The notes beneath the pieces are model-generated. The model had not been told where the DNA came from. It saw only the letters and a program-made list of their open reading frames with translations, and did no database searches. From contig NZ_AZFZ01000008.1 in assembly GCF_001435895.1 (NCBI RefSeq), forward strand, positions 1-64,000: a stretch of DNA of 64,000 nt, given 5' to 3'. Of the stretch, positions 1-64,000 are shown piece after piece. Both the position numbers and the translations under genes were made by a program. The stretch's first letter is position 1, and each line of letters starts with the position of its first letter. The stretch comes from Lentilactobacillus parafarraginis DSM 18390 = JCM 14109. Its GTDB lineage: Bacteria > Bacillota > Bacilli > Lactobacillales > Lactobacillaceae.

Positions 1-210
1 TATACCTAAAATTCAGCGTTTCGTCAAGGGAAATGTGAAAACAAATCACGGATCTGTGACCAAAAAGCTGATAAAACCCGGATGAAAAAAAACCGTATTC
101 TTCAAATCACGAACGATAGCCACATTTTATCCGGATGCCGTTCGTTTATAAAGTGGTATAGGTGAAACAAACGGCCAACTGAGCCAAACCGCATTCGGCT
201 TTTTAGTGAC

Positions 211-248
211 AAAAAAAGCTCCACAAAATCAAAAGATTTTATAGAACT
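211..248 (-). terminator. Intrinsic terminator of lysS
   Basis: On the minus strand a 14-bp stem (217-230 with 235-248, several G-U pairs) closes a TTTT loop and is followed by a run of T (211-216). It lies 15 bp beyond the lysS stop and would end the long pth-to-lysS cluster. I could not assign anything in positions 1-210, an AT-rich stretch with no convincing ORF or RNA gene. Confidence 0.85.
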
Positions 249-262
249 TCAATCAATTTTAG

Positions 263-1771
<1,509 letters not shown>

Positions 1772-1823
1772 CTAACCTCCTACGAAAATAAGCTATTTAA
1801 ATGATACCACAAAAATGGCTGCT

Positions 1824-2831
1824 TTATTGGGCCATTCGTTGACGAGTCGCTTGACGCTTGGCGTTTTTCTCCAGAAATTCGTCAAAAATGTCGTCCATCG
1901 CCTGTTCTCCCTCGGCATTGACAATGGCGACCTTCGTCCGAGCAGAATGGGAAATCCCTTTAAGGTAATAGCCGGCCTGGCCGCGAAATTCATGGGATCC
2001 CGCGTGATCCCCCTTCAGTTCAACCAAACGATGCAAATGCTCCTTGGCAGTCCTAATTTTTTCTTCAGGAGTAGGGGTTGGTAATAGCTCGCCAGTTTCA
2101 AGATAGTGGGTAACTTGCGTCAGAATCCAAGGATTCCCTTCGACTGCTCGCCCCATCATCACCGCGTCTGCGCCCACTTCATCAAGCATCTTTTTAGCAT
2201 CTTGGGGGGTGCGAACATCCCCATTGCCCATAAAGGGAATGTGAATTTCCTCGGCCACCTGTTTGAGAATATCCCAGTTTGCATGACCCATATACATTTG
2301 CTTGCGAGTCCGGCCATGCATTGCGAGGGCGGATGCACCCGCCCGTTCAGCAGCCAACGCGTTTTCAACCGCATAGATATGGTCTTCGTCCCAACCAGTC
2401 CGCATCTTAACGGTTACCGGCTTTTTAACGGCATCGGTGACGTAGGAAACCATCTCATATACTTTCTTAGGGTCCAACAACCAACGAGCGCCGGCATCAG
2501 TTTTAACGACCTTATTAACCGGACAGCCCATGTTAATATCGATAATATCGGCAGCCGTATGCTGATCAACGAATTTAGCTGCTTGGACCAACGTCTCCTT
2601 GGTACCGCCGAATATTTGAATACTCATTGGGTGTTCCTTGGGATCGACAAACATCATATCAAGGGTTTTTTTATTCTTATACATAATGCCGCGGTCCGAA
2701 ATCATTTCGCAGACAACCAATCCAGCGCCATATTCCTTACAAATAATTCGAAAAGCTGAATTCGTCACCCCAGCCATGGGTGCAACAACCACCTGGTTGG
2801 GAATCGTGACGTCGCCAATTTTCCATTCCAT
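1824..2831 (-). CDS. dusB: tRNA-dihydrouridine synthase B
   Basis: FMN- and NADPH-dependent reduction of specific uridines in tRNA to dihydrouridine. The 335-residue protein carries the TIM-barrel signature VVAPMAGVTNSAFR at the N terminus, the catalytic-cysteine motif NMGCPVNKV near residue 100, and the FMN-phosphate region GNGDVRTP. I chose the ATG at 2831 (protein begins MEWKIGDV) because GAGGTG sits six bases before it; an in-frame ATG seven codons upstream has no ribosome-binding site. It lies between hslO and lysS, as in many lactobacilli. Confidence 0.95.
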   Translation of the reverse strand: MEWKIGDVTIPNQVVVAPMAGVTNSAFRIICKEYGAGLVVCEMISDRGIMYKNKKTLDMMFVDPKEHPMSIQIFGGTKETLVQAAKFVDQHTAADIIDINMGCPVNKVVKTDAGARWLLDPKKVYEMVSYVTDAVKKPVTVKMRTGWDEDHIYAVENALAAERAGASALAMHGRTRKQMYMGHANWDILKQVAEEIHIPFMGNGDVRTPQDAKKMLDEVGADAVMMGRAVEGNPWILTQVTHYLETGELLPTPTPEEKIRTAKEHLHRLVELKGDHAGSHEFRGQAGYYLKGISHSARTKVAIVNAEGEQAMDDIFDEFLEKNAKRQATRQRMAQ

Positions 2832-2878
2832 ATATTTCACCTCAAAATTCAATTCTCATTCATGTAAAAGTCTGCCTT

Positions 2879-2914
2879 GTATATTATCACATCTTCGTAT
2901 ATTATCACATCTTC
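2879..2914. repeat. Perfect 18-bp tandem duplication
   Basis: Two adjacent identical copies of GTATATTATCACATCTTC (2879-2896 and 2897-2914) lie between hslO and dusB. Read on the minus strand each copy contains TGTGATAAT, which resembles an extended -10 element about 50 bp before dusB, so the duplication may have copied a promoter core. That promoter role is inference. Confidence 0.8.
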
Positions 2915-2933
2915 GCCAAATTGAATACCAGAC

Positions 2934-3830
2934 TTACTTGCTTTGGCGGGCTTTTGCCGTCGCAATAATGGCCGCCAACTCGTCATCGTTGTAATGATAC
3001 TTCGACTGGCAGAAATTACACGTCACGTTAATTTCGTGGTCTTCTTTCATCATGGTTTCAAGCTGGGCAACCGACAATCCGGTCAGGTCCCGGGCAAACT
3101 TTTCCTTAGAACAATTACAATAAAATTCAACCGGCATTTTCGAAAGGAAGTGTAAGTTTCCCTTGCCAAAAATCAAGTGCAGGATGTCTTCTGGGGTTTG
3201 ATTATCCATCAACAACTGCGAAATTTGGGGAATCTGCTTGATCCGATCAATCACCTTATTGATCGCCTCATCAGTCGTGCCAGGAAGCGTTTGAACCATA
3301 TAACCACCAGCAGCCCCCACGGAAAGATCATCGTTGACGTATACCGAAACGCCAACAACCGACGGAATTTGTTCTGATTGGGCAAGGTAATAGGTTAAAT
3401 CATCACCAATTTCACCAGATGCCAGGGGAACGCTACTCGTATAGGGGTCATCATGTTCGGAAGCCCGCGTTACTTCAAGAAAGCCGTTGGTGCCCACCGC
3501 TTCGCCAATGCGTGCCTGATGCTGAGAAGTGGCCGGAATGCTGAATTGAGGATGCTGAAGATACCCCTTCACACGCCCCTGTGAATCTCCGTCGGCCACA
3601 ATTTGCCCGAGGGGTCCCTTCCCATCAACTTTAACGGTTATCGCTTCACCATTCTTATCCACCGAAGTCGCCAGCATGATCGTGCCAATAAGTGTCCGGC
3701 CAAGGGCGGTAATTGCAACCGGTGAAGTGTGATGATCTTTCTGTGCCGTGGCAACGGTTGCCGTTGCATTGGTGGCATAGGCCCGAAACATGCCATCTGT
3801 AGTGGTGGCCTTTACTAAATAATCTTTCAT
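2934..3830 (-). CDS. hslO: Redox-regulated chaperone Hsp33
   Basis: Holdase chaperone that is switched on by oxidation and heat, when its zinc is released and C-terminal cysteines form disulfides. The 298-residue protein ends with the diagnostic zinc centre, CNC in EFYCNCSKEKF followed about 30 residues later by CNFC. The start was placed at the ATG of MKDYLVKATT, which has GGAG about eight bases upstream; twenty further in-frame codons upstream look like untranslated leader. It follows ftsH, so two protein-quality-control genes sit together, although a terminator separates them. Confidence 0.96.
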   Translation of the reverse strand: MKDYLVKATTTDGMFRAYATNATATVATAQKDHHTSPVAITALGRTLIGTIMLATSVDKNGEAITVKVDGKGPLGQIVADGDSQGRVKGYLQHPQFSIPATSQHQARIGEAVGTNGFLEVTRASEHDDPYTSSVPLASGEIGDDLTYYLAQSEQIPSVVGVSVYVNDDLSVGAAGGYMVQTLPGTTDEAINKVIDRIKQIPQISQLLMDNQTPEDILHLIFGKGNLHFLSKMPVEFYCNCSKEKFARDLTGLSVAQLETMMKEDHEINVTCNFCQSKYHYNDDELAAIIATAKARQSK

Positions 3831-3992
3831 AACATCGTCTCCATTCTCAAAATAAACAGTTAAATAGTATCCAAGTACGTAAGACGCCAACGACTCATTT
3901 AACCAGCTTCAATTTTAACCGTATAAAGGATTCGCTTTCTCGCCTGTTAGTAAATGGTTTTGAATCACACGCCGTGATTATAAAATATTTGG

Positions 3993-4035
3993 AACAAAAG
4001 ATGAGGCTGAGACAACGTGTTTGTCCCAGCCTCAT
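3993..4035 (-). terminator. Terminator after ftsH
   Basis: Minus-strand hairpin of 15 bp (4001-4015 with 4021-4035, with G-U pairs and a five-base loop) followed by CTTTTGTT. It starts 15 bp past the ftsH stop, so hslO, dusB and lysS need read-through or their own promoters. Confidence 0.85.
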
Positions 4036-4049
4036 TCCTATTCGTTAAT

Positions 4050-6188
4050 CTAGTTACGATCGTCAGGATCCTGTTGATCTGGATGATCGTGATTTTGATT
4101 TTGATCGTTTTGTGAAACATCATCGGGCTTTTCCTGATCATCAGACCCATTCGTAGAATCTTTGGGTTGATCATCTGAACCATCCTGATTTTGCTTTTCA
4201 AGTTCCGCTTGACGTTCAGCCTCTTTACGTTCCAATTCCCGCTTGGCTTCTTCGAAAGTTGCCGCCCGTTCACTTGGAAATTCACTTGTCTTGGCGCTTT
4301 CTGGCATCTTACCAGTGTTCCAAAGGGAGAGAATTTGCTTTTCATCAAGGGTCTCATACTTCAGTAAAGCTTGGGCAATCAACTTATGCTTGTCACGATG
4401 CTCTTCAATAATCTTCTTGGCAGTTTCATGAGCTTCATTCGTCAAACGACGAACTTCTTCATCAACTGCGGCGGCAGTTTCTTGAGAGTAACGCGGGCCA
4501 TAAGTATCTTGAGCGGGATTTTCCAATTGAACGTTGCCTAAACGTTCACTCATCCCGTATTGGGTAACCATGGCACGAGCAATGTTAGTTGCCTGTTCAA
4601 AGTCGTTTGAAGCACCAGATGACTGGGACTTGAAGACGATTTCTTCGGCGGCTCGGCCACCCATTAAACCAGCGATTTGCTCCATGGCATCTCGTTTGGA
4701 CATGAGTTGCTGATCCTCACGCGGCAGCATGATTGCGTACCCGCCAGCTCGCCCACGAGGGACAATTGTTACCTTATGGACAACCCGAGCGTCATTCAGA
4801 ACCAAGCCAACCACGGTATGACCAGCCTCATGATAAGCAACGGTCTCCCGTTCCTCTTTGGAAATGACCCGGTTGCGTTTGGCAGGTCCGGCAATCACCC
4901 GATCTTCGGCTTCGTCAATATCACTGGCGTCAATCTTGGTCTTGTTACGCCGAGCGGCAAGTAAAGCTGCTTCGTTTAACAGGTTGGCAAGATCGGCCCC
5001 AACAAATCCTGGCGTCTGCTTGGCAATTTCATGAAGGTCAACGTCGTTGGCAAACGGCTTATTCTGAGAGTGAACTTTCAGAATTGCCTCTCGCCCATTA
5101 ATGTCAGGACGACCAACCAAAATCTTCCGGTCGAAACGACCAGGACGGGTTAAGGCAGGATCCAACACGTCAGCACGGTTGGTAGCAGCAATAACGATCA
5201 CGCCTTCATTCCCACTAAAACCGTCCATTTCAACCAACAGTTGGTTCAAAGTTTGTTCACGTTCATCATGTCCGCCGCCCATACCGGCACCCCGGCGACG
5301 ACCAACGGCATCAATTTCATCAATGAAGATGATGGCTGGCGCAGCCTTCTTGGCTTGATCAAACAAGTCACGAACACGGCTGGCACCAACACCAACGAAC
5401 ATTTCAACGAAATCTGAACCTGAAATTGAGTAAAACGGTACGCCAGCTTCACCGGCAACCGCTTTAGCAAGCAACGTTTTACCAGTGCCGGGAGGCCCTT
5501 CCAAAAGAACCCCATGTGGAATCGTCGCACCCAAGGTAGTGAATTTACGAGGATCTTTCAGGAACTCAACAACTTCAACCAGTTCCTGCTTTTCTTCCTC
5601 TTCACCGGCGACATCTGAGAATCGGACCTTATTTTGCTTACTGTCGGCTGGCTTGGCCTTGGATTTGCCAAAGTTCATCACTCTGCCATTTCCGCCGCCT
5701 TGGCCACCAGCACGGCCCATCATCATGTAAAAGAACCATACAAATAACAGTAGCGGCAAGACGTAAACTAATAAGTTTACCCAAAAGCCACTTGACTCTT
5801 CAGGCTTTGCATTCATCTTAATATTGTTCGACTGCGCAGCCTTGGTGATTTCAGCAATTGAGGAGTTATTCTCAAGGACGCTAGTGGTAAATTTGGTAAC
5901 GTTCTTGGACTGGCTCTGATTTCCAGAGTTAAACAGACCAGTCGTCACCTTTGCCTTTTGGCCCTGTCGGTACTCACCGGTTACTTTGTAAACACCGCCT
6001 GAAGGCTGGATTGAAAAGCTTTTTACCTTGTCATTTTTTAAGTCCTTCACAAATTGACTTGATTGGACCTCTTGTGATTGGGTAGTCTGATTACTTCCGT
6101 TAAAGAAGTAGATAACCCCCATGATCAGCAGGAAAATGACAATGTAAAATAGACTATTTTTAAAAAGCCCATTTTTATTTGAGTTCAT
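4050..6188 (-). CDS. ftsH: ATP-dependent zinc metalloprotease FtsH
   Basis: Membrane-anchored AAA+ protease that degrades misassembled membrane proteins and short-lived regulators. The 712-residue protein has two N-terminal membrane segments (about 9-30 and 135-157) flanking an extracytoplasmic domain, Walker A GPPGTGKT near 231, Walker B FIDEIDAV, the arginine-finger region, and the HEAGH zinc motif in the protease domain. The start is the ATG at 6188, with AGGAGG six bases upstream. The last fifty or so residues form an unusual acidic, D/N/Q-rich, probably disordered tail. A CtsR-like box overlaps a plausible promoter upstream, suggesting heat induction. tilS-hpt-ftsH is a widely conserved order. 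Confidence 0.98.
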
Positions 6189-6229
6189 CAACGTCCTCCT
6201 CAAAAAATTAATTCATGTTGATAGTCAAA

Positions 6230-6258
6230 ATACTACCACAATTGACTAAGTTTGACCA
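6230..6258 (-). promoter_or_regulatory. ftsH promoter with CtsR-like operator
   Basis: The minus strand reads GGTCAAA-CTT-AGTCAAT at 6241-6257, two heptads spaced by three bases as in the CtsR box (A/GGTCAAA, three bases, A/GGTCAAA), with mismatches only in the second heptad and spacer. It overlaps a plausible promoter: TGGTCA (6253-6258), a 17-bp spacer and TAGTAT (6230-6235). CtsR represses clp and related stress genes in low-GC Gram-positives; control of ftsH here is inferred. Confidence 0.6.
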
Positions 6259-6801
6259 TTAATTGTTTGTATAAATCTCAGGTTTTAGTACCCCAATGTA
6301 AGGCAGGTTTCGATACTTTTCATCATAATCCAAACCATACCCCACTACAAACTCATTCGGAACCTGAAACCCGATAAAATCGGACTTCGCCTCAACCTGG
6401 CGGCCCTCAGGCTTATCCAGCAGCGTGCAAACCTTGATGGATTTAGCCCCCCGCTCGGAAAGATTGGTCATCAAAAACTTAAGTGTCCGCCCGGTGTCAA
6501 CGATATCTTCAATAATCAGAACATCCCTGCCGGCGACGTCCGTTGAAATATCCGTAATGAGGTCAACCCGGCCTGAAGACTGAGTTGCTCCATGATAACT
6601 TGAAACATCAATGAAATCAATTTCCATGTATGTATCAATCTCACGGACGATATCAGACATAAAGAACGTTGCACCCTTTAAGACCCCGATGACGACCGGG
6701 ACTTTATCGGCATACGTTTTCTGGATTTGTTGCCCAAGTCTGCTGCACGCCGCGTGAATCTCGTCAGTACTGTAAAGTACCTTTAAAATGTCGTTATCCA
6801 T
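6259..6801 (-). CDS. hpt: Hypoxanthine phosphoribosyltransferase
   Basis: Purine salvage enzyme joining hypoxanthine (and guanine) to PRPP to give IMP or GMP. The 180-residue protein carries the PRPP-binding motif VLIIEDIVDTGRTL near residue 100 and the C-terminal VVGYGLDYDEKYRNLPYIG segment typical of HPRT. The ATG at 6801 is chosen because AGGA lies about seven bases upstream. The gene overlaps the end of tilS by eight bases, so the two are probably translationally coupled. TilS and Hpt are known partners in regulating ftsH in Bacillus subtilis; whether that holds here is not shown by the sequence. Confidence 0.97.
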   Translation of the reverse strand: MDNDILKVLYSTDEIHAACSRLGQQIQKTYADKVPVVIGVLKGATFFMSDIVREIDTYMEIDFIDVSSYHGATQSSGRVDLITDISTDVAGRDVLIIEDIVDTGRTLKFLMTNLSERGAKSIKVCTLLDKPEGRQVEAKSDFIGFQVPNEFVVGYGLDYDEKYRNLPYIGVLKPEIYTNN

Positions 6802-8194
6802 TATCAATTCCTTTTCTTTCTAAAAATGACTGATTACTTTCGACCAAGTACAATTGCGGAGCATCTGGGTTAATCATTGGCCGACTTTTGATCCCCAAAA
6901 CCGCTAAAACATCGCCAGTCGCAGCGACCAACACCGAAACCCGTTCGCGACGGTCATTAGGTACCTTTGCGTCGATTAAGACCCGGTGGACCTTTTGATG
7001 GCCGCCATTTTTGAGGGCAATCCGGTCACCGTGATGCCAAGGACGCACCATCGCTGGCAGCTGCTCAGCCGTTAACCTCATGGCTGTCACCTTGTAGCGG
7101 CCGTCCGGTCGTTTGTGAAAAAGGCCAAACCGGCCGCCTGCTTGAAGCGAATACCAACGGTCTAATATTACCATAAATTGCTGAGCTTTTTCAGCCGGAA
7201 TTACCGGCTGGTGGTCTTTTTTACGAATAATCAGCTTCCCGTACGATTTAATCACCATCCCGCCATGTGGCAGCGGCATGGTTGCCTGGGGAAGCGCGGA
7301 ATTAAGGACCAGGTTGTTCAACTGCTGGCGGGCGCCGTGAGTCACGTCAACGATTCCCATGCGTTTTTCAATCACGAACGCCAGTATCAGGGAAAGTCCC
7401 TGTCTGGAAGTGGGAAGCTGATTAAGATTCAATACCATTTCATTTTGATCCGAACTTTTAGTCGCCGCTTGATCTACCACGGCGCCCACCAGTTCGTCAG
7501 TCGCATCCAGGTAATCAGTGAGTTGTTGAGAATATTCGCGAAAATGGCGTAACACATGCGGATTTTCCCGCTTTAATTCTGGCAGCACCTGGTGACGAAT
7601 CCGATTACGCTCAATCCCAAGATCCCGATTAGTCGCGTCCTCGAACCAGGTGAGATGCTGATCGGCAGCGTAACCGCGAATTTCCTGCTTGCTCATATCC
7701 AGCAGTGGCCGAACAAGCTTCCCGTTGGCGATTGATCGGCAGTCGGCAATCCCGACTAACGATGCCAATTGACCGCCCCGAACCAATTTCATGAGCATCG
7801 TTTCCGCCAAATCATCACCGTGATGCGCGGTAAGCAAGACGGCCGCGTGCCATTTATCCAACACCTGGCCAAAAAACCGGTAGCGAAATTTGCGGGCGGC
7901 CGTTTCAATCCCCCCACCAGGATGTTGGGCTTTTGGCCAAGTCGTCATTGCCAGTGTTAATTGATGAGCCTGACAGTAGTCCTTGATAAAAGCCGTTTCC
8001 TGGCGGCTTTGGTCACGAAGTTGATGATCCACGTAGGCAACAATCACTTCCGGGGCCTTTGTGGCCAAGTGCTGGAGCAAATCCAGCAGCACCATGGAAT
8101 CAACCCCGGTTGAAACTGCGACAACCACCCGTTGGCCGGCCTGCCACCAATCATTTTGCTGAACGATTTGGTCAAATTTTTGCTGTAATGTCAT
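6794..8194 (-). CDS. tilS: tRNA(Ile)-lysidine synthetase
   Basis: Converts the wobble cytidine of the CAU-anticodon tRNA-Ile to lysidine, so that it reads AUA instead of AUG. The 466-residue protein has an N-terminal PP-loop ATPase domain and a C-terminal TilS domain of normal length. The PP-loop reads AVSTGVDSMVLL, so the second glycine-type position of the usual SGGxDS is threonine (STGVDS); otherwise the domain looks intact. It lies between the S1-domain gene and hpt and overlaps hpt by eight bases. Confidence 0.95.
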   Translation of the reverse strand: MTLQQKFDQIVQQNDWWQAGQRVVVAVSTGVDSMVLLDLLQHLATKAPEVIVAYVDHQLRDQSRQETAFIKDYCQAHQLTLAMTTWPKAQHPGGGIETAARKFRYRFFGQVLDKWHAAVLLTAHHGDDLAETMLMKLVRGGQLASLVGIADCRSIANGKLVRPLLDMSKQEIRGYAADQHLTWFEDATNRDLGIERNRIRHQVLPELKRENPHVLRHFREYSQQLTDYLDATDELVGAVVDQAATKSSDQNEMVLNLNQLPTSRQGLSLILAFVIEKRMGIVDVTHGARQQLNNLVLNSALPQATMPLPHGGMVIKSYGKLIIRKKDHQPVIPAEKAQQFMVILDRWYSLQAGGRFGLFHKRPDGRYKVTAMRLTAEQLPAMVRPWHHGDRIALKNGGHQKVHRVLIDAKVPNDRRERVSVLVAATGDVLAVLGIKSRPMINPDAPQLYLVESNQSFLERKGIDNG

Positions 8195-8222
8195 GGTGCC
8201 CCCCTTTTTTCAACGATAAATA

Positions 8223-8255
8223 AAAAATCGGCACCAAGCCATTCAGCCCTGTGCC
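8223..8255 (-). terminator. Probable terminator after the S1-domain gene
   Basis: Minus-strand hairpin with a GGCAC/GTGCC base (8230-8234 with 8251-8255), an imperfect inner stem and a following GATTTTTTA. It lies between the S1-domain gene and tilS. Confidence 0.45.
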
Positions 8256-8286
8256 AATTCTTCAGCTATTTTAACGATAACGCATT

Positions 8287-8799
8287 TTAACTTCGTCTAC
8301 CGCCACGACCACCGCGCTTACCCTCGGTGTTCTTTCGCAGCGTTGCAAGCCGATCTTCGCTTTGCTTTAGGAAACCTGACATTAAGTCATCGAAGCTCTC
8401 TGGTCGGTTACTTGAATGGCCACCATGATTATTGCCATGATTATTACGGGAATGATGCCCATAATTCTCATGAGACTCATGACCATTTTCACGATCATGT
8501 TCGTGGCCGCCATGGTGAGAATAATTACTGTGATTGGATTCGTGATGACCCTCGGATTCTGATGAATCTTGCGCCTTTCGAATGGAAAGACTGATCTTGT
8601 TGTTACCCTCAATCTTTAAAACCTTGACGGTAACTTCATCACCGACTTTTAAGACATCATGAATATCCTTAACAAATCCGTCAGAAACTTCGCTGATATG
8701 AACTAGACCAGTTCGATGATCACCTAAATCAATAAATGCACCAAAATTTGTAATTCCGGAAACTTTACCGTTAACTTTTTCCCCAACTTCAATTGCCAT
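8287..8799 (-). CDS. S1-domain RNA-binding protein with histidine-rich tail
   Basis: A 170-residue protein homologous to Bacillus YabR and general stress protein 13. The N-terminal 75 residues form one S1 RNA-binding domain (VNGKVSGITNFGAFIDLGDHRTGLVHISEVS). After it comes a low-complexity linker, about residues 78-132, with 14 histidines among Asn, Gly, Ser and Glu, then a short conserved SFDDLMSGFLKQSEDRL segment and a Gly/Arg-rich end. S1 proteins of this type bind RNA or ribosomes; the exact role is unsettled. The His-rich stretch could bind metal, which is speculation. It follows divIC after a terminator and has its own promoter. Confidence 0.88.
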   Translation of the reverse strand: MAIEVGEKVNGKVSGITNFGAFIDLGDHRTGLVHISEVSDGFVKDIHDVLKVGDEVTVKVLKIEGNNKISLSIRKAQDSSESEGHHESNHSNYSHHGGHEHDRENGHESHENYGHHSRNNHGNNHGGHSSNRPESFDDLMSGFLKQSEDRLATLRKNTEGKRGGRGGRRS

Positions 8800-8836
8800 T
8801 AAAAAAATTGTTCCTCCTAAAGTTCTAAGTGTAACC

Positions 8837-8845
8837 AGTATAGCA
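8837..8845 (-). promoter_or_regulatory. Extended -10 promoter of the S1-domain gene
   Basis: Minus-strand TGC-TATACT (8837-8845), an extended -10 element about 40 bp before the start codon and just after the divIC terminator. No good -35 was found. Confidence 0.5.
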
Positions 8846-8937
8846 TATTTAATTTTAGTTCGGGAAATCTAATTAAAAATTCATGAGGCAATCCTTCATC
8901 AGATTTCCAAATTGCGGCTGGGCATCCCCAACCATTC

Positions 8938-8969
8938 AAAAAAGATGACCGCTGAAGTGACAGCAATCA
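8938..8969 (-). terminator. Terminator after divIC
   Basis: Minus-strand nine-bp stem TGATTGCTG/CAGCGGTCA (8961-8969 with 8946-8954, two G-U pairs), a six-base loop, then TCTTTTTT. Confidence 0.75.
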
Positions 8970-9008
8970 TCAATCATTTATCACAGTTTTATAATGAACT
9001 TCAAACTA

Positions 9009-9422
9009 CTACTGATCGTCATCATTCACGTCTTTGGGGGCCTGGTTCGGAAAACTATAAACCGTTTCCCCAGGCTTCGTGTAGTAATAACGATCCCGAA
9101 TCAATTGTTCAACATAATTTTTATCATTAAGTTGTGAAACCTCTGCAGTTAGCCGCTTATGGGTCGCTTGAACCTTCTTAGCCCGTTTCTCCTGCTTGGT
9201 AATTTGCACGTTAACCGAAGCATAATTGACCTTCGCCCGGACAATTTGGACAGCAAAAATCAACGCAAAGAACATGAATACAGCCATGATGAGGCAAGCC
9301 CGTTTCTTCCGGCGACGGCGGATTGAGGCTGCAGCCTGAGCATGTTGAAAGTCCCGCTCACGTTGCCGGGTGTAGGAATTATCGAGTTTTCTAATCTTCT
9401 GCCGTTGTTGATCCATGTTCAA
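9009..9422 (-). CDS. divIC: Septum formation initiator, DivIC/FtsL family
   Basis: Small bitopic division protein that acts with FtsL and DivIB at the septum. The 137-residue protein has a basic cytoplasmic N terminus rich in Arg and Gln, one membrane segment (about residues 41-62, CLIMAVFMFFALIFAVQIV), and an extracytoplasmic coiled-coil region (QITKQEKRAKKVQATHKRL) ending in the RDRYYYTKPGE segment typical of the family. Its place between rqcP and the S1-domain gene matches divIC of Bacillus. Confidence 0.9.
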   Translation of the reverse strand: MNMDQQRQKIRKLDNSYTRQRERDFQHAQAAASIRRRRKKRACLIMAVFMFFALIFAVQIVRAKVNYASVNVQITKQEKRAKKVQATHKRLTAEVSQLNDKNYVEQLIRDRYYYTKPGETVYSFPNQAPKDVNDDDQ

Positions 9423-9509
9423 TCCCCCTGATAAAACACTTTCTAAAGTTAAATTATAGCAATAAAAAAATGTTTGTCTATACCATCGGGACGTTCTTAA
9501 GAATTAAAT

Positions 9510-9782
9510 TTACTCATTTTTGTAATCGCGTTCATAATCTTCTGAGACAATCTCATACATTCGCTGCGCATCGTCCTTTTTCGTGGTGTCCAATAACTCT
9601 TTAACCCGGATCGTGAGGGTCTTGTTACCAAACTTAATCACCAGGGTATCATTGGGGCTCACTTCGGAAGAAGACTTAGCCGTCCGGTCGTTAATGGTGA
9701 TTCGGCCCTGGTCGGCAATTTCTTTGGCAACGGAACGACGCTTGATAATTCTGGAAACTTTCAAAAATTTATCGATTCTCAT
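9510..9782 (-). CDS. rqcP: S4-domain ribosome quality-control protein RqcP
   Basis: A 90-residue S4 RNA-binding protein, homologous to Hsp15 and YabO. RqcP works with RqcH on stalled 50S subunits to elongate C-terminal alanine tails. The S4 motif is complete: [19 protein letters not shown], followed by [13 protein letters not shown]. It lies between the flippase gene and divIC, as in Bacillus subtilis. Confidence 0.92.
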
Positions 9783-9809
9783 CTAGTGTGCATCCTTTCA
9801 ATATTTCGC

Positions 9810-11378
9810 TTAAATTTTTAGTAATCGCATCAACCGACCAATCATCGGAATTGCAAACCATTCTCGAAGTGAAAAAACGTTAAGCACCCGGCAGCCAAGC
9901 AGAAAAATCCCGACGCCGACCGGAATACCGATCACCACTTCAATCATGGCACTCATTCGTGTTAATGGAATTTGAAAGCCCACCGCAATGCCACTCGTGA
10001 TGAGCTTAACTAGCACGCTCATCGCAGCCAGCACCACCAGGAGTTTGAGAACCTGCAATCCGTTAAACAGATGGGCAAGCTGGCGGGCCGCTAAAACTCG
10101 GAGAACAATCATCATCACAAGCAGGCCGATCAGGGTTGCAGCGCTTGCCCCCATAGCCGAAAATCTTGCCACAAGCCAATGATTGATCAAGATTTTGACG
10201 ATCACCCCGCTGATAATTGCCGCCATCGTCGCCCGGTACCGGCCAACGGCTTGAAGAATGGTGCTGGCGGTCAAAATGATCGTCACCAACACAATGCTGA
10301 CGCAATAAACGCCAATCGTCAAGCTCAAGTCAGCCGAGGAAAACAACAGTGTATTGATCTGGGGCATCAAAACAAACAATCCGGCACTCATGGCCAAAGC
10401 CAGCGCAAAATTAACCCGCATCTCTGTCGCCGCCAAATGGTCAAACGTCGTCTGTTGGCCCCTTCCATGAGCTAACGAGAGACTTGGCAGCGCGGCAGTG
10501 GTTGACGCCATTGTAACCACCATTCCCAACTGAACCAAGGTTTGCGAACGATCGTAGATTCCCTTCAGATTCTGGGCGGCGGCAAATGATAAGCCAAAAT
10601 GCCGCAGACCAGCAACCACGGAAAAGGAATCAACCAGTTGTAGCAAAAGCATAACGGCTGAGACCAGGCAAAGCGTTCCGCCTTCAAAAATCAATCGGCG
10701 AAACAAAGGGGTTAAGTTTGCCCGTTTCGAAGGCCTTGGAAGTTGTTTCCGACGCACCGTAAAGAGCAGGACGAGAAGTGCACAAGCCCCAGCAACCGGG
10801 GCTGAGAACATTGCCAACTCCCCAATCATATAGGGATCTGCCCCCGCGTGAATCGCCCAGCCGGCAATCACTAAGATAACCGTGACCCGAACCACTTGTT
10901 CAATGACCTGGGAATATGCGGTTGGCCCCATCTCCAGCCTGCCCTGAAAATAACCCCGCCAGGTTGCTAAAAAAGGGGTAAACAGAAACATCCAGCTCAC
11001 CGCGCGAATGACGGGTGCCAAATGGCCGTCAGTCATGGCCAACGCGATGGTTTGCGCGCCAAACTGCAATCCTAGAAAGATGATAAGTGAAATGATACTC
11101 AGAAAGACCTGCAGTCGCCGAATTAAGGCAATTTGATCAGCAGGATCCCGAACGTCTACTACCAGTTTGGAAATAAACATCGGCAGCCCATTTAGGGCAA
11201 ACGTCATTCCAATCCCATAAATGGGATAAATCTGTTGGTAAACGTAAAAGCCGACGTTACCAACCATGTTCTGAAACGGCACCCGGTAAACGGCACTTAA
11301 TAATTTGGCAATGAACGCGCTGGCGGTTAACACGAAGGTCCCGGTTAAGACCTGCTTGCGGCGGGAATTATTTGTCAT
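9810..11378 (-). CDS. MOP-superfamily lipid flippase, SpoVB/MurJ-like
   Basis: A 522-residue integral membrane protein with about fourteen predicted membrane segments, in the polysaccharide-biosynthesis/SpoVB branch of the MOP superfamily (Bacillus YabM position). These proteins move lipid-linked oligosaccharides across the membrane; a role with lipid II or an exopolysaccharide precursor is likely, but the substrate cannot be read from sequence. It starts inside the end of mfd (11-base overlap), indicating translational coupling. Confidence 0.85.
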   Translation of the reverse strand: MTNNSRRKQVLTGTFVLTASAFIAKLLSAVYRVPFQNMVGNVGFYVYQQIYPIYGIGMTFALNGLPMFISKLVVDVRDPADQIALIRRLQVFLSIISLIIFLGLQFGAQTIALAMTDGHLAPVIRAVSWMFLFTPFLATWRGYFQGRLEMGPTAYSQVIEQVVRVTVILVIAGWAIHAGADPYMIGELAMFSAPVAGACALLVLLFTVRRKQLPRPSKRANLTPLFRRLIFEGGTLCLVSAVMLLLQLVDSFSVVAGLRHFGLSFAAAQNLKGIYDRSQTLVQLGMVVTMASTTAALPSLSLAHGRGQQTTFDHLAATEMRVNFALALAMSAGLFVLMPQINTLLFSSADLSLTIGVYCVSIVLVTIILTASTILQAVGRYRATMAAIISGVIVKILINHWLVARFSAMGASAATLIGLLVMMIVLRVLAARQLAHLFNGLQVLKLLVVLAAMSVLVKLITSGIAVGFQIPLTRMSAMIEVVIGIPVGVGIFLLGCRVLNVFSLREWFAIPMIGRLMRLLKI

Positions 11379-14300
11379 TGGAAGTTACCTTGCTGCTGTG
11401 GTGCTGCTTTCGCCGGTTAGCCAGCGATTGGTTCAGGGCAATAATTTGGTCGAGCCAATCAGTCATGTTGGGCTGAACCGTCAAAACGATCTGGTATTTA
11501 TGATCGGCACTGTTAATCGTTGCTCTGAATTTCGTTGCGGCAATCGCTGCCAACAGTTCCTTACTGCTAAATTCGTCACTGGCTTGCGGGGCAAAGGTTA
11601 ACGTGACTCGGGGGCCGTCTTGGTGAATTTTATCGATCATCGACTCGTCCGAATACATCTTCATCTCAGCGATTTTCAGCAAATTGGCCACCGGCTGCCC
11701 GTAATCACCAAATCGATCGATCAAATCATCATCAACTTCGTGAAGCTGATCCTCGTTTTCAATTTGGCGAATGCGTTTATAAATTTCAATTTTTTGTTGG
11801 TTATCCTGAATGTAGCTGCTTGGTAAGTATGCCTCAACGTCCAGTTCAATGGTCGTGTCAGTTTTAAAGGCCACCTTGCGACCGCGCTTCTTGGCAACGG
11901 CATCCCCCAGCATCTGGGTATACAGGTCATAGCCAACGGAATCAACGAAGCCGTGCTGTTGCTTTCCGAGTAGATTCCCAGCGCCCCGAATTGATAGGTC
12001 CCGCATCGCAATTTTGAAGCCGGACCCCAATTCAGTAAAATCACGAATGGCCTCCAGGCGCTTTTCACCGATTTCTGTCAGTACCTTATTGGGTTGATAC
12101 ATAAAGTAGGCGTACGCCACCCGACTGCTGCGGCCAATTCGTCCTCGCAACTGGTACAGCTGGGAGAGTCCCATATGATCGGCATTTTCCACGAACAGCG
12201 TGTTGACATTGGGAATGTCAACGCCCGTCTCAATGATTGTCGTGGTCACTAACACGTCGTATTCGCCGTTAATAAAGTCATAGAGAATATCTTCCAGTTG
12301 ATTTTCAGTCATCTGGCCATGAATGTAGGCAACCCGGGCTTCGGGAACCAGCTCAGAAATTTGCTCAACGGTTTTTTCAATGTCTTCAACCCGATTATGC
12401 AGGTAAAAGACCTGGCCGCCACGAGCCATTTCCCGGGTAATTGCTTCCCGGATCGTCCCGGCATTTTGTTCAAGGACGTATGTCTGAATGGGATACCGGT
12501 TTGAAGGCGGCGTCTCGATGACCGAAAGATCACGAACCCCCATCATTGACATATTGAGCGTTCGCGGAATTGGCGTCGCGGTCAATGTCAATACATCAAC
12601 GTCGGTCCGCATTTCCTTAATCCGTTCCTTATGCTTGACGCCAAATCGTTGTTCCTCATCAATGATTAGTAGCCCAAGATTGTTAAATTGAACATCCTTG
12701 GACAATAATCGATGAGTGCCAACCACAATATCAACCGTGCCGTTTTTGAGACCGGCTAGCGTTTCGCGAACCTGGGCAGTCGTTTGGAACCGTGACAGCA
12801 CCCGAACTTCGATGGGATAGTCGGCGAACCGATCCATCATCGTATCGTAATGCTGCTGCGCCAAAATAGTTGTTGGCACCAGAAAAGCGACCTGTTTGCC
12901 AACTTCAACGGCTTTGAATGCCGCGCGCAACGCCACTTCGGTCTTACCATAACCAACATCACCAACTAACAAGCGGTCCATGGGCTTTGGATGTTCCATA
13001 TCACGCTTAATTTCGTCAGCACTTCGTAATTGATCAGGCGTTTCAGTATAGGGAAACCGCGCTTCAAATTCCGCTTGCAGTGAATCATCCTTTGGATAGG
13101 CATAGCCTTTCTCAGCGTCCCGTTTGGCGTACAAATCAATCAAGTCGTCGGCAATATCTTCAATCTTCGAAGCAACTTTTCGCTTTGTCTTCTGCCACTC
13201 ACCACCACCAAGCTTATTGATCCGCGGCTTTTTATCTTCGGACGAAACGTACTTTTGAATCAGGTTTAACTGGGTGACGGGAATGAAGAGCTTGGCACTA
13301 TCCCGATAAGAAATCGTCAGATAGTCCTGGTGCTTGCCGTCAACTTCCATCGTTTTCATACCTTCATACCGCCCAATTCCGTGATTAACATGAACCACGT
13401 AGTCGCCGGGCTTTAAGTCGGTATAACTCTTAATTCGTTCAGCATTGTTAAAGGTTGTCTGCCGGGGCCGCTTTTTCACGACCGTCCCAAACATTTCTTT
13501 TTCGGTGACGATTACTAAGTTGGCGCTTGGCAGCTCAAAGCCGTTGTCTAAGTTACCAGCGACTAACTGAACCGTGTGCGCCAGAAGATGATCACGATCG
13601 GTTTGAGTCGCGTTTATTTCGAAGTCGGCCAACGTCTGGGCAACTTTCTGCAGTCGCTGCGCGCTGGCAACCATGATAATCACGGTCTGTTTTTGTTTCT
13701 GCCATCGTCCGGTTTCTGTCCGCAGCATGGGCATCTGTGAAAAGAACTGCTGCATCGGCCGCACGGTGATATTCACAATTGCGTCAAGCCGCATCCGGCC
13801 AAGCCCCTTTTGAAACAGGGACAGAATTAAAGTGGCTTTTGAATTCTTTTTAAAAATGGTTTTAAAATCATTCGTGTAATTAGTTGTTTTGAGCAGTTCA
13901 TGATTCTTTAACTTGTCGGCCAACCAAACGTTATCATCACTTTCCAGCTGGCGTTCAGAATCGGTAATTCGGGAATAATCGTCATAAATGACAACCCCAT
14001 CCTCAGTCAAATAATCCAACAATGAGTGGGACTGATCATAAAATTGGTTAGCAAACAGCAGCCACTTCGGATCGTTCAATCCATTCTCAAGATCCATGAT
14101 CTGCGGTTCGATCGTGTTTTGAAGCTTCTTGGCCGCGTCATCATCTAAATCAGCCATTTCACTGGTCAATTCCCCACGGAGTTGCTTGGCAACCTTTTGC
14201 CGTTGGTCATTGTCGATGAGCAAATCGGTTGCTGGCAAAATATCGATCTTATCAATATTTTTAATACTACGTTGATTTCCCACGTCAAACGTTCTCATCG

Positions 14301-14901
14301 AATCAACTTCAGTATCAAAAAAATCAATCCGAACGGGGTCCTGATTGTTTAACGGAAAAATATCGAGAATTGAGCCGCGAATCGAAAAGTCACCCGGCGC
14401 CGCAACCAATTTTTGAAAGGCGTACCCCATTTGGTGGAGTTTCAACTTTAGTGCTTCAAGATCGTAGTCTGAATCCATATCAATGGTTAACTTGGCACTT
14501 TTAAACTGTTCGGGTGCCGGAAGAAGCCGTTTCAACCCTGAAACGGACGTCACGATCACTGCCGGTTCACCACTAATGAGCTGATTGAGCGCTAATACCC
14601 GTTGGGCCTTATACTCTGGCGAACTTGTCGCTAACTCGGCAGCGCCCATTTCCTCGACTGGAAATTCAAACACCTGATCATCGGCAAGCAGATTACTCAG
14701 ATCACCAGTCAATTGATCCGCATGAAAAAGCGTGTCGACGATAACGACAATTGGTTTACCACTGGCCTTCAACAGGTTATCGATCAAAAGCGTCCGTGCA
14801 GACCCGCCAATGCCGGTAACCAACTGACGGCTTTTGGGCTTTAGATTTGATTCAATTTGAGTAAACTGAGGACTCTTAGAAAGTATTTGATCAAATTGCA
14901 A
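11368..14901 (-). CDS. mfd: Transcription-repair coupling factor
   Basis: Removes RNA polymerase stalled at DNA damage and recruits UvrA. The 1177-residue protein has all parts: an N-terminal UvrB-like module, the RNA-polymerase-interacting domain (YVVHVNHGIGRYEG near residue 500), the RecG-like translocase with Walker A GDVGYGKT and DEEQRFGV, helicase motif VI in QLRGRIGRS, and the C-terminal TRCF domain. Length is normal. It follows pth by 16 bp. Confidence 0.98.
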   Translation of the reverse strand: MQFDQILSKSPQFTQIESNLKPKSRQLVTGIGGSARTLLIDNLLKASGKPIVVIVDTLFHADQLTGDLSNLLADDQVFEFPVEEMGAAELATSSPEYKAQRVLALNQLISGEPAVIVTSVSGLKRLLPAPEQFKSAKLTIDMDSDYDLEALKLKLHQMGYAFQKLVAAPGDFSIRGSILDIFPLNNQDPVRIDFFDTEVDSMRTFDVGNQRSIKNIDKIDILPATDLLIDNDQRQKVAKQLRGELTSEMADLDDDAAKKLQNTIEPQIMDLENGLNDPKWLLFANQFYDQSHSLLDYLTEDGVVIYDDYSRITDSERQLESDDNVWLADKLKNHELLKTTNYTNDFKTIFKKNSKATLILSLFQKGLGRMRLDAIVNITVRPMQQFFSQMPMLRTETGRWQKQKQTVIIMVASAQRLQKVAQTLADFEINATQTDRDHLLAHTVQLVAGNLDNGFELPSANLVIVTEKEMFGTVVKKRPRQTTFNNAERIKSYTDLKPGDYVVHVNHGIGRYEGMKTMEVDGKHQDYLTISYRDSAKLFIPVTQLNLIQKYVSSEDKKPRINKLGGGEWQKTKRKVASKIEDIADDLIDLYAKRDAEKGYAYPKDDSLQAEFEARFPYTETPDQLRSADEIKRDMEHPKPMDRLLVGDVGYGKTEVALRAAFKAVEVGKQVAFLVPTTILAQQHYDTMMDRFADYPIEVRVLSRFQTTAQVRETLAGLKNGTVDIVVGTHRLLSKDVQFNNLGLLIIDEEQRFGVKHKERIKEMRTDVDVLTLTATPIPRTLNMSMMGVRDLSVIETPPSNRYPIQTYVLEQNAGTIREAITREMARGGQVFYLHNRVEDIEKTVEQISELVPEARVAYIHGQMTENQLEDILYDFINGEYDVLVTTTIIETGVDIPNVNTLFVENADHMGLSQLYQLRGRIGRSSRVAYAYFMYQPNKVLTEIGEKRLEAIRDFTELGSGFKIAMRDLSIRGAGNLLGKQQHGFVDSVGYDLYTQMLGDAVAKKRGRKVAFKTDTTIELDVEAYLPSSYIQDNQQKIEIYKRIRQIENEDQLHEVDDDLIDRFGDYGQPVANLLKIAEMKMYSDESMIDKIHQDGPRVTLTFAPQASDEFSSKELLAAIAATKFRATINSADHKYQIVLTVQPNMTDWLDQIIALNQSLANRRKQHHSSKVTSNDK

Positions 14902-14917
14902 CGTTATCGTCCTTTCA

Positions 14918-15478
14918 CTAATTGTACCGATTTTCCAGTTCAGGGATACTGGTACCGTCGACCCAGTCTTCCAGCGCGTTTACAGCGTGATCACTGGCCA
15001 TTTTAAATTCAGGGAGCTGATCCTTGGAGAATCGGCCGAGAACATAATTGACAACCGTATTATTTTTGGCCGGGTGTTGAATGCCAACTCGAATGCGACA
15101 AAAGTTTTCAGAGCCAAGATTGGCAATGATACTTTTAATTCCGTTGTGGCCGCCGGCAGATCCCTTGTCCTTGATGCGAATCTTGCCGATGGGTAAATCC
15201 ATATCATCATGAACGACAATCACGTCTTCTGGTTTCACGTCGAAATAGTCCATTAAGGGCTTGACAGCAACGCCAGAATCATTCATAAACGTCGTGGGTT
15301 CGACCACCAAGACCTTGGTGCCATTCAAAAAATCCGATCCCAACTTGGCGTTCATCTTCCGGGTTTTAATGTTAATGCCGTGCTTCTTAGCAAACGCTTC
15401 GACAACCATAAAGCCGGTATTATGGCGGGTCCCGTCATATTGGGGACCAATATTGCCTAATCCAACAATCATCTTCAT
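14918..15478 (-). CDS. pth: Peptidyl-tRNA hydrolase
   Basis: Cleaves the ester bond of peptidyl-tRNA released by stalled ribosomes. The 186-residue protein starts MKMIVGLGNIGPQYDGTRHNTGF, with the catalytic histidine and neighbouring Asn, and contains VHDDMDLPIGKIRIK and the GGHNGIKSI motif. The ATG at 15478 begins the conserved sequence and has an AGGA upstream; the longer reading frame adds fifteen non-conserved residues. It is the first gene of the large minus-strand cluster and lies divergent from ldh. Confidence 0.95.
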   Translation of the reverse strand: MKMIVGLGNIGPQYDGTRHNTGFMVVEAFAKKHGINIKTRKMNAKLGSDFLNGTKVLVVEPTTFMNDSGVAVKPLMDYFDVKPEDVIVVHDDMDLPIGKIRIKDKGSAGGHNGIKSIIANLGSENFCRIRVGIQHPAKNNTVVNYVLGRFSKDQLPEFKMASDHAVNALEDWVDGTSIPELENRYN

Positions 15479-15504
15479 CAAAATTATTTCCTCACATTCT
15501 GACA

Positions 15505-15533
15505 ACACAAAAGGCTGAACCAAAAAGTTCAGC
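15505..15533 (-). other. Hairpin in the pth leader, possible attenuator
   Basis: Minus-strand GCTGAAC-TTTTTG-GTTCAGC (15514-15533), a perfect seven-bp stem followed by CTTTTGTG, inside the roughly 110-base pth leader. It could be a weak intrinsic terminator or a processing site. The T-run is poor, so this is uncertain. Confidence 0.45.
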
Positions 15534-15589
15534 AGCTACGATTAACTCGTTGTCAATTATCTGTTTTTCTTAAAAAGTTTGTCCGGTAA

Positions 15590-15623
15590 ATTATAGCATA
15601 TTGCGTCAATATTTGGGTGTCAA
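15590..15623 (-). promoter_or_regulatory. Promoter of the pth-mfd cluster
   Basis: The minus strand has TTGACA (15618-15623), a 17-bp spacer and TATGCT (15595-15600), overlapped by an extended TGC-TATAAT (15590-15598). Both readings place transcription start near 15585. The wider 382-bp interval between pth and ldh holds only this promoter, the pth leader hairpin, a cre-like site and the ldh promoter. Confidence 0.8.
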
Positions 15624-15760
15624 CTCATCGATCGGCTCGCCAAATTCCCAGCTGAATTTTGGGCAGAAAAAATCATTAGAAAATGGTGGTTTGATGACAA
15701 ACGTTTTTGAATTGGTCTAGATACATACTGAGCAAGCCTGAGATGTCGGAAAAATGCAGA

Positions 15761-15774
15761 TGGAAGCGTTCTAA
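15761..15774 (+). promoter_or_regulatory. cre-like site upstream of ldh
   Basis: TGGAAGCGTTCTAA matches 12 of 14 positions of the catabolite-responsive element TGWAANCGNTNWCA. It lies about 47 bp before the ldh -10, a position compatible with activation by CcpA. This is motif evidence only. Confidence 0.4.
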
Positions 15775-15817
15775 TCAAAATATTATAAACCAATTTGTGA
15801 AACCAAAAACGACCCTG

Positions 15818-15826
15818 TGGTATAAT
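15818..15826 (+). promoter_or_regulatory. Extended -10 promoter of ldh
   Basis: TGG-TATAAT at 15818-15826, an extended -10 with perfect hexamer about 35 bp before the ldh start. The only -35-like match, TTGTGA at 15795, is 20 bp away, so the extended -10 probably dominates. Confidence 0.75.
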
Positions 15827-15848
15827 TATGGTGATATTAAATGAATAG

Positions 15849-16808
<960 letters not shown>

Positions 16809-16839
16809 TCGGGCGCTTATGACTCCTCTGGTCAAAATC

Positions 16840-16875
16840 AAAGTGGCGACAACTCAAATTGTCGCCACTTTTTGT
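16840..16875 (+). terminator. Terminator after ldh
   Basis: Perfect stem AAAGTGGCGACAA/TTGTCGCCACTTT (16840-16852 with 16859-16871), a six-base loop, then TTTTG. Confidence 0.92.
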
Positions 16876-17056
16876 ATGGATTGGTGAGTAAGGCCACAAC
16901 ATCCCCATCATCTAAACGCCCAACTGGTTTGGGCCGATCAATTCATTTGTTGCGGATGTTCTCCGCCAAGAAAAGCGCTCACTCACCCCATTTCTAATTT
17001 TGTGAAATAATCATGAGAACTTTCCATTTCTAACGGTACTGTTCTTGGGACCGCTA

Positions 17057-17065
17057 TGGTATGAT
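17057..17065 (+). promoter_or_regulatory. Extended -10 promoter of cbpA
   Basis: TGG-TATGAT at 17057-17065, 33 bp before the start codon. No -35 at proper spacing. Confidence 0.5.
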
Positions 17066-17098
17066 AATCATATATAGTCTAAGTTGGAGGAATTTAAA

Positions 17099-17743
17099 AT
17101 GTTATTAAAAACACTTGTTAAACCCAAAGAACGGTTAATCACTGTCAAGGAGGACGCCACCCTTGAAGAAGCCCTCAAAATTCTTGAGGATTCTGGCTAC
17201 CGATGTGTGCCGATTCTTGATGAAACCGGCACTATCTTCCGTGGCAACATTTATAAAATGCACATTTATCGCCACAAATCCCGAGGCGGTGACATGTCGC
17301 TGCCAGTCACCACCCTTCTCAAAAACGCCACTAAATTTGTTAACGTTAACTCCGCGTTCTTTCAAGTGTTCTTCTCCATCAAAGATCTTCCCTACATCGC
17401 GGTTTTAGACGCTCGCAATAACTTCTACGGGATTCTCACCCATACGCGATTATTAGATATGCTGTCTCAGTCTTGGAACGTCAACATCGGCAGTTACGTC
17501 CTGACAGTGGTCGCCAGTGGTGAACGGGGTGACCTTGAAGAAATCGCCAAAATCATCACTAAATACACCAACATCGCCAGCGTCATTTCGTTGGACGCCC
17601 AAGAAGGTGAACTGGTTCACCGGATCATGTTTACCCTCCCTGCGGAAGTTGATCAGGATCGCCTGAACAGAATTATTGCCGCTCTGGAACGAAAAGAATT
17701 CCGGGTTCCAGAAGTCGAAAACCTCAAAGAAGAAAACAAATAG
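17099..17743 (+). CDS. cbpA: CBS-domain protein, c-di-AMP-binding CbpA type
   Basis: A 214-residue soluble protein with a tandem CBS domain (about residues 1-125; DATLEEALKILEDSGYRCVPILDETG opens the first repeat in a longer stretch) and a C-terminal ACT-like region (about 138-205). This architecture matches the Listeria CbpA family, whose members bind cyclic di-AMP; ligand binding here is inferred. The start is the ATG at 17099, with GGAGG in the preceding TTGGAGG. It is a single gene between the ldh terminator and a bidirectional terminator, and nothing nearby names its partner. Confidence 0.75.
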   Translation: MLLKTLVKPKERLITVKEDATLEEALKILEDSGYRCVPILDETGTIFRGNIYKMHIYRHKSRGGDMSLPVTTLLKNATKFVNVNSAFFQVFFSIKDLPYIAVLDARNNFYGILTHTRLLDMLSQSWNVNIGSYVLTVVASGERGDLEEIAKIITKYTNIASVISLDAQEGELVHRIMFTLPAEVDQDRLNRIIAALERKEFRVPEVENLKEENK

Positions 17744-17864
17744 TGTCAATGGCGACTTTCGCACGATTGTAATCACCATCAAGCAACGTCGCTAACCACC
17801 AACCTAATCACAAACATTCGTAAACTTGCCCGAAATTCCGGCCAATCGATTTTAGCCGGGTAAC

Positions 17865-17903
17865 TAAAAGATGACCACCCAACTTTGGATGGCCATCTTT
17901 TTT
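17865..17903. terminator. Bidirectional terminator between cbpA and the MFS gene
   Basis: Twelve-bp stem (17869-17880 with 17887-17898) flanked by CTAAA and TTTTTT. On the minus strand every position pairs (with G-U), on the plus strand two mismatches remain, so it best serves the minus-strand efflux gene and also stops cbpA. Confidence 0.8.
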
Positions 17904-17926
17904 GCTTACTGACTGAAATTTAACGA

Positions 17927-19402
17927 TCACGCGGCCACTTGGCGCCGCTTCAGGTACCAGCCACCAACGGCAATGATCAAAGACGCAACGATTGCAACGA
18001 CAAACAGATTGGCGTAGGCAGCCTGCGCGGTACGGTAAAAGATCCGCAGCAGCCCAGCTTGATCTTGAGCAGTCGACTGTAATAACTGGCGGTAATAGGC
18101 TTCAAGCGATTCCTTCATGGGAATCCGGCTAAAGCCATTTTGGATCACCGTCGCATAGATGGTTGGGGCAATTGTCAATCCAACTTGCCGGCTAACCGAA
18201 AGGGTTCCTAATGCCACGCCGTTCTGCTTTGGGCCGGCAAAGTGAGCCATCAATACCGAAAGCTGTGCGCCCATGAGCATCCCAAAGCCAACCCCCGCGA
18301 GCGTTGAAGCGCCAAGAAACCAGCCGGTTGACGGACTGAAAAAGCCAATCGCCCCGAACCCAATTGCGGAAAGAATTCCGGATACAACCACCGTTTTAGC
18401 CGCCCCCAATTTGGAAACCAAGGTCCCGCCAACTCCAGCACCGACAATTGAGCCAAGCCCAATGCCGCTCATCCAAATCCCGCTGTTATCCGCGGAAACA
18501 CCATAGCGCTGTTCAACGAAGCTCGGAATAAAGACAAAGATTGCAATCAGCATTCCTGACAATAGCCCCATTGTCAGCGTCAGCAGAAACCCTTGATTCT
18601 TCAGAAGTTGGTAGGGTAAAAATGGATCAGTTTTCTCAGACACCCGCTTCTCCAGCATCACAAAAATTCCGAATGACAAAATTCCAAGAACCAGAATCCC
18701 CCAAACTTGTGGCGTTAGCAAGCTTGCTAGCAAGTGACCGCTTTGTAAGTTGGTAATGGCCAACATGACCGCAAAGATCCCGAGGCTCAAAAAGATCAGG
18801 CCCTTTAAATCCAAACGTTTGATATGACTGCCCTTGGTCTCCGGAATGGCGATAAAGCCGGCAATTAACACAAAGATTGCGATTGGCAAATTAATCAGAA
18901 ATAACCAATTCCAACGACCGGTTGTGTTTAAAATCAGGCTTCCCAAGTTAGGGCCAACGACCGATGCAATGCCGTTCACCGCTCCCAGGGCGCCTAATAA
19001 GCCGCCCTGGGCTTCCTTAGGATAAGTAGACAGAACGTGACTGGAGGCAATAATAAAGATGCCGCCACCACCAACTGACTGGATGATTCGAGCAGCCAGA
19101 AACAGCGTAAAGCTTGGGCTGAGGGCTACCAACAGCGACCCAACCGCAAAAATAGCAATTTCAATCAGAAATAATTTTCGTCTGCCATACTTGTCGGCAA
19201 GCTTGCCAATAATTGGCGTGGAAATTGCCATTCCCAAGGTGTAAAGGGTGATTCCCCAAGTTCCTTGAACCTCGCTTACGTGAAATGAATAGTTAATACT
19301 TGTTAAGGCGCTTGCGATAATCCCATTATCCAGGGCCGACATGAATACCCCAATGATGAGGATGACCATCGCAAATGTCTTATGATCTACCTTTTTTACC
19401 AT
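17927..19402 (-). CDS. MFS multidrug efflux transporter, DHA2 (14-TM) family
   Basis: A 491-residue membrane protein with fourteen predicted membrane segments. It shows the MFS loop motif GKLADKYGRRKLF after segment 2 and the antiporter region GPNLGSLILNTTGRWNWLFLINLP in two parts near segments 5-6. DHA2 pumps are proton-drug antiporters exporting cationic dyes, antiseptics or antibiotics; the substrate here is unknown. It lies 23 bp behind a small membrane protein gene and shares its promoter, which is bracketed by two palindromic operators, so the pair is probably repressed until an inducer appears. Confidence 0.9.
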   Translation of the reverse strand: MVKKVDHKTFAMVILIIGVFMSALDNGIIASALTSINYSFHVSEVQGTWGITLYTLGMAISTPIIGKLADKYGRRKLFLIEIAIFAVGSLLVALSPSFTLFLAARIIQSVGGGGIFIIASSHVLSTYPKEAQGGLLGALGAVNGIASVVGPNLGSLILNTTGRWNWLFLINLPIAIFVLIAGFIAIPETKGSHIKRLDLKGLIFLSLGIFAVMLAITNLQSGHLLASLLTPQVWGILVLGILSFGIFVMLEKRVSEKTDPFLPYQLLKNQGFLLTLTMGLLSGMLIAIFVFIPSFVEQRYGVSADNSGIWMSGIGLGSIVGAGVGGTLVSKLGAAKTVVVSGILSAIGFGAIGFFSPSTGWFLGASTLAGVGFGMLMGAQLSVLMAHFAGPKQNGVALGTLSVSRQVGLTIAPTIYATVIQNGFSRIPMKESLEAYYRQLLQSTAQDQAGLLRIFYRTAQAAYANLFVVAIVASLIIAVGGWYLKRRQVAA

Positions 19403-19425
19403 CTATTTAAAACTCCCTCCCAAAA

Positions 19426-19812
19426 TTAATGACTCATCCCAACGACGAGGCCGGCAATGTATGGTATCAGCCAGAATAGCCAAACAACCAGGCTAAAACG
19501 ATGAAAAGTCTGTTTGGCTTTTTGTGAGCCTTTGACTAGCACGTAAACCGCCCAAGCAAAATGAAAGGCCATTAAAGCAATTGCGGCAACTCCCGTGACT
19601 TGATGAAGACCAGTCCCAGCGGTTGGCCCCGACGCATTTGCAATCATTGACATAATTGTCGTCCCGGTTGAGTCAAACACTAACCCCAGGCCGAAGAAGC
19701 CAAGATGCCGTAACTTCAGTGATCCTGACCGACGCTCGGAGAAAACCCCAGTCGTATAAAAGACAAGTGCCAGTGAAATTGTGATAATCGCTAATATTAA
19801 TTGTACGTTCAT
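19426..19812 (-). CDS. Small membrane protein, HsmA/TIGR03987-like
   Basis: A 128-residue protein with four predicted membrane segments, resembling a family often encoded beside MFS efflux genes (recalled as HsmA or TIGR03987). Its biochemical role is unknown to me. The start at 19812 has GGAGG eight bases before the ATG; the open frame extends eleven codons upstream but overlaps the first operator. It is first in a two-gene operon with the DHA2 pump, which suggests an accessory or sensing role in efflux. Confidence 0.7.
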   Translation of the reverse strand: MNVQLILAIITISLALVFYTTGVFSERRSGSLKLRHLGFFGLGLVFDSTGTTIMSMIANASGPTAGTGLHQVTGVAAIALMAFHFAWAVYVLVKGSQKAKQTFHRFSLVVWLFWLIPYIAGLVVGMSH

Positions 19813-19837
19813 TTTTAAATTCCTCCAATGGTTTTTA

Positions 19838-19854
19838 AGTGACATCGTGTCACT
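19838..19854. promoter_or_regulatory. Operator O1, 17-bp palindrome
   Basis: AGTGACATCGTGTCACT: perfect seven-bp arms around TCG, extending by one more pair. It lies just downstream of the expected transcription start of the small membrane protein gene, a position for repression. The type of palindrome is common for TetR-family repressors. Confidence 0.8.
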
Positions 19855-19869
19855 TTTATCATTGGAAAT

Positions 19870-19899
19870 AGTATATCACAGTCGGTGACACTTCGTCAC
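19870..19899 (-). promoter_or_regulatory. Promoter of the efflux operon
   Basis: Minus-strand GTGACG (19894-19899), an 18-bp spacer and TATACT (19870-19875). The -35 lies inside operator O2. Confidence 0.6.
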
Positions 19900-19900
19900 T
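19884..19900. promoter_or_regulatory. Operator O2, second copy of the palindrome
   Basis: GGTGACACTTCGTCACT repeats the O1 arms with one change in each arm (6 of 7 each) and the same three-base centre length. It covers the -35 of the operon promoter. Confidence 0.75.
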
Positions 19901-19911
19901 ATTTTTCTATC

Positions 19912-19955
19912 AAAAAACTCAATCCCGGTATTTTGAGTTCTTACCGAAGATTGAG
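19912..19955 (-). terminator. Terminator after mazF
   Basis: Minus-strand stem CTCAAT-CTT-CGGTA against TACCG-GG-ATTGAG (19942-19955 with 19918-19930), an 11-base loop, then TTTTTTG (19912-19917). It ends the acpS-alr-mazE-mazF operon. Confidence 0.85.
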
Positions 19956-20082
19956 CCTCCAAGCGCGGGCCATTGTCACGCAAGCTTATTTTAAACTGTT
20001 ATAAAATGACCGGTTAATTATCACGTTCACATTTTCCAAGGACGTCGATTCACACCGATGCCGCTTTATGTATTCTGATCTC

Positions 20083-20442
20083 TCAGCCGTTCTTGCCTAA
20101 TCCCAAACTAATCCGAATCGCCTTATCTACCTTCGCCATGGTCGAATTATTTAGATGGGTCACCTTGTCCTTCAATCGCTGTTTATCAATCGTTCTGATC
20201 TGCTCCAGCAAAATGACCGAATCACGTTCAATCCCGTTATTGGCGGAAATTCCAACGTGGGTTGGCATTTTGGGTTTCGAGATCCGTGCGGTGATCGCAG
20301 CAACAATGACGGTTGGGCTGTAATGGTTGCCGATGTCATTTTGAACAATTAACACCGGACGCATTCCCCCCTGTTCGGAACCGACAACGGGTGATAAATC
20401 AGCGTAGAAAATGTCTCCGCGTTTAAAAATAACGTCAGTCAC
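20083..20442 (-). CDS. mazF: Endoribonuclease toxin MazF/NdoA
   Basis: Sequence-specific mRNA interferase. The 119-residue protein has the full fold: [19 protein letters not shown] near the N terminus with the catalytic Arg, then [12 protein letters not shown] and [13 protein letters not shown]. The start is a GTG at 20442, seven bases after GGAGG; upstream in-frame codons lie within that site. It follows the antitoxin gene, within the alr operon, the conserved chromosomal place in Bacillota. Here it is likely a housekeeping stress module and not part of a mobile element. Confidence 0.93.
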
Positions 20443-20477
20443 CCTCACACCTCCCATCGTCATACCATGTCACTAAA

Positions 20478-20762
20478 TTATTCAAAACTCCGTAATCTTC
20501 GTCGATACTGGGCGAGATGCACATCGGCATCTTCTTCACAGCATGAAAAATCGTGGCTGATTTCACGGTTCAAGTTCGCCATTTCGCGGTACCCTTTCAT
20601 CAGTCCACTAATCAACTTTGGATCATCAAAAAAATAATTAATTGCAATTTCAACCGCTGCACTCTCAGAAACGCCCATCGTCGTTGAAAATTGATCCAAC
20701 CGGTCTGCAACTCGATCATTAATCATTACAGAAAATTGCTTGTGATTAGTCGCCTTTTTCAT
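20478..20762 (-). CDS. mazE: MazE-type (ribbon-helix-helix) antitoxin
   Basis: A 94-residue protein with an N-terminal ribbon-helix-helix DNA-binding region (FSVMINDRVADRLDQFS), followed by an acidic MazF-binding tail including a CCEEDADVH stretch. The start at 20762 begins MKKATNHKQF after GGGGAT; a 24-codon upward extension is possible but has no ribosome-binding site. It is placed between alr and mazF, and it probably neutralises MazF and represses the operon. Confidence 0.8.
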   Translation of the reverse strand: MKKATNHKQFSVMINDRVADRLDQFSTTMGVSESAAVEIAINYFFDDPKLISGLMKGYREMANLNREISHDFSCCEEDADVHLAQYRRRLRSFE

Positions 20763-20834
20763 CGTAATATCCCCTATTTTCCAGATTACTGTACCTTCTA
20801 ATATACCATGAAAGCGTGAATAAAGCAGTAGCAT

Positions 20835-21959
20835 TTAGACATATTTTCTTCGAAGCCGTTCACCAAATTCGCAAATCACTTCATAATTAATTGTGCCGAT
20901 ATAGTCGGCCATGTCATCAACCGTGACTTGGCGATCGCCCGACTTACCGATAATTGTGACCGTTGTCCCGGCAGCATAGGATTTTGGCAGCCGAATCATA
21001 AATTGATCCATACAAACCCGGCCGACAATCGGGCAAGGCTGACCATCCACCAAAACTGAGAATCCCTGCATCTTTCGCGGAAAGCCATCCGCGTAACCTA
21101 CCGGAACGGTTCCGATCCACTGATCCTCATCGGCAGTGTAAGTGGCGCCATAACCAACCGATTTGCCCTTGGCGATTTTCTTAACGTAGCTGAGACCAGC
21201 TGTAAACGTCAACGCGGGATGCAGGTCGTAGGGAAGCTTGGTAATCTCTCTGCCAGAAGGATTCAAGCCATAGGTCGAAATCCCATAGCGCACCATGTTG
21301 GCGCCGCATACGTGGTGCCAAAGACTGGTTGCCGTATTCGCAACGTGGACATAGCGCGGTTTATGAGCAACAACTGCCATCAATTCCTGAAAGTTTGCAT
21401 ACTGCTTCTTAAAGTAGGCATCATCCTTACTGTCAGCAGTGGCAAAATGGGTAAAAATGCCCTCAAAAATAAAGACATCCTGATGGGTTTGAAGGGTTTC
21501 AAGTCCCGCTGTTAATTCAGCCGGGGTTTGAAAGCCAATCCGCCCCATTCCGGTATCCAGAGCAACATGAATCGCCAATTTAGGCAGTCGCGGGTCAACC
21601 GCCATCGCCGTTGCAGCTTCCTCTAACCAGTCAGTCGCACTAATCGTGAGGGCGATATGATTTTCGGCTGCCAAAGGAGCTAACGTGGGATCCGTAATGC
21701 CCAACACAAGAATTGGCTCGTTGAACCCGGCTTCGCGAAGCTCCAGGGCCTCCTCTAAGATGGCCACACAAAATCCTTTTGCACCGGCTTTTTCAGCAAT
21801 TCTGGCCACCTGAATCGCCCCGTGGCCATAACCATTAGCCTTCAAAACAATAAATAAATCCGTTTGGTCATCAGTGTGCTGAACAGCGTTTTTGACGTTG
21901 TTGAAGATCGCCTGCTGATTAATAACAAGTTGTGCGTTACGCAAGGTTCCAACAGTCAT
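20835..21959 (-). CDS. alr: Alanine racemase
   Basis: PLP enzyme making D-alanine for peptidoglycan and teichoic acids. The 374-residue protein has the PLP-lysine motif VLKANGYGHGA near residue 39 and the catalytic tyrosine in the GYGATYTADEDQW segment about residue 265. Length is normal. It lies three bases after acpS and before mazEF, the standard lactobacillus order. Confidence 0.97.
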   Translation of the reverse strand: MTVGTLRNAQLVINQQAIFNNVKNAVQHTDDQTDLFIVLKANGYGHGAIQVARIAEKAGAKGFCVAILEEALELREAGFNEPILVLGITDPTLAPLAAENHIALTISATDWLEEAATAMAVDPRLPKLAIHVALDTGMGRIGFQTPAELTAGLETLQTHQDVFIFEGIFTHFATADSKDDAYFKKQYANFQELMAVVAHKPRYVHVANTATSLWHHVCGANMVRYGISTYGLNPSGREITKLPYDLHPALTFTAGLSYVKKIAKGKSVGYGATYTADEDQWIGTVPVGYADGFPRKMQGFSVLVDGQPCPIVGRVCMDQFMIRLPKSYAAGTTVTIIGKSGDRQVTVDDMADYIGTINYEVICEFGERLRRKYV

Positions 21960-21962
21960 TCT

Positions 21963-22328
21963 TTATCCTCGATTCTTTTGTTCTAAGATTACTTCGGTCA
22001 TCACAATGTCATTGGTATGGGATATTGAAACAAAGGCATTCCCATCAAAGGGGTGGGTCACCACCACGGGCTTTCCCTGGGCATTGTCAACAATTGTTAA
22101 ATCTTGAAATCGAACTGCCGATCCAAGTCCGGACCCGTATGCCTTAGAATACGACTCCTTTGCTGAAAACCTGCCAGCCACGTATTCAATTCTTCGCTTA
22201 TCGGACATTGGTTCAAGCTGATCAATTTCTTGTTTAGTTAGAACCCGGTCAATGAAATGATGGTTATGCGCAACCGCTGACCGAATTCTCGCGATATCTG
22301 TGACGTCTATTCCAAGCCCAGCAATCAT
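21963..22328 (-). CDS. acpS: Holo-acyl carrier protein synthase
   Basis: Transfers phosphopantetheine from CoA to acyl carrier protein. The 121-residue protein has the magnesium-binding GIDVTDIARI at the N terminus and RFSAKESYSKAYGSGLG near residue 55, both signature motifs. It starts the operon with alr, mazE and mazF, with GGGGAG before the ATG. Confidence 0.95.
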   Translation of the reverse strand: MIAGLGIDVTDIARIRSAVAHNHHFIDRVLTKQEIDQLEPMSDKRRIEYVAGRFSAKESYSKAYGSGLGSAVRFQDLTIVDNAQGKPVVVTHPFDGNAFVSISHTNDIVMTEVILEQKNRG

Positions 22329-22363
22329 TTAAATCTCCCCACATGTTAAAAAAGTTACAATTA

Positions 22364-22372
22364 ATAATACCA
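22364..22372 (-). promoter_or_regulatory. Extended -10 promoter of acpS-alr-mazEF
   Basis: Minus-strand TGG-TATTAT, about 35 bp before acpS and directly after the cshA terminator. Confidence 0.5.
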
Positions 22373-22391
22373 TATTTTATTATGTAAGTAG

Positions 22392-22424
22392 CAAAAACTG
22401 GCACAAAAATGAATTTGCCCCAGC
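22392..22424 (-). terminator. Terminator after cshA
   Basis: Minus-strand stem CTGGGGCA/TGTGCCAG (22416-22423 with 22398-22405, one mismatch) followed by TTTTTGC. Confidence 0.7.
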
Positions 22425-22458
22425 TTTGCCATATCCCTATTAATAAAGGGTTATTTAA

Positions 22459-23970
22459 TTATTTGTTTTTAATCGTGAACCGGCGTTTGCTTCCTGAATG
22501 GTGATCATCCTTATGGCTGCGTTCCCGGTTGCCACCGTTGCTATGATGACCCCGGTTACGGCCAGAATTACGATCGCTATTGCCACGATGATTCCAGTGG
22601 CCACCGCCACCATGCCGGTTATTATTGCGACCACGGCCGCCGCTACCATGATGTCGTCGTGACAATGGTCGTTCAGGTGTAATCTTAACCTTCACGTAAT
22701 CACGGGTAACGTCATTCAATAGGGCAGCTACCAAGTCAGTTGCTTCATATTCTTCGAGCAGCTTGTCAGCCATCTCTTCATATTTTTCAGTATTCGTCTT
22801 CTTGATCAGTTCACCAATGTCAGATTCGGCATTACTTAACTGGCCAACAAAGGCTTCATGCTCTGTTGGGGGCTTCAAAGGCAGCATGCGCACCTTGGTT
22901 AACTTCTCAATTTCGTGAAGATAGTCCATTTCGTTCGGGGTGGTAAACGTAATTGAAACCCCATGTTTACCGGCACGGCCCGTCCGGCCAACCCGGTGAA
23001 CATACCCATCGGGATCTTGTGGAATATCGTAATTATAAACGTGCGTAACCCCAGAGATATCAATTCCTCGGGCCGCAACGTCGGTTGCAACCAGGATGTC
23101 GATCTTTCCCTGCTTAAACTCGTTCATAATCTGGGTTCGGCGAGCCTGAGTCAGGTCACCATGCAATCCAGCGGCCTTATATCCTCGAGCTTCCAATCCC
23201 TTAGAAACTTCGTCAACCCGGCGCTTAGTCCGACAGAAGACGATCGTCACTTCAGGATCTTGAACATCGAAGAATCGGGTCATGGTGTCGAACTTCTCGT
23301 ATTCCTTAACCCGAACGTAATACTGATCGATTAAATCAGTGGTTAATTCCTTTGCCTTAATTTTAACTTGATGAGGATCGCGCATAAACTGAACGCCAAC
23401 CCGTTTGATTTGCGGGGGCATCGTTGCTGAGAAAAGCAGCGTCTGCCGATCTTCGGGGGTTTGCTTGATGATCGATTCAATATCATCAAGAAAGCCCATG
23501 TTCAGCATTTCGTCGGCTTCATCAAGGACAAGCGTTTTAATGTGCGCTAACTTCAATGTATGACGACTAATGTGATCTAAAATTCGCCCGGGAGTTCCCA
23601 CAATGATCTGGGGATGACTCTTCAAGGCATTAATTTGACGACGAATGTCTGCGCCGCCATAGACAACCTGAACTTTAGCCTTTTCATCTTTACCAAGACG
23701 ATAAATTTCTTCTTGCGTCTGAATGGCTAATTCACGGGTTGGTGAAATGATCAGTGCCTGAACGTTTGGATTGTCAAAATCCAAATTCTGCAGAATCGGC
23801 AAACCAAATGCGGCGGTCTTTCCTGTCCCGGTTTGGGCCTGACCAATAACGTCTTCACCTTTGAGAACCATTGGAATGGTTTCAGCTTGAATGGGCGTGG
23901 CTTCTTCAAAACCACTGCTTGAAATTGCTGAAAGTAAGCTGTCCGATAGTCCTAGTTCACTAAACTTCAA
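22459..23970 (-). CDS. cshA: DEAD-box RNA helicase CshA
   Basis: ATP-dependent RNA helicase of the cold-shock and RNA-degradosome type. The 503-residue protein has the Q motif, Walker A AQTGTGKTAAF near 43, the DEAD box, SAT, and HRVGRTGRAGKHG. After about residue 430 follows a basic Gly/Arg/Asn/His-rich tail, typical for RNA contact. It is transcribed alone, with a roughly 190-bp AT-rich interval upstream that may hold a cold-responsive leader; no clear structure was proven. Confidence 0.95.
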   Translation of the reverse strand: MKFSELGLSDSLLSAISSSGFEEATPIQAETIPMVLKGEDVIGQAQTGTGKTAAFGLPILQNLDFDNPNVQALIISPTRELAIQTQEEIYRLGKDEKAKVQVVYGGADIRRQINALKSHPQIIVGTPGRILDHISRHTLKLAHIKTLVLDEADEMLNMGFLDDIESIIKQTPEDRQTLLFSATMPPQIKRVGVQFMRDPHQVKIKAKELTTDLIDQYYVRVKEYEKFDTMTRFFDVQDPEVTIVFCRTKRRVDEVSKGLEARGYKAAGLHGDLTQARRTQIMNEFKQGKIDILVATDVAARGIDISGVTHVYNYDIPQDPDGYVHRVGRTGRAGKHGVSITFTTPNEMDYLHEIEKLTKVRMLPLKPPTEHEAFVGQLSNAESDIGELIKKTNTEKYEEMADKLLEEYEATDLVAALLNDVTRDYVKVKITPERPLSRRHHGSGGRGRNNNRHGGGGHWNHRGNSDRNSGRNRGHHSNGGNRERSHKDDHHSGSKRRFTIKNK

Positions 23971-24157
23971 ATATGTTTCCTCCTATATTTGGAACACTAG
24001 CAGTTCCGTAATTAACTGAAAAAAGTCCGTTTTTCGTATTGCGTTAATTACTTGACTAAATTTCGATAGTATTGCAGTTCTTTTATTTTAATAAGACTTC
24101 TTAAAAAGTAACTTATTAAGTTTACATCGTTTGGATTCATTACGCAAGGAAAAATCG

Positions 24158-25549
24158 TTATTCACTTTTCGCCAGCATCTTTTTAACGACGTTTTCCAAA
24201 TGAATTCCGTGACTGGCCTTGAGCATCACCTCGTCAGTGGATTGGATGTCTGCCTGTAAATCAGCCGTCAATTGATCCAGTTGATCCGCATGGTAATAAT
24301 GGAGATTTTCAGGGGCAAAAACCGGCTTTAATTGCTGATAGAGAGCCTGCATATCTTCGCCAATCAAATACACCACTGAAATAACGGTTGGATCAATCGC
24401 CTGCTTCAAAGAAGCGTGCATCTCGGGGGATTTTTCACCCAATTCGAGCATATCACCTAAAACCGCAATTCGTCTACCATCAGTTTTCGTCCGGCTAAAA
24501 GCGTTGAGAACTTCCTTAGCCGCCGTCGGATTCGAATTGTAGACGTCGCTTAAGATTTTTTCACCACGGTTGCCAGTTAACCATTCAGTCCGGTTTTTCG
24601 TTACTTGAAAGTGGGCAAGTTTTTGAACAATCTCAAGTTGGGGAATTTGATAAATTTGCCCCACAGAAATTGCCGCCAAGGCATTATTGACGTTATAGTC
24701 GCCCATCATGGGAATCGTGATCGACTGGTCCGGCCAAATATTAGTCGTAAACCGGGTTTCAAACTGACCATCGCTGGTCGCCGTTGCATAAACGTCATTG
24801 GTATTTTTGCGGCCAAAAGTACGCTGGGCAAAATTAACCTGCTTGGCGCGCTCCGTTAACAACGGTTCGTCACCATCATAAATAAAGTAGCCATCTTCTT
24901 TGAGCCCGTGAGTGATTTCCATCTTTGCGTCGGCAATCTTATCGCGAGTGCCAAAGAATTCAATATGGGCTTCGCCAATCATGGTAATAATGGCAACATC
25001 TGGTTGAACCAATCGGGAGAGAAAGTCCAACTGGCCGGGACGGTCCATCCCCATTTCCACGACCAAAAATTCAGTGTTGGATTCCATTTGGAGAATTGTG
25101 TATGGCACGCCAATTTCGTTGTTAAAATTATCAAACGTTTTGGTCACATGAAATTCGTCACCCAAAATTGCGGCAATCATGTCCTTGGTCGTTGTCTTCC
25201 CGTTACTGCCAGTCACCGCAATGACCCGGGGGTTAATCTTGCTCAGGTAATAACGACTCAATTCCTGAAAGGCGGCCAACGGGTCAGCAACGACCACCGC
25301 GGGAATTGCCAGCGGCAGCCGGTTGGCATGGTCACTTGCCCATAGGGTTGCGGCCGCACCACCTTTGATGGCACTGTCAACAAAATCATGCCCGTCATGG
25401 GCCCCTTTCAGCGGAACAAATAACTGGCCAGGTTGAATTTTACGAGTATCAAAACAGACCCCGTTAACCTCAGTTTGTAACACGTCGTCGGTCTCATTAT
25501 CGAGATCGGCATCGATTGCTTTGACAATTTCACCAATCGTCATCTTCAT
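24158..25549 (-). CDS. murF: UDP-MurNAc-tripeptide--D-Ala-D-Ala ligase
   Basis: Adds D-Ala-D-Ala to the UDP-MurNAc tripeptide, the last cytoplasmic step of the peptidoglycan precursor. The 463-residue protein carries the Mur-ligase ATP motif AVTGSNGKTTTKD near residue 110, the NNEIGVPYTIL segment and VLGDMLELG near the C-terminal domain. Two in-frame ATG codons (25549 and 25543) follow GGAG; I keep the first. It stands before cshA in the conserved lactobacillus order. Confidence 0.96.
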   Translation of the reverse strand: MKMTIGEIVKAIDADLDNETDDVLQTEVNGVCFDTRKIQPGQLFVPLKGAHDGHDFVDSAIKGGAAATLWASDHANRLPLAIPAVVVADPLAAFQELSRYYLSKINPRVIAVTGSNGKTTTKDMIAAILGDEFHVTKTFDNFNNEIGVPYTILQMESNTEFLVVEMGMDRPGQLDFLSRLVQPDVAIITMIGEAHIEFFGTRDKIADAKMEITHGLKEDGYFIYDGDEPLLTERAKQVNFAQRTFGRKNTNDVYATATSDGQFETRFTTNIWPDQSITIPMMGDYNVNNALAAISVGQIYQIPQLEIVQKLAHFQVTKNRTEWLTGNRGEKILSDVYNSNPTAAKEVLNAFSRTKTDGRRIAVLGDMLELGEKSPEMHASLKQAIDPTVISVVYLIGEDMQALYQQLKPVFAPENLHYYHADQLDQLTADLQADIQSTDEVMLKASHGIHLENVVKKMLAKSE

Positions 25550-25605
25550 TTTAAAAACGCTCCAGTACTAAATTTAGTTTCTCCATTAAATTACGGCTAT
25601 GAACC

Positions 25606-25611
25606 ATTATA
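25606..25611 (-). promoter_or_regulatory. Possible -10 of murF
   Basis: Perfect minus-strand TATAAT directly after the terminator of the preceding gene, 57 bp before murF. No good -35 hexamer was found. Confidence 0.4.
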
Positions 25612-25646
25612 ACAAAAATCAAACGGCTAAACACTTGCCGTTTGAT
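25612..25646 (-). terminator. Terminator overlapping a stop codon
   Basis: Perfect 10-bp minus-strand stem ATCAAACGGC/GCCGTTTGAT (25637-25646 with 25618-25627) followed by TTTTTG. The stop codon of the upstream gene lies at the loop edge, so the last codons form the stem. Confidence 0.85.
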
Positions 25647-26394
25647 CATTAAGGTCCAAATTCCATTCAGATTTTTGTAAATTATACGTCAAATCACCAA
25701 TATAATCGGTATTTGTTTCAATTTCCCTCGTCTTTAAAATGATGGATACCTGGTCAGGATCCTTCAAAATTCGAAGCGGAACGTGGTAGGTCCGGTTGCG
25801 CTCCCGCAACGCGTCAAAGACGATAAACAAACCATCATTTGCGAGTGTAATCAACTTGATGAGCAGTTTATTATCAACATCCTTAATCGCAAGTGGCCGT
25901 AGGAAGACCCGCAAGGTATTGTGAGTTTCTCTTAAATTACGTTTTAATGCAATTTCTAAAACGTGATTAAAGTCTGAAAACCGGCGGTAATAGGTCCGCG
26001 TTGCCCCATCACTTAAATCAATGTATATATAGTGATTCAACAACTTTGAGGAAAACGGCCGCCCCATGGGAATTCCCATGTGCCCCAAGTATAGAAGTTC
26101 CGCGATTTCGTATGGGGACAGTCCGTTCACACTATCCTCATCGTTGAAGTCGATGAACTTTTTGGGGACGTTTGGAGACCGCAATAGATAACGGCGAATC
26201 TCCCCGGAACCGTTTACCAAGTTGAACTTGGAATGTGAATTGTAGCCATTGGCCACATCATCACTATTATCAAGTAAAATAATATTATCCGGCAATTCCT
26301 CCAGCCCGTTTATGTAATCGGCAGCCGTGATTCCGGACGACAAAATCATGTTTGTAATTGGATTTGTATTAAAAAATATGAAATTACCCTTCAT
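25627..26394 (-). CDS. Conserved protein of unknown function
   Basis: I do not recognise a family. The 255-residue protein has no membrane segment, signal peptide or known catalytic motif. It is soluble and mixed alpha/beta, with a region of charged and aromatic residues (SKLLNHYIYIDLSDGATRTY, about 120-139) and an Arg-rich stretch later. Proteins in this place upstream of murF seem to recur in lactobacilli, which is from memory. It is a single-gene unit with its own terminator, diverging from the phosphatase gene. The GGAG-bearing leader supports the chosen start. Confidence 0.75.
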   Translation of the reverse strand: MKGNFIFFNTNPITNMILSSGITAADYINGLEELPDNIILLDNSDDVANGYNSHSKFNLVNGSGEIRRYLLRSPNVPKKFIDFNDEDSVNGLSPYEIAELLYLGHMGIPMGRPFSSKLLNHYIYIDLSDGATRTYYRRFSDFNHVLEIALKRNLRETHNTLRVFLRPLAIKDVDNKLLIKLITLANDGLFIVFDALRERNRTYHVPLRILKDPDQVSIILKTREIETNTDYIGDLTYNLQKSEWNLDLNDQTASV

Positions 26395-26491
26395 CGTTCA
26401 TTTCTCCATCTTATCTTCTCGGTTTTCATTGTACTCCGCTTTGGGCTATCTGTCTTGACTTATCTTAAATTGATATGTTTGCCCTTGAAGG

Positions 26492-26506
26492 TGATAATTG
26501 TTATCA
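26492..26506. promoter_or_regulatory. Fur-family box-like palindrome
   Basis: TGATAATTGTTATCA matches the 7-1-7 Fur consensus TGATAATNATTATCA at all but one position. It fills the spacer between TTGAAG (26485-26490) and TAAAGT (26508-26513), a possible promoter of the plus-strand phosphatase. Fur, Zur and PerR boxes are alike, so the metal cannot be named. Confidence 0.55.
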
Positions 26507-26543
26507 TTAAAGTTAATCTATTATTAATAATGAGGTCGTTGAA

Positions 26544-27011
26544 ATGACAACAATTTTATTCGTATGCCTCGGAAACATTTGCCGCTCACCAATGGCAGAA
26601 GCGATGTTTAAAAAGATGGTTTCCAAAGCGCACTTACAACAACAGATCACCGTGGATTCAGCAGGAATCAGTGATGAAGAACAGGGCAATCCGCCCCACC
26701 CGGGTGCCCGGGCTGAAATGGACAAACACGGACTGGACTATTCAGGAATGGTCTCTCGTCCCATTACCCCGGCCGACTTCGAAAAAGCTGACCTGATTAT
26801 CGGTATGGACGGCCAAAATATTGACTACCTTAAACAAATGGCTGGAAAGGCGAATCAAGCAAAGATCCGCCTGTGTTACGACATTGTGCCCGGAAAACAG
26901 GGAACCGACATCCCTGACCCTTGGTTTGACCATCAATTTGGTCGGACCTATCGACAGCTTTCCGAAACCCTGCCGTTGTGGTTGGATTACGTTAAATCAA
27001 ATTTACGATAG
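26544..27011 (+). CDS. Low-molecular-weight protein-tyrosine phosphatase
   Basis: Removes phosphate from tyrosine residues, in bacteria often acting against BY-kinases that control capsule synthesis. The 155-residue protein has the catalytic loop VCLGNICRSP (Cys8, Arg14; C-x5-R) and the general-acid Asp in DIPDPWFDH near residue 127, as the family requires. It is a single gene whose last nine bases overlap the end of the convergent sortase gene. No capsule locus lies nearby, so the target is unknown. Confidence 0.92.
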   Translation: MTTILFVCLGNICRSPMAEAMFKKMVSKAHLQQQITVDSAGISDEEQGNPPHPGARAEMDKHGLDYSGMVSRPITPADFEKADLIIGMDGQNIDYLKQMAGKANQAKIRLCYDIVPGKQGTDIPDPWFDHQFGRTYRQLSETLPLWLDYVKSNLR

Positions 27012-27731
27012 ATTATTGGCGGGCCGCAAAAAGGCTCGCTTTATTTTTGGCGTTGCGGCATTCAACCGGTATTGAGCAACCAACCGCCCCCGAATCATCA
27101 AGCGCCCCTTTCCAGTGGCGTCACACGTTACTAAAGTGACAATTGGGCGTTTAGTTTGATTAATAACGTCAACTCGGGTGGCCGCAATGAACGTTCGCCG
27201 GTAAACCCGGTATTGATAGACCCGCTTCATATCGGTGAGATAAATCTGCTGGCCCACTTTGGTTTTATAGTACAGCGGACCAAACAAAATCTTTGGGTTG
27301 ACCATGTGATGACCGGCGAGGGGATAATTTCCGTGACCCATCCGCTGATCAGGTCGCATTGTCCCTGCCGCCAGCGCGAGCGTCTGATTGGCAACCCCCA
27401 GTCCAATTGGCAAGTGAATGCCGGATTGGGGGATCAAAATCTGGCCCGCTGGCTGAATTGTCCGGGTATTCATTCTGGCAGCAACGGCAGTCTGAAAATC
27501 CAACGACTTTACTTTTTTAAAGTTATAGCTCACCGGCTGGCGGCGATGGTGGTTAGTCGCATTCTTCACGTGCCGCTGCGCTTTAACAATGGCCTGGCGG
27601 GTAATCTTCGGCTTGTAGGAATCGATTACCGTGTTCTTGATTGGCCGGTTAAAAATCATCACGAGCGCCACAGCCAGTAGCAGCACAAAGATGCCATTAT
27701 AAATTATTTTTTTCATGGTTGACTTTTTCAT
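27003..27731 (-). CDS. srtA: Class A sortase
   Basis: Membrane-anchored transpeptidase that links LPxTG surface proteins to peptidoglycan. The 242-residue protein has an N-terminal membrane anchor (about 9-27), the catalytic His in LAGHHM (about 141), the catalytic Cys in TLVTCD (about 203) and Arg in KGRLMIRGRL. The start at 27731 has GGAGG five bases upstream; four in-frame codons above it are ignored. It is convergent with the phosphatase gene and divergent from an MFS gene. No LPxTG substrate gene is in the window. Confidence 0.92.
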   Translation of the reverse strand: MKKSTMKKIIYNGIFVLLLAVALVMIFNRPIKNTVIDSYKPKITRQAIVKAQRHVKNATNHHRRQPVSYNFKKVKSLDFQTAVAARMNTRTIQPAGQILIPQSGIHLPIGLGVANQTLALAAGTMRPDQRMGHGNYPLAGHHMVNPKILFGPLYYKTKVGQQIYLTDMKRVYQYRVYRRTFIAATRVDVINQTKRPIVTLVTCDATGKGRLMIRGRLVAQYRLNAATPKIKRAFLRPANNLS

Positions 27732-27785
27732 AACAACCTCCAAAATTCTGGTAAATCGCCCAACGGCAACGAGAGGAGTTTTTCT

Positions 27786-29003
27786 TTGGCAACTAATCGC
27801 TCACAACCCAACACGTGGCGTAAAAATCTATTAATTCTGTGGTTCGGAACTTTCATGGCTGGTATCGGGTTTAGTGAGGTCATGCCGTTTCTGTCCCTTT
27901 ACGTCGATACAATGGGGCATTTCTCCCATGACGAATTAAGTCTATACAGCGGGCTGGCGTTTGCCGCAACCTACCTGGTCACTGCCTTGGCATCCCCGCT
28001 TTGGGGAAAGTTAGCCGATCGAACCGGCCGTAAATTAATGCTGGTGCGAGCCGCGGCTGGAATGGCGATTGTCTTCTTTCTGATGGGGCTGGCAATGAAC
28101 GTTTGGCAGTTGATTGGCTTACGGCTGCTTCAGGGCGTTTTTTCGGGTTACATCAGCAACGCCAATGCCCTGATTGCAACGCAGGTCCCAAAAGAAAAAA
28201 GTGGCCAGGCACTTGGCACCCTAGTGACCGGAAATGTTTCTGGAACCTTACTTGGCCCACTAGTTGGTGGAATTCTTGCGTCTTTTTTCAGCTATCGCGT
28301 CACGTTTTTCATCACCGGGATGTTATTATTATCAGTTTTTATCCTAACGTTTTTCTTCGTTCACGAGGATTTTAAACCAGTTCAAAAGCAGCTGATGCTG
28401 AGCACCCGTGGCGTAATTAAGCGATTAACCAACTCCAAATTGGTTTTCGGCATGTTCGTCACCACGATGATTATTCAGGCAGCCAATAATTCAATCGCCC
28501 CCATTTTGGCCCTCTATGTCCGCCAAATTATGAATAACAGCCCGGCAACCACCTTCTTCAGTGGTCTGGTGGCTGCAGTACCGGGAATTGCCACCCTCGT
28601 AGCCGCACCGTTACTGGGAAAACTCGGCGATCGTATCGGAACCGACCGGATTATCATTATCGGGTTTGTCCTCGCAATTGTTGTCTACGTTCCAATGGCC
28701 TTTGTGACCAACGTCTGGGAATTAATCGGACTGCGCTTCCTGATTGGAATTGCGAACGCGTCAATGTTACCTGCTGTTCAAGCAATCCTAGCTAAAAACA
28801 CCCCCTATGAAGTGACTGGCCGCATCTTTAGCTGGAATCAGTCGTTTCAGGCATTGGGAAACGTTGCTGGCCCAATGATTGGTTCGGTTGTTGCATCGCA
28901 ATTTGACTATGCTGGGGTCTTCATTTCGACAGCAATATTAGTCCTTTTGAATCTAATCTTAGTTTATAACAATACAAAAGTAATGAGAAGAAATCACGCT
29001 TAG
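27786..29003 (+). CDS. MFS multidrug efflux transporter, 12-TM
   Basis: A 405-residue protein with twelve predicted membrane segments and the motif GKLADRTGRKLML after segment 2, with ALGTLVTGNVSGTLLGPLVG in segment 5 as in drug-proton antiporters of the NorA/PmrA type. Substrate unknown. The start is a TTG at 27786 preceded by AGAGGAG. It lies 54 bp from the divergent sortase start and is followed by a clear terminator. Confidence 0.88.
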   Translation: MATNRSQPNTWRKNLLILWFGTFMAGIGFSEVMPFLSLYVDTMGHFSHDELSLYSGLAFAATYLVTALASPLWGKLADRTGRKLMLVRAAAGMAIVFFLMGLAMNVWQLIGLRLLQGVFSGYISNANALIATQVPKEKSGQALGTLVTGNVSGTLLGPLVGGILASFFSYRVTFFITGMLLLSVFILTFFFVHEDFKPVQKQLMLSTRGVIKRLTNSKLVFGMFVTTMIIQAANNSIAPILALYVRQIMNNSPATTFFSGLVAAVPGIATLVAAPLLGKLGDRIGTDRIIIIGFVLAIVVYVPMAFVTNVWELIGLRFLIGIANASMLPAVQAILAKNTPYEVTGRIFSWNQSFQALGNVAGPMIGSVVASQFDYAGVFISTAILVLLNLILVYNNTKVMRRNHA

Positions 29004-29077
29004 AAGTGCTTCAGCCAGGTAATGCCCATCGACACGCACGTTAATGGCATATGCCCATTGCTGGCAACTCATGCATA

Positions 29078-29123
29078 AAGCCTCGTAAAATCAGTGCACC
29101 CACTGGTCTAACGAGGCTTTTTT
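29078..29123 (+). terminator. Terminator after the 12-TM MFS gene
   Basis: Stem AAGCCTCGT/ACGAGGCTT (29078-29086 with 29111-29119) followed by TTTTTA; the loop holds a second small hairpin CAGTG/CACTG. The 307-bp interval from 29004 to 29310 holds this terminator and that of rpmE2; I see nothing else in it. Confidence 0.85.
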
Positions 29124-29274
29124 AGCCGATTGCGGCCGTCTTCGGAAAAATCATGACCAGCACCAATTAGCGCCAGTCCCGCTTATAAGAGGACCCGTAA
29201 TTGTTGTCACGATTCTTTCAATCACGTTTCCAAGTGATCGGGGCGATTCCCTTCACCAAAAAACCACTGTTAAC

Positions 29275-29302
29275 AAAAAAAGCGAGGCACCAAGTGTCTC
29301 GC
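29275..29302 (-). terminator. Terminator after rpmE2
   Basis: Minus-strand stem GCGAGACAC/GTGCCTCGC (29294-29302 with 29282-29290, one mismatch), a TTG loop and a run of seven T. Confidence 0.85.
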
Positions 29303-29310
29303 AATTAGAA

Positions 29311-29565
29311 CTAGTCATTATTTTTGAAGCCGTATTTCTTGTTGAAACGATCAACGGCACCATCGGCCTGAGTAAACTTCTGCTTACCCGTGTAGAATGG
29401 GTGAGAATCTGATGAAATTTCAACACGAATCAATGGATAAGTGTTGCCATCTTCCCATTCAATCGTTTCGTCAGAAGTCTTAGTTGAGCCTGACAAAAAC
29501 TTAAAGCCAGTACTTGAATCTTGAAATACAACTTGGTGGTAATCTGGATGAATTCCTTTTTTCAT
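29311..29565 (-). CDS. rpmE2: Ribosomal protein L31 type B
   Basis: Component of the 50S subunit. The 84-residue protein starts [16 protein letters not shown] and lacks the CxxC zinc motif of type A L31, so it is the zinc-independent (C-minus) form that is usually induced when zinc is low. AAAGGAG lies before the ATG. A small hairpin abuts the ribosome-binding site and could give feedback control. Confidence 0.96.
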
Positions 29566-29584
29566 TATATATCGCTCCTTTGCC

Positions 29585-29606
29585 CTGGGCCAATGTGATG
29601 GCTCAG
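29585..29606 (-). other. Hairpin in the rpmE2 leader
   Basis: Minus-strand CTGAGCC/GGCCCAG stem (29600-29606 with 29585-29591, one mismatch) ending three bases before AAAGGAG. Similar leader structures are known for L31 genes in other bacteria; membership here is inferred. Confidence 0.5.
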
Positions 29607-29631
29607 AGATTATCGATTAGTCAACCATATT

Positions 29632-29660
29632 AGTTTAACACACTTCATGATTGGCGACAA
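29632..29660 (-). promoter_or_regulatory. Promoter of rpmE2
   Basis: Minus-strand TTGTCG (29655-29660), a 17-bp spacer and TAAACT (29632-29637). It gives a leader of about 60 bases. Confidence 0.6.
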
Positions 29661-29667
29661 TAAAATT

Positions 29668-30954
29668 TCAAACCTTTTCTTCGTCTTCAACGGTAAGCTT
29701 AATATCGGCTCCTAATCCGGTTAATTTGTCGACCAAATTCCCGTATCCACGAAGAATATTCTCGGCATGGGAAATTTCGGTGGTACCCTTAGCCATTAAC
29801 CCCGCAATTAATAGGGACGCACCGGCGCGAATTTCGCCGGCATCCACCTTTGCCCCGACAAGTTTGGGTGAGGGATCAACCACGATAATGCCTTCATCGG
29901 TATCCTTAGACTTAACGCGGCCGCCAAGCTTGGCGAGCTGAGAGATGTGCTTAATCCGCTGGGGATAAATAGTGTCAATAATGATGCTTTCGCCGGTTGC
30001 TGTAAATAGCAGCGGCGTAATGGGCTGTTGCAGATCCGTCGCAAATCCCGGATATGGCATCACCTTAATCCGGATTGGCTTGAGATTATGGGATGGGCCC
30101 ACGTAGACGCTATCTTCATAAACCGTCAGGTCACAGCCCATTTCTTCGAGCTTTGCAACAAACGATTCCAAATGTTCAGGAATAATGTTGGTGATGAGAA
30201 CGCCATCGCCCATTGCAGCGGCCAGAGATAAGTATGTGCCAGCTTCAATTCGATCAGGAATGATGGTGTGCGTGTTCTTGGCCTGCAATGTTGGCACACC
30301 TTCAATTCGAATCACGTCGGTACCGGCACCACGAATATTTGCCCCCATATTGTTCAGGAAAGTCGCAATGTCAATGATCTCCGGTTCCTTGGCAGCATTG
30401 CCAATCACCGTCGTTCCAGGAACCTTAACGGATGCCAGAATTGTGTTGATCGTTGCCCCAACAGAAACGATGTCTAAGAAGATTTGGGCACCATGAAGGC
30501 CATCCGGGCCGGTTTGAATGGTAACCGTGCCGTCCTTTTCACTGACTTCGGCTCCCAGGGCTTTAAACGCCTTGATATGCTGATCAATCGGGCGAGGCCC
30601 AATATTATCACCGCCAGGAAAACTCACCACCGCCCGTTGAAAACGACCAAGAAGGGCGCCCATAAAGTAATACGACGCCCGCAAGCTCTTGATGGCTTTG
30701 CTGGGAAGCGGTGCCTCCACAATGTTAGTCGGATCAATTGTGAGCACATCCCCGCTAAAGGTGGATGAGACGTTCATCGATTTTAGAATAAGCATTAAAT
30801 TGTGGACATCAAGAATATCAGGAACTGAATCAAATCTGACCGGGGTATCTGCTAGGATGGCAGCCGGGATCAGCGCCACGGTACTGTTTTTAGCGCCGCC
30901 GATCGATACTTCGCCAGATAGGCGGTTCCCGCCATTTATTATTAATTTACTCAT
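29668..30954 (-). CDS. murA: UDP-GlcNAc 1-carboxyvinyltransferase with Cys-to-Asp active site
   Basis: First committed step of peptidoglycan synthesis, enolpyruvyl transfer from PEP to UDP-GlcNAc. The 428-residue protein has Lys22-Asn23 (AKNST) and the full two-domain EPSP-synthase-like fold. The active-site loop reads FPGGDNIGPRPIDQH: the usual cysteine (Cys115 in Escherichia coli) is aspartate here, residue 116. That change is known from naturally fosfomycin-resistant enzymes such as those of mycobacteria and chlamydiae. The start at 30954 begins MSKLIINGGN after AGGA; a 98-codon open extension upstream has no homology signs. It lies between pyrG and rpmE2. Confidence 0.96.
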   Translation of the reverse strand: MSKLIINGGNRLSGEVSIGGAKNSTVALIPAAILADTPVRFDSVPDILDVHNLMLILKSMNVSSTFSGDVLTIDPTNIVEAPLPSKAIKSLRASYYFMGALLGRFQRAVVSFPGGDNIGPRPIDQHIKAFKALGAEVSEKDGTVTIQTGPDGLHGAQIFLDIVSVGATINTILASVKVPGTTVIGNAAKEPEIIDIATFLNNMGANIRGAGTDVIRIEGVPTLQAKNTHTIIPDRIEAGTYLSLAAAMGDGVLITNIIPEHLESFVAKLEEMGCDLTVYEDSVYVGPSHNLKPIRIKVMPYPGFATDLQQPITPLLFTATGESIIIDTIYPQRIKHISQLAKLGGRVKSKDTDEGIIVVDPSPKLVGAKVDAGEIRAGASLLIAGLMAKGTTEISHAENILRGYGNLVDKLTGLGADIKLTVEDEEKV

Positions 30955-31005
30955 CGAAACTTTCCTCACTTTTTCCATTCGAACATTTTTCATGTCATGG
31001 AACAT

Positions 31006-31011
31006 ATTATA
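31006..31011 (-). promoter_or_regulatory. -10 element upstream of murA
   Basis: Perfect minus-strand TATAAT 52 bp before the murA start; the nearest -35-like TTGTAT is only 15 bp upstream. The 331-bp interval 30955-31285 also holds an inverted repeat and the pyrG terminator. Confidence 0.45.
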
Positions 31012-31085
31012 GAAAATGTGTGTAAAATACAATACCCCTAGTTGAATTATGCAAATTGTAATACTCCTACCAAGGCTCTGGCTAA

Positions 31086-31104
31086 ACACTATCAATAATA
31101 GTGT
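31086..31104. repeat. Inverted repeat upstream of murA
   Basis: ACACTAT-CAATA-ATAGTGT, perfect seven-bp arms, about 80 bp upstream of the murA -10. It has no T-run and could be an operator or chance. Confidence 0.45.
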
Positions 31105-31219
31105 ACCATGTTTTAGATGCAGACGGGCCGGACAATAGAATTTCAAAGTGGATCCAGCCGTGCTGGTTGCGGCTTCATGAATCGGAAAATCGCCTGAGGG
31201 CCGCTTCTTTACTTGAATA

Positions 31220-31266
31220 TAAAAAAGTGGGATTGCGGTCAAATTCATCTTTGCCGCAACCCCACT
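31220..31266 (-). terminator. Terminator after pyrG
   Basis: Minus-strand stem AGTGGGGTTGCGG/CCGCAATCCCACT (31254-31266 with 31226-31238, one G-U pair) and a following run of T. Confidence 0.92.
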
Positions 31267-31285
31267 TCGTTTAATTTTATATCAT

Positions 31286-33061
<1,776 letters not shown>

Positions 33062-33087
33062 GAATAATTACTAACTCATCGATTCAA

Positions 33088-33720
33088 TTATTTTTTAGAA
33101 TTAAATTCGTCATCGTCATCATCGTCGTCATTAAGCGAATCATCGTCATCGTCCAACTCATTCAACTGGCCTTCGATCCCATCAGGTAAATCGGAATCGT
33201 CAGCATCATCAGTGTTGTCATCGATGTCTTGAAGGTCTTTGTTGTACTTGCCAAGATCTTCTGATTCGCTATCATCATCGTCATCGTCTGAATCAGTATC
33301 ATCGGTGTCGAAATCGTCGTCATCTTCAGGATCGTCATCGTCGTAATCGATCACATCATCATCGTCAGATGCGTCAGCTAAAAAGGCGTTAACCTTCTTC
33401 CGCTTTTTGCGCTTCGGTCGATCCTCATCTTCATCTTCGGCATGAACAGTTGCTTCGTCGATTGATTCGTAAGGGTACCATGTTCGTAAGCCCCAAAGAT
33501 TATCACCAAGTGAAATAAAGCTACCGTCAACGTTTAAATCAGTGTAGAATTGCGACAAGCGATCACGTATTTCTTTGTTACTATCGCCTAAATAATTTTG
33601 TACCGCGTTGGCTAAATCCGCGAACGGCATCGTGTCGCCCCGCTTAGCTAAGATCGCGTGGGCAACTTCAATCATCGATAGTTCATTTTTGTTTTGGCCT
33701 TTAAAGACTTCTAATTCCAA
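33088..33720 (-). CDS. rpoE: RNA polymerase delta subunit
   Basis: Accessory RNA polymerase subunit that speeds release of RNA and promoter escape. The 210-residue protein has the N-terminal HARE-HTH domain ([21 protein letters not shown], about 16-90) and a long acidic tail made mainly of Asp and Glu, ending in Lys-Lys. The start is a TTG, with AAAGGA upstream. The tail is encoded by repetitive GAT/GAC codons. It stands before pyrG, the usual order. Confidence 0.95.
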
Positions 33721-33753
33721 ACTGGTACACGTCCTTTCAACAGTCTAAAAACT

Positions 33754-33782
33754 ACTATACCCGATTAAATTGTAAATTGCAA
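33754..33782 (-). promoter_or_regulatory. Promoter of rpoE
   Basis: Minus-strand TTGCAA (33777-33782), a 17-bp spacer, TATAGT (33754-33759). The -35 lies within the end of the DUF1934 gene. Confidence 0.7.
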
Positions 33783-34199
33783 TCGAATATTATACTTACC
33801 CAATAAATCACTGCCGGCATATAACAAATAATCAATATTAATATTGCCACGCAGAGGCTGATTAAGGATCTCCATATCAAGTGAAGACGTCACCGTTTGA
33901 ATTTCCAACGGTCCATATGGTGTTCGATAACGGGTTGCCACCCGTTTGCCCGCAGAAAACAATAGCTGCAGTCGATTCTCGGCTGACCGGGTAAGGCGAA
34001 TGTCGCCATTGGCCATTATTTTGATTGTGACCGGCACCTGACCGTCATCAGTGTCTTCGCTATAACGAATATAGATTGACGAGCCCACTCTGACCAATTG
34101 ACCGGTCACGTCGAACACGAAATTCGACTGTTCACCGTTTTGAACCATGTTGGTTTCCAAATGAATTTGGACGGGCACGCCAGTTGCTAAATTATCCAT
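33765..34199 (-). CDS. DUF1934 (YwiB-like) beta-barrel protein
   Basis: A 144-residue protein of the DUF1934 family (Bacillus YwiB), thought to have a calycin-like beta-barrel fold. It has alternating beta-strand-like segments, NFVFDVTGQLVRVGSSIYIRY in two pieces and RTPYGPLEIQTVTSSL. Function is unknown. The start at 34199 follows GAAGG by six bases. It lies before rpoE, as in other Bacillota, and diverges from lipL. Confidence 0.75.
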   Translation of the reverse strand: MDNLATGVPVQIHLETNMVQNGEQSNFVFDVTGQLVRVGSSIYIRYSEDTDDGQVPVTIKIMANGDIRLTRSAENRLQLLFSAGKRVATRYRTPYGPLEIQTVTSSLDMEILNQPLRGNINIDYLLYAGSDLLGKYNIRLQFTI

Positions 34200-34371
34200 C
34201 ATGCACCTTCTCTCAAAACTTCTTGTACTAACCAACCATTATATATCCAACCGCCAATTTGTGCATCCTATTTACCCTCAATTTTACGCTGGCCGCCATC
34301 GATAATCAATCATTCACCAATTCCAGACCGCCTCAAAATTCGGTTGGAAACTGCCGCGGGAGCTTGGGTTC

Positions 34372-34380
34372 TGTTATAAT
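34372..34380 (+). promoter_or_regulatory. Extended -10 promoter of lipL
   Basis: TGT-TATAAT, 37 bp before the lipL start. Confidence 0.6.
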
Positions 34381-34417
34381 TAATTGTATTGTTTATTTAG
34401 CAGAACGGGGGATTTTC

Positions 34418-35245
34418 ATGGCTTTTACAACTAATCCAATCACGGTCATTTCACAACGGTACGCGCCATCCCAAAAGCTCGACAGCTTTGCGGATACCAA
34501 CGCCCTTCTGGAATACTGCGACCGCTATTGTCGGCCGTTCATCCACTTTTGGACCACTGAATCACCAACACTCATCCTGGGCATCAATGATCGTCACTTA
34601 CCGAATCTGCCCGCCGCCCTTCACAGTTTACGGTCTCATCAATATGACCACTTTTTACGAAATTCCGGCGGCCTTGCAGTGATCAGTGATCCCGGTATTT
34701 TAAACATCTCACTGTTCATTCCCGATCCCAACCAGGAATATAGTGTCGATTCAGCTTACGAAATGATTGCTAATTTAATGAAGCAAACCTTTCCAACGCT
34801 AACAATTGCCACTTACGAAATCGTTAATTCGTACTGTCCTGGAAAATTTGATCTGAGCGTTAACGGTCAAAAAATCGCTGGCATTGCCCAACGGAGAACT
34901 CGCAACGCCATTGTTTTGATGCTCTACCTCAGCGTCAATGGCGACCAGAATGCCAGAAGCCGAACAGTTGCGGACTTTTACACTGCCGGAAACGCCTATT
35001 CTCAAGATCGTTGGCACTTCCCAGAGGTTGATCCAGGGGTGATGACAACGGTTGCGGATCTCGGATTCCCAGAAATCACAAATTCGGCCGTCGAAGAAAA
35101 ATTTTTGACAAGCGTCAGTCGGCAGGACATCTCCTTGGATATGGACGGTCAAGCCCAGTTGGCTCGTTCTGAATCCTTTAAATCCCTGTTTCAACAACAA
35201 TTACGCAAAATTCAGCTTAGAAACGATCAGTTACCAACAATTTAA
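34418..35245 (+). CDS. lipL: Octanoyl/lipoyl amidotransferase, LipL-like
   Basis: Member of the biotin/lipoate protein ligase family, 275 residues. The segment NSYCPGKFDLSVNGQKIAG holds Cys140, which matches the nucleophile of LipL, the enzyme that moves octanoyl or lipoyl groups from GcvH to the E2 subunits of oxo-acid dehydrogenases. The start at 34418 follows a run of G. It precedes an HD-domain gene, as lipL and ywfO do in Bacillus subtilis. A plain lipoate-protein ligase is the alternative. Confidence 0.78.
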   Translation: MAFTTNPITVISQRYAPSQKLDSFADTNALLEYCDRYCRPFIHFWTTESPTLILGINDRHLPNLPAALHSLRSHQYDHFLRNSGGLAVISDPGILNISLFIPDPNQEYSVDSAYEMIANLMKQTFPTLTIATYEIVNSYCPGKFDLSVNGQKIAGIAQRRTRNAIVLMLYLSVNGDQNARSRTVADFYTAGNAYSQDRWHFPEVDPGVMTTVADLGFPEITNSAVEEKFLTSVSRQDISLDMDGQAQLARSESFKSLFQQQLRKIQLRNDQLPTI

Positions 35246-35264
35246 ATCAATGGAGGCTTACCTG

Positions 35265-36602
35265 TTGGATTACGCACATCAACAGCTCAAGCGGGAAAAG
35301 GTCTTTCGCGATCCCGTTCACAATTATGTATACGTTAATTATCAAGTGATTTTAGATTTAATTAATACCACGGAATTTCAGCGGTTGCGCCGGGTTCATC
35401 AACTCGGGACAACTTCCCTAATTTTTCATGGGGCCGAACATTCACGCTTCGGCCATTCCCTTGGGGTTTACGAAATTGCCAGACGGATCGTTGAATCATT
35501 TGAAAAAAACTTTCCGTCCACTACCAAGGGAGACGGGCTTTGGGATTCTTCCCAGGATTTAGTGGTCCTGTGCGCGGCTTTACTCCATGACATCGGTCAC
35601 GGGGCGTATTCCCACACCTTTGAACACATTTTTGGCACCAATCACGAACAAATCACCCAAGAAATTATCACTTCCGATAAAACCGAAATCAATCAGGTAT
35701 TAAGACGCGTCAGTCCCGACTTCCCTCAAGAAGTTGCCAGTGTCATTAATAAGACCTACCCCAATCGGCAAGTCGTTGAAATGATCTCTAGTCAACTGGA
35801 TGCTGACAGGATGGATTATCTGCTGCGCGACGCTTACAATACTGGCGTCAAGTACGGAACCTTTGATCTGGCCCGTATCTTGGAAGTAATGCGCCCCTAT
35901 AAGGGTCACATCTGCTTTGAGATGAGTGGCATGCACGCCGTTGAAGACTACATCGTCAGTCGTTTCCAAATGTATCAGCAAGTTTATTTTCACCCGGTTT
36001 CCCGGGCAATGGAAGTTGTGTTAAACCGGCTGCTTTCCCGAGCCACCTACATCTTTAGCGATCACACCCAAAACGGGCCGTCAACTCCCTATATGCTGTT
36101 GCCATTTTTGAGAGGCGACTTCGATCTGGACGACTATCTCCAACTCGACGATGGGGTTCTTAACACCTACTTTATCCATTGGAAACGATATCCAGACGAC
36201 ATTTTGAGCAACTTAGCGACCCGCTTTATCGACAGAAAGCCTTTCAAATCGGTTCGATTTGATCAATCAACGAAGCGTCAGCTGCCGCAGTTACGTAAAA
36301 TCATCGAGCAATCCGGATTTAATCCCAAATACTACACCGCAACCGATAACAGCTTTGACCTGCCCTATGACGCTTACCGTCCGGGTAAAAAACAAATTGA
36401 ATTACTTCAAGACGACGGCTCGCTGGTGGATCTTTCCACCGTCAGCCCCATCGTCAGTGCCATTTCAGACAAGCAAACCGGTGACAACCGCTTCTTCTTC
36501 CCACGGGAAGTTCTTCAACCCCAAGAAAATGTTGATCTTTTTGAACCTGAATATGATGAGTTTAAACGTCACATTCGCAATGGCAAATTAACAAACCCAT
36601 AA
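35265..36602 (+). CDS. HD-domain phosphohydrolase, YwfO-like
   Basis: Metal-dependent phosphohydrolase, 445 residues. The HD residues are visible: HSLGVYEIARR with His64, LLHDIGHGAYSH with His108-Asp109, and QLDADRMDYLLRDAY. The family includes a Bacillus enzyme reported to act on nucleotides such as dNTPs; substrate here is inferred. The start is the TTG at 35265, eight bases after GGAGG; the ATG at 35250 lies before that site. It is second in a three-gene plus-strand group with lipL and a HAD phosphatase. Confidence 0.85.
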   Translation: MDYAHQQLKREKVFRDPVHNYVYVNYQVILDLINTTEFQRLRRVHQLGTTSLIFHGAEHSRFGHSLGVYEIARRIVESFEKNFPSTTKGDGLWDSSQDLVVLCAALLHDIGHGAYSHTFEHIFGTNHEQITQEIITSDKTEINQVLRRVSPDFPQEVASVINKTYPNRQVVEMISSQLDADRMDYLLRDAYNTGVKYGTFDLARILEVMRPYKGHICFEMSGMHAVEDYIVSRFQMYQQVYFHPVSRAMEVVLNRLLSRATYIFSDHTQNGPSTPYMLLPFLRGDFDLDDYLQLDDGVLNTYFIHWKRYPDDILSNLATRFIDRKPFKSVRFDQSTKRQLPQLRKIIEQSGFNPKYYTATDNSFDLPYDAYRPGKKQIELLQDDGSLVDLSTVSPIVSAISDKQTGDNRFFFPREVLQPQENVDLFEPEYDEFKRHIRNGKLTNP

Positions 36603-36617
36603 AGGAGAAAATCACGC

Positions 36618-37433
36618 ATGGCTATCAAACTAATTGCAATTGACATCGACGGCACCCTACTAAATGAGCATAACCAGCTGGCAAAAGCAACGATTACCGC
36701 CATTTCAAAGGCTCGTCAGACCGGCATCAAAGTCGTCCTCTGTACTGGACGGCCCCTAAGTGGGGTTCAACCCTACCTGGATCAATTAAACATCTCCGGA
36801 GCTGACGAGTACGCCATCACTTTTAACGGGGCAATGGCCCAAAATTTGGACGGAAAGGTCATCGCCCACCAAACCCTCACGTACGATGATTTTTTGCAGA
36901 CCGAAATGATCGCCAGAAAACTTGGGGTTCATTACCAATTTGAAACAATGGACGCCATTTACGCGTTTAATCGCGACCTGAGTCCGTACAGTATCGGCGA
37001 AAGTTACTTGGTGCGCCTGCCCATTAAGTTCCGATCGCCAGAAGAAATCCCATCTGATCTGGTCATTTCAAAGGCAATGCTGGTTGACTTTCCAAAGCTG
37101 ATTTCGAAAGCCAACACAAATTTCCCGCAAGCGCTCCGTGATCAACTGTACGTCGTTCAAAGCGAGCCGTTCTTTATTGAAATGATGAATAAAAACGCCA
37201 ATAAGGGAAACGCCCTCCGTGATCTAGCAGCGGACTTGGGGTTGAAAGCCGAAAATGTCATGGCCATTGGTGACCAGGGAAACGATCTCACGATGATCAA
37301 ATATTCTGGATTTGGCGTCGCAATGGGTAACGGCATCGATGCCGTTAAAACCGCGGCAAAGGAAATCACCAAAACAAACGCAGAAGACGGCGTCGCTTAC
37401 GCCATTAATCATTGGGTTCTGCAAGCGGATTAA
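36618..37433 (+). CDS. Cof-type HAD-IIB sugar/nucleotide phosphatase
   Basis: A 271-residue haloacid-dehalogenase phosphatase. Motif 1 DIDGTLLNEHN (first Asp near 9), motif 2 LCTGRPLSG, and motif 4 GDQGNDLTMIKYSG with NPK-type Lys earlier are present, with the large C2B cap between. Such enzymes act on sugar phosphates or flavin and nucleotide phosphates; the substrate is not predictable. AAAGGAG precedes the ATG, and a terminator follows. Confidence 0.88.
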   Translation: MAIKLIAIDIDGTLLNEHNQLAKATITAISKARQTGIKVVLCTGRPLSGVQPYLDQLNISGADEYAITFNGAMAQNLDGKVIAHQTLTYDDFLQTEMIARKLGVHYQFETMDAIYAFNRDLSPYSIGESYLVRLPIKFRSPEEIPSDLVISKAMLVDFPKLISKANTNFPQALRDQLYVVQSEPFFIEMMNKNANKGNALRDLAADLGLKAENVMAIGDQGNDLTMIKYSGFGVAMGNGIDAVKTAAKEITKTNAEDGVAYAINHWVLQAD

Positions 37434-37460
37434 TTAAATCAGCCCGTTGAACAGTTGGTT

Positions 37461-37500
37461 AAAGGGCCTTGGAATGGCAATCACCATTTCAAGGCCCTTT
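37461..37500. terminator. Bidirectional terminator
   Basis: AAAGGGCCTTG/CAAGGCCCTTT stem (37461-37471 with 37490-37500) plus inner AATGG/CCATT pairs, between converging genes. The T-runs are short on both strands. Confidence 0.75.
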
Positions 37501-37518
37501 CTCATAATCAAATTGATG

Positions 37519-37884
37519 TTAGATACTGGTCAAAACAATTCCCAGAACGATTAAAAACAACCCCACAAGCAAGCAAAAGTGGGCGTACTTATTGACCGTA
37601 ATTGGCCGATTCTTAATCGACGCCACGTCCTTGGCAGCGGGATGCTTAGGGTCGTTTTCGGCTTCCAAATCGGTCTTCTTGCGGACCGAAAAACGCCAGC
37701 CGGTAAACAGATGGCCGGAACCCACGATAAAGATTGAAGCCAAAACCAACAGGAACAGGCCAGCAAGAAAGTCAAGATTCCCCACTGCCATTAGCGGCAT
37801 TCTTAACCCAACAAAGATCAGGTTAATCATAATGATCAATCCAATCCCAGTTGCCACCGGATATCGCTTAACAACGGCCTTCAT
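37519..37884 (-). CDS. DUF3899 membrane protein
   Basis: A 121-residue protein with three predicted membrane segments (about 10-30, 37-58 and 100-119), of the DUF3899 type common in lactobacilli. No function is known. Its ATG overlaps the prs stop codon in a TAATG junction, so it is translationally coupled to prs. Confidence 0.7.
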   Translation of the reverse strand: MKAVVKRYPVATGIGLIIMINLIFVGLRMPLMAVGNLDFLAGLFLLVLASIFIVGSGHLFTGWRFSVRKKTDLEAENDPKHPAAKDVASIKNRPITVNKYAHFCLLVGLFLIVLGIVLTSI

Positions 37885-38864
37885 TAGTCATTTTCACCAC
37901 GAAATCGGTTATTAAACAGTGGGCTAACTGGTTTGTTTTCGTTAATCCGCTTAATGGCATCACCAATCAGAGGGCCGACTGAAACCTGCTGGATTTTATC
38001 AATGTGTTTGTCCTCCGGCAACTGAATTGTGTCAGTGACCACTAACTGCTTAATTGGTGATTTGGCAATTCGTTCAATCGCTGGACCAGACAAGACCGGA
38101 TGGGTACAGCAAGCATAGACCTCTTTGGCGCCAGCATCAATCAGTGCCTGAGCACCGAGCGTAATGGTGCCCGCGGTATCGATCATGTCATCAATCATCA
38201 AGCAGCGTTTACCAGATACGTCGCCAATGATGTTCATGATCTCGGCAACGTTGGCCTTTGGCCGCCGCTTATCAATAATTGCAATTGGGGCCTTTAAAAA
38301 TTCAGCCAATGCCCGAGCCCGCGAAACACCCCCGTGATCAGGTGAAACAACCACGTCAGTTGACCCGAATCCTTCTTTAATGAAGTGATCGGCCAATAAC
38401 GGGGCGCCCATCAAATGGTCGACGGGAATATCAAAGAACCCTTGAATCTGGGCAGCGTGTAAATCAAGCGTAACAACCCGATCCGCACCATCCTTTTGGA
38501 GCATGTTGGCCACAAGCTTTGCGGTAATTGGTTCCCGCGAACGGGCTTTGCGATCCTGACGAGCGTAGCCATAGTAAGGAATCACAACGTTAATGGTCCC
38601 CGCACTGGCCCGCCGAAGCGCGTCAATCATGATTAACAGTTCCATGAGGTTATCGTTAACGGGTGACGATGTGGACTGGATGATAAAAATGTTGTCGCCA
38701 CGAATACTTTCCTCGATATTAATGCGAATTTCACCATCACTAAAACGATCAACAGAAGTCTTCCCAAGGGCAACGCCGACAGTCTGAGCAATCTTTTCAG
38801 CCAGCGGCCGATTAGAATTCAGTGCAAAGATTTTCAGTTTAGAATCAAAATATTGCCGAGCCAT
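37884..38864 (-). CDS. prs: Ribose-phosphate pyrophosphokinase
   Basis: Makes PRPP from ribose 5-phosphate and ATP, for purine, pyrimidine, histidine and tryptophan pathways. The 326-residue class I enzyme has [15 protein letters not shown], the PRPP-binding [15 protein letters not shown] near 223 and [15 protein letters not shown]. The start at 38864 has GGAGG five bases upstream. A TATAAT (38895-38900) gives it a likely own promoter after glmU. Confidence 0.97.
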
Positions 38865-38894
38865 ATGATCCTCCAATTGTTATTTTATATCTTA

Positions 38895-38900
38895 ATTATA
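38895..38900 (-). promoter_or_regulatory. -10 element of prs
   Basis: Perfect minus-strand TATAAT 31 bp before the prs start; no convincing -35. Confidence 0.5.
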
Positions 38901-38926
38901 CAATGTTTTCGATTGAAAAATGACCA

Positions 38927-40303
38927 TTAATCCTTCTGATATGGTAATTTCTTGAAATAACCCGGTTTATTGGTTTGACGAGACCGCGCAATGGCCATGT
39001 CATATTGATTGACTTGGCGGTTAATGGTTGATCCGGCGGCAATAAATGAGTGATCAGCAACTTGAAGCGGTGCAATCAGGTTGGAATTACTGCCGACAAA
39101 GGAATCATCACCAACGACCGTCTCATGCTTCTTGGCACCGTCGTAGTTCACAAATACGACCCCACAGCCAACGTTAATGTTCTTACCCAGCTTGGCGTTA
39201 CCAACATAGGTCAAATGACCGACCTTTGTTCCGGCGCCAATTGATGCCTTTTTAACCTCAACAAAGTTGCCAAGGTGGACGTGCTCACCAATCACCGCGT
39301 TTGGCCGCAGATGACTGTTGGGCCCAATATCAGAATAATCGGCCATTTCGGATTCTTCAATCAGTGAGGACGTGACGGTAACGTGGTCATGAATGGTTGA
39401 ATCGCGAATTTCCGAATTCGCGCCGATGTAACAATCACTGCCAATCGTGGTGGTTCCCTTTAATTGAACACCGGGTTCAAGAATCGTATCTGAGCCGATT
39501 TTAACGTCAGCATCAATGTAAGTTCGTTCCGGGTCAATCATTGAAATGCCATCCATCATGTGCTGGCGATTAATTCTTGCCTGCATAATTTTAGTCGCTC
39601 GTGCAAGGGCAACCCGGTCGTTAACGCCCATCGATTCATCAAAGTCAGCCATTTTGTAAGCTGCAATGGTCTCGCCCTCGGATTTCAAGACCTCAATGAC
39701 GTCGGTTAGGTAATACTCGCCCTGGGCGTTCTGATTGTTAATTTGATGCAGTGCTTGAAAAAGGGCCTGATTATCAAATACATAAACGCCGGTATTAATC
39801 TCGTGGATTGCCTGCTCTTCTTTCGTGGCGTCCTTTTGTTCAACAATTTTTTCAACAATTCCTAAATCATTGCGAACAATTCGACCATAGCCAGTTGGAT
39901 CAGGCGCGTTGGACGTCAGGATAGTTGCCTTAGCCTTCTTATTTCGGTGATAGGTGAATAAATTTTCGAAAGTGTGCGCGGTTAAGAGCGGGGTATCACC
40001 ACTAACGACCATCGTCATCCCATCAAGGTTTCCCAGCAATTTTTCAGCCTGCAGGACCGCGTGTCCGGTTCCCAGCTGCTTTTCCTGAACCGCATACTGG
40101 GTTCGGTTCCCAATATTGTTGCGAACCGCATCGGCACCAAAGCCCACAATGGTAATAATGTTATCCATATCGGCCTTTTCAACCTGCGTCAACACGTGAT
40201 CAACCATCGTTTTACCGCAAAGCCGGTGAAGAACCTTATATAGTTTGGATTTCATCCGCGTACCCTTGCCAGCGGCTAATATGATCGTATTTTTTGTTGC
40301 CAT
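38927..40303 (-). CDS. glmU: Bifunctional UDP-GlcNAc pyrophosphorylase/acetyltransferase
   Basis: Acetylates glucosamine 1-phosphate and joins it to UTP, giving UDP-GlcNAc for cell wall synthesis. The 458-residue protein has the N-terminal nucleotidyltransferase with [18 protein letters not shown] and a C-terminal left-handed beta-helix of hexapeptide repeats ([24 protein letters not shown]). Length is normal. It sits between purR and prs, as in Bacillus. Confidence 0.97.
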
Positions 40304-40329
40304 TCTAAACTCTCCTCAGTAAAAACAAG

Positions 40330-41148
40330 TTAATTAAAGATTTTTTCCAAATAGTTTCCCGGCTTGGAAATAACCGTGTCATTTTCAGCGTCCACCCGCA
40401 TTAAGGACGTATAATCCTTAACTGCTCGGCCGCCAGGCGCAGTGCTTTCAGCAACCACCCCAACGCCGATTAAATTCGCGTCAAATTCGTCAACCATAGA
40501 CATCATGCCGCCAATGGTGCCGCCACCGCGCATATAGTCATCCACGATCAGAACGTTTGAGTCGGGTTTTAAGCTTCGTTTTGACAAAGACATTTTTTCA
40601 ATCCGTGTCGAAGAGCCAGAAACATAGTTGACGTTAACGGTTGATCCCTCAGTGATTTCGGTGTCATGGCGAACAATGACGAATGGCACGTTTAAAAAGT
40701 CGGCGACGCTCTGGGCGATCGGTACGCCCTTTGTCGCGATTGTCATGACAGCGTCAACGTCTTGATTTAAATACTGGGTCGCAAAGATCCGGCCAATTTG
40801 ACGCAGCGTTGCTGGATTACCAAGCAAATCGGACATATAGACGTATCCTCCCGGCAGATACCGGGTATTTGATGACATCTGGTTAATCAGCGTTTCCACC
40901 ACCTGGTTAGCCTCTTCTTTCAAGATGTAAGGCAAAAAGCGGGTTCCCCCGGCTGCTCCTGGAATGGTTTCCAGCAGCCCAGTCCCCCGCGCTTGGAATG
41001 TTCGTTTTAATATCGTTAAATCTTCGCTAATTGATGACTTTGCAGAATCATACCGTTCCGCAAAAAATGTTAAGGGCACTAGCGTATGCGGGCGCTCCAA
41101 CAAATATCTGGTCATATCGATCAGTCGATCACTTCTTCGTACTTTCAA
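40330..41148 (-). CDS. purR: Purine operon regulator PurR
   Basis: PRPP-sensing regulator of purine genes, 272 residues. It has an N-terminal winged helix (RSDRLIDMTRYLLERPHTLV) and a phosphoribosyltransferase-like domain with NVLIVDDYMRGGGTIGGM near 200. The start is a TTG at 41148, with GAGGTG six bases upstream, giving MKVRRSDR; the ATG eight codons earlier would sit before that site. A PurBox in its own promoter suggests autoregulation. purR-glmU-prs is the Bacillus order. Confidence 0.95.
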   Translation of the reverse strand: MKVRRSDRLIDMTRYLLERPHTLVPLTFFAERYDSAKSSISEDLTILKRTFQARGTGLLETIPGAAGGTRFLPYILKEEANQVVETLINQMSSNTRYLPGGYVYMSDLLGNPATLRQIGRIFATQYLNQDVDAVMTIATKGVPIAQSVADFLNVPFVIVRHDTEITEGSTVNVNYVSGSSTRIEKMSLSKRSLKPDSNVLIVDDYMRGGGTIGGMMSMVDEFDANLIGVGVVAESTAPGGRAVKDYTSLMRVDAENDTVISKPGNYLEKIFN

Positions 41149-41187
41149 TTCTCCCACCTCTGGTTTATGCATTATCTATTTGATTTT

Positions 41188-41206
41188 ATCATAAATGTTC
41201 GGATTT
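41188..41206 (-). promoter_or_regulatory. purR promoter with PurBox
   Basis: The minus strand reads AAATCCGAACATT (41194-41206), a full match to the PurBox AWWWCCGAACWWT, directly followed by TATGAT (41188-41193), a -10 hexamer. Only one clear box is visible; Bacillus operators usually have two inverted boxes. Confidence 0.75.
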
Positions 41207-41255
41207 TGGGGAATTTTACGAAAATCACATCAATTTCTTAGGATTTATTGGCCGA

Positions 41256-42059
41256 TTACTCGGTTTGACTCCGTAAATAATTATACCCTAATGACAGCGC
41301 GTAAATCGCGGCCTCAATGGTGGCGATAAAGAATGTCACCGGCCAGTTGGTCACATACCCCAAGTAAAGGCCAAACCAAACCCCAAACAGGGCAAACCCA
41401 ATTCCCAGCCCCATCATTTTAATGACGGTGTGCGTGAAATACTTGGCGCTGGCAGCTGGCAGCGTCAGCAACACAAAGATCAGCAGTGAGCCGACAATTT
41501 GGGCGGCAACACTGACACTAAAGGCCAAAATGATCAGAAAAATAATTGAAATTGTGGCACTGTGCACATGGTTGGTTTGTGCGCCGACCGGATCAAACGA
41601 ATCATCCTTGAGATTTCGAAATATCACTAACAGAATTAACAGCACAATGACTGACAAAATCACCATTTGCAACACATCTTGGCGGCTGATACCAATGACG
41701 CTGCCGAACAATATATTTGTCGCGTAACTGGAATTCTTATTTGAAAGTGATAGAAATAAAATCCCCAACCCAATAAAGAAGCCAGAAATTGCACTAATCA
41801 CGGCTTCCCGTCTGGATTGAACCCGTCCGCTTAATTTACCAACCAAAATTGAACTAATTGTGGTAAACGTCAGCATACCATTTAACGGCGTCCAGCCAAC
41901 AAAAATGCCAAATGCCGCACCAGCGAAGCCAATTTCAGACAACGAGTGGGTCATAAAGGGCATGTTTCTGGCAATGACAAAAACACCCATGATTCCACTA
42001 ACGATGGCAATTAATGTTCCCGCCAAGTAAGCATTTTGCATGAATTCAAAACTAAACAT
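41256..42059 (-). CDS. znuB: Metal ABC transporter permease, ZnuB-like
   Basis: A 267-residue permease of the ABC-3 family (zinc/manganese importers), with about eight membrane segments. The family loop MTHSLSEIGFAGAAFG is present near residue 36. The start at 42059 has GGAGG six bases upstream and overlaps the end of the ATPase gene by eight bases. No substrate-binding lipoprotein gene is adjacent; it must lie elsewhere. Zinc is favoured over manganese by the Zur-like box upstream. Confidence 0.85.
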   Translation of the reverse strand: MFSFEFMQNAYLAGTLIAIVSGIMGVFVIARNMPFMTHSLSEIGFAGAAFGIFVGWTPLNGMLTFTTISSILVGKLSGRVQSRREAVISAISGFFIGLGILFLSLSNKNSSYATNILFGSVIGISRQDVLQMVILSVIVLLILLVIFRNLKDDSFDPVGAQTNHVHSATISIIFLIILAFSVSVAAQIVGSLLIFVLLTLPAASAKYFTHTVIKMMGLGIGFALFGVWFGLYLGYVTNWPVTFFIATIEAAIYALSLGYNYLRSQTE

Positions 42060-42735
42060 ACAAGCCCTCCTCTGCCCCTTCTGGTAGATCCTGGATTTTG
42101 CCAGTTTCATAGTGATCTTTCTGTAACCACAGATAGTGCTTAGGGTACTCGCGAATCAATTGCATGTCGTGGGAAACAAACAAAATTGTCAATCCTAACT
42201 GATTGTTCAGTCTCAGCACCACGTCCAATAACTCCTTTTTCGTGCTGGGATCCAGGCTAGCGGTTGATTCATCCAGAATCAACAGGTCTGGATGGTTAAT
42301 CAGGGCTTGGGCCAAATAGGCCTTTTGTTTCTCACCGCCTGAGGCCAATCCCAGCGGTCGATCGGCAATTTCGGTAAGGCCGACACTTTTCATCACTTCA
42401 TTAACCCGGTTTTTTTCCTTACCAGAGAGCCACGGAAGTTTCAAGCCAGTGAAGCTAAGCCCAATAAAATCGCGAATTGATAAGGGATACTCAACGTCAA
42501 TATTTCGAAATTGGGGAACGTAGCCAATTTTAAGCCCCGGCGCCAAACGAATGTGGCCGCCAGAGGGCCGCAGCTGTTTCAAGATCAATCGAACAAGGGT
42601 GGTCTTTCCGACCCCGTTTTCACCAATAACGCCTAAGAAATCACCCCGGTGAAGCTGGAAGCTTAGATCTGATAGGACCTGGTGATTCGGAAAGCTCAAC
42701 GATAAGTTTTCACAAGAGATTAAAATATCACTCAA
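42052..42735 (-). CDS. znuC: Metal ABC transporter ATP-binding protein, ZnuC-like
   Basis: A 227-residue ABC ATPase with Walker A GENGVGKTTLV, signature LASGGEKQKAYLAQAL, Walker B LLILDEST and the switch His in FVSHDM. The start is a TTG at 42735, eight bases after GGAGG; an upstream ATG belongs to the leader. It is first in an operon with znuB. The metal is inferred from family and box. Confidence 0.85.
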   Translation of the reverse strand: MSDILISCENLSLSFPNHQVLSDLSFQLHRGDFLGVIGENGVGKTTLVRLILKQLRPSGGHIRLAPGLKIGYVPQFRNIDVEYPLSIRDFIGLSFTGLKLPWLSGKEKNRVNEVMKSVGLTEIADRPLGLASGGEKQKAYLAQALINHPDLLILDESTASLDPSTKKELLDVVLRLNNQLGLTILFVSHDMQLIREYPKHYLWLQKDHYETGKIQDLPEGAEEGLYV

Positions 42736-42759
42736 AACTGCTACCTCCAAAATGTAAAA

Positions 42760-42778
42760 AGTAATTATTACTATTATA
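42760..42778 (-). promoter_or_regulatory. znuCB promoter with Zur-like box
   Basis: The minus strand has TATAAT (42773-42778) directly followed by the perfect 6-1-6 palindrome AGTAATAATTACT (42760-42772), whose core GTAATNATTAC is that of the Bacillus Zur box. Eight of nine positions pair in the extended 9-1-9 arms. It covers the expected transcription start, suiting repression. Confidence 0.7.
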
Positions 42779-42804
42779 CCTTAAATGAGTCCGGATTTGA
42801 TTGC

Positions 42805-42862
42805 AATCCAAAACAAAAGAAAAAGAATTGCTTAAACAAAATTTAGAGTTTTTAAGCAATTC
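42805..42862 (-). terminator. Terminator after ispE
   Basis: Perfect 11-bp minus-strand stem GAATTGCTTAA/TTAAGCAATTC (42852-42862 with 42825-42835) and a following T-rich tail. Confidence 0.85.
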
Positions 42863-42876
42863 AGTGTTTAATTTGC

Positions 42877-43746
42877 CTATGATTGATGAATCCGTTCACA
42901 AGCGACCTGCGTCAGGTACACCTCATTGCAGAAGCCTGACAGACTGTTATATACCCGTTTTGCCCGCGATTCGGTGCGACAAATGCCAAAAACGGTGGGC
43001 CCGCTCCCACTCATTTGTGACCCGTCACAGCCGTACTTCAACAACCGCTGCTTTAGGGTCAAAATCTGAGGATGCTCGGCCATTGAAATTGCCTCGAGCG
43101 CATTACCTAAGTTTGTCACAATTTTCGTGTAATCCTGTTCGGCAATTCCCCTTAATAGTTCGTCGGTGCGCGGGTGACTGATTGGCGTTTTCAAAAGTTT
43201 TCGCAGCACCCGGGGCGTCGAAACGCTGACGTTGGGCTTAGCCAGCACAAACCACATTTTCGGCAATTTTTGCAGCGGGGTAATCACCTCACCCCGGCCA
43301 CTTACCAACGCCGTGTCGCCATAAATACAATATGGCACGTCAGAATCCACGGCAAGGCCCATCTTCGCCAGCTGGTCCAACGAGAGATGAGTTTCGAAAA
43401 TATCATTGAGCGCCCGAAAAACCGCGGCCGCGTCTGATGAACCGCCACCCAATCCGGCAGCCACCGGAATATGCTTCTCGATTGAGATTACAAGCCCGGT
43501 GTCAATCCCCGTTTTTTCCAAAAAGATTTCAGCGGCTTTATACGCTAAATTGCGGCTATCCCCTGGTAAAAAACCACTGTCAGAAGTCACCTTGATGGTG
43601 TTTGACGAATTGGTTTCAATCTGCACAAAGTCGCTAAGGCCAATTGACGTCATCACCATCCGCCATTCAATCGTGCCATCAGAGTGGGTAAAGGGCGCGT
43701 CCAAACTCAGATTTAGTTTTGCAGGTGCTCGGACAATCAGTTTCAC
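42877..43746 (-). CDS. ispE: 4-diphosphocytidyl-2-C-methylerythritol kinase, IspE homologue
   Basis: GHMP kinase of 289 residues with the ATP loop PVAAGLGGGSSDAAA near 93 and the N-terminal RAPAKLNLSLD. In the MEP isoprenoid pathway it phosphorylates CDP-methylerythritol, yet this genome also encodes HMG-CoA reductase. Lactobacilli with the mevalonate pathway often keep this gene alone, so its physiological job is open. The start is a GTG at 43746 six bases after GAGGGG. It lies behind veg, as in Bacillus. Confidence 0.88.
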   Translation of the reverse strand: MKLIVRAPAKLNLSLDAPFTHSDGTIEWRMVMTSIGLSDFVQIETNSSNTIKVTSDSGFLPGDSRNLAYKAAEIFLEKTGIDTGLVISIEKHIPVAAGLGGGSSDAAAVFRALNDIFETHLSLDQLAKMGLAVDSDVPYCIYGDTALVSGRGEVITPLQKLPKMWFVLAKPNVSVSTPRVLRKLLKTPISHPRTDELLRGIAEQDYTKIVTNLGNALEAISMAEHPQILTLKQRLLKYGCDGSQMSGSGPTVFGICRTESRAKRVYNSLSGFCNEVYLTQVACERIHQS

Positions 43747-43875
43747 TCTAAACCCCTCTTCCACCGCTGCTTCTTATCAAAGTAAGCGGCCGGGCAATGC
43801 CAACAGCCCATTTTGCTGTGAAGCCCGCTGATATTTTCGAAACGTCACTTTCGTTCAAGATAAATTAATAACAAA

Positions 43876-43904
43876 ATTATACTAAATAATTACCCAATTG
43901 TCAG
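43876..43904 (-). promoter_or_regulatory. Promoter of ispE
   Basis: Minus-strand CTGACA (43899-43904), a 17-bp spacer and TATAAT (43876-43881). The leader would be about 120 bases and can form hairpins. Confidence 0.85.
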
Positions 43905-43931
43905 GTGTTGGTGAATAATCACCAAAAAAAT

Positions 43932-43956
43932 AAAAAAGGGCCTAGAAAAAAAGGCC
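43932..43956 (-). terminator. Terminator after veg
   Basis: Minus-strand GGCCT/AGGCC stem (43952-43956 with 43939-43943), a loop of eight, then CTTTTTTATTTTTTT. Confidence 0.7.
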
Positions 43957-44005
43957 AAACGCAACTTCAAATTGCATCCGTCCCCCTAGACAATCGGTAT
44001 TCACA

Positions 44006-44254
44006 TTAATCGACTTGCTCGTCATCAAAATTCACTGCAATATTCTTCGTTAAAATATCCGTATAACTGTACGAAACCCGCTCGAAACTGGATTTACCGG
44101 GATCAAGCTCCACAATGAAAACAGCTGGGAATGTTTCCCTCAAAATTCCGTGCCGTTTGGTCGTTTTACGACGACCAATTTGAGAAGTAACAAGAACATG
44201 CTGACCAATATGATCGTCCATCCTGTGTTTGATCACAGACAAAGTAATTGGCAT
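44006..44254 (-). CDS. veg: Veg protein
   Basis: An 82-residue conserved protein of Bacillota, starting MPITLSVIKHRMDDHIGQHV with the typical GRRKTTKRHGILRETFPAVF core. In Bacillus subtilis Veg stimulates biofilm formation and has an RNA-binding-like barrel; the exact mechanism is unsettled. GAGGTGAG precedes the ATG at 44254. Two perfectly spaced promoters in tandem suggest very high expression, as known for Bacillus veg. It lies between ksgA and ispE. Confidence 0.92.
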   Translation of the reverse strand: MPITLSVIKHRMDDHIGQHVLVTSQIGRRKTTKRHGILRETFPAVFIVELDPGKSSFERVSYSYTDILTKNIAVNFDDEQVD

Positions 44255-44276
44255 GCGTCTCACCTCACGATAAGGC

Positions 44277-44305
44277 ATTATACCATAAAAGTAATAAAAC
44301 CGCAA
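44277..44305 (-). promoter_or_regulatory. veg promoter P2
   Basis: Minus-strand TTGCGG (44300-44305), 17 bp, TATAAT (44277-44282). Confidence 0.8.
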
Positions 44306-44334
44306 ATTATATCACAAATCACTTTATCTGACAA
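44306..44334 (-). promoter_or_regulatory. veg promoter P1
   Basis: Minus-strand TTGTCA (44329-44334), 17 bp, TATAAT (44306-44311). Its -10 directly abuts the -35 of P2. Confidence 0.85.
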
Positions 44335-44356
44335 CCAAAAATTGGTCTTTTATCAA

Positions 44357-45244
44357 CTAAATTAAGTCACCTTCATGAAACGCATTAGTAAGGGCAACGA
44401 ACTGGTCAACGCGCAGTTGTTCCGGTCGATTTGCCGCCCGAATCCCTAATTGATCCAGCGTTGTTTGGATTTGTTCCTTCACGTCAGCGTCCTTACCAAA
44501 AATCCCCAGCAAATTATTCCAAAGTGTCTTACGCTGATGCATGAAACATCCCCGAACAAAGCCAACAAATTTTTTGCGATCAAATGGTTCAACGCCCATA
44601 TTCTTCTTCGGGGTTAACTTTACGATAGCAGAATCGACCTTTGGCTGGGGAATAAAAGCCGTTTTGGGAACGGTAAACGCAATGTCAACGTTATTTTGCT
44701 GCTGAACAATCACTGAGAGTGATCCGTATGGCTTGGTTCCGGGTTTTGCATCCAGTCGATCGGCCACTTCCTTTTGCATCATCACAACAATCGCAACAAA
44801 CGCCACCGGATTAGCCAATAAGTCCATCACAATTGGCGTTGTAATGTAGTACGGTAAATTCGCAACTACCTTGAGGGGATGGCTAGCCTTGAATTTTGAT
44901 TCGACGATTTCCGGCAAATTCGCCTTTAAAATATCCTGATTCACAATCTCAACATTGTCGTACGGCGCCAGCGTTTCGGCCAACACCGGTAACAGGTTTT
45001 GGTCAATTTCAAATCCCAACACCCGGTTGGCAGCCTTCGCCAATTGCTCGGTCAACCCGCCGATCCCCGGGCCGATTTCAATCACATTGTCATTTCTGGT
45101 AAGGTCAGCGGCTTCAACAATCTTTTTTAAGATATTTAAATCCGTCAAAAAATTCTGGCCAAGGCTCTTTTTCGCCGATAAATGGTACCGGTTTAAAATT
45201 GCCTGAGTCCGAGTCGGTGACGCGATTTCTGGATAATCATTCAT
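44357..45244 (-). CDS. ksgA: 16S rRNA dimethyladenosine transferase
   Basis: Dimethylates the two adjacent adenosines near the 3' end of 16S rRNA. The 295-residue protein has [11 protein letters not shown], the SAM motif [15 protein letters not shown] and [12 protein letters not shown] with the catalytic NLPY. The start at 45244 overlaps the rnmV stop by eight bases. Position after rnmV matches Bacillus. Confidence 0.97.
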
Positions 45245-45803
45245 GATCAACATCTCCATCAATTTTCTTTACAGCAGCTTGAAACTGATCCTTGGTGATG
45301 CCAAACATCCGCAACCGGTGCTGAAGCTGCTTGCCATTCACATAACCAATTCCTAATAATTCTCCCAATTGCTCGCGCCGCCGCTTCGCATCTGGATTTC
45401 CCATTAGACCGTTTTCCATCAGGGTGTCGCGACTAATTAATTCTTCGGCATCATCATCTTCAGTATAGACGTGGCGAAGAGCCTCTTGAATTGCGGCAAC
45501 ACTCGCATGCTCGACGCCCAGTGACCCCTCGGAACGTCTTGGGACCCCCTGCTTCTTGGTGATAAAGGCGTGCTTGGCATTGGGAACTTCTGCCGAAATT
45601 GCCTTGCGAATTTTCTCACCAGAAAAATCGGGATCGGTGAACACGATAATTCCCCGAGTTTTTGCTAATTGCTTGATGAGCGTCATGGTTTCTTCGGGAA
45701 TCGCCGACCCCCTAGTTTCAATGGTGTCAGCATCAACCGCTCTTAAAAGCTGTTTGGTGTCGTCCTTACCTTCAACGACGATCACTTCTTTAATCTTTTT
45801 CAT
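45237..45803 (-). CDS. rnmV: Ribonuclease M5
   Basis: Toprim endonuclease that matures 5S rRNA. The 188-residue protein has the toprim glutamate in [12 protein letters not shown] and DxD in [15 protein letters not shown]. It starts one base after tatD and overlaps ksgA, so tatD-rnmV-ksgA is one operon. Confidence 0.96.
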
Positions 45804-46577
45804 TTAATCCTCAATTCCAAATAATTTCAGGGCGTTGCGATAGGTATTGGCCGCAATCACGTCCGGATTCACATCACAAAACCGCGCCAGCGCCTCAACC
45901 GTGTAAAGCGTATAAGCGGGTTCGTTCTGCCTGCCGCGCAAGGGTTCGGGTGCCAAATACGGGGCATCAGTTTCCACCAGCATGCTGTCAAACGGCGTGT
46001 TGACAACGGCCTCATGGACTTCCTTAGTCTTCTTAAATGACGCAACCCCGCTGTAGGATACCAGCATGCCCAAGTCCAAAAACTTTTTTAACCACTCACT
46101 GTCACCGTTAAAACTGTGCATCACGCCACGAATGTCGCGAACATCCATGTCTTTTAAAATCGCGTAGGTGTCCTCAAACGCGTCCCGATTATGAACCGAT
46201 ATCGGTAGGTGTAACTGCTTGGCAATATCAATCTGCTTGGCAAACACGCGCTTTTGAACTGCCCGCGGTGACGTTGTCTGATGGTAATCCAGACCAATTT
46301 CTCCGAGCGCAATCACCTTTGGCCGCTGGAGCTGCTCAATTAGTAATGCTTCTTGGTCATCATGAAAATGAATCGAATCTTCTGGATGCCAGCCAATAAT
46401 TGAGTACATATTATCATACTGGGCAGCCAGCGCTAACGAGCGGTCGTTCAACACCTGATTGGAGCCAACGTTAGCTAGCTTAACGACGCCCAGCTGTTTG
46501 GCGTGGCGGTTATAGTGATCGGCTTCAGGGTAGAGGTGATCATCATTTAAATGTGTGTGTGAATCAAAAATTTTCAT
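45804..46577 (-). CDS. tatD: TatD-family metal-dependent hydrolase
   Basis: A 257-residue TIM-barrel metallo-hydrolase of the TatD/YabD type, with the DSHTHLND metal site at the N terminus, ALGEIGLDYH and ETDAPYLAPEP near the C terminus. TatD proteins have DNase or exonuclease activity. The start at 46577 begins MKIFDSHTHL; five in-frame upstream codons lack a site. It follows metG, as in Bacillus. Confidence 0.94.
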   Translation of the reverse strand: MKIFDSHTHLNDDHLYPEADHYNRHAKQLGVVKLANVGSNQVLNDRSLALAAQYDNMYSIIGWHPEDSIHFHDDQEALLIEQLQRPKVIALGEIGLDYHQTTSPRAVQKRVFAKQIDIAKQLHLPISVHNRDAFEDTYAILKDMDVRDIRGVMHSFNGDSEWLKKFLDLGMLVSYSGVASFKKTKEVHEAVVNTPFDSMLVETDAPYLAPEPLRGRQNEPAYTLYTVEALARFCDVNPDVIAANTYRNALKLFGIED

Positions 46578-46612
46578 TCGTGTTTTCCTCACTGTCAGTC
46601 ACCCCGGATAAC

Positions 46613-46660
46613 AAAAAACGGACTGGATTCTTCTCACTTGAAAAATGAGAAATTCAGCCC
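46613..46660 (-). terminator. Terminator after metG
   Basis: Minus-strand imperfect hairpin with GGGCTG/CAGTCC outer and TCTCA/TGAGA inner pairs, then GTTTTTTG. Confidence 0.75.
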
Positions 46661-46668
46661 ATTGATTG

Positions 46669-48783
<2,115 letters not shown>

Positions 48784-48816
48784 TTATTTTGCCGGAACCG
48801 TTATTTACCAACCATC

Positions 48817-49665
48817 TTAAAATAAGTCAAGCTGCAGGGGGGAAAGATCATTAAATGACAGCCCCAGCAGTTTTTGCAGCTCCAAAGCGTTGTCAGCCGC
48901 ATCCCGACCGGCATTATTATTGAAGATCACGCAAACTTCCCGACTGCTCTTTTGCAGATTTAAAACCGTTTCTTTAAAACTAACCAGTTCATCGTGGGAG
49001 TAGCGATATAGGGTTCGCTTCCCCCGCCAATCCCCCGTCGTGTCGGTCCACCCCTTAACGTTTCGGCCATGCAGTCGGAGCATACACAAATCCGGATTCG
49101 TCGCAATTGGCTCAAACGGCACGCCCATGTTGGTGGTATGCGGTTCGTCGACGACCACCATTCCCAGACCCAATTCCTTGAGAAAACCGGCCACGTCACG
49201 GGTAATCTCCTTGCCATACCACGAAGGATTGCGAAACTCAATGGCAACCGGATACCCGGCCATCAAGAGACTGATCCGTCGAAGGTATTCGATCGTCGCC
49301 ACCTTTCTTGCAAAATACGGTGGAAATTGAAACAGGACCGCTTTCAACTGGCCGGCAGCCATAAGCGGGGAAACGGCCCGCTTATATTCATTGAACACCG
49401 CCAGCCGTTGTTCGTTTCCGACCGGATCCCCGCTTCCCTGATCGTGCATGGTCATGACCTGGTTGGCTTTCAGGATGAACTGGAAACCGTCAGGAACCTG
49501 CTGCTGCCAATGGGTAATCACGTCAACCTTAGGCACCGCATAGAAGGGCGTATCAAGTTCGACAACCGGGAAATGGGCGCTGTACTCGGTCAGCCGCACT
49601 TTTCGTTTGGCGTGATCGATCAATGCCGGATGCTCTGAAAACGTCGTTAATCCAATTGTAATCAC
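48817..49665 (-). CDS. DUF72 TIM-barrel protein
   Basis: A 282-residue protein of the DUF72/YecE family, a TIM barrel of unknown function. Family signs are MITIGLTTFSEHPAL at the N terminus, FQFILKANQVMT, VLFQFPPYF, AIEFRNPSWY and the end pattern VIFNNNAGRDAADNA. The start is a GTG at 49665, seven bases after AGGGGG. It follows sir2 by 28 bp, at the end of the mvaA group. Confidence 0.85.
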   Translation of the reverse strand: MITIGLTTFSEHPALIDHAKRKVRLTEYSAHFPVVELDTPFYAVPKVDVITHWQQQVPDGFQFILKANQVMTMHDQGSGDPVGNEQRLAVFNEYKRAVSPLMAAGQLKAVLFQFPPYFARKVATIEYLRRISLLMAGYPVAIEFRNPSWYGKEITRDVAGFLKELGLGMVVVDEPHTTNMGVPFEPIATNPDLCMLRLHGRNVKGWTDTTGDWRGKRTLYRYSHDELVSFKETVLNLQKSSREVCVIFNNNAGRDAADNALELQKLLGLSFNDLSPLQLDLF

Positions 49666-49693
49666 CCTGCTGCCCCCTGACATCATCGGTTGT

Positions 49694-50410
49694 CTAAGCG
49701 TTAACCTTAAGATCCTTAAAGAAGTCAACCGCATTTTCTTTAATCATTGTAAACGGAAATGAGAAGCTAAGCTGTTCTTCGTTAACTGCTAATACCTTCG
49801 CGTTTGCTGATCGATAGTCAATTAAGCCGGCAAACGGATAAACCCGCATTGACGTGCCAACAATCACGATCAAATCAGCATCCGAAACGGCTTTAACGCT
49901 TTGTGAAATGGCGCTTGGATTGAGCCCTTCACCATACAGCACAATGTCCGGACGCAGTACGCCACCGCAATTACGATGATACATACTCTTCAAATACTCC
50001 CGGTAATCCACCTTTTTCCGGCACTTCTGGCAATATACGTTGTATAAGTTCCCGTGAAATTCAACCAGATTTTTGGTGTTGGCCTTTCGGTACAAACTGT
50101 CAATATTTTGCGTCACAACCATCGCATCCCGCTTTTGGGTAAACTCAGCCTGACGCTCATGAATGACGTTTGGCTTGGCATCCGGATAATACATATTCGA
50201 CTTTTCGTATTCATAAAATACTTTCGGCTCATCGTGCAGGCAGTCAGTACTCAAATAGTATTCAGCCGGTTTGTCGGTTTTATCATTGGTATACAAACCG
50301 TTTTTCGACCGGTAATCCGGAATCCCGGAAGCTGTTGAAACCCCGGCTCCCGTTAGAAAGACAATCTTTTTGGCATCATCAAATTGTTCCTGAATCTTTG
50401 AATCAATCAT
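49694..50410 (-). CDS. SIR2-family NAD-dependent deacylase
   Basis: Removes acyl groups from lysine with NAD+. The 238-residue protein has TGAGVSTASGIPDYR, TQNIDSLYRKA, the catalytic His in EFHGNLY, and the end part VGTSMRVYPFAGL. The zinc ligands read CQKC and then HRNCGG, so one of the usual four cysteines is replaced by histidine (HxxC). It is a sirtuin of the macro-domain-free type. It lies between the HELLH protein and the DUF72 gene. Confidence 0.9.
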   Translation of the reverse strand: MIDSKIQEQFDDAKKIVFLTGAGVSTASGIPDYRSKNGLYTNDKTDKPAEYYLSTDCLHDEPKVFYEYEKSNMYYPDAKPNVIHERQAEFTQKRDAMVVTQNIDSLYRKANTKNLVEFHGNLYNVYCQKCRKKVDYREYLKSMYHRNCGGVLRPDIVLYGEGLNPSAISQSVKAVSDADLIVIVGTSMRVYPFAGLIDYRSANAKVLAVNEEQLSFSFPFTMIKENAVDFFKDLKVNA

Positions 50411-50435
50411 TTGTCAGCCACCTCTCCTTAATCAA

Positions 50436-51407
50436 TTACACACGTTCAATATAAGGCATTTTGAGGTCATCGAACAGTTCTTTCACGGTTTTATTGTAAA
50501 CTTCTTTGAAAAAGTCTGGATTATCCTTTTCGCCCTTCGGATTTGCCAGGACAAACGAATTTTGGTCATCCACGCGGTTGAAGCCCACATAGGCCCGACT
50601 ATTGCTGTTAACCTCAATTAATTCCGAATGAAAAACTTCGAATAATTGTTTCACTTGAAGGTTCAATTGCCGTTTCGACAGCACGCTGGTTAACGTCGTA
50701 AACTCAGTATTATGAAGCGGCGGCAGTTCCCACTGTTTCATTTGCTCGTCGAAGGCCTTAAACAGTTTAACCACGTTTCGCCGAAGACCAAACGGTGAAT
50801 CCGTGGGCTTTTCGGTGATCACCTTGTACAATTTCTTCGCCGCCGCAAGCGAGATTGGAAAATCCTTTTCCAGCTGATCGTTCACCTGGCCAAATTTATC
50901 ACCATAGAAAACCATGGCGTCCAGCAGCGTCATTAGCCGCAACGTCATTTGATCATCAACCGGCTGAGGTTCCGGCTTAATAGTGGCATAAATGCCCTTT
51001 AAGTACATCGACTCAATCTCGTCAGTAATCAGGCCGTGCTTGCGTTGTTCGGCGACGACCACAAAGTGCGACACAATGTCGTACAATTCAGTCCCCATCA
51101 TTTTTAACTGCTCGTCAAGTTTGTCATCCCCAGTGGTCAATGAGAAAAACACCTGAGGAAATCCGCGCAACACCATCAGCAAATGCAGCAGTTCATGTGA
51201 TGCGGTATAGTTCGGCGCGCTCAAATCGTCAATTTGGACGATGATATTCTTGCCGTCCTGAATGGTTTGGGCCTGATCATGGCGAACATAACCGGCTTGT
51301 AATTTGCCGATAAACGTCACCGTTGCGGTGCCTGGAAAGAAATTATTAACAGCGTTGATTAAGCTTTGAACGTCATCATTTAAGTCAATATTCACTTCAT
51401 TATTCAT
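50436..51407 (-). CDS. Uncharacterised protein with HELLH zinc-protease-like motif
   Basis: A 323-residue soluble protein with no signal peptide. Residues 68-78 read TASHELLHLLM, an HExxH motif within a hydrophobic helix, as in zinc metallopeptidases; Glu107, His114 or Glu120 could supply a third ligand. Lactobacillus proteins in this place are sometimes labelled IpaB/EvcA family, from memory, a label that says nothing about activity. It starts inside the last codons of mvaA (eight-base overlap) and is therefore coupled to HMG-CoA reductase. Enzymatic activity is not shown. Confidence 0.7.
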   Translation of the reverse strand: MNNEVNIDLNDDVQSLINAVNNFFPGTATVTFIGKLQAGYVRHDQAQTIQDGKNIIVQIDDLSAPNYTASHELLHLLMVLRGFPQVFFSLTTGDDKLDEQLKMMGTELYDIVSHFVVVAEQRKHGLITDEIESMYLKGIYATIKPEPQPVDDQMTLRLMTLLDAMVFYGDKFGQVNDQLEKDFPISLAAAKKLYKVITEKPTDSPFGLRRNVVKLFKAFDEQMKQWELPPLHNTEFTTLTSVLSKRQLNLQVKQLFEVFHSELIEVNSNSRAYVGFNRVDDQNSFVLANPKGEKDNPDFFKEVYNKTVKELFDDLKMPYIERV

Positions 51408-52662
51408 GAAAATCCTGCTTTCTTAATTGGACTAGTAGTTGTTTGACATCTTCCGCGTCTGGCCGGGCAAGCTTTCGTAACTCGCCAACAATAAAGCCAA
51501 GTTCCGCAGGCTTTGTGCCGTTGGCCATTGCCAAGGATTTTAATTGCAGACTCATGTGCCCCTTCTGAATGCCATCGGTAACGAGCGCTTTTAACGCCGC
51601 TAAATTTTGGGCAAGGCCGACAGCGGCAATCACCTTCATTAATTCCGAAACGTCGGTCACATGCGCAATCGCGTGGTTGACGGCGACCATTTGGAATACC
51701 CCGGCGGCCCCGCCAACGTATCCAACCGGCAGCGGGATCGTCATGTCGCCGGTCAACCCGGTTTGGGTCACTCGCCAGTGACTGAGCCCGCGATACTGAC
51801 CCGTGCTGGCAGCAAATGCATGCACGGCACTTTCAACTGCCCGCCAATCATTGCCCATTGCAAGGACCACCGCGTCAACTCCGTTCATGATCCCCTTGTT
51901 GTTTGTGACAGCCCGGTGCGGATCAATTTCGGCGACCGTACTGGCATCGGCAATCCGATCAGCAACATTTCTGCCTGCTTCTAAGGTTGCCCCAAGCCGG
52001 TCAAATGAAATGGTTCCTTGAACCCTGACTAAACTATGGTCGGCGTTGTTGGTTAAAATTGCCATGATCACGTCATACTGACGGTCGCGAAACCAGCCGG
52101 CAACGGCCTCCAGCATTGTGTTAATCAGGTTAGCCCCCATTGCTTCACCAGGGTCAACCAACAAGTCAACCGCGGTAAACTGATCATCCAGTTTCCGGAC
52201 CGTTAGTCGCTTTGCACCGCCGCCGTGCCGCAAAATGCTGGGGTGACTGGCATTTGCAAGCTGAATCAGGGTCGCCTGCTGGCGAGCGACCAGAGCGCTA
52301 AGAGCCGCATTGCTGGCATTCTTCATAACCACCTCGCCGCCTAACAACCGCTCTTTTATGGTCGCGGAAATCCCCTGCCCTGCGGATAATAGCTTACTCC
52401 CATTACTGGCCGCCGCAATCACCGAGGGCTCCTCAATAACCATCGGTACCAGATAGGCAGTCCCGTTAACGGTTAGATGCGTGACGATCCCCTCTGGGAG
52501 GGCATAATCAGCAAGGTAGTTCTCGATTAAATGATCAAAAATTGGCGCATTGGTTTGCTGCAGGTCATTTAATTGGCTGGGAGTTAAATGCGCCCACTGA
52601 GCGACTAATGCCAGCCGCTGCTCAGCGGATTTTTGATAGAAATGATTCCAATTTGCCGCCAT
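51400..52662 (-). CDS. mvaA: Hydroxymethylglutaryl-CoA reductase, class II
   Basis: Makes mevalonate from HMG-CoA, the committed isoprenoid step. The 420-residue bacterial-type enzyme has the catalytic Glu region EEPSVIAAASNGSKL near 80, NNKGIMNGVDAVV with catalytic Lys, GNDWRAVE with Asp, and GLAQNLAAL at the C-terminal part. The start at 52662 follows GAGGTG. It lies behind ppx after a terminator and leads a group with the HELLH gene, sir2 and the DUF72 gene. Confidence 0.95.
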   Translation of the reverse strand: MAANWNHFYQKSAEQRLALVAQWAHLTPSQLNDLQQTNAPIFDHLIENYLADYALPEGIVTHLTVNGTAYLVPMVIEEPSVIAAASNGSKLLSAGQGISATIKERLLGGEVVMKNASNAALSALVARQQATLIQLANASHPSILRHGGGAKRLTVRKLDDQFTAVDLLVDPGEAMGANLINTMLEAVAGWFRDRQYDVIMAILTNNADHSLVRVQGTISFDRLGATLEAGRNVADRIADASTVAEIDPHRAVTNNKGIMNGVDAVVLAMGNDWRAVESAVHAFAASTGQYRGLSHWRVTQTGLTGDMTIPLPVGYVGGAAGVFQMVAVNHAIAHVTDVSELMKVIAAVGLAQNLAALKALVTDGIQKGHMSLQLKSLAMANGTKPAELGFIVGELRKLARPDAEDVKQLLVQLRKQDFHE

Positions 52663-52705
52663 TGCTAGCACACCTCACAATCAGTTAGGAAAAGGCACAA
52701 AAAGC

Positions 52706-52740
52706 TGGGCAGGAATAATCCTGGTTCCAGCCTCTTATTA
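52706..52740 (-). terminator. Terminator after ppx
   Basis: Minus-strand hairpin GCTGG-AAC-CAGGA/TCCTG-C-CCAGC followed by TTTTTG. No strong promoter for mvaA was seen beyond it, so read-through may supply mvaA. Confidence 0.75.
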
Positions 52741-52758
52741 TGTCATACAATTCAGTTA

Positions 52759-53691
52759 CTAAATTGATGATTGGTTCTGTTCGACAAACTCGGTGATAAC
52801 CCCTTCACGAACGCCGCTCTCCGAAAAGAGGACCTTACGGGTATCCACCTTATCCATGAGGACGACCAAGGGCAGCAAGCCGCCAACAATAATATCGGCC
52901 CGGTCACGTTCCAGCCCCTGAATTCGGCGCCGGCGATTCACATCACCACGAAGAAGATTAAGAAAAGTGCGGTTCACTTGCTCATAGCTTAAATGATAGC
53001 CATGAATGGCGTCAACACGTTTCATCCCCTGACGCGTCCGATTGATCCGCGCCAGTGTGCGATTGGCCCCACCCAGTAATACCAGTGGTTCACGCTGGGA
53101 ATGCTTCAGCCATTTAATTCGGGCATAAACCTTCGAAATGTGTAACTGGGCGTTAAATAAGTTAGCGCCGGAAACCGTATCATTGAGATGAAACCGTTCA
53201 CTAATGTTCACCGCGCCAATTGGTATGCTGGTCAAATTTTTGCTCTGGCCCTCGACCACGCGAATCAATTCACAGCTGGCACCGCCAATATCTAAAATCA
53301 GACAATTTTTGATTCCCAGTCGGTTAATGACCCCCAAATAATCATAATGGGCCTCCTGGACACCTGAGAGTACCCGAATGGTAATCCCGATTCGTTTCTT
53401 AACTTTCGCCAGAAAAGTCGCTTGATTTTTTGCCTGACGAACGGCCGCCGTGGCAATCCCAATCACGGTCCCGGCTTCATAACGCTGATAAATCGTCTTA
53501 AATTCAGCCAGTGCTTGAATCGTTCGTTCCATTGCTTGGGGTTGAAGCATTTTAGCCCGCCCCATTCCCTCGGAAAGACGGCTATCGCTCTTGACCCGTT
53601 TGATCTCTCGATAGGTTCCGTCGCTCAAGATTTGATTAATTGCCATGCGGACCGAATTAGAACCAATATCCAAAATTACGAGGTTTTGCAT
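52759..53691 (-). CDS. ppx: Exopolyphosphatase/pppGpp phosphohydrolase, Ppx/GppA family
   Basis: Hydrolyses polyphosphate or pppGpp. The 310-residue protein has the two ASKHA phosphate motifs, VILDIGSNSVRMA at the N terminus and LILDIGGASCEL near 140, and the EAHYDYLGV segment. It is the short form without the C-terminal HD domain. The start at 53691 is the second of two in-frame ATG codons, with AAAGG nine bases before it. It follows trpS by about 20 bp and is likely cotranscribed. Confidence 0.88.
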   Translation of the reverse strand: MQNLVILDIGSNSVRMAINQILSDGTYREIKRVKSDSRLSEGMGRAKMLQPQAMERTIQALAEFKTIYQRYEAGTVIGIATAAVRQAKNQATFLAKVKKRIGITIRVLSGVQEAHYDYLGVINRLGIKNCLILDIGGASCELIRVVEGQSKNLTSIPIGAVNISERFHLNDTVSGANLFNAQLHISKVYARIKWLKHSQREPLVLLGGANRTLARINRTRQGMKRVDAIHGYHLSYEQVNRTFLNLLRGDVNRRRRIQGLERDRADIIVGGLLPLVVLMDKVDTRKVLFSESGVREGVITEFVEQNQSSI

Positions 53692-53714
53692 CCCTGCCAT
53701 CCTTTCCGGCAGTT

Positions 53715-54731
53715 CTAGCCAAAGTAATTAATTCCGATCGCATCACGAACTTCTTTCAGGGTTTGGTTGGCAACCTCATTGGCATGGGCACTACCGGCTT
53801 TTAAGATATCATAAACCCCGGCAATGTCAGATTCGTATTGGTGACGCCGGTCGCGAATTGGCTTTAATTCAGCTTGCAGGACGTCGTTAAGATACTTCTT
53901 GATTTTCACGTCACCGAGGCCGCCGTGCTGATACTCAGCCTTCAAATCGGCTACCTTTTGCTTATCCGGATCAAAGATATCCAAGTAAGTAAAGACCGTG
54001 TTACCGGCAACCTGACCAGGATCTTGGACGTGGATATGGTTTGGATCCGTATACATGGACATGACTTTCTTTTGAATGGTGTCGGCATCGTCAGAAAGGT
54101 AAATCGCATTACCCAAAGACTTGCTCATTTTCGCATTGCCGTCCAATCCAGGAATTCGGCCCATCCCCTTCGGTGGGAAGTAGCCTTCCGGTTCAACCAA
54201 AATGTTCTCTTTATATATCGAATTAAACGACCGCACGATTTCTCGAGTTTGTTCCAGCATCGGTTCCTGATCATCACCAACTGGAACGGTCGTGGCCTTA
54301 AAGGCAGTAATGTCAGCGGCCTGGCTAATTGGATACATCGCAAATCCAACCGGAACACTTTGACCAAAGTTCTTCTGCTTAATTTCGGTTTTAACGGTTG
54401 GGTTTCGGTTCAATCGCGAAACCGTCACCAGGTTTGAATAGTGCTGGGTCAGCTCGGGCAACGCTGGAATTTGGGATTGCACCAAGATCGTCGACTTTTG
54501 CGGATCAATTCCGACAGCTAAATAATCCAGGGCAACCTGAATCAAGCTGTGGCGAATCTTTTCCGGGTCCCGGGCATTATCAGTCAGCGCCTGCATATCA
54601 GCGATCATAATAAACGTTTCGTAGTCTCCAGAATTTTGGAGCTGAACCCGATTTTTGAGTGAGCCGACGTAATGACCAATATGTAATTTGCCGGTTGGTC
54701 GGTCACCTGTTAAAATAATTTTCTTTGCCAT
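53715..54731 (-). CDS. trpS: Tryptophanyl-tRNA synthetase
   Basis: Charges tRNA-Trp. The 338-residue class I enzyme has [16 protein letters not shown] near the N terminus (HIGH site) and KMSKSLGN near 200. Length is normal. It is under a T-box riboswitch with a UGG specifier and a strong promoter, so uncharged tRNA-Trp raises expression. Confidence 0.98.
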
Positions 54732-54778
54732 CGTGAAACGATCCTTTCAAAATTTAGTTGGGAGTGATCACCGTTTGT

Positions 54779-54981
54779 GAAAAAACGCCCTATTGCTTTA
54801 ACAATAGGACGCTCAAACGTGGTACCACCTAAATTGTAACTGCCTGTTAGTCAACAGTCACCTCTCCAGGCGATAGGGGTGCCACCCATTCATCAAATGA
54901 AGCTCCAATTCGAATTGCCGCGGTCATTCTCAGCACGCTCAACCTCTCTGTTTTTGACAATTCTACTCATCTGTTAATAAC
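54779..54981 (-). promoter_or_regulatory. T-box riboswitch, tryptophan specific
   Basis: The minus-strand leader begins with AGAGAGG of stem I, then shows GAATGGGTGG, where TGG (54886-54888) after GAA is the likely specifier for tryptophan. The conserved T-box AATTTAGGTGGTACCACG (54818-54835) pairs with the tRNA acceptor end in the antiterminator. The terminator CGTCCTATTG/CAATAGGGCG (54802-54811 with 54786-54795) ends in TTTTTT. Confidence 0.93.
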
Positions 54982-54987
54982 ACTTTA

Positions 54988-55016
54988 ATTTTACTGATAA
55001 ATCGCCCAAATGTCAA
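54988..55016 (-). promoter_or_regulatory. Promoter of the trpS T-box leader
   Basis: Minus-strand TTGACA (55011-55016), 17 bp, TAAAAT (54988-54993). Start near 54981 gives a 250-base leader. Confidence 0.9.
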
Positions 55017-55053
55017 AGACTCTGGCAACATTTCTCCGCCTTGACGCATTCAA

Positions 55054-55082
55054 TTGACAGACTGCCAAAATCAAACTAAAAT
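55054..55082 (+). promoter_or_regulatory. Promoter of helD
   Basis: TTGACA (55054-55059), 17 bp, TAAAAT (55077-55082). It lies divergent from the trpS promoter, 38 bp apart. Confidence 0.88.
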
Positions 55083-55141
55083 TGTGCAAGCATAAGAGAA
55101 CAATAGCGAACTATCGAAGGCCACAGAATGGAGGAACCCTT

Positions 55142-57460
55142 TTGGAAATCAACGAACAGCAAAAAGAGCAGCAGCGGGTGGATCGGGTTATCACCAAAAT
55201 CGATGCCAAAATAACGGCAACCGAAAATGAATATAACCGGGCCCACACGGAAACCAAAAAGGTTCAGCAAAACTATTCTGATAACACATCTGTCAACTAC
55301 TTTGAAGTGGATGATCGAATTGAAACCAGTGCTGAACTTCAGCAGCAACGGGGCTTGGTTTCGCGATTAACCGAAAATGAAAACATTTTGAAGCGCCAGC
55401 TGGCCACCATGAAGGACCTCCAAAAGTCCCCTTATTTTGGCCGCATTGATATTCAGGATGCAGGTGACAGCCAAGCTGAAAAACTCTACATTGGAATCGC
55501 GTCCTTTGAAGACCATGCCGGTGACTTTTTAGTTTATGACTGGCGGGCCCCCATTTCCAGTATTTATTATAATGGGACCTTAGGAGAAGTCAGCTATGAT
55601 ACCCCAATGGGCCGCCAGGCAACCAACCTGATAAAAAAACGCCAGTTCCAGATTGTTAACGGCAAGATTCGAAACATGTTTGATACCAACGAAACGGTTG
55701 GCGACGAAATGTTGCAGTCGGCCCTCGGCGAGCAAAATGATGACTACATGCAAAATATCGTGGCCACCATTCAGCACGAACAAAACGATATTATCCGCGA
55801 CACGACCAGCAATCTTCTCGTCGTCCAAGGAGTCGCCGGCTCCGGTAAAACGTCGGCGATTTTACAACGAATTGCATTTTTGCTTTATCACAGCCGTGAC
55901 ACGCTTGAAGCCGACCAAATCATTTTATTTTCGCCGAATAAACTCTTCAGCCACTATATTTCTGAAGTCTTGCCCAGCCTGGGAGAACGTAACATGCGTC
56001 AGGTCACCCTGGATGAGTTCATCGATAACCGATTAAAGGGCCTGAACGTGCAGAGTTTGTTTGAACGGTACGAAAGTGACAATGAGCTTACCGAAAGCCA
56101 GCGCAAGACCCGCCAGTTTAAAGAATCGGCAGCTTTCATGGACGCCATTCAGGATTATTGTGATGGGCTGCATCCATCACAGCTAAAATTCAGCGATATC
56201 GTCTTCAACGAATCGGTATTCTTCAGTAAACATGAGATTCAGCGCATCTTTGCGTCGTTTCCAACGGCAATGAGCGTGCCGGATCGTTTCTTCAAGACAA
56301 AAAACGCCCTTATTAAACGGCTGAAACAGCGAATTGTTAAAGAAACGCGTGCCGACTGGGTCAATGAACAAATTGATCAGCTGAGTAACGAAAAATATCA
56401 CGACCTGCTTGGCACCAAGCGACTCCACGATTTTCAAAATGAAGACGATGAGCGCTTCTTCATCGCCAAGAAGATCGTCACCGACCGGCTTACTGTCGTA
56501 TACGACGCGATTTTTAACAATAATTTCATTGATCCCTACCTGCAATACACGGACTTTCTTCATCAGGTTTCGCTTCCTGATAATGTCGACCCAGTTGACT
56601 GGCAACGAAAAATGACCGCCTTCAGTCAGGAAATTGAATTTCATCGAATTCATTTAGACGACTGCGCCCCACTACTTTATATGCGGGACTATATCTGCGC
56701 CAGCGGCCAAAACAACACCATGAAGTACCTGTTTGTCGACGAAATGCAGGATTACTCGGTTGCCCAGCTCAAGTATTTGAAGTACGCATTTCCGAAAACG
56801 AAATGGACCCTGCTCGGCGATAGTGAACAGGCCCTCTTCAAAGAAGTTGAACAGCCAGCAGAAATTCTCAAAAAATTAAACGACGCCTTTCACGTCCGTC
56901 ATTCCCGCCTAATCAGTCTCATGCGGTCATACCGGTCAACGTATCCGATCACAACCTTTGCGAAATCGATCCTGCCAAACGGCGATGACATCGAAGCGTT
57001 TAATCGTGACGGTGAAAACCCGGAATTAGTGGTGTCACCCAATACCGACGAAGCCATTGATACCGTTCTCAAAACGGTGGCTGACCAACGCGAACAGTTT
57101 GGAACCGTCGCGGTGCTCACAAAAAACATGGCGGAAGCCAAACTAGTTTATGACCGGATCCGTAGCCAAACTGACGCCACGCTGTTAAGGGATGCCGACC
57201 GCACACTGCCAAAGGGGGTTTTGGTTCTGCCAATTTATTTGGCTAAGGGATTGGAATTTGATTCAGTGATTGCCTGGGACACCTCCTCGACTAATTACCC
57301 GGATGATTCCTTGCTGGGAACCCTCTACACGATTATCACCAGAGCGATGCATCATCTGACTCTCATCAGCATTGGGGACGTTACGCCACTGATAACCGAC
57401 GAATCACTGCTTAACAGTCCGGTAAAGATTAAACGGACCCTCAAAAATAAACGCGTTTAA
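55142..57460 (+). CDS. helD: HelD-like UvrD-family RNA polymerase recycling helicase
   Basis: A 772-residue superfamily 1 ATPase of the HelD type, which binds RNA polymerase and removes it from DNA. It has an N-terminal coiled coil (about 1-90), Walker A QGVAGSGKTSAIL near 229, the VFSPN-like FSPNKLFSHYISEVLPSLG segment typical of HelD, FVDEMQDYSVAQL and C-terminal UvrD motifs. The start is the TTG at 55142, seven bases after GGAGG; an earlier TTG at 55082 lies in the -10 box and is impossible. Rifampicin tolerance is reported for actinobacterial HelD, not shown here. Confidence 0.87.
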   Translation: MEINEQQKEQQRVDRVITKIDAKITATENEYNRAHTETKKVQQNYSDNTSVNYFEVDDRIETSAELQQQRGLVSRLTENENILKRQLATMKDLQKSPYFGRIDIQDAGDSQAEKLYIGIASFEDHAGDFLVYDWRAPISSIYYNGTLGEVSYDTPMGRQATNLIKKRQFQIVNGKIRNMFDTNETVGDEMLQSALGEQNDDYMQNIVATIQHEQNDIIRDTTSNLLVVQGVAGSGKTSAILQRIAFLLYHSRDTLEADQIILFSPNKLFSHYISEVLPSLGERNMRQVTLDEFIDNRLKGLNVQSLFERYESDNELTESQRKTRQFKESAAFMDAIQDYCDGLHPSQLKFSDIVFNESVFFSKHEIQRIFASFPTAMSVPDRFFKTKNALIKRLKQRIVKETRADWVNEQIDQLSNEKYHDLLGTKRLHDFQNEDDERFFIAKKIVTDRLTVVYDAIFNNNFIDPYLQYTDFLHQVSLPDNVDPVDWQRKMTAFSQEIEFHRIHLDDCAPLLYMRDYICASGQNNTMKYLFVDEMQDYSVAQLKYLKYAFPKTKWTLLGDSEQALFKEVEQPAEILKKLNDAFHVRHSRLISLMRSYRSTYPITTFAKSILPNGDDIEAFNRDGENPELVVSPNTDEAIDTVLKTVADQREQFGTVAVLTKNMAEAKLVYDRIRSQTDATLLRDADRTLPKGVLVLPIYLAKGLEFDSVIAWDTSSTNYPDDSLLGTLYTIITRAMHHLTLISIGDVTPLITDESLLNSPVKIKRTLKNKRV

Positions 57461-57482
57461 ATCACATACTTTTCAATTTAAC

Positions 57483-57530
57483 AGCCGTGGTTGAGATCCA
57501 AGTTCTGGATGATCTCAACCACGGCTTTTT
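57483..57530 (+). terminator. Terminator after helD
   Basis: Perfect 16-bp stem (57483-57498 with 57511-57526) starting AGCCGTGGTTGAGATC, followed by TTTTCTT. Confidence 0.95.
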
Positions 57531-57612
57531 CTTAATCGTCCGGTGACCGATAATCCCCACCGAAAACACGGATTATTTTGATTGTGTCATATCATTCTCA
57601 GGACAATTTTAA

Positions 57613-57641
57613 TTGACAACGGTCTCAGTAATTTGTATCTT
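57613..57641 (+). promoter_or_regulatory. Promoter of the prenyl-diphosphate synthase gene
   Basis: TTGACA (57613-57618), 17 bp, TATCTT (57636-57641), about 45 bp before the start codon. Confidence 0.8.
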
Positions 57642-57685
57642 AGAAAAGTACTTTAAATTTATCTTAAGACTTGAGGTTATAATCG

Positions 57686-58663
57686 ATGGTTCATCGAATC
57701 TGGCGGCAATTTCCGCGCACCCAATTAAAATTAATTCAATTAGAACCTTATTTATTAAAAACGGTTCACCTTTCCAATAAGCAGGTTCACGGCAAAGTTA
57801 TGGAACTGTTAAAGTCCGGCGGCAAGCTGTTGCGCCCGGGGTTCTTTTACATATACGCTCAATTTGGCGAAAAGATCGCCTCTGAACAGTTGCGAGCCGG
57901 TGCGGCAGCGATTGAATTGCTCCACGTCGCTACTCTGATTCACGACGACGTGATTGATCAGTCACCGCTGCGGCGTGGGGTCACAACCATCCACACCCAA
58001 TATGGTCAAAAAAACGCCGTTTATGCCGGCGACTTTCTGTTCACCTGTTATTTTGATCAGGTTCTGAAATCAACCCACGACCCTGTCGACTTGCAGCGGC
58101 ACGTCAATGCCATGCAAACCATTTTGAACGGGGAACTTGATCAGATGACCTTTAACTACCGCCAGGATATGACCAAAGATGACTACTTCCATGAAATTTC
58201 CGGTAAAACGGCCGAACTCTTCCAGCTCAGTTTCCAGCAAGCGGCCATTTTGACACACGCGCCCAGCAAAATCGTTGAATTGGGCGGCCAAATTGGTCTG
58301 ACGATTGGGCAAGCCTACCAGATTCTTGATGACATTCTGGACTACGCCGGTGATTCAAATCAGACCAAGAAGCCAATCTTAGAGGACTTGAAGTCTGGCG
58401 TTTACACCCTGCCGCTCATCTTAGCCCACAAAACGGCCCACAGCCAGTTGGCGCCACTTCTTGACAAGAAAGCGGCAATTTCTCAAGAGGACATCGAGAC
58501 CATCCAGCAAATCGTTCGTGATTCCGGTGGATTAGCCAGTGCCCATCAGGTTGCCGATAGTCTGACGCAAAAAGCCCTCGGGTTAATTGACGAGCTTCCC
58601 GACGGAGATGCCAAAAATGATCTCAAAAAACTAACCAATCTGCTGCTGATTCGAACCCAATAA
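57686..58663 (+). CDS. Trans-polyprenyl diphosphate synthase
   Basis: Elongates allylic diphosphates with isopentenyl diphosphate to long chains, as used for menaquinone side chains. The 325-residue protein has the first Asp-rich motif HDDVID (87-91 as DDxxD) and the second QILDDILDYAGD near 212, plus GGKLLRPG. Heptaprenyl to nonaprenyl length is likely; chain length cannot be fixed from sequence. It faces the cyd genes, sharing a bidirectional terminator, which fits a role in quinone supply to cytochrome bd. No other menaquinone gene is in the window. Confidence 0.87.
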   Translation: MVHRIWRQFPRTQLKLIQLEPYLLKTVHLSNKQVHGKVMELLKSGGKLLRPGFFYIYAQFGEKIASEQLRAGAAAIELLHVATLIHDDVIDQSPLRRGVTTIHTQYGQKNAVYAGDFLFTCYFDQVLKSTHDPVDLQRHVNAMQTILNGELDQMTFNYRQDMTKDDYFHEISGKTAELFQLSFQQAAILTHAPSKIVELGGQIGLTIGQAYQILDDILDYAGDSNQTKKPILEDLKSGVYTLPLILAHKTAHSQLAPLLDKKAAISQEDIETIQQIVRDSGGLASAHQVADSLTQKALGLIDELPDGDAKNDLKKLTNLLLIRTQ

Positions 58664-58680
58664 TCTTCGGAAAATTTTCA

Positions 58681-58734
58681 AAAAAATACGGTCGATACCA
58701 TTCTCGAGTGAGAACAGTATCGACCGTATTTTTT
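58681..58734. terminator. Bidirectional terminator between prenyl synthase and cydC
   Basis: Perfect stem of AAAAAATACGGTCGATAC with its complement (58681-58698 with 58717-58734), with an inner TTCTC/GAGAA, giving T-runs on both strands. Confidence 0.95.
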
Positions 58735-58765
58735 GATAGTCAGCCAATCTTTTAGAAATGGCGGA

Positions 58766-60514
58766 TCAATCGCTTGGTTTGCCCTTATCCAAATCATAGA
58801 GCTGGCGGAATCGGGGTTCTTCACGATACAACTTTTGCGGCGCCCCCTGCATGTCAAAGTGGCCGCTTTCCAAGAAACGCACCTGATCAACATGGCCAAT
58901 CCCGGCTAAATGATGGGTCACCCAAATAATCGTTTTGTCCTTCAGCAATTTAAAGACCTGGTCGAGTAGCTTTTTCTCGGTAATTGGATCCAAGCTAACC
59001 GTTGGCTCATCCAAAATGATCACCGGGGCATCCTGCAAGAGAATTCGTGCCAGTGAGAGTCGTTGGCGTTCACCACCAGAAAAGCGCTTGCCAGCTTCCT
59101 GAACGTGGGTGTTGTATTGCTCAGGTAACGACTCAATAAGGTTCTTAAGACCAACCGCTGCTAAAGCGGCCTTCACCTCGTCATCGGAAGCATTGGGATT
59201 ACCCAAACGCACGTTATTCATGACGGTTGTGTTAAACAAATACGGCTGCTGATCCAGAATTCCAAAGATTTCCGAACGCACCTTCTGCAGGTTTGAAACG
59301 GGCTTGCCATTAATCAGCACCTTACCGTCAACCGGATTCAAATCACCAACGATCAGCTTCAGTAAAGTACTTTTCCCGGTACCACTGGGGCCAAGAAGGG
59401 CAATTTTTTCACCCGCATGAACCGTCAGGGAAATATCATCGACCACGTTACGATCCCCCTCCGGATAGCGAAAGGTTAAATGATCGATCGCTAATTCTGA
59501 GAACGATTCATCCAACTTGGTTTGATCGGGCAGCTTTCGCTCACCCTGGTCAAGCTGATTAACCCGTTCAATTGAACGCCGGTAAACGGGCCACTCACTC
59601 ATCCCCTGGCTCATATTCAGAAATGGTGAAACCGCCGGAAAGATGGCCAACGCAAACGCCGCAATCCAATCGGCCATTGACTTTGTCCCGGTCCAGGAAA
59701 TCCCGCTCCAGATCAACAAAACCAGCGTTGTGAGCAGGACAACGAACTGAACGAAGAATGACCGCCACCACTGATAGTAGTGATCTTTTCGTCTTAAAGC
59801 CGCAATTTCTTTGATCGGCTTGGTCTGTAACTGCATAAAATCGTCATAACGGCCGGAAATCAACCAGTCACCCAATCCCAATACCTCATCGGTTAAGTTA
59901 GTGTAAAACCGGTGTTGAATTTGGTGCTGCCGGTACTCCCGAACACCATTCGTGGCAACTGAGGCCAATGGCATAATCACCACGATGATGCCGAGCAGCA
60001 AAAATAACAGCAGGCCGACAACCCAGTTTAACGAGCCGACACCAATCACGACGAAGAGATACAGCAACCAGCCAATCACCATTGGAAAAACGGTTCGCAG
60101 ATACAGATTTTCGATGTGATCAATATCGTCCGCGAGAATACTGAGAATGTCACCGGTCTGGTGAGATCGTTGGATTGCGGAGGCTTTTCTTTCGACCGTT
60201 TGGTAGAGTTTCTTACGAAAATCCGACACAATTCGCAGCACCCAGTTATGGCTGGTCAGCCGCTCGACGTACCGAAAGACTGGCCGGGCAATCCCGAAGG
60301 CCCGCGCGAGAACAACTGGAATATAAATATAAATAATACTGGATGGCTGGCGAGCGGCTTCACTGATCAGGTAACCGGAATTAAACATCAAAGCGCCGCC
60401 AGAAAAGAACGTCATGAATCCCAAGAATAATACCAGGATCAAAAGCCCTTTATACTTGCGCAAGTACGGCATTACCCACGTATCGTGAGCAAATGTTTGT
60501 CTGAGTTGTTTCAT
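58766..60514 (-). CDS. cydC: Thiol reductant ABC exporter subunit CydC
   Basis: Half-transporter of the CydDC complex, which exports cysteine and glutathione-type thiols and is needed to assemble cytochrome bd. The 582-residue protein has six membrane segments, the CydC-type RPVFRYVERLTSHNWVLR, Walker A GPSGTGKSTLL, signature FSGGERQRLSLARIL and Walker B VIILDEPT. Its start overlaps the cydD stop by four bases (ATGA). In the Bacillus naming it would be cydD. Confidence 0.92.
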   Translation of the reverse strand: MKQLRQTFAHDTWVMPYLRKYKGLLILVLFLGFMTFFSGGALMFNSGYLISEAARQPSSIIYIYIPVVLARAFGIARPVFRYVERLTSHNWVLRIVSDFRKKLYQTVERKASAIQRSHQTGDILSILADDIDHIENLYLRTVFPMVIGWLLYLFVVIGVGSLNWVVGLLLFLLLGIIVVIMPLASVATNGVREYRQHQIQHRFYTNLTDEVLGLGDWLISGRYDDFMQLQTKPIKEIAALRRKDHYYQWWRSFFVQFVVLLTTLVLLIWSGISWTGTKSMADWIAAFALAIFPAVSPFLNMSQGMSEWPVYRRSIERVNQLDQGERKLPDQTKLDESFSELAIDHLTFRYPEGDRNVVDDISLTVHAGEKIALLGPSGTGKSTLLKLIVGDLNPVDGKVLINGKPVSNLQKVRSEIFGILDQQPYLFNTTVMNNVRLGNPNASDDEVKAALAAVGLKNLIESLPEQYNTHVQEAGKRFSGGERQRLSLARILLQDAPVIILDEPTVSLDPITEKKLLDQVFKLLKDKTIIWVTHHLAGIGHVDQVRFLESGHFDMQGAPQKLYREEPRFRQLYDLDKGKPSD

Positions 60515-62241
60515 AATTCCGGCGCCCCCATTTCAGATCGTAATTTAACGTATTCGCCGTTTTTCGCGGTTAATTCTGCGGGCGTTCCCTGTTCAACAAC
60601 CTGCCCGTGGTCAACCACCAACACATAATCCATTTCCCCAATCCAATGAAGCCGGTGGGTCGCAAAAAAGACTAAGTGATTATCGAAAACCGGCAGAATA
60701 TCCTTCTTCAACGCCGCCTCAGTTTCAATATCCAAATGGGCAGTGGGTTCGTCAAATAATAATACTTTTCGGTTAGTATCCAAAAACGCCCGGGCCAAGG
60801 CAATTCGCTGCGCTTGCCCGCCACTAACAGTTCTAGCCCCCTCACCAATCATGGTGTCCAGACCGTCCGGCAAGGTTGCCACCCAATCGGCCAACCCCGC
60901 CTTTGAAACGGCCTGATTAATTGATGCAGGTGATGCGTTTGTCACGTAAAAGGCGATGTTTTGTGCCAGTGTCGCGTGAAACAGATACGGATTTTGGGGA
61001 ATGTACAGAAAGTTTTTCTGCCAAGCCTTCTGATTCAGATGGGGCAGCTCATGCCCGTTTAATGCCACTTGGCCACCCTGATCCGGTGCTAAAAAGCCAC
61101 CAATAATATTGATCAGCGTTGATTTCCCAGAACCAGAAGCCCCAATGATGCCAACCTTCTTCATGCCTGAAATAGAAACGGAAACGTCCTTTAAAGCCGG
61201 CTTATCCGTATTGGGATAGGTAAAATTCATGTGCTTCAACGTCAAATTGGCATCAGCCTGCCATTTGAAATCAGCTAATTTATCCGTATCCCCAACTTCC
61301 GGTTCGTTAAGGATTTCTAAAACCGCGGAGAGGGCGTTTTTGCCGTTCAATGTTGCGTGGTAATCGTTGGCAAAGTTGCGGATTGGTAAGAAATACTCCG
61401 GTGCCAGCACCAAAATCGTCAGTGCGGGCAGCAACGTGACCTTCCCATCCATTAACCCAAATCCTAAGAATACGGCGACAACCGCAATCGAAAGGGTTGT
61501 GAAAAAATCAAGCGCAAACGTTGATGTTAACGCAATTCGTAACGTCGACATAGTTTCCTTACGATAGGATTCAGAAACATCGTACACGTTATCGGCATAC
61601 CGCTTGGAAAGCCCCAGCTGCTTGAGTGTCGATAGCCCCCGTAATGTATCAACAAAGTGGTTTGAAAGCCGCTGATACCCCTCATATTGCCGATCAGCCT
61701 TACTCTGAGCCGCTAATCCCAGAATCACCATGAAGAGAATGATGACCGGAAAAATAATGAATAAAAAGATTGCCTGTTCCCAACGTAAAAATAGAATGTA
61801 GAGCAAAATTAACCACGGTGTAATCGACATATCCAGGATTTTGATGATGACTAACATCAAATAGGTCTGAACTTTATCAATTCCTTCGAGGGCCATTGTA
61901 ACGATGTTGCCAGTCCCCTGCTTTTCAATTTCTGCCGGACCAAGGTGGAAAATTTTGGCCATCAATTTTTCCCGCATGTCCCCACTGGTCTTTTCCACAA
62001 ATGGGAAAAAGACCCGATTTTCCGCCACCGTCAGTAAATGCCGGCACAAAAAAGCCACGGCAAAAATAATGCCCGGTTCTAAAATGGAATTTAATGGTTC
62101 CAAATTCCATAAATTGACGATTGCCACGGACAGAAACCGCGCCTGGACAATCACTGCAACTGCTTGGACGAACACGAGGATTCCAAGAATCACCATGTAC
62201 CGCCGCATCCCCGGCAATGCCAGTAACCGCTTATCAATCAA
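60511..62241 (-). CDS. cydD: Thiol reductant ABC exporter subunit CydD
   Basis: Partner of CydC. The 576-residue protein has six membrane segments, Walker A GASGSGKSTLI, signature VSGGQAQRIALARAF and the CydD-type LAPEYFLPIRNFANDYHA. The start is best set at the TTG at 62241, with GGGGGA about nine bases before it; a GTG three codons earlier abuts that site. A terminator and a palindrome lie between cydB and this gene, so it can be expressed apart. In the Bacillus naming it is cydC. Confidence 0.92.
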   Translation of the reverse strand: MIDKRLLALPGMRRYMVILGILVFVQAVAVIVQARFLSVAIVNLWNLEPLNSILEPGIIFAVAFLCRHLLTVAENRVFFPFVEKTSGDMREKLMAKIFHLGPAEIEKQGTGNIVTMALEGIDKVQTYLMLVIIKILDMSITPWLILLYILFLRWEQAIFLFIIFPVIILFMVILGLAAQSKADRQYEGYQRLSNHFVDTLRGLSTLKQLGLSKRYADNVYDVSESYRKETMSTLRIALTSTFALDFFTTLSIAVVAVFLGFGLMDGKVTLLPALTILVLAPEYFLPIRNFANDYHATLNGKNALSAVLEILNEPEVGDTDKLADFKWQADANLTLKHMNFTYPNTDKPALKDVSVSISGMKKVGIIGASGSGKSTLINIIGGFLAPDQGGQVALNGHELPHLNQKAWQKNFLYIPQNPYLFHATLAQNIAFYVTNASPASINQAVSKAGLADWVATLPDGLDTMIGEGARTVSGGQAQRIALARAFLDTNRKVLLFDEPTAHLDIETEAALKKDILPVFDNHLVFFATHRLHWIGEMDYVLVVDHGQVVEQGTPAELTAKNGEYVKLRSEMGAPEL

Positions 62242-62281
62242 ATTAGTCACTCCCCCAATTTTAGAAACATTTATAGTTACT

Positions 62282-62311
62282 AGTATAGTGAAAAATTTTA
62301 CACAATGTAAC
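62282..62311 (-). promoter_or_regulatory. Possible promoter of cydDC
   Basis: Minus-strand GTTACA (62306-62311), 18 bp, TATACT (62282-62287). It lies downstream of a terminator. Confidence 0.5.
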
Positions 62312-62332
62312 CGTCCAACAACTTTTTTTAAT

Positions 62333-62349
62333 TATCTTGTCACAAGATA
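62333..62349. promoter_or_regulatory. 17-bp palindrome upstream of cydDC
   Basis: TATCTTGTCACAAGATA, perfect seven-bp arms around a three-base centre, just upstream of the possible cydDC promoter. A likely operator; no T-run follows. Regulator unknown. Confidence 0.6.
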
Positions 62350-62383
62350 CGGGAAGTCGGCATCCCCAACGATCAATTTGACC

Positions 62384-62415
62384 AAGAAAAAGGATCCGGA
62401 TAACATCCAGATCCT
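62384..62415 (-). terminator. Terminator between cydB and cydD
   Basis: Minus-strand AGGATCTGGAT/ATCCGGATCCT stem (62405-62415 with 62391-62401, one G-U pair) with a three-base loop, followed by TTTTTC. Confidence 0.88.
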
Positions 62416-62442
62416 TTCTCAACTTGTTAATTAATTTAGTTA

Positions 62443-63453
62443 TTAAGCCGCCTGCTTTGGTGAACGGAGGCGCTTATAGAATACCCAGTAGCTCCAAATG
62501 AAGTAGATTAAGACAATTGGCAGAATGGAAAGTGTCAAAATTGTCATTAAGTGCAGGGTATATGGTGAACTTGATGCGTTCTTAATCAAAATTGAGTTAA
62601 CGTTGTTCACACCAATCATTACCCGTGGGAACAACCCGTTGAAGATCAACACAACAACACTCACAAGGCTGAGACCACTTGCCAAGAATGATACCCAATC
62701 GTGAGAAGCCATTGCGCCCCACCAAGCAATCAGGGTGAAAATAACAAGGGCAACCAGAATTGACCATGTCGAAGCGGCCTTCAAGCTGAAGAAGTCGGTT
62801 GTTAAGTAAAGTAAGATAACGAAAACAACTTCACCAGCCAACAGAACCGGGTAGAGCACCTTGCTCCACTTTTCAGCCCGTTCCCGCAACTCGCCACTTG
62901 TCTTCAAACGCAGGAAGTTGAGCCCGTGAATGAAGCAAAGCAGTGAAACGGCGACGCCGCCGACAATTGAGAACCAGTTAACGTAAGTGGTAAATGAACC
63001 ATAGATGTTGCCGTTCTTGTCCAGCGGAACTCCCTGAATCATACTGGTAAACATCATTCCAAATAGGAATGCCGCACAGAAGCTCCCAATGGTGGAAGCC
63101 CATTCCCAGAAGTTTCGCCAAGCATCCGTGCGCATGTTTGCCCGGAATTCAAAGGAAACTCCCCGAAAGATCAGGGCAACCAGGATTAAGAACAAGACGA
63201 TATAGTAACCGGAAAACAATGATGCGTACCACATTGGGAATGACGCAAACATCGCGCCACCGGCAGTGATCAGCCAAACTTCATTGCCATCCCAGTGCGG
63301 GCCGATTGTTTGAATCACAACGTCACGTTCATCACGATCCTTAGCAAAGAACCGAACGGCCATGCCGATACCAAAGTCAAACCCTTCCAGGAAGAAGAAG
63401 CCACTGAACAGCACGCCAATCAACAGGAACCATAGTAATTGCAGATTAGTCAT
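62443..63453 (-). CDS. cydB: Cytochrome bd ubiquinol/menaquinol oxidase subunit II
   Basis: Subunit II of cytochrome bd oxidase, with nine predicted membrane segments in 336 residues. It starts MTNLQLLWFLLIGVLFSGFFFLEGFDFG, with the conserved GFDFG near 24, and contains GPHWDGNEVWLITAGG, both family marks. Its ATG overlaps the cydA stop by eight bases. Together with CydA it reduces oxygen to water with quinol, when haem is available. Confidence 0.95.
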   Translation of the reverse strand: MTNLQLLWFLLIGVLFSGFFFLEGFDFGIGMAVRFFAKDRDERDVVIQTIGPHWDGNEVWLITAGGAMFASFPMWYASLFSGYYIVLFLILVALIFRGVSFEFRANMRTDAWRNFWEWASTIGSFCAAFLFGMMFTSMIQGVPLDKNGNIYGSFTTYVNWFSIVGGVAVSLLCFIHGLNFLRLKTSGELRERAEKWSKVLYPVLLAGEVVFVILLYLTTDFFSLKAASTWSILVALVIFTLIAWWGAMASHDWVSFLASGLSLVSVVVLIFNGLFPRVMIGVNNVNSILIKNASSSPYTLHLMTILTLSILPIVLIYFIWSYWVFYKRLRSPKQAA

Positions 63454-64000
63454 TGTGAGCCGCCCCCATTTCGTAAGGATCTACATCCTGGGTCTTTTCA
63501 GGCTTGGACGAGTAACCATCCGTCGTTACGGAATCCGGACCCTGCTTGAGTACTCGGTGACTCAAAATGACCATCACAGCACCCAGTGATGCAAAGATCA
63601 AGAAGTAAACGATGTTAGTGAATAACAGACTTGCCACTGTCGACGTTGGTGAAACCGCGTCAGCAATCGTCAACAATCCGTAAACAACCCATGGGTAGCG
63701 ACCAAATTCGGTGACGAACCAACCACAGGTATTAACAATAAATGGCAGCCAAACCATTAAGCCCATTAGATACAAGAACCACCGCTGCCGCATAATCGTT
63801 TGCGACTTCTTACGGTTGAACCAGAGGCCAATAATCGCAACTAATCCGAATAACCCGGCAGAAATTGCCATAATTCTGAAGCTCCAGAAGAGCGTTCTGG
63901 TTGGGACATAGTAATTTCTGGTTTGATCATTCTTATTGTACTTAGCCTTTAATTCCTTATTTACCTGATTTTGACCTTTAAAGGTTCCATTCAGGCTGTG
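63446..64000 (-). CDS. cydA: Cytochrome bd oxidase subunit I, C-terminal part
   Basis: The gene enters from beyond the right edge; 184 C-terminal residues are here. The stretch NTCGWFVTEFGRYPWVVYGLL with TIADAVSP is the signature of the CydA C terminus, and membrane segments are visible on both sides. The soluble tail ends in DPYEMGAAHND. The N-terminal haem ligands and quinol-binding loop lie outside the window. It starts the cydABDC order. Confidence 0.93.
   Translation of the reverse strand, partial: HSLNGTFKGQNQVNKELKAKYNKNDQTRNYYVPTRTLFWSFRIMAISAGLFGLVAIIGLWFNRKKSQTIMRQRWFLYLMGLMVWLPFIVNTCGWFVTEFGRYPWVVYGLLTIADAVSPTSTVASLLFTNIVYFLIFASLGAVMVILSHRVLKQGPDSVTTDGYSSKPEKTQDVDPYEMGAAHND

Follow-up and report, generated by a model that had tools for sequence, protein, structure and literature searches.

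The window, a 64,000-nucleotide stretch of the Lentilactobacillus parafarraginis genome, carries on its minus strand a murA gene that encodes an aspartate in place of the usual active-site cysteine (Asp-type). The features considered here were the following:

29668..30954, minus strand: murA (MurAB/MurZ type), 428 aa, Asp-type; NCBIfam PRK12830 and TIGR01072 over cut-off
30607..30609, minus strand: codon GAT of Asp116, equivalent to E. coli Cys115; reverse complement read and aligned with E. coli MurA
30592..30594, minus strand: codon of Arg121, equivalent to E. coli Arg120 (phosphate binding); E. coli MurA alignment
29830..29835, minus strand: codons of Glu374-Ile375, equivalent to E. coli Asp369-Leu370; column comparison and E. 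coli alignment
30961..30967, minus strand: GAGGAAA, likely ribosome-binding site of murA; read in the sequence, 6 nt before the ATG
31286..32908, minus strand: open reading frame upstream of murA, presumably pyrG (CTP synthase), judging from its sequence
29311..29565, minus strand: small open reading frame downstream of murA, resembling ribosomal protein L31 type B

The murA frame belongs to a 526-aa open reading frame made up of the 428-aa MurA and an upstream open frame; residues were counted from the ATG at 30954. Profile scans, run without the first residue, gave 460.9 bits with TIGR01072 (cut-off 392.7) and 625.2 with PRK12830 (cut-off 552), and the aroA model scored 75.4, far below its cut-off of 287.25. 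Re-reading of the GAT codon and alignment with E. coli MurA confirmed the active-site loop GGDNIGPRP with Asp at residue 116, as an earlier note on this DNA had stated. In the alignment for an equivalent cysteine which that note had called for, Asp116 fell on Cys115; the sole cysteine of the protein is residue 274, outside the loop, and therefore no other loop cysteine substitutes for position 116. Lys22, Asn23, Arg91, Arg120, Asp305, Arg371 and Arg397 (E. coli numbers) were all kept. The AlphaFold model had a pLDDT of 89.8, with values below 50 only at 112-119, the catalytic loop, and at 423-427 (model numbering being one lower than the gene-based one). The protein falls in the MurAB lineage: its mean identity was 58% to 24 Cys-type MurABs and 40% to 15 MurAAs, the tree agreed and pyrG adjoins. 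A chance substitution, a sequencing error or a pseudogene was ruled out, since Asp is conserved in relatives across the family, a pyrG motif lies in the fetched stretch for 101 of the 140 relatives' locus rows, and the frame is open. The gene at 29668-30954 thus has the features of an ordinary, functional enzyme of MurAB type, whose activity is predicted.

Asp116 is a correct reading of an already known family trait. The Asp genotype was reported in 2022 in Leuconostoc and other Lactobacillaceae, with the same Asp at E. coli position 115, and was offered as the cause of their intrinsic fosfomycin resistance (PMC9733070); the available passages of that report hold nothing on a second Cys-type copy, on its loss or on residues 369-370. 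The MurAs of M. tuberculosis, C. trachomatis and B. burgdorferi carry the same Asp for Cys115 and are fosfomycin-insensitive (PMC4790336), so the parallel with mycobacteria and chlamydiae drawn in the earlier note was right. These organisms belong to other phyla, and the comparison with them is drawn from published descriptions; the closer precedent lies in the lactic acid bacteria (PMC9733070), and the trait is shared well beyond this genome. Resistance of C115D MurA to fosfomycin has been described repeatedly (PMC4790336, PMC10352792). Its cost is disputed, the enzyme being called 'fully active' in one source (PMC4790336) and credited in another with an efficiency that, in E. coli, is reduced more than 10-fold (PMC5652432). 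An experimental case comes from E. faecium, whose purified C119D enzyme was not inhibited by fosfomycin at concentrations of up to about 100 umol/L (PMC5652432). This is also a MurA of Lactobacillales, changed from TGT to GAT at the same codon and acting beside the host murA; it was found in 4 clinical isolates and is not ancestral (PMC5652432). The literature on C115D-type MurAs and the retention of the other catalytic positions together give good support to the expectation that the window's enzyme would be insensitive to fosfomycin.

At the level of the strain, the situation is complicated by a second MurA. Three PF00275 matches were found in the genome: AroA, the Asp-type MurA and a Cys-type MurAA with the loop GGCAIGSRP, located directly before mbl (locus L002). 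The two MurAs are 40% identical to each other. Around the same kind of MurA in L. reuteri the gene order was atp operon, DUF1146, murA, rod shape protein. A full target replacement would call for a genome devoid of Cys-type MurA, and here such a copy is present; fosfomycin resistance by bypass through the Asp copy is possible. The earlier note had predicted intrinsic resistance unless a second, cysteine-type MurA was the main enzyme: comparative and published evidence make resistance likely, and the copy named in that proviso does exist.

The proposed mechanism is as follows. The Asp-type MurA would transfer enolpyruvate from PEP to UDP-GlcNAc, the carboxylate of Asp116 taking the acid-base or product-release role, and position 116 offers no thiol for the fosfomycin epoxide to alkylate. 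Under fosfomycin, the Cys-type MurAA would be inactivated and the Asp-type MurAB would carry peptidoglycan synthesis. We regard it as very probable that the window's gene encodes such a working, insensitive MurAB, of an Asp type ancestral to the family, which would sustain peptidoglycan synthesis under the drug; activity, insensitivity and MIC are predicted.

Transport offers another possible route to resistance. No GlpT/UhpT-type transporter over the TIGR00881 cut-off was found in the window's genome, and 2 of 14 control genomes exceeded this cut-off; import of fosfomycin through this family thus seems absent from the strain. A high MIC alone would therefore be no proof of a MurA mechanism, and the lack of such an importer fits an explanation in which resistance stems mainly from poor uptake, the Asp being neutral for fosfomycin. 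This explanation leaves the fixed Asp unaccounted for and sits poorly with Asp enzymes of other species resisting fosfomycin in vitro (PMC4790336, PMC5652432); we consider it very unlikely.

The family-wide distribution of the Asp loop was examined at several levels. The closest named records to the window were from Lentilactobacillus (L. raoultii 94%, L. hilgardii 93%). Among 397 genomes of the family, 367 matched a strict Asp-loop pattern and 236 a Cys-loop pattern; both counts include some chance matches, and the strict Asp pattern misses the Leu codons TTA and TTG. The idea that the genera it left unmatched, including all sampled g16, lack the Asp was accordingly rejected, the sequences read from g16, g7 and g2 having GGDNLG. 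In a sample of the order, a wider Asp pattern matched every one of the 73 genomes from the family and only 6 of the 322 from outside it. Loci were fetched for three of these six, one of which (G700) contained a MurA; G445, G545 and G590 were unfetched and left out of judgement. In a class sample, 43 of 299 genomes matched and 30 loci were fetched, where tblastn with the window MurA found a MurA in five, namely L262, L284 and three loci from Lactobacillaceae, one of them the window; 20 further matches had no fetched locus and were left out of judgement. Apart from L262, L284, L117 and the three Lactobacillaceae (window included), the fetched loci of the class (n = 30) and order (n = 3) gave no tblastn match and were rejected as independent Asp-type MurAs.

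For 40 genera, a single representative genome was scanned with TIGR01072 and the loops were read. A full-length Asp-type MurAB was present in 38 of the 40, the exceptions being g18, where it is frame-shifted, and g28 (91% complete), with none. Cys-type MurAA was present in 18. Both types occurred in 17 representatives, only the Asp type in 22 (a count including the frame-shifted g18 and G028 with its catalytically dead MurAA copy) and only the Cys type in one. At least eight changes are needed to explain MurAA presence and absence over 42 rows of the MurAB tree, taken as a stand-in for the species tree with MurAA states assigned by genus. All 46 Lactobacillaceae Asp-MurABs formed one clade (SH-aLRT 100) in a quick tree for which columns 116, 374 and 375 had been named for exclusion, and no reversion was seen in any of the 141 Lactobacillaceae MurAB rows. 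Most likely, the Asp arose once, before the radiation of Lactobacillaceae, together with Asp369Glu and Leu370Ile.

Several further Asp-type sequences came to light. Accessory Asp-type MurAs with the loop GGDDFG.RP and Asp-Val at 369-370 occurred at L262 (G858), L284 (G719), L351 (G107) and L352 (G077). They are additional copies, carried by distant Bacilli and by a single Lactobacillaceae genus (g19), and have possibly spread between lineages. G700 (L170/L117), from another family of the order, has an Asp-type MurAB with GGDAIGPRP and Asp-Leu, outside the Lactobacillaceae clade. A truncated Asp-type murA, covering query residues 4-312 with 93.5-94% identity to the window, was found at L239, L240 and L320, the last being NZ_CP014632.1 24603-25529; its carriers were a plasmid of Loigolactobacillus backii (a beer isolate), typed as mobilizable and where the fragment adjoins a transporter gene, and contigs of Pediococcus damnosus and Secundilactobacillus paracollinoides. 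In G040 (genus g18, L113), a change of frame divides the Asp-type MurA between two open reading frames; no other MurA was found in this one-contig genome, and the split may be an assembly error or a real frameshift.

The genomes lacking a Cys-type MurA bear directly on the sufficiency of the Asp copy. L. laojiaonis (G012), of the window's own genus, is represented by a single 1.24-Mb contig (completeness score 88) with one MurA match, of Asp type, and an HMM search of the interval from its atp genes to mbl detected no MurA. A MurAA-profile search of the roughly 1.5-kb stretch preceding mbl in 21 genomes, L. laojiaonis and 20 Asp-only genus representatives, returned nothing, the window's genome as positive control giving E 3.8e-199; G027 and G349 had weak Mbl matches only and their interval was left out of the 21. 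In 14 of these 21 genomes, among them L. laojiaonis, the stretch contains ATP-synthase sequence, so that MurAA is really gone from its place there; the other seven differ in their surroundings. As no other MurA was found, the Asp-MurAB would, if the assemblies are right, make all UDP-GlcNAc-enolpyruvate in these species. Asp-type MurAB alone thus seems sufficient, judging from the 22 of 40 genus representatives and L. laojiaonis without a catalytic Cys-type MurA.

These data also weigh on whether the Asp-type MurAB is a minor or conditional enzyme, the Cys-type MurAA being the main one and the strain fosfomycin-sensitive despite its Asp copy. In B. subtilis, MurAA is the essential copy. Likewise, murA is essential in Listeria (PMC8959180), and both the location of the Cys-type MurAA beside mbl in the window's genome and its retention in 18 of 40 genus representatives are in agreement with such a role. 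This interpretation is opposed by the loss or death of MurAA in many relatives, set against a full-length Asp-MurAB in 38 of 40 genera, and by the E. faecium experiment, where the MIC was 128 ug/mL for the host, 512 with an added wild-type murA and >1,024 with an added C119D murA (PMC5652432). The added Asp copy thus raised the MIC above the added wild-type copy, and since the latter alone raised it fourfold, part of the effect is dosage. We consider a subordinate Asp-type MurAB unlikely, if somewhat less so than an uptake effect. Given the Asp-only relatives and the E. faecium result, an active Asp-type MurAB is likely to confer resistance even where both copies exist, and this is predicted for the window's strain by analogy. 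In L. delbrueckii, the fosfomycin MIC was >256 mg/L in all tested strains (PMC12077209).

The Asp is accompanied by a second signature. In a column comparison of the 46 Lactobacillaceae Asp-MurABs with 39 Cys-type MurAs (24 MurAB, 15 MurAA), G700 being kept apart, 82 columns were at least 95% conserved in both types; 79 agreed and three differed, namely 116, 374 and 375. Among 248 full-length MurA rows there were 141 with Asp and Glu-Ile, 104 with Cys and Asp-Leu, two with Asp and Asp-Val and one with Asp and Asp-Leu; open reading frames below 330 aa or without MurA motifs had been dropped, so that this set holds no broken or dead copies, and the window protein is counted twice. All 141 Asp/Glu-Ile rows came from Lactobacillaceae and none from loci outside the family. 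The nearest solved sequence to the window MurA, S. pneumoniae MurA1 (PDB 3zh3, E 1.5e-144), and the C. difficile MurA C116D (PDB 6q0a), with Asp at the same position as the window MurA, both have Asp-Leu at 369-370, unlike the window's Glu-Ile.

There is about an even chance that the Glu-Ile pair has a compensating or protecting role and is more than a marker. Asp369Asn and Leu370Ile are changes of fosfomycin-resistant E. coli (PMC4790336, PMC10352792), and among the papers listed by the literature searches none, judged by title and the start of the abstract, linked the pair to lactobacilli. The pair may equally have arisen on the same branch as a lineage marker with no functional partnership with Asp, an explanation whose chance we put just short of even. 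The Lactobacillaceae MurAB rows form one clade and therefore Asp and Glu-Ile count as a single event; moreover, other Asp-type MurAs do without the pair, such as G700 (Asp-Leu) and the four accessory copies of G858, G719, G077 and G107 (Asp-Val), and C. pecorum, with Asp at 115, keeps Asp369 and Leu370 by the implication of one report (PMC4062475). A mere marker is harder to reconcile with the pair making up two of the only three differing columns among 82, with the absence of any reversal of Glu-Ile in 141 rows, and with the alteration of these same two residues in resistant E. coli (PMC4790336, PMC10352792).

The fate of MurAA took an unexpected form in one genus. The weak second MurA match of G028 proved to be an open frame of 410 codons that lies between atpD and mreB and lacks the catalytic residues. 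G028 belongs to genus g6, which appears to be Limosilactobacillus because the MurAA of G393 (g6) matches an L. reuteri MurAA with 100% identity along 438 residues. An L. reuteri record named 'plasmid unnamed3' (NZ_CP065543.1, L319), on which murA is accompanied by atp genes and a rod shape gene, looks like a chromosomal fragment given a plasmid label. The 22 g6 genomes comprised 12 with a canonical Cys-type MurAA, eight with a dead full-length copy (L321-L325, L327, L328, L333), one with a partial change (L331) and one (G349) without a second match. In all eight dead MurAAs, 407-421 aa long, Lys22, Asn23, Arg91, Cys115 and Asp305 are gone, and Arg397 in seven (G172 has Arg there). The partial case, G365, shows Arg91His, Cys115Gly and His125Gln and keeps Lys22, Asn23, Arg120, Asp305 and Arg397. 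An mreB-type gene was present in the fetched stretch of all eight dead copies and atpD in seven, the eighth stretch (G340) being short. The MurABs of g6 (21 of 22 genomes) were all Asp with Glu-Ile, and in the MurAB tree the eight dead cases and the absent one formed one group (bootstrap 89, SH-aLRT 87, not starred), G365 lying elsewhere.

The dead copies showed the marks of constrained proteins. By the NG86 method, the pair G322/G230 had a dN of 0.031 and a dS of 0.254 (ratio 0.12); ratios of 0.16 and 0.14 (dS 1.2 and 1.5) were obtained for the two remaining pairs of this trio, G028/G172 and G311/G340 gave 0.06 and 0.09 with saturated dS, the remaining dead pairs had no dS value, and canonical MurAA pairs ranged from 0.02 to 0.10. 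Between G322 and G230, third positions held 62 of the 94 base differences, and there were 28 amino-acid changes, against a mean of 67 (minimum 55 of 500) under random placement of the same differences. Low dN/dS and fewer amino-acid changes than random thus identify the dead MurAAs as constrained proteins kept by purifying selection; at dS above 1, this constraint is weaker than on active ones. A two-domain fold was predicted for the G028 protein (pLDDT 89.5), whose best PDB matches were MurAs, with E. faecium MurAA at the top (TM 0.85/0.83, 25% identity), and three dead proteins, those of G028, G322 and G311, scored above the PF00275 cut-off. An evolutionary course can be proposed: the Asp-type MurAB being able to carry peptidoglycan synthesis alone, the Cys-type MurAA would have been free to change, and would then have been lost in many lineages and have become a pseudoenzyme at the old atp-mreB locus in one g6 clade.

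Comparison of the eight dead with eight canonical MurAAs gave 36% identity per column, and one window of 27 columns reached 77%, the highest maximum among 2000 shuffles being 68%. The consensus of this kept patch is LNKMGARVHGAGTxxIRIQGVxFLHGx; between canonical and distant MurAAs the same stretch was not special (61% against 59%). The patch starts two columns after the place of Asn197 of Listeria MurA, a ReoM-binding residue, placed here from a primer sequence in PMC8959180. In Listeria, N197D loses ReoM binding in the two-hybrid assay, keeps 13% in pull-down and escapes ClpCP degradation, and the murA paralogue murZ is involved in the control of MurA stability (PMC8959180). It is possible, if rather doubtful, that the dead MurAA acts as a regulator or decoy in the control of cell-wall synthesis, perhaps through ReoM and ClpCP, which would give MurA paralogues a non-catalytic role. 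The tie to ReoM is the weakest part of this regulatory reading: Asn197 is present in 8 of 8 canonical and only 3 of 8 dead sequences, four dead ones having Lys and one Asp, the Listeria escape residue. A copy of the Listeria surface is also disfavoured by columns 261-280, which should hold the second Listeria site, Ser262 (region placed by eye), and showed no special conservation (36%).

The Asp-type MurAB gives a target-based reason to expect fosfomycin resistance across a whole family of food and gut bacteria and, the trait being family-wide, lactobacilli would owe such resistance to an ancestral property of the chromosome and not to acquisition. The dead MurAA, a side result, matters more than the Asp trait itself, and it is this protein and the Glu-Ile signature that deserve the attention of specialists. 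Lactobacillaceae represent a natural experiment, with repeated losses of one MurA paralogue and, in one clade, its persistence as a conserved dead enzyme, so that a non-catalytic role of such paralogues can be tested directly.
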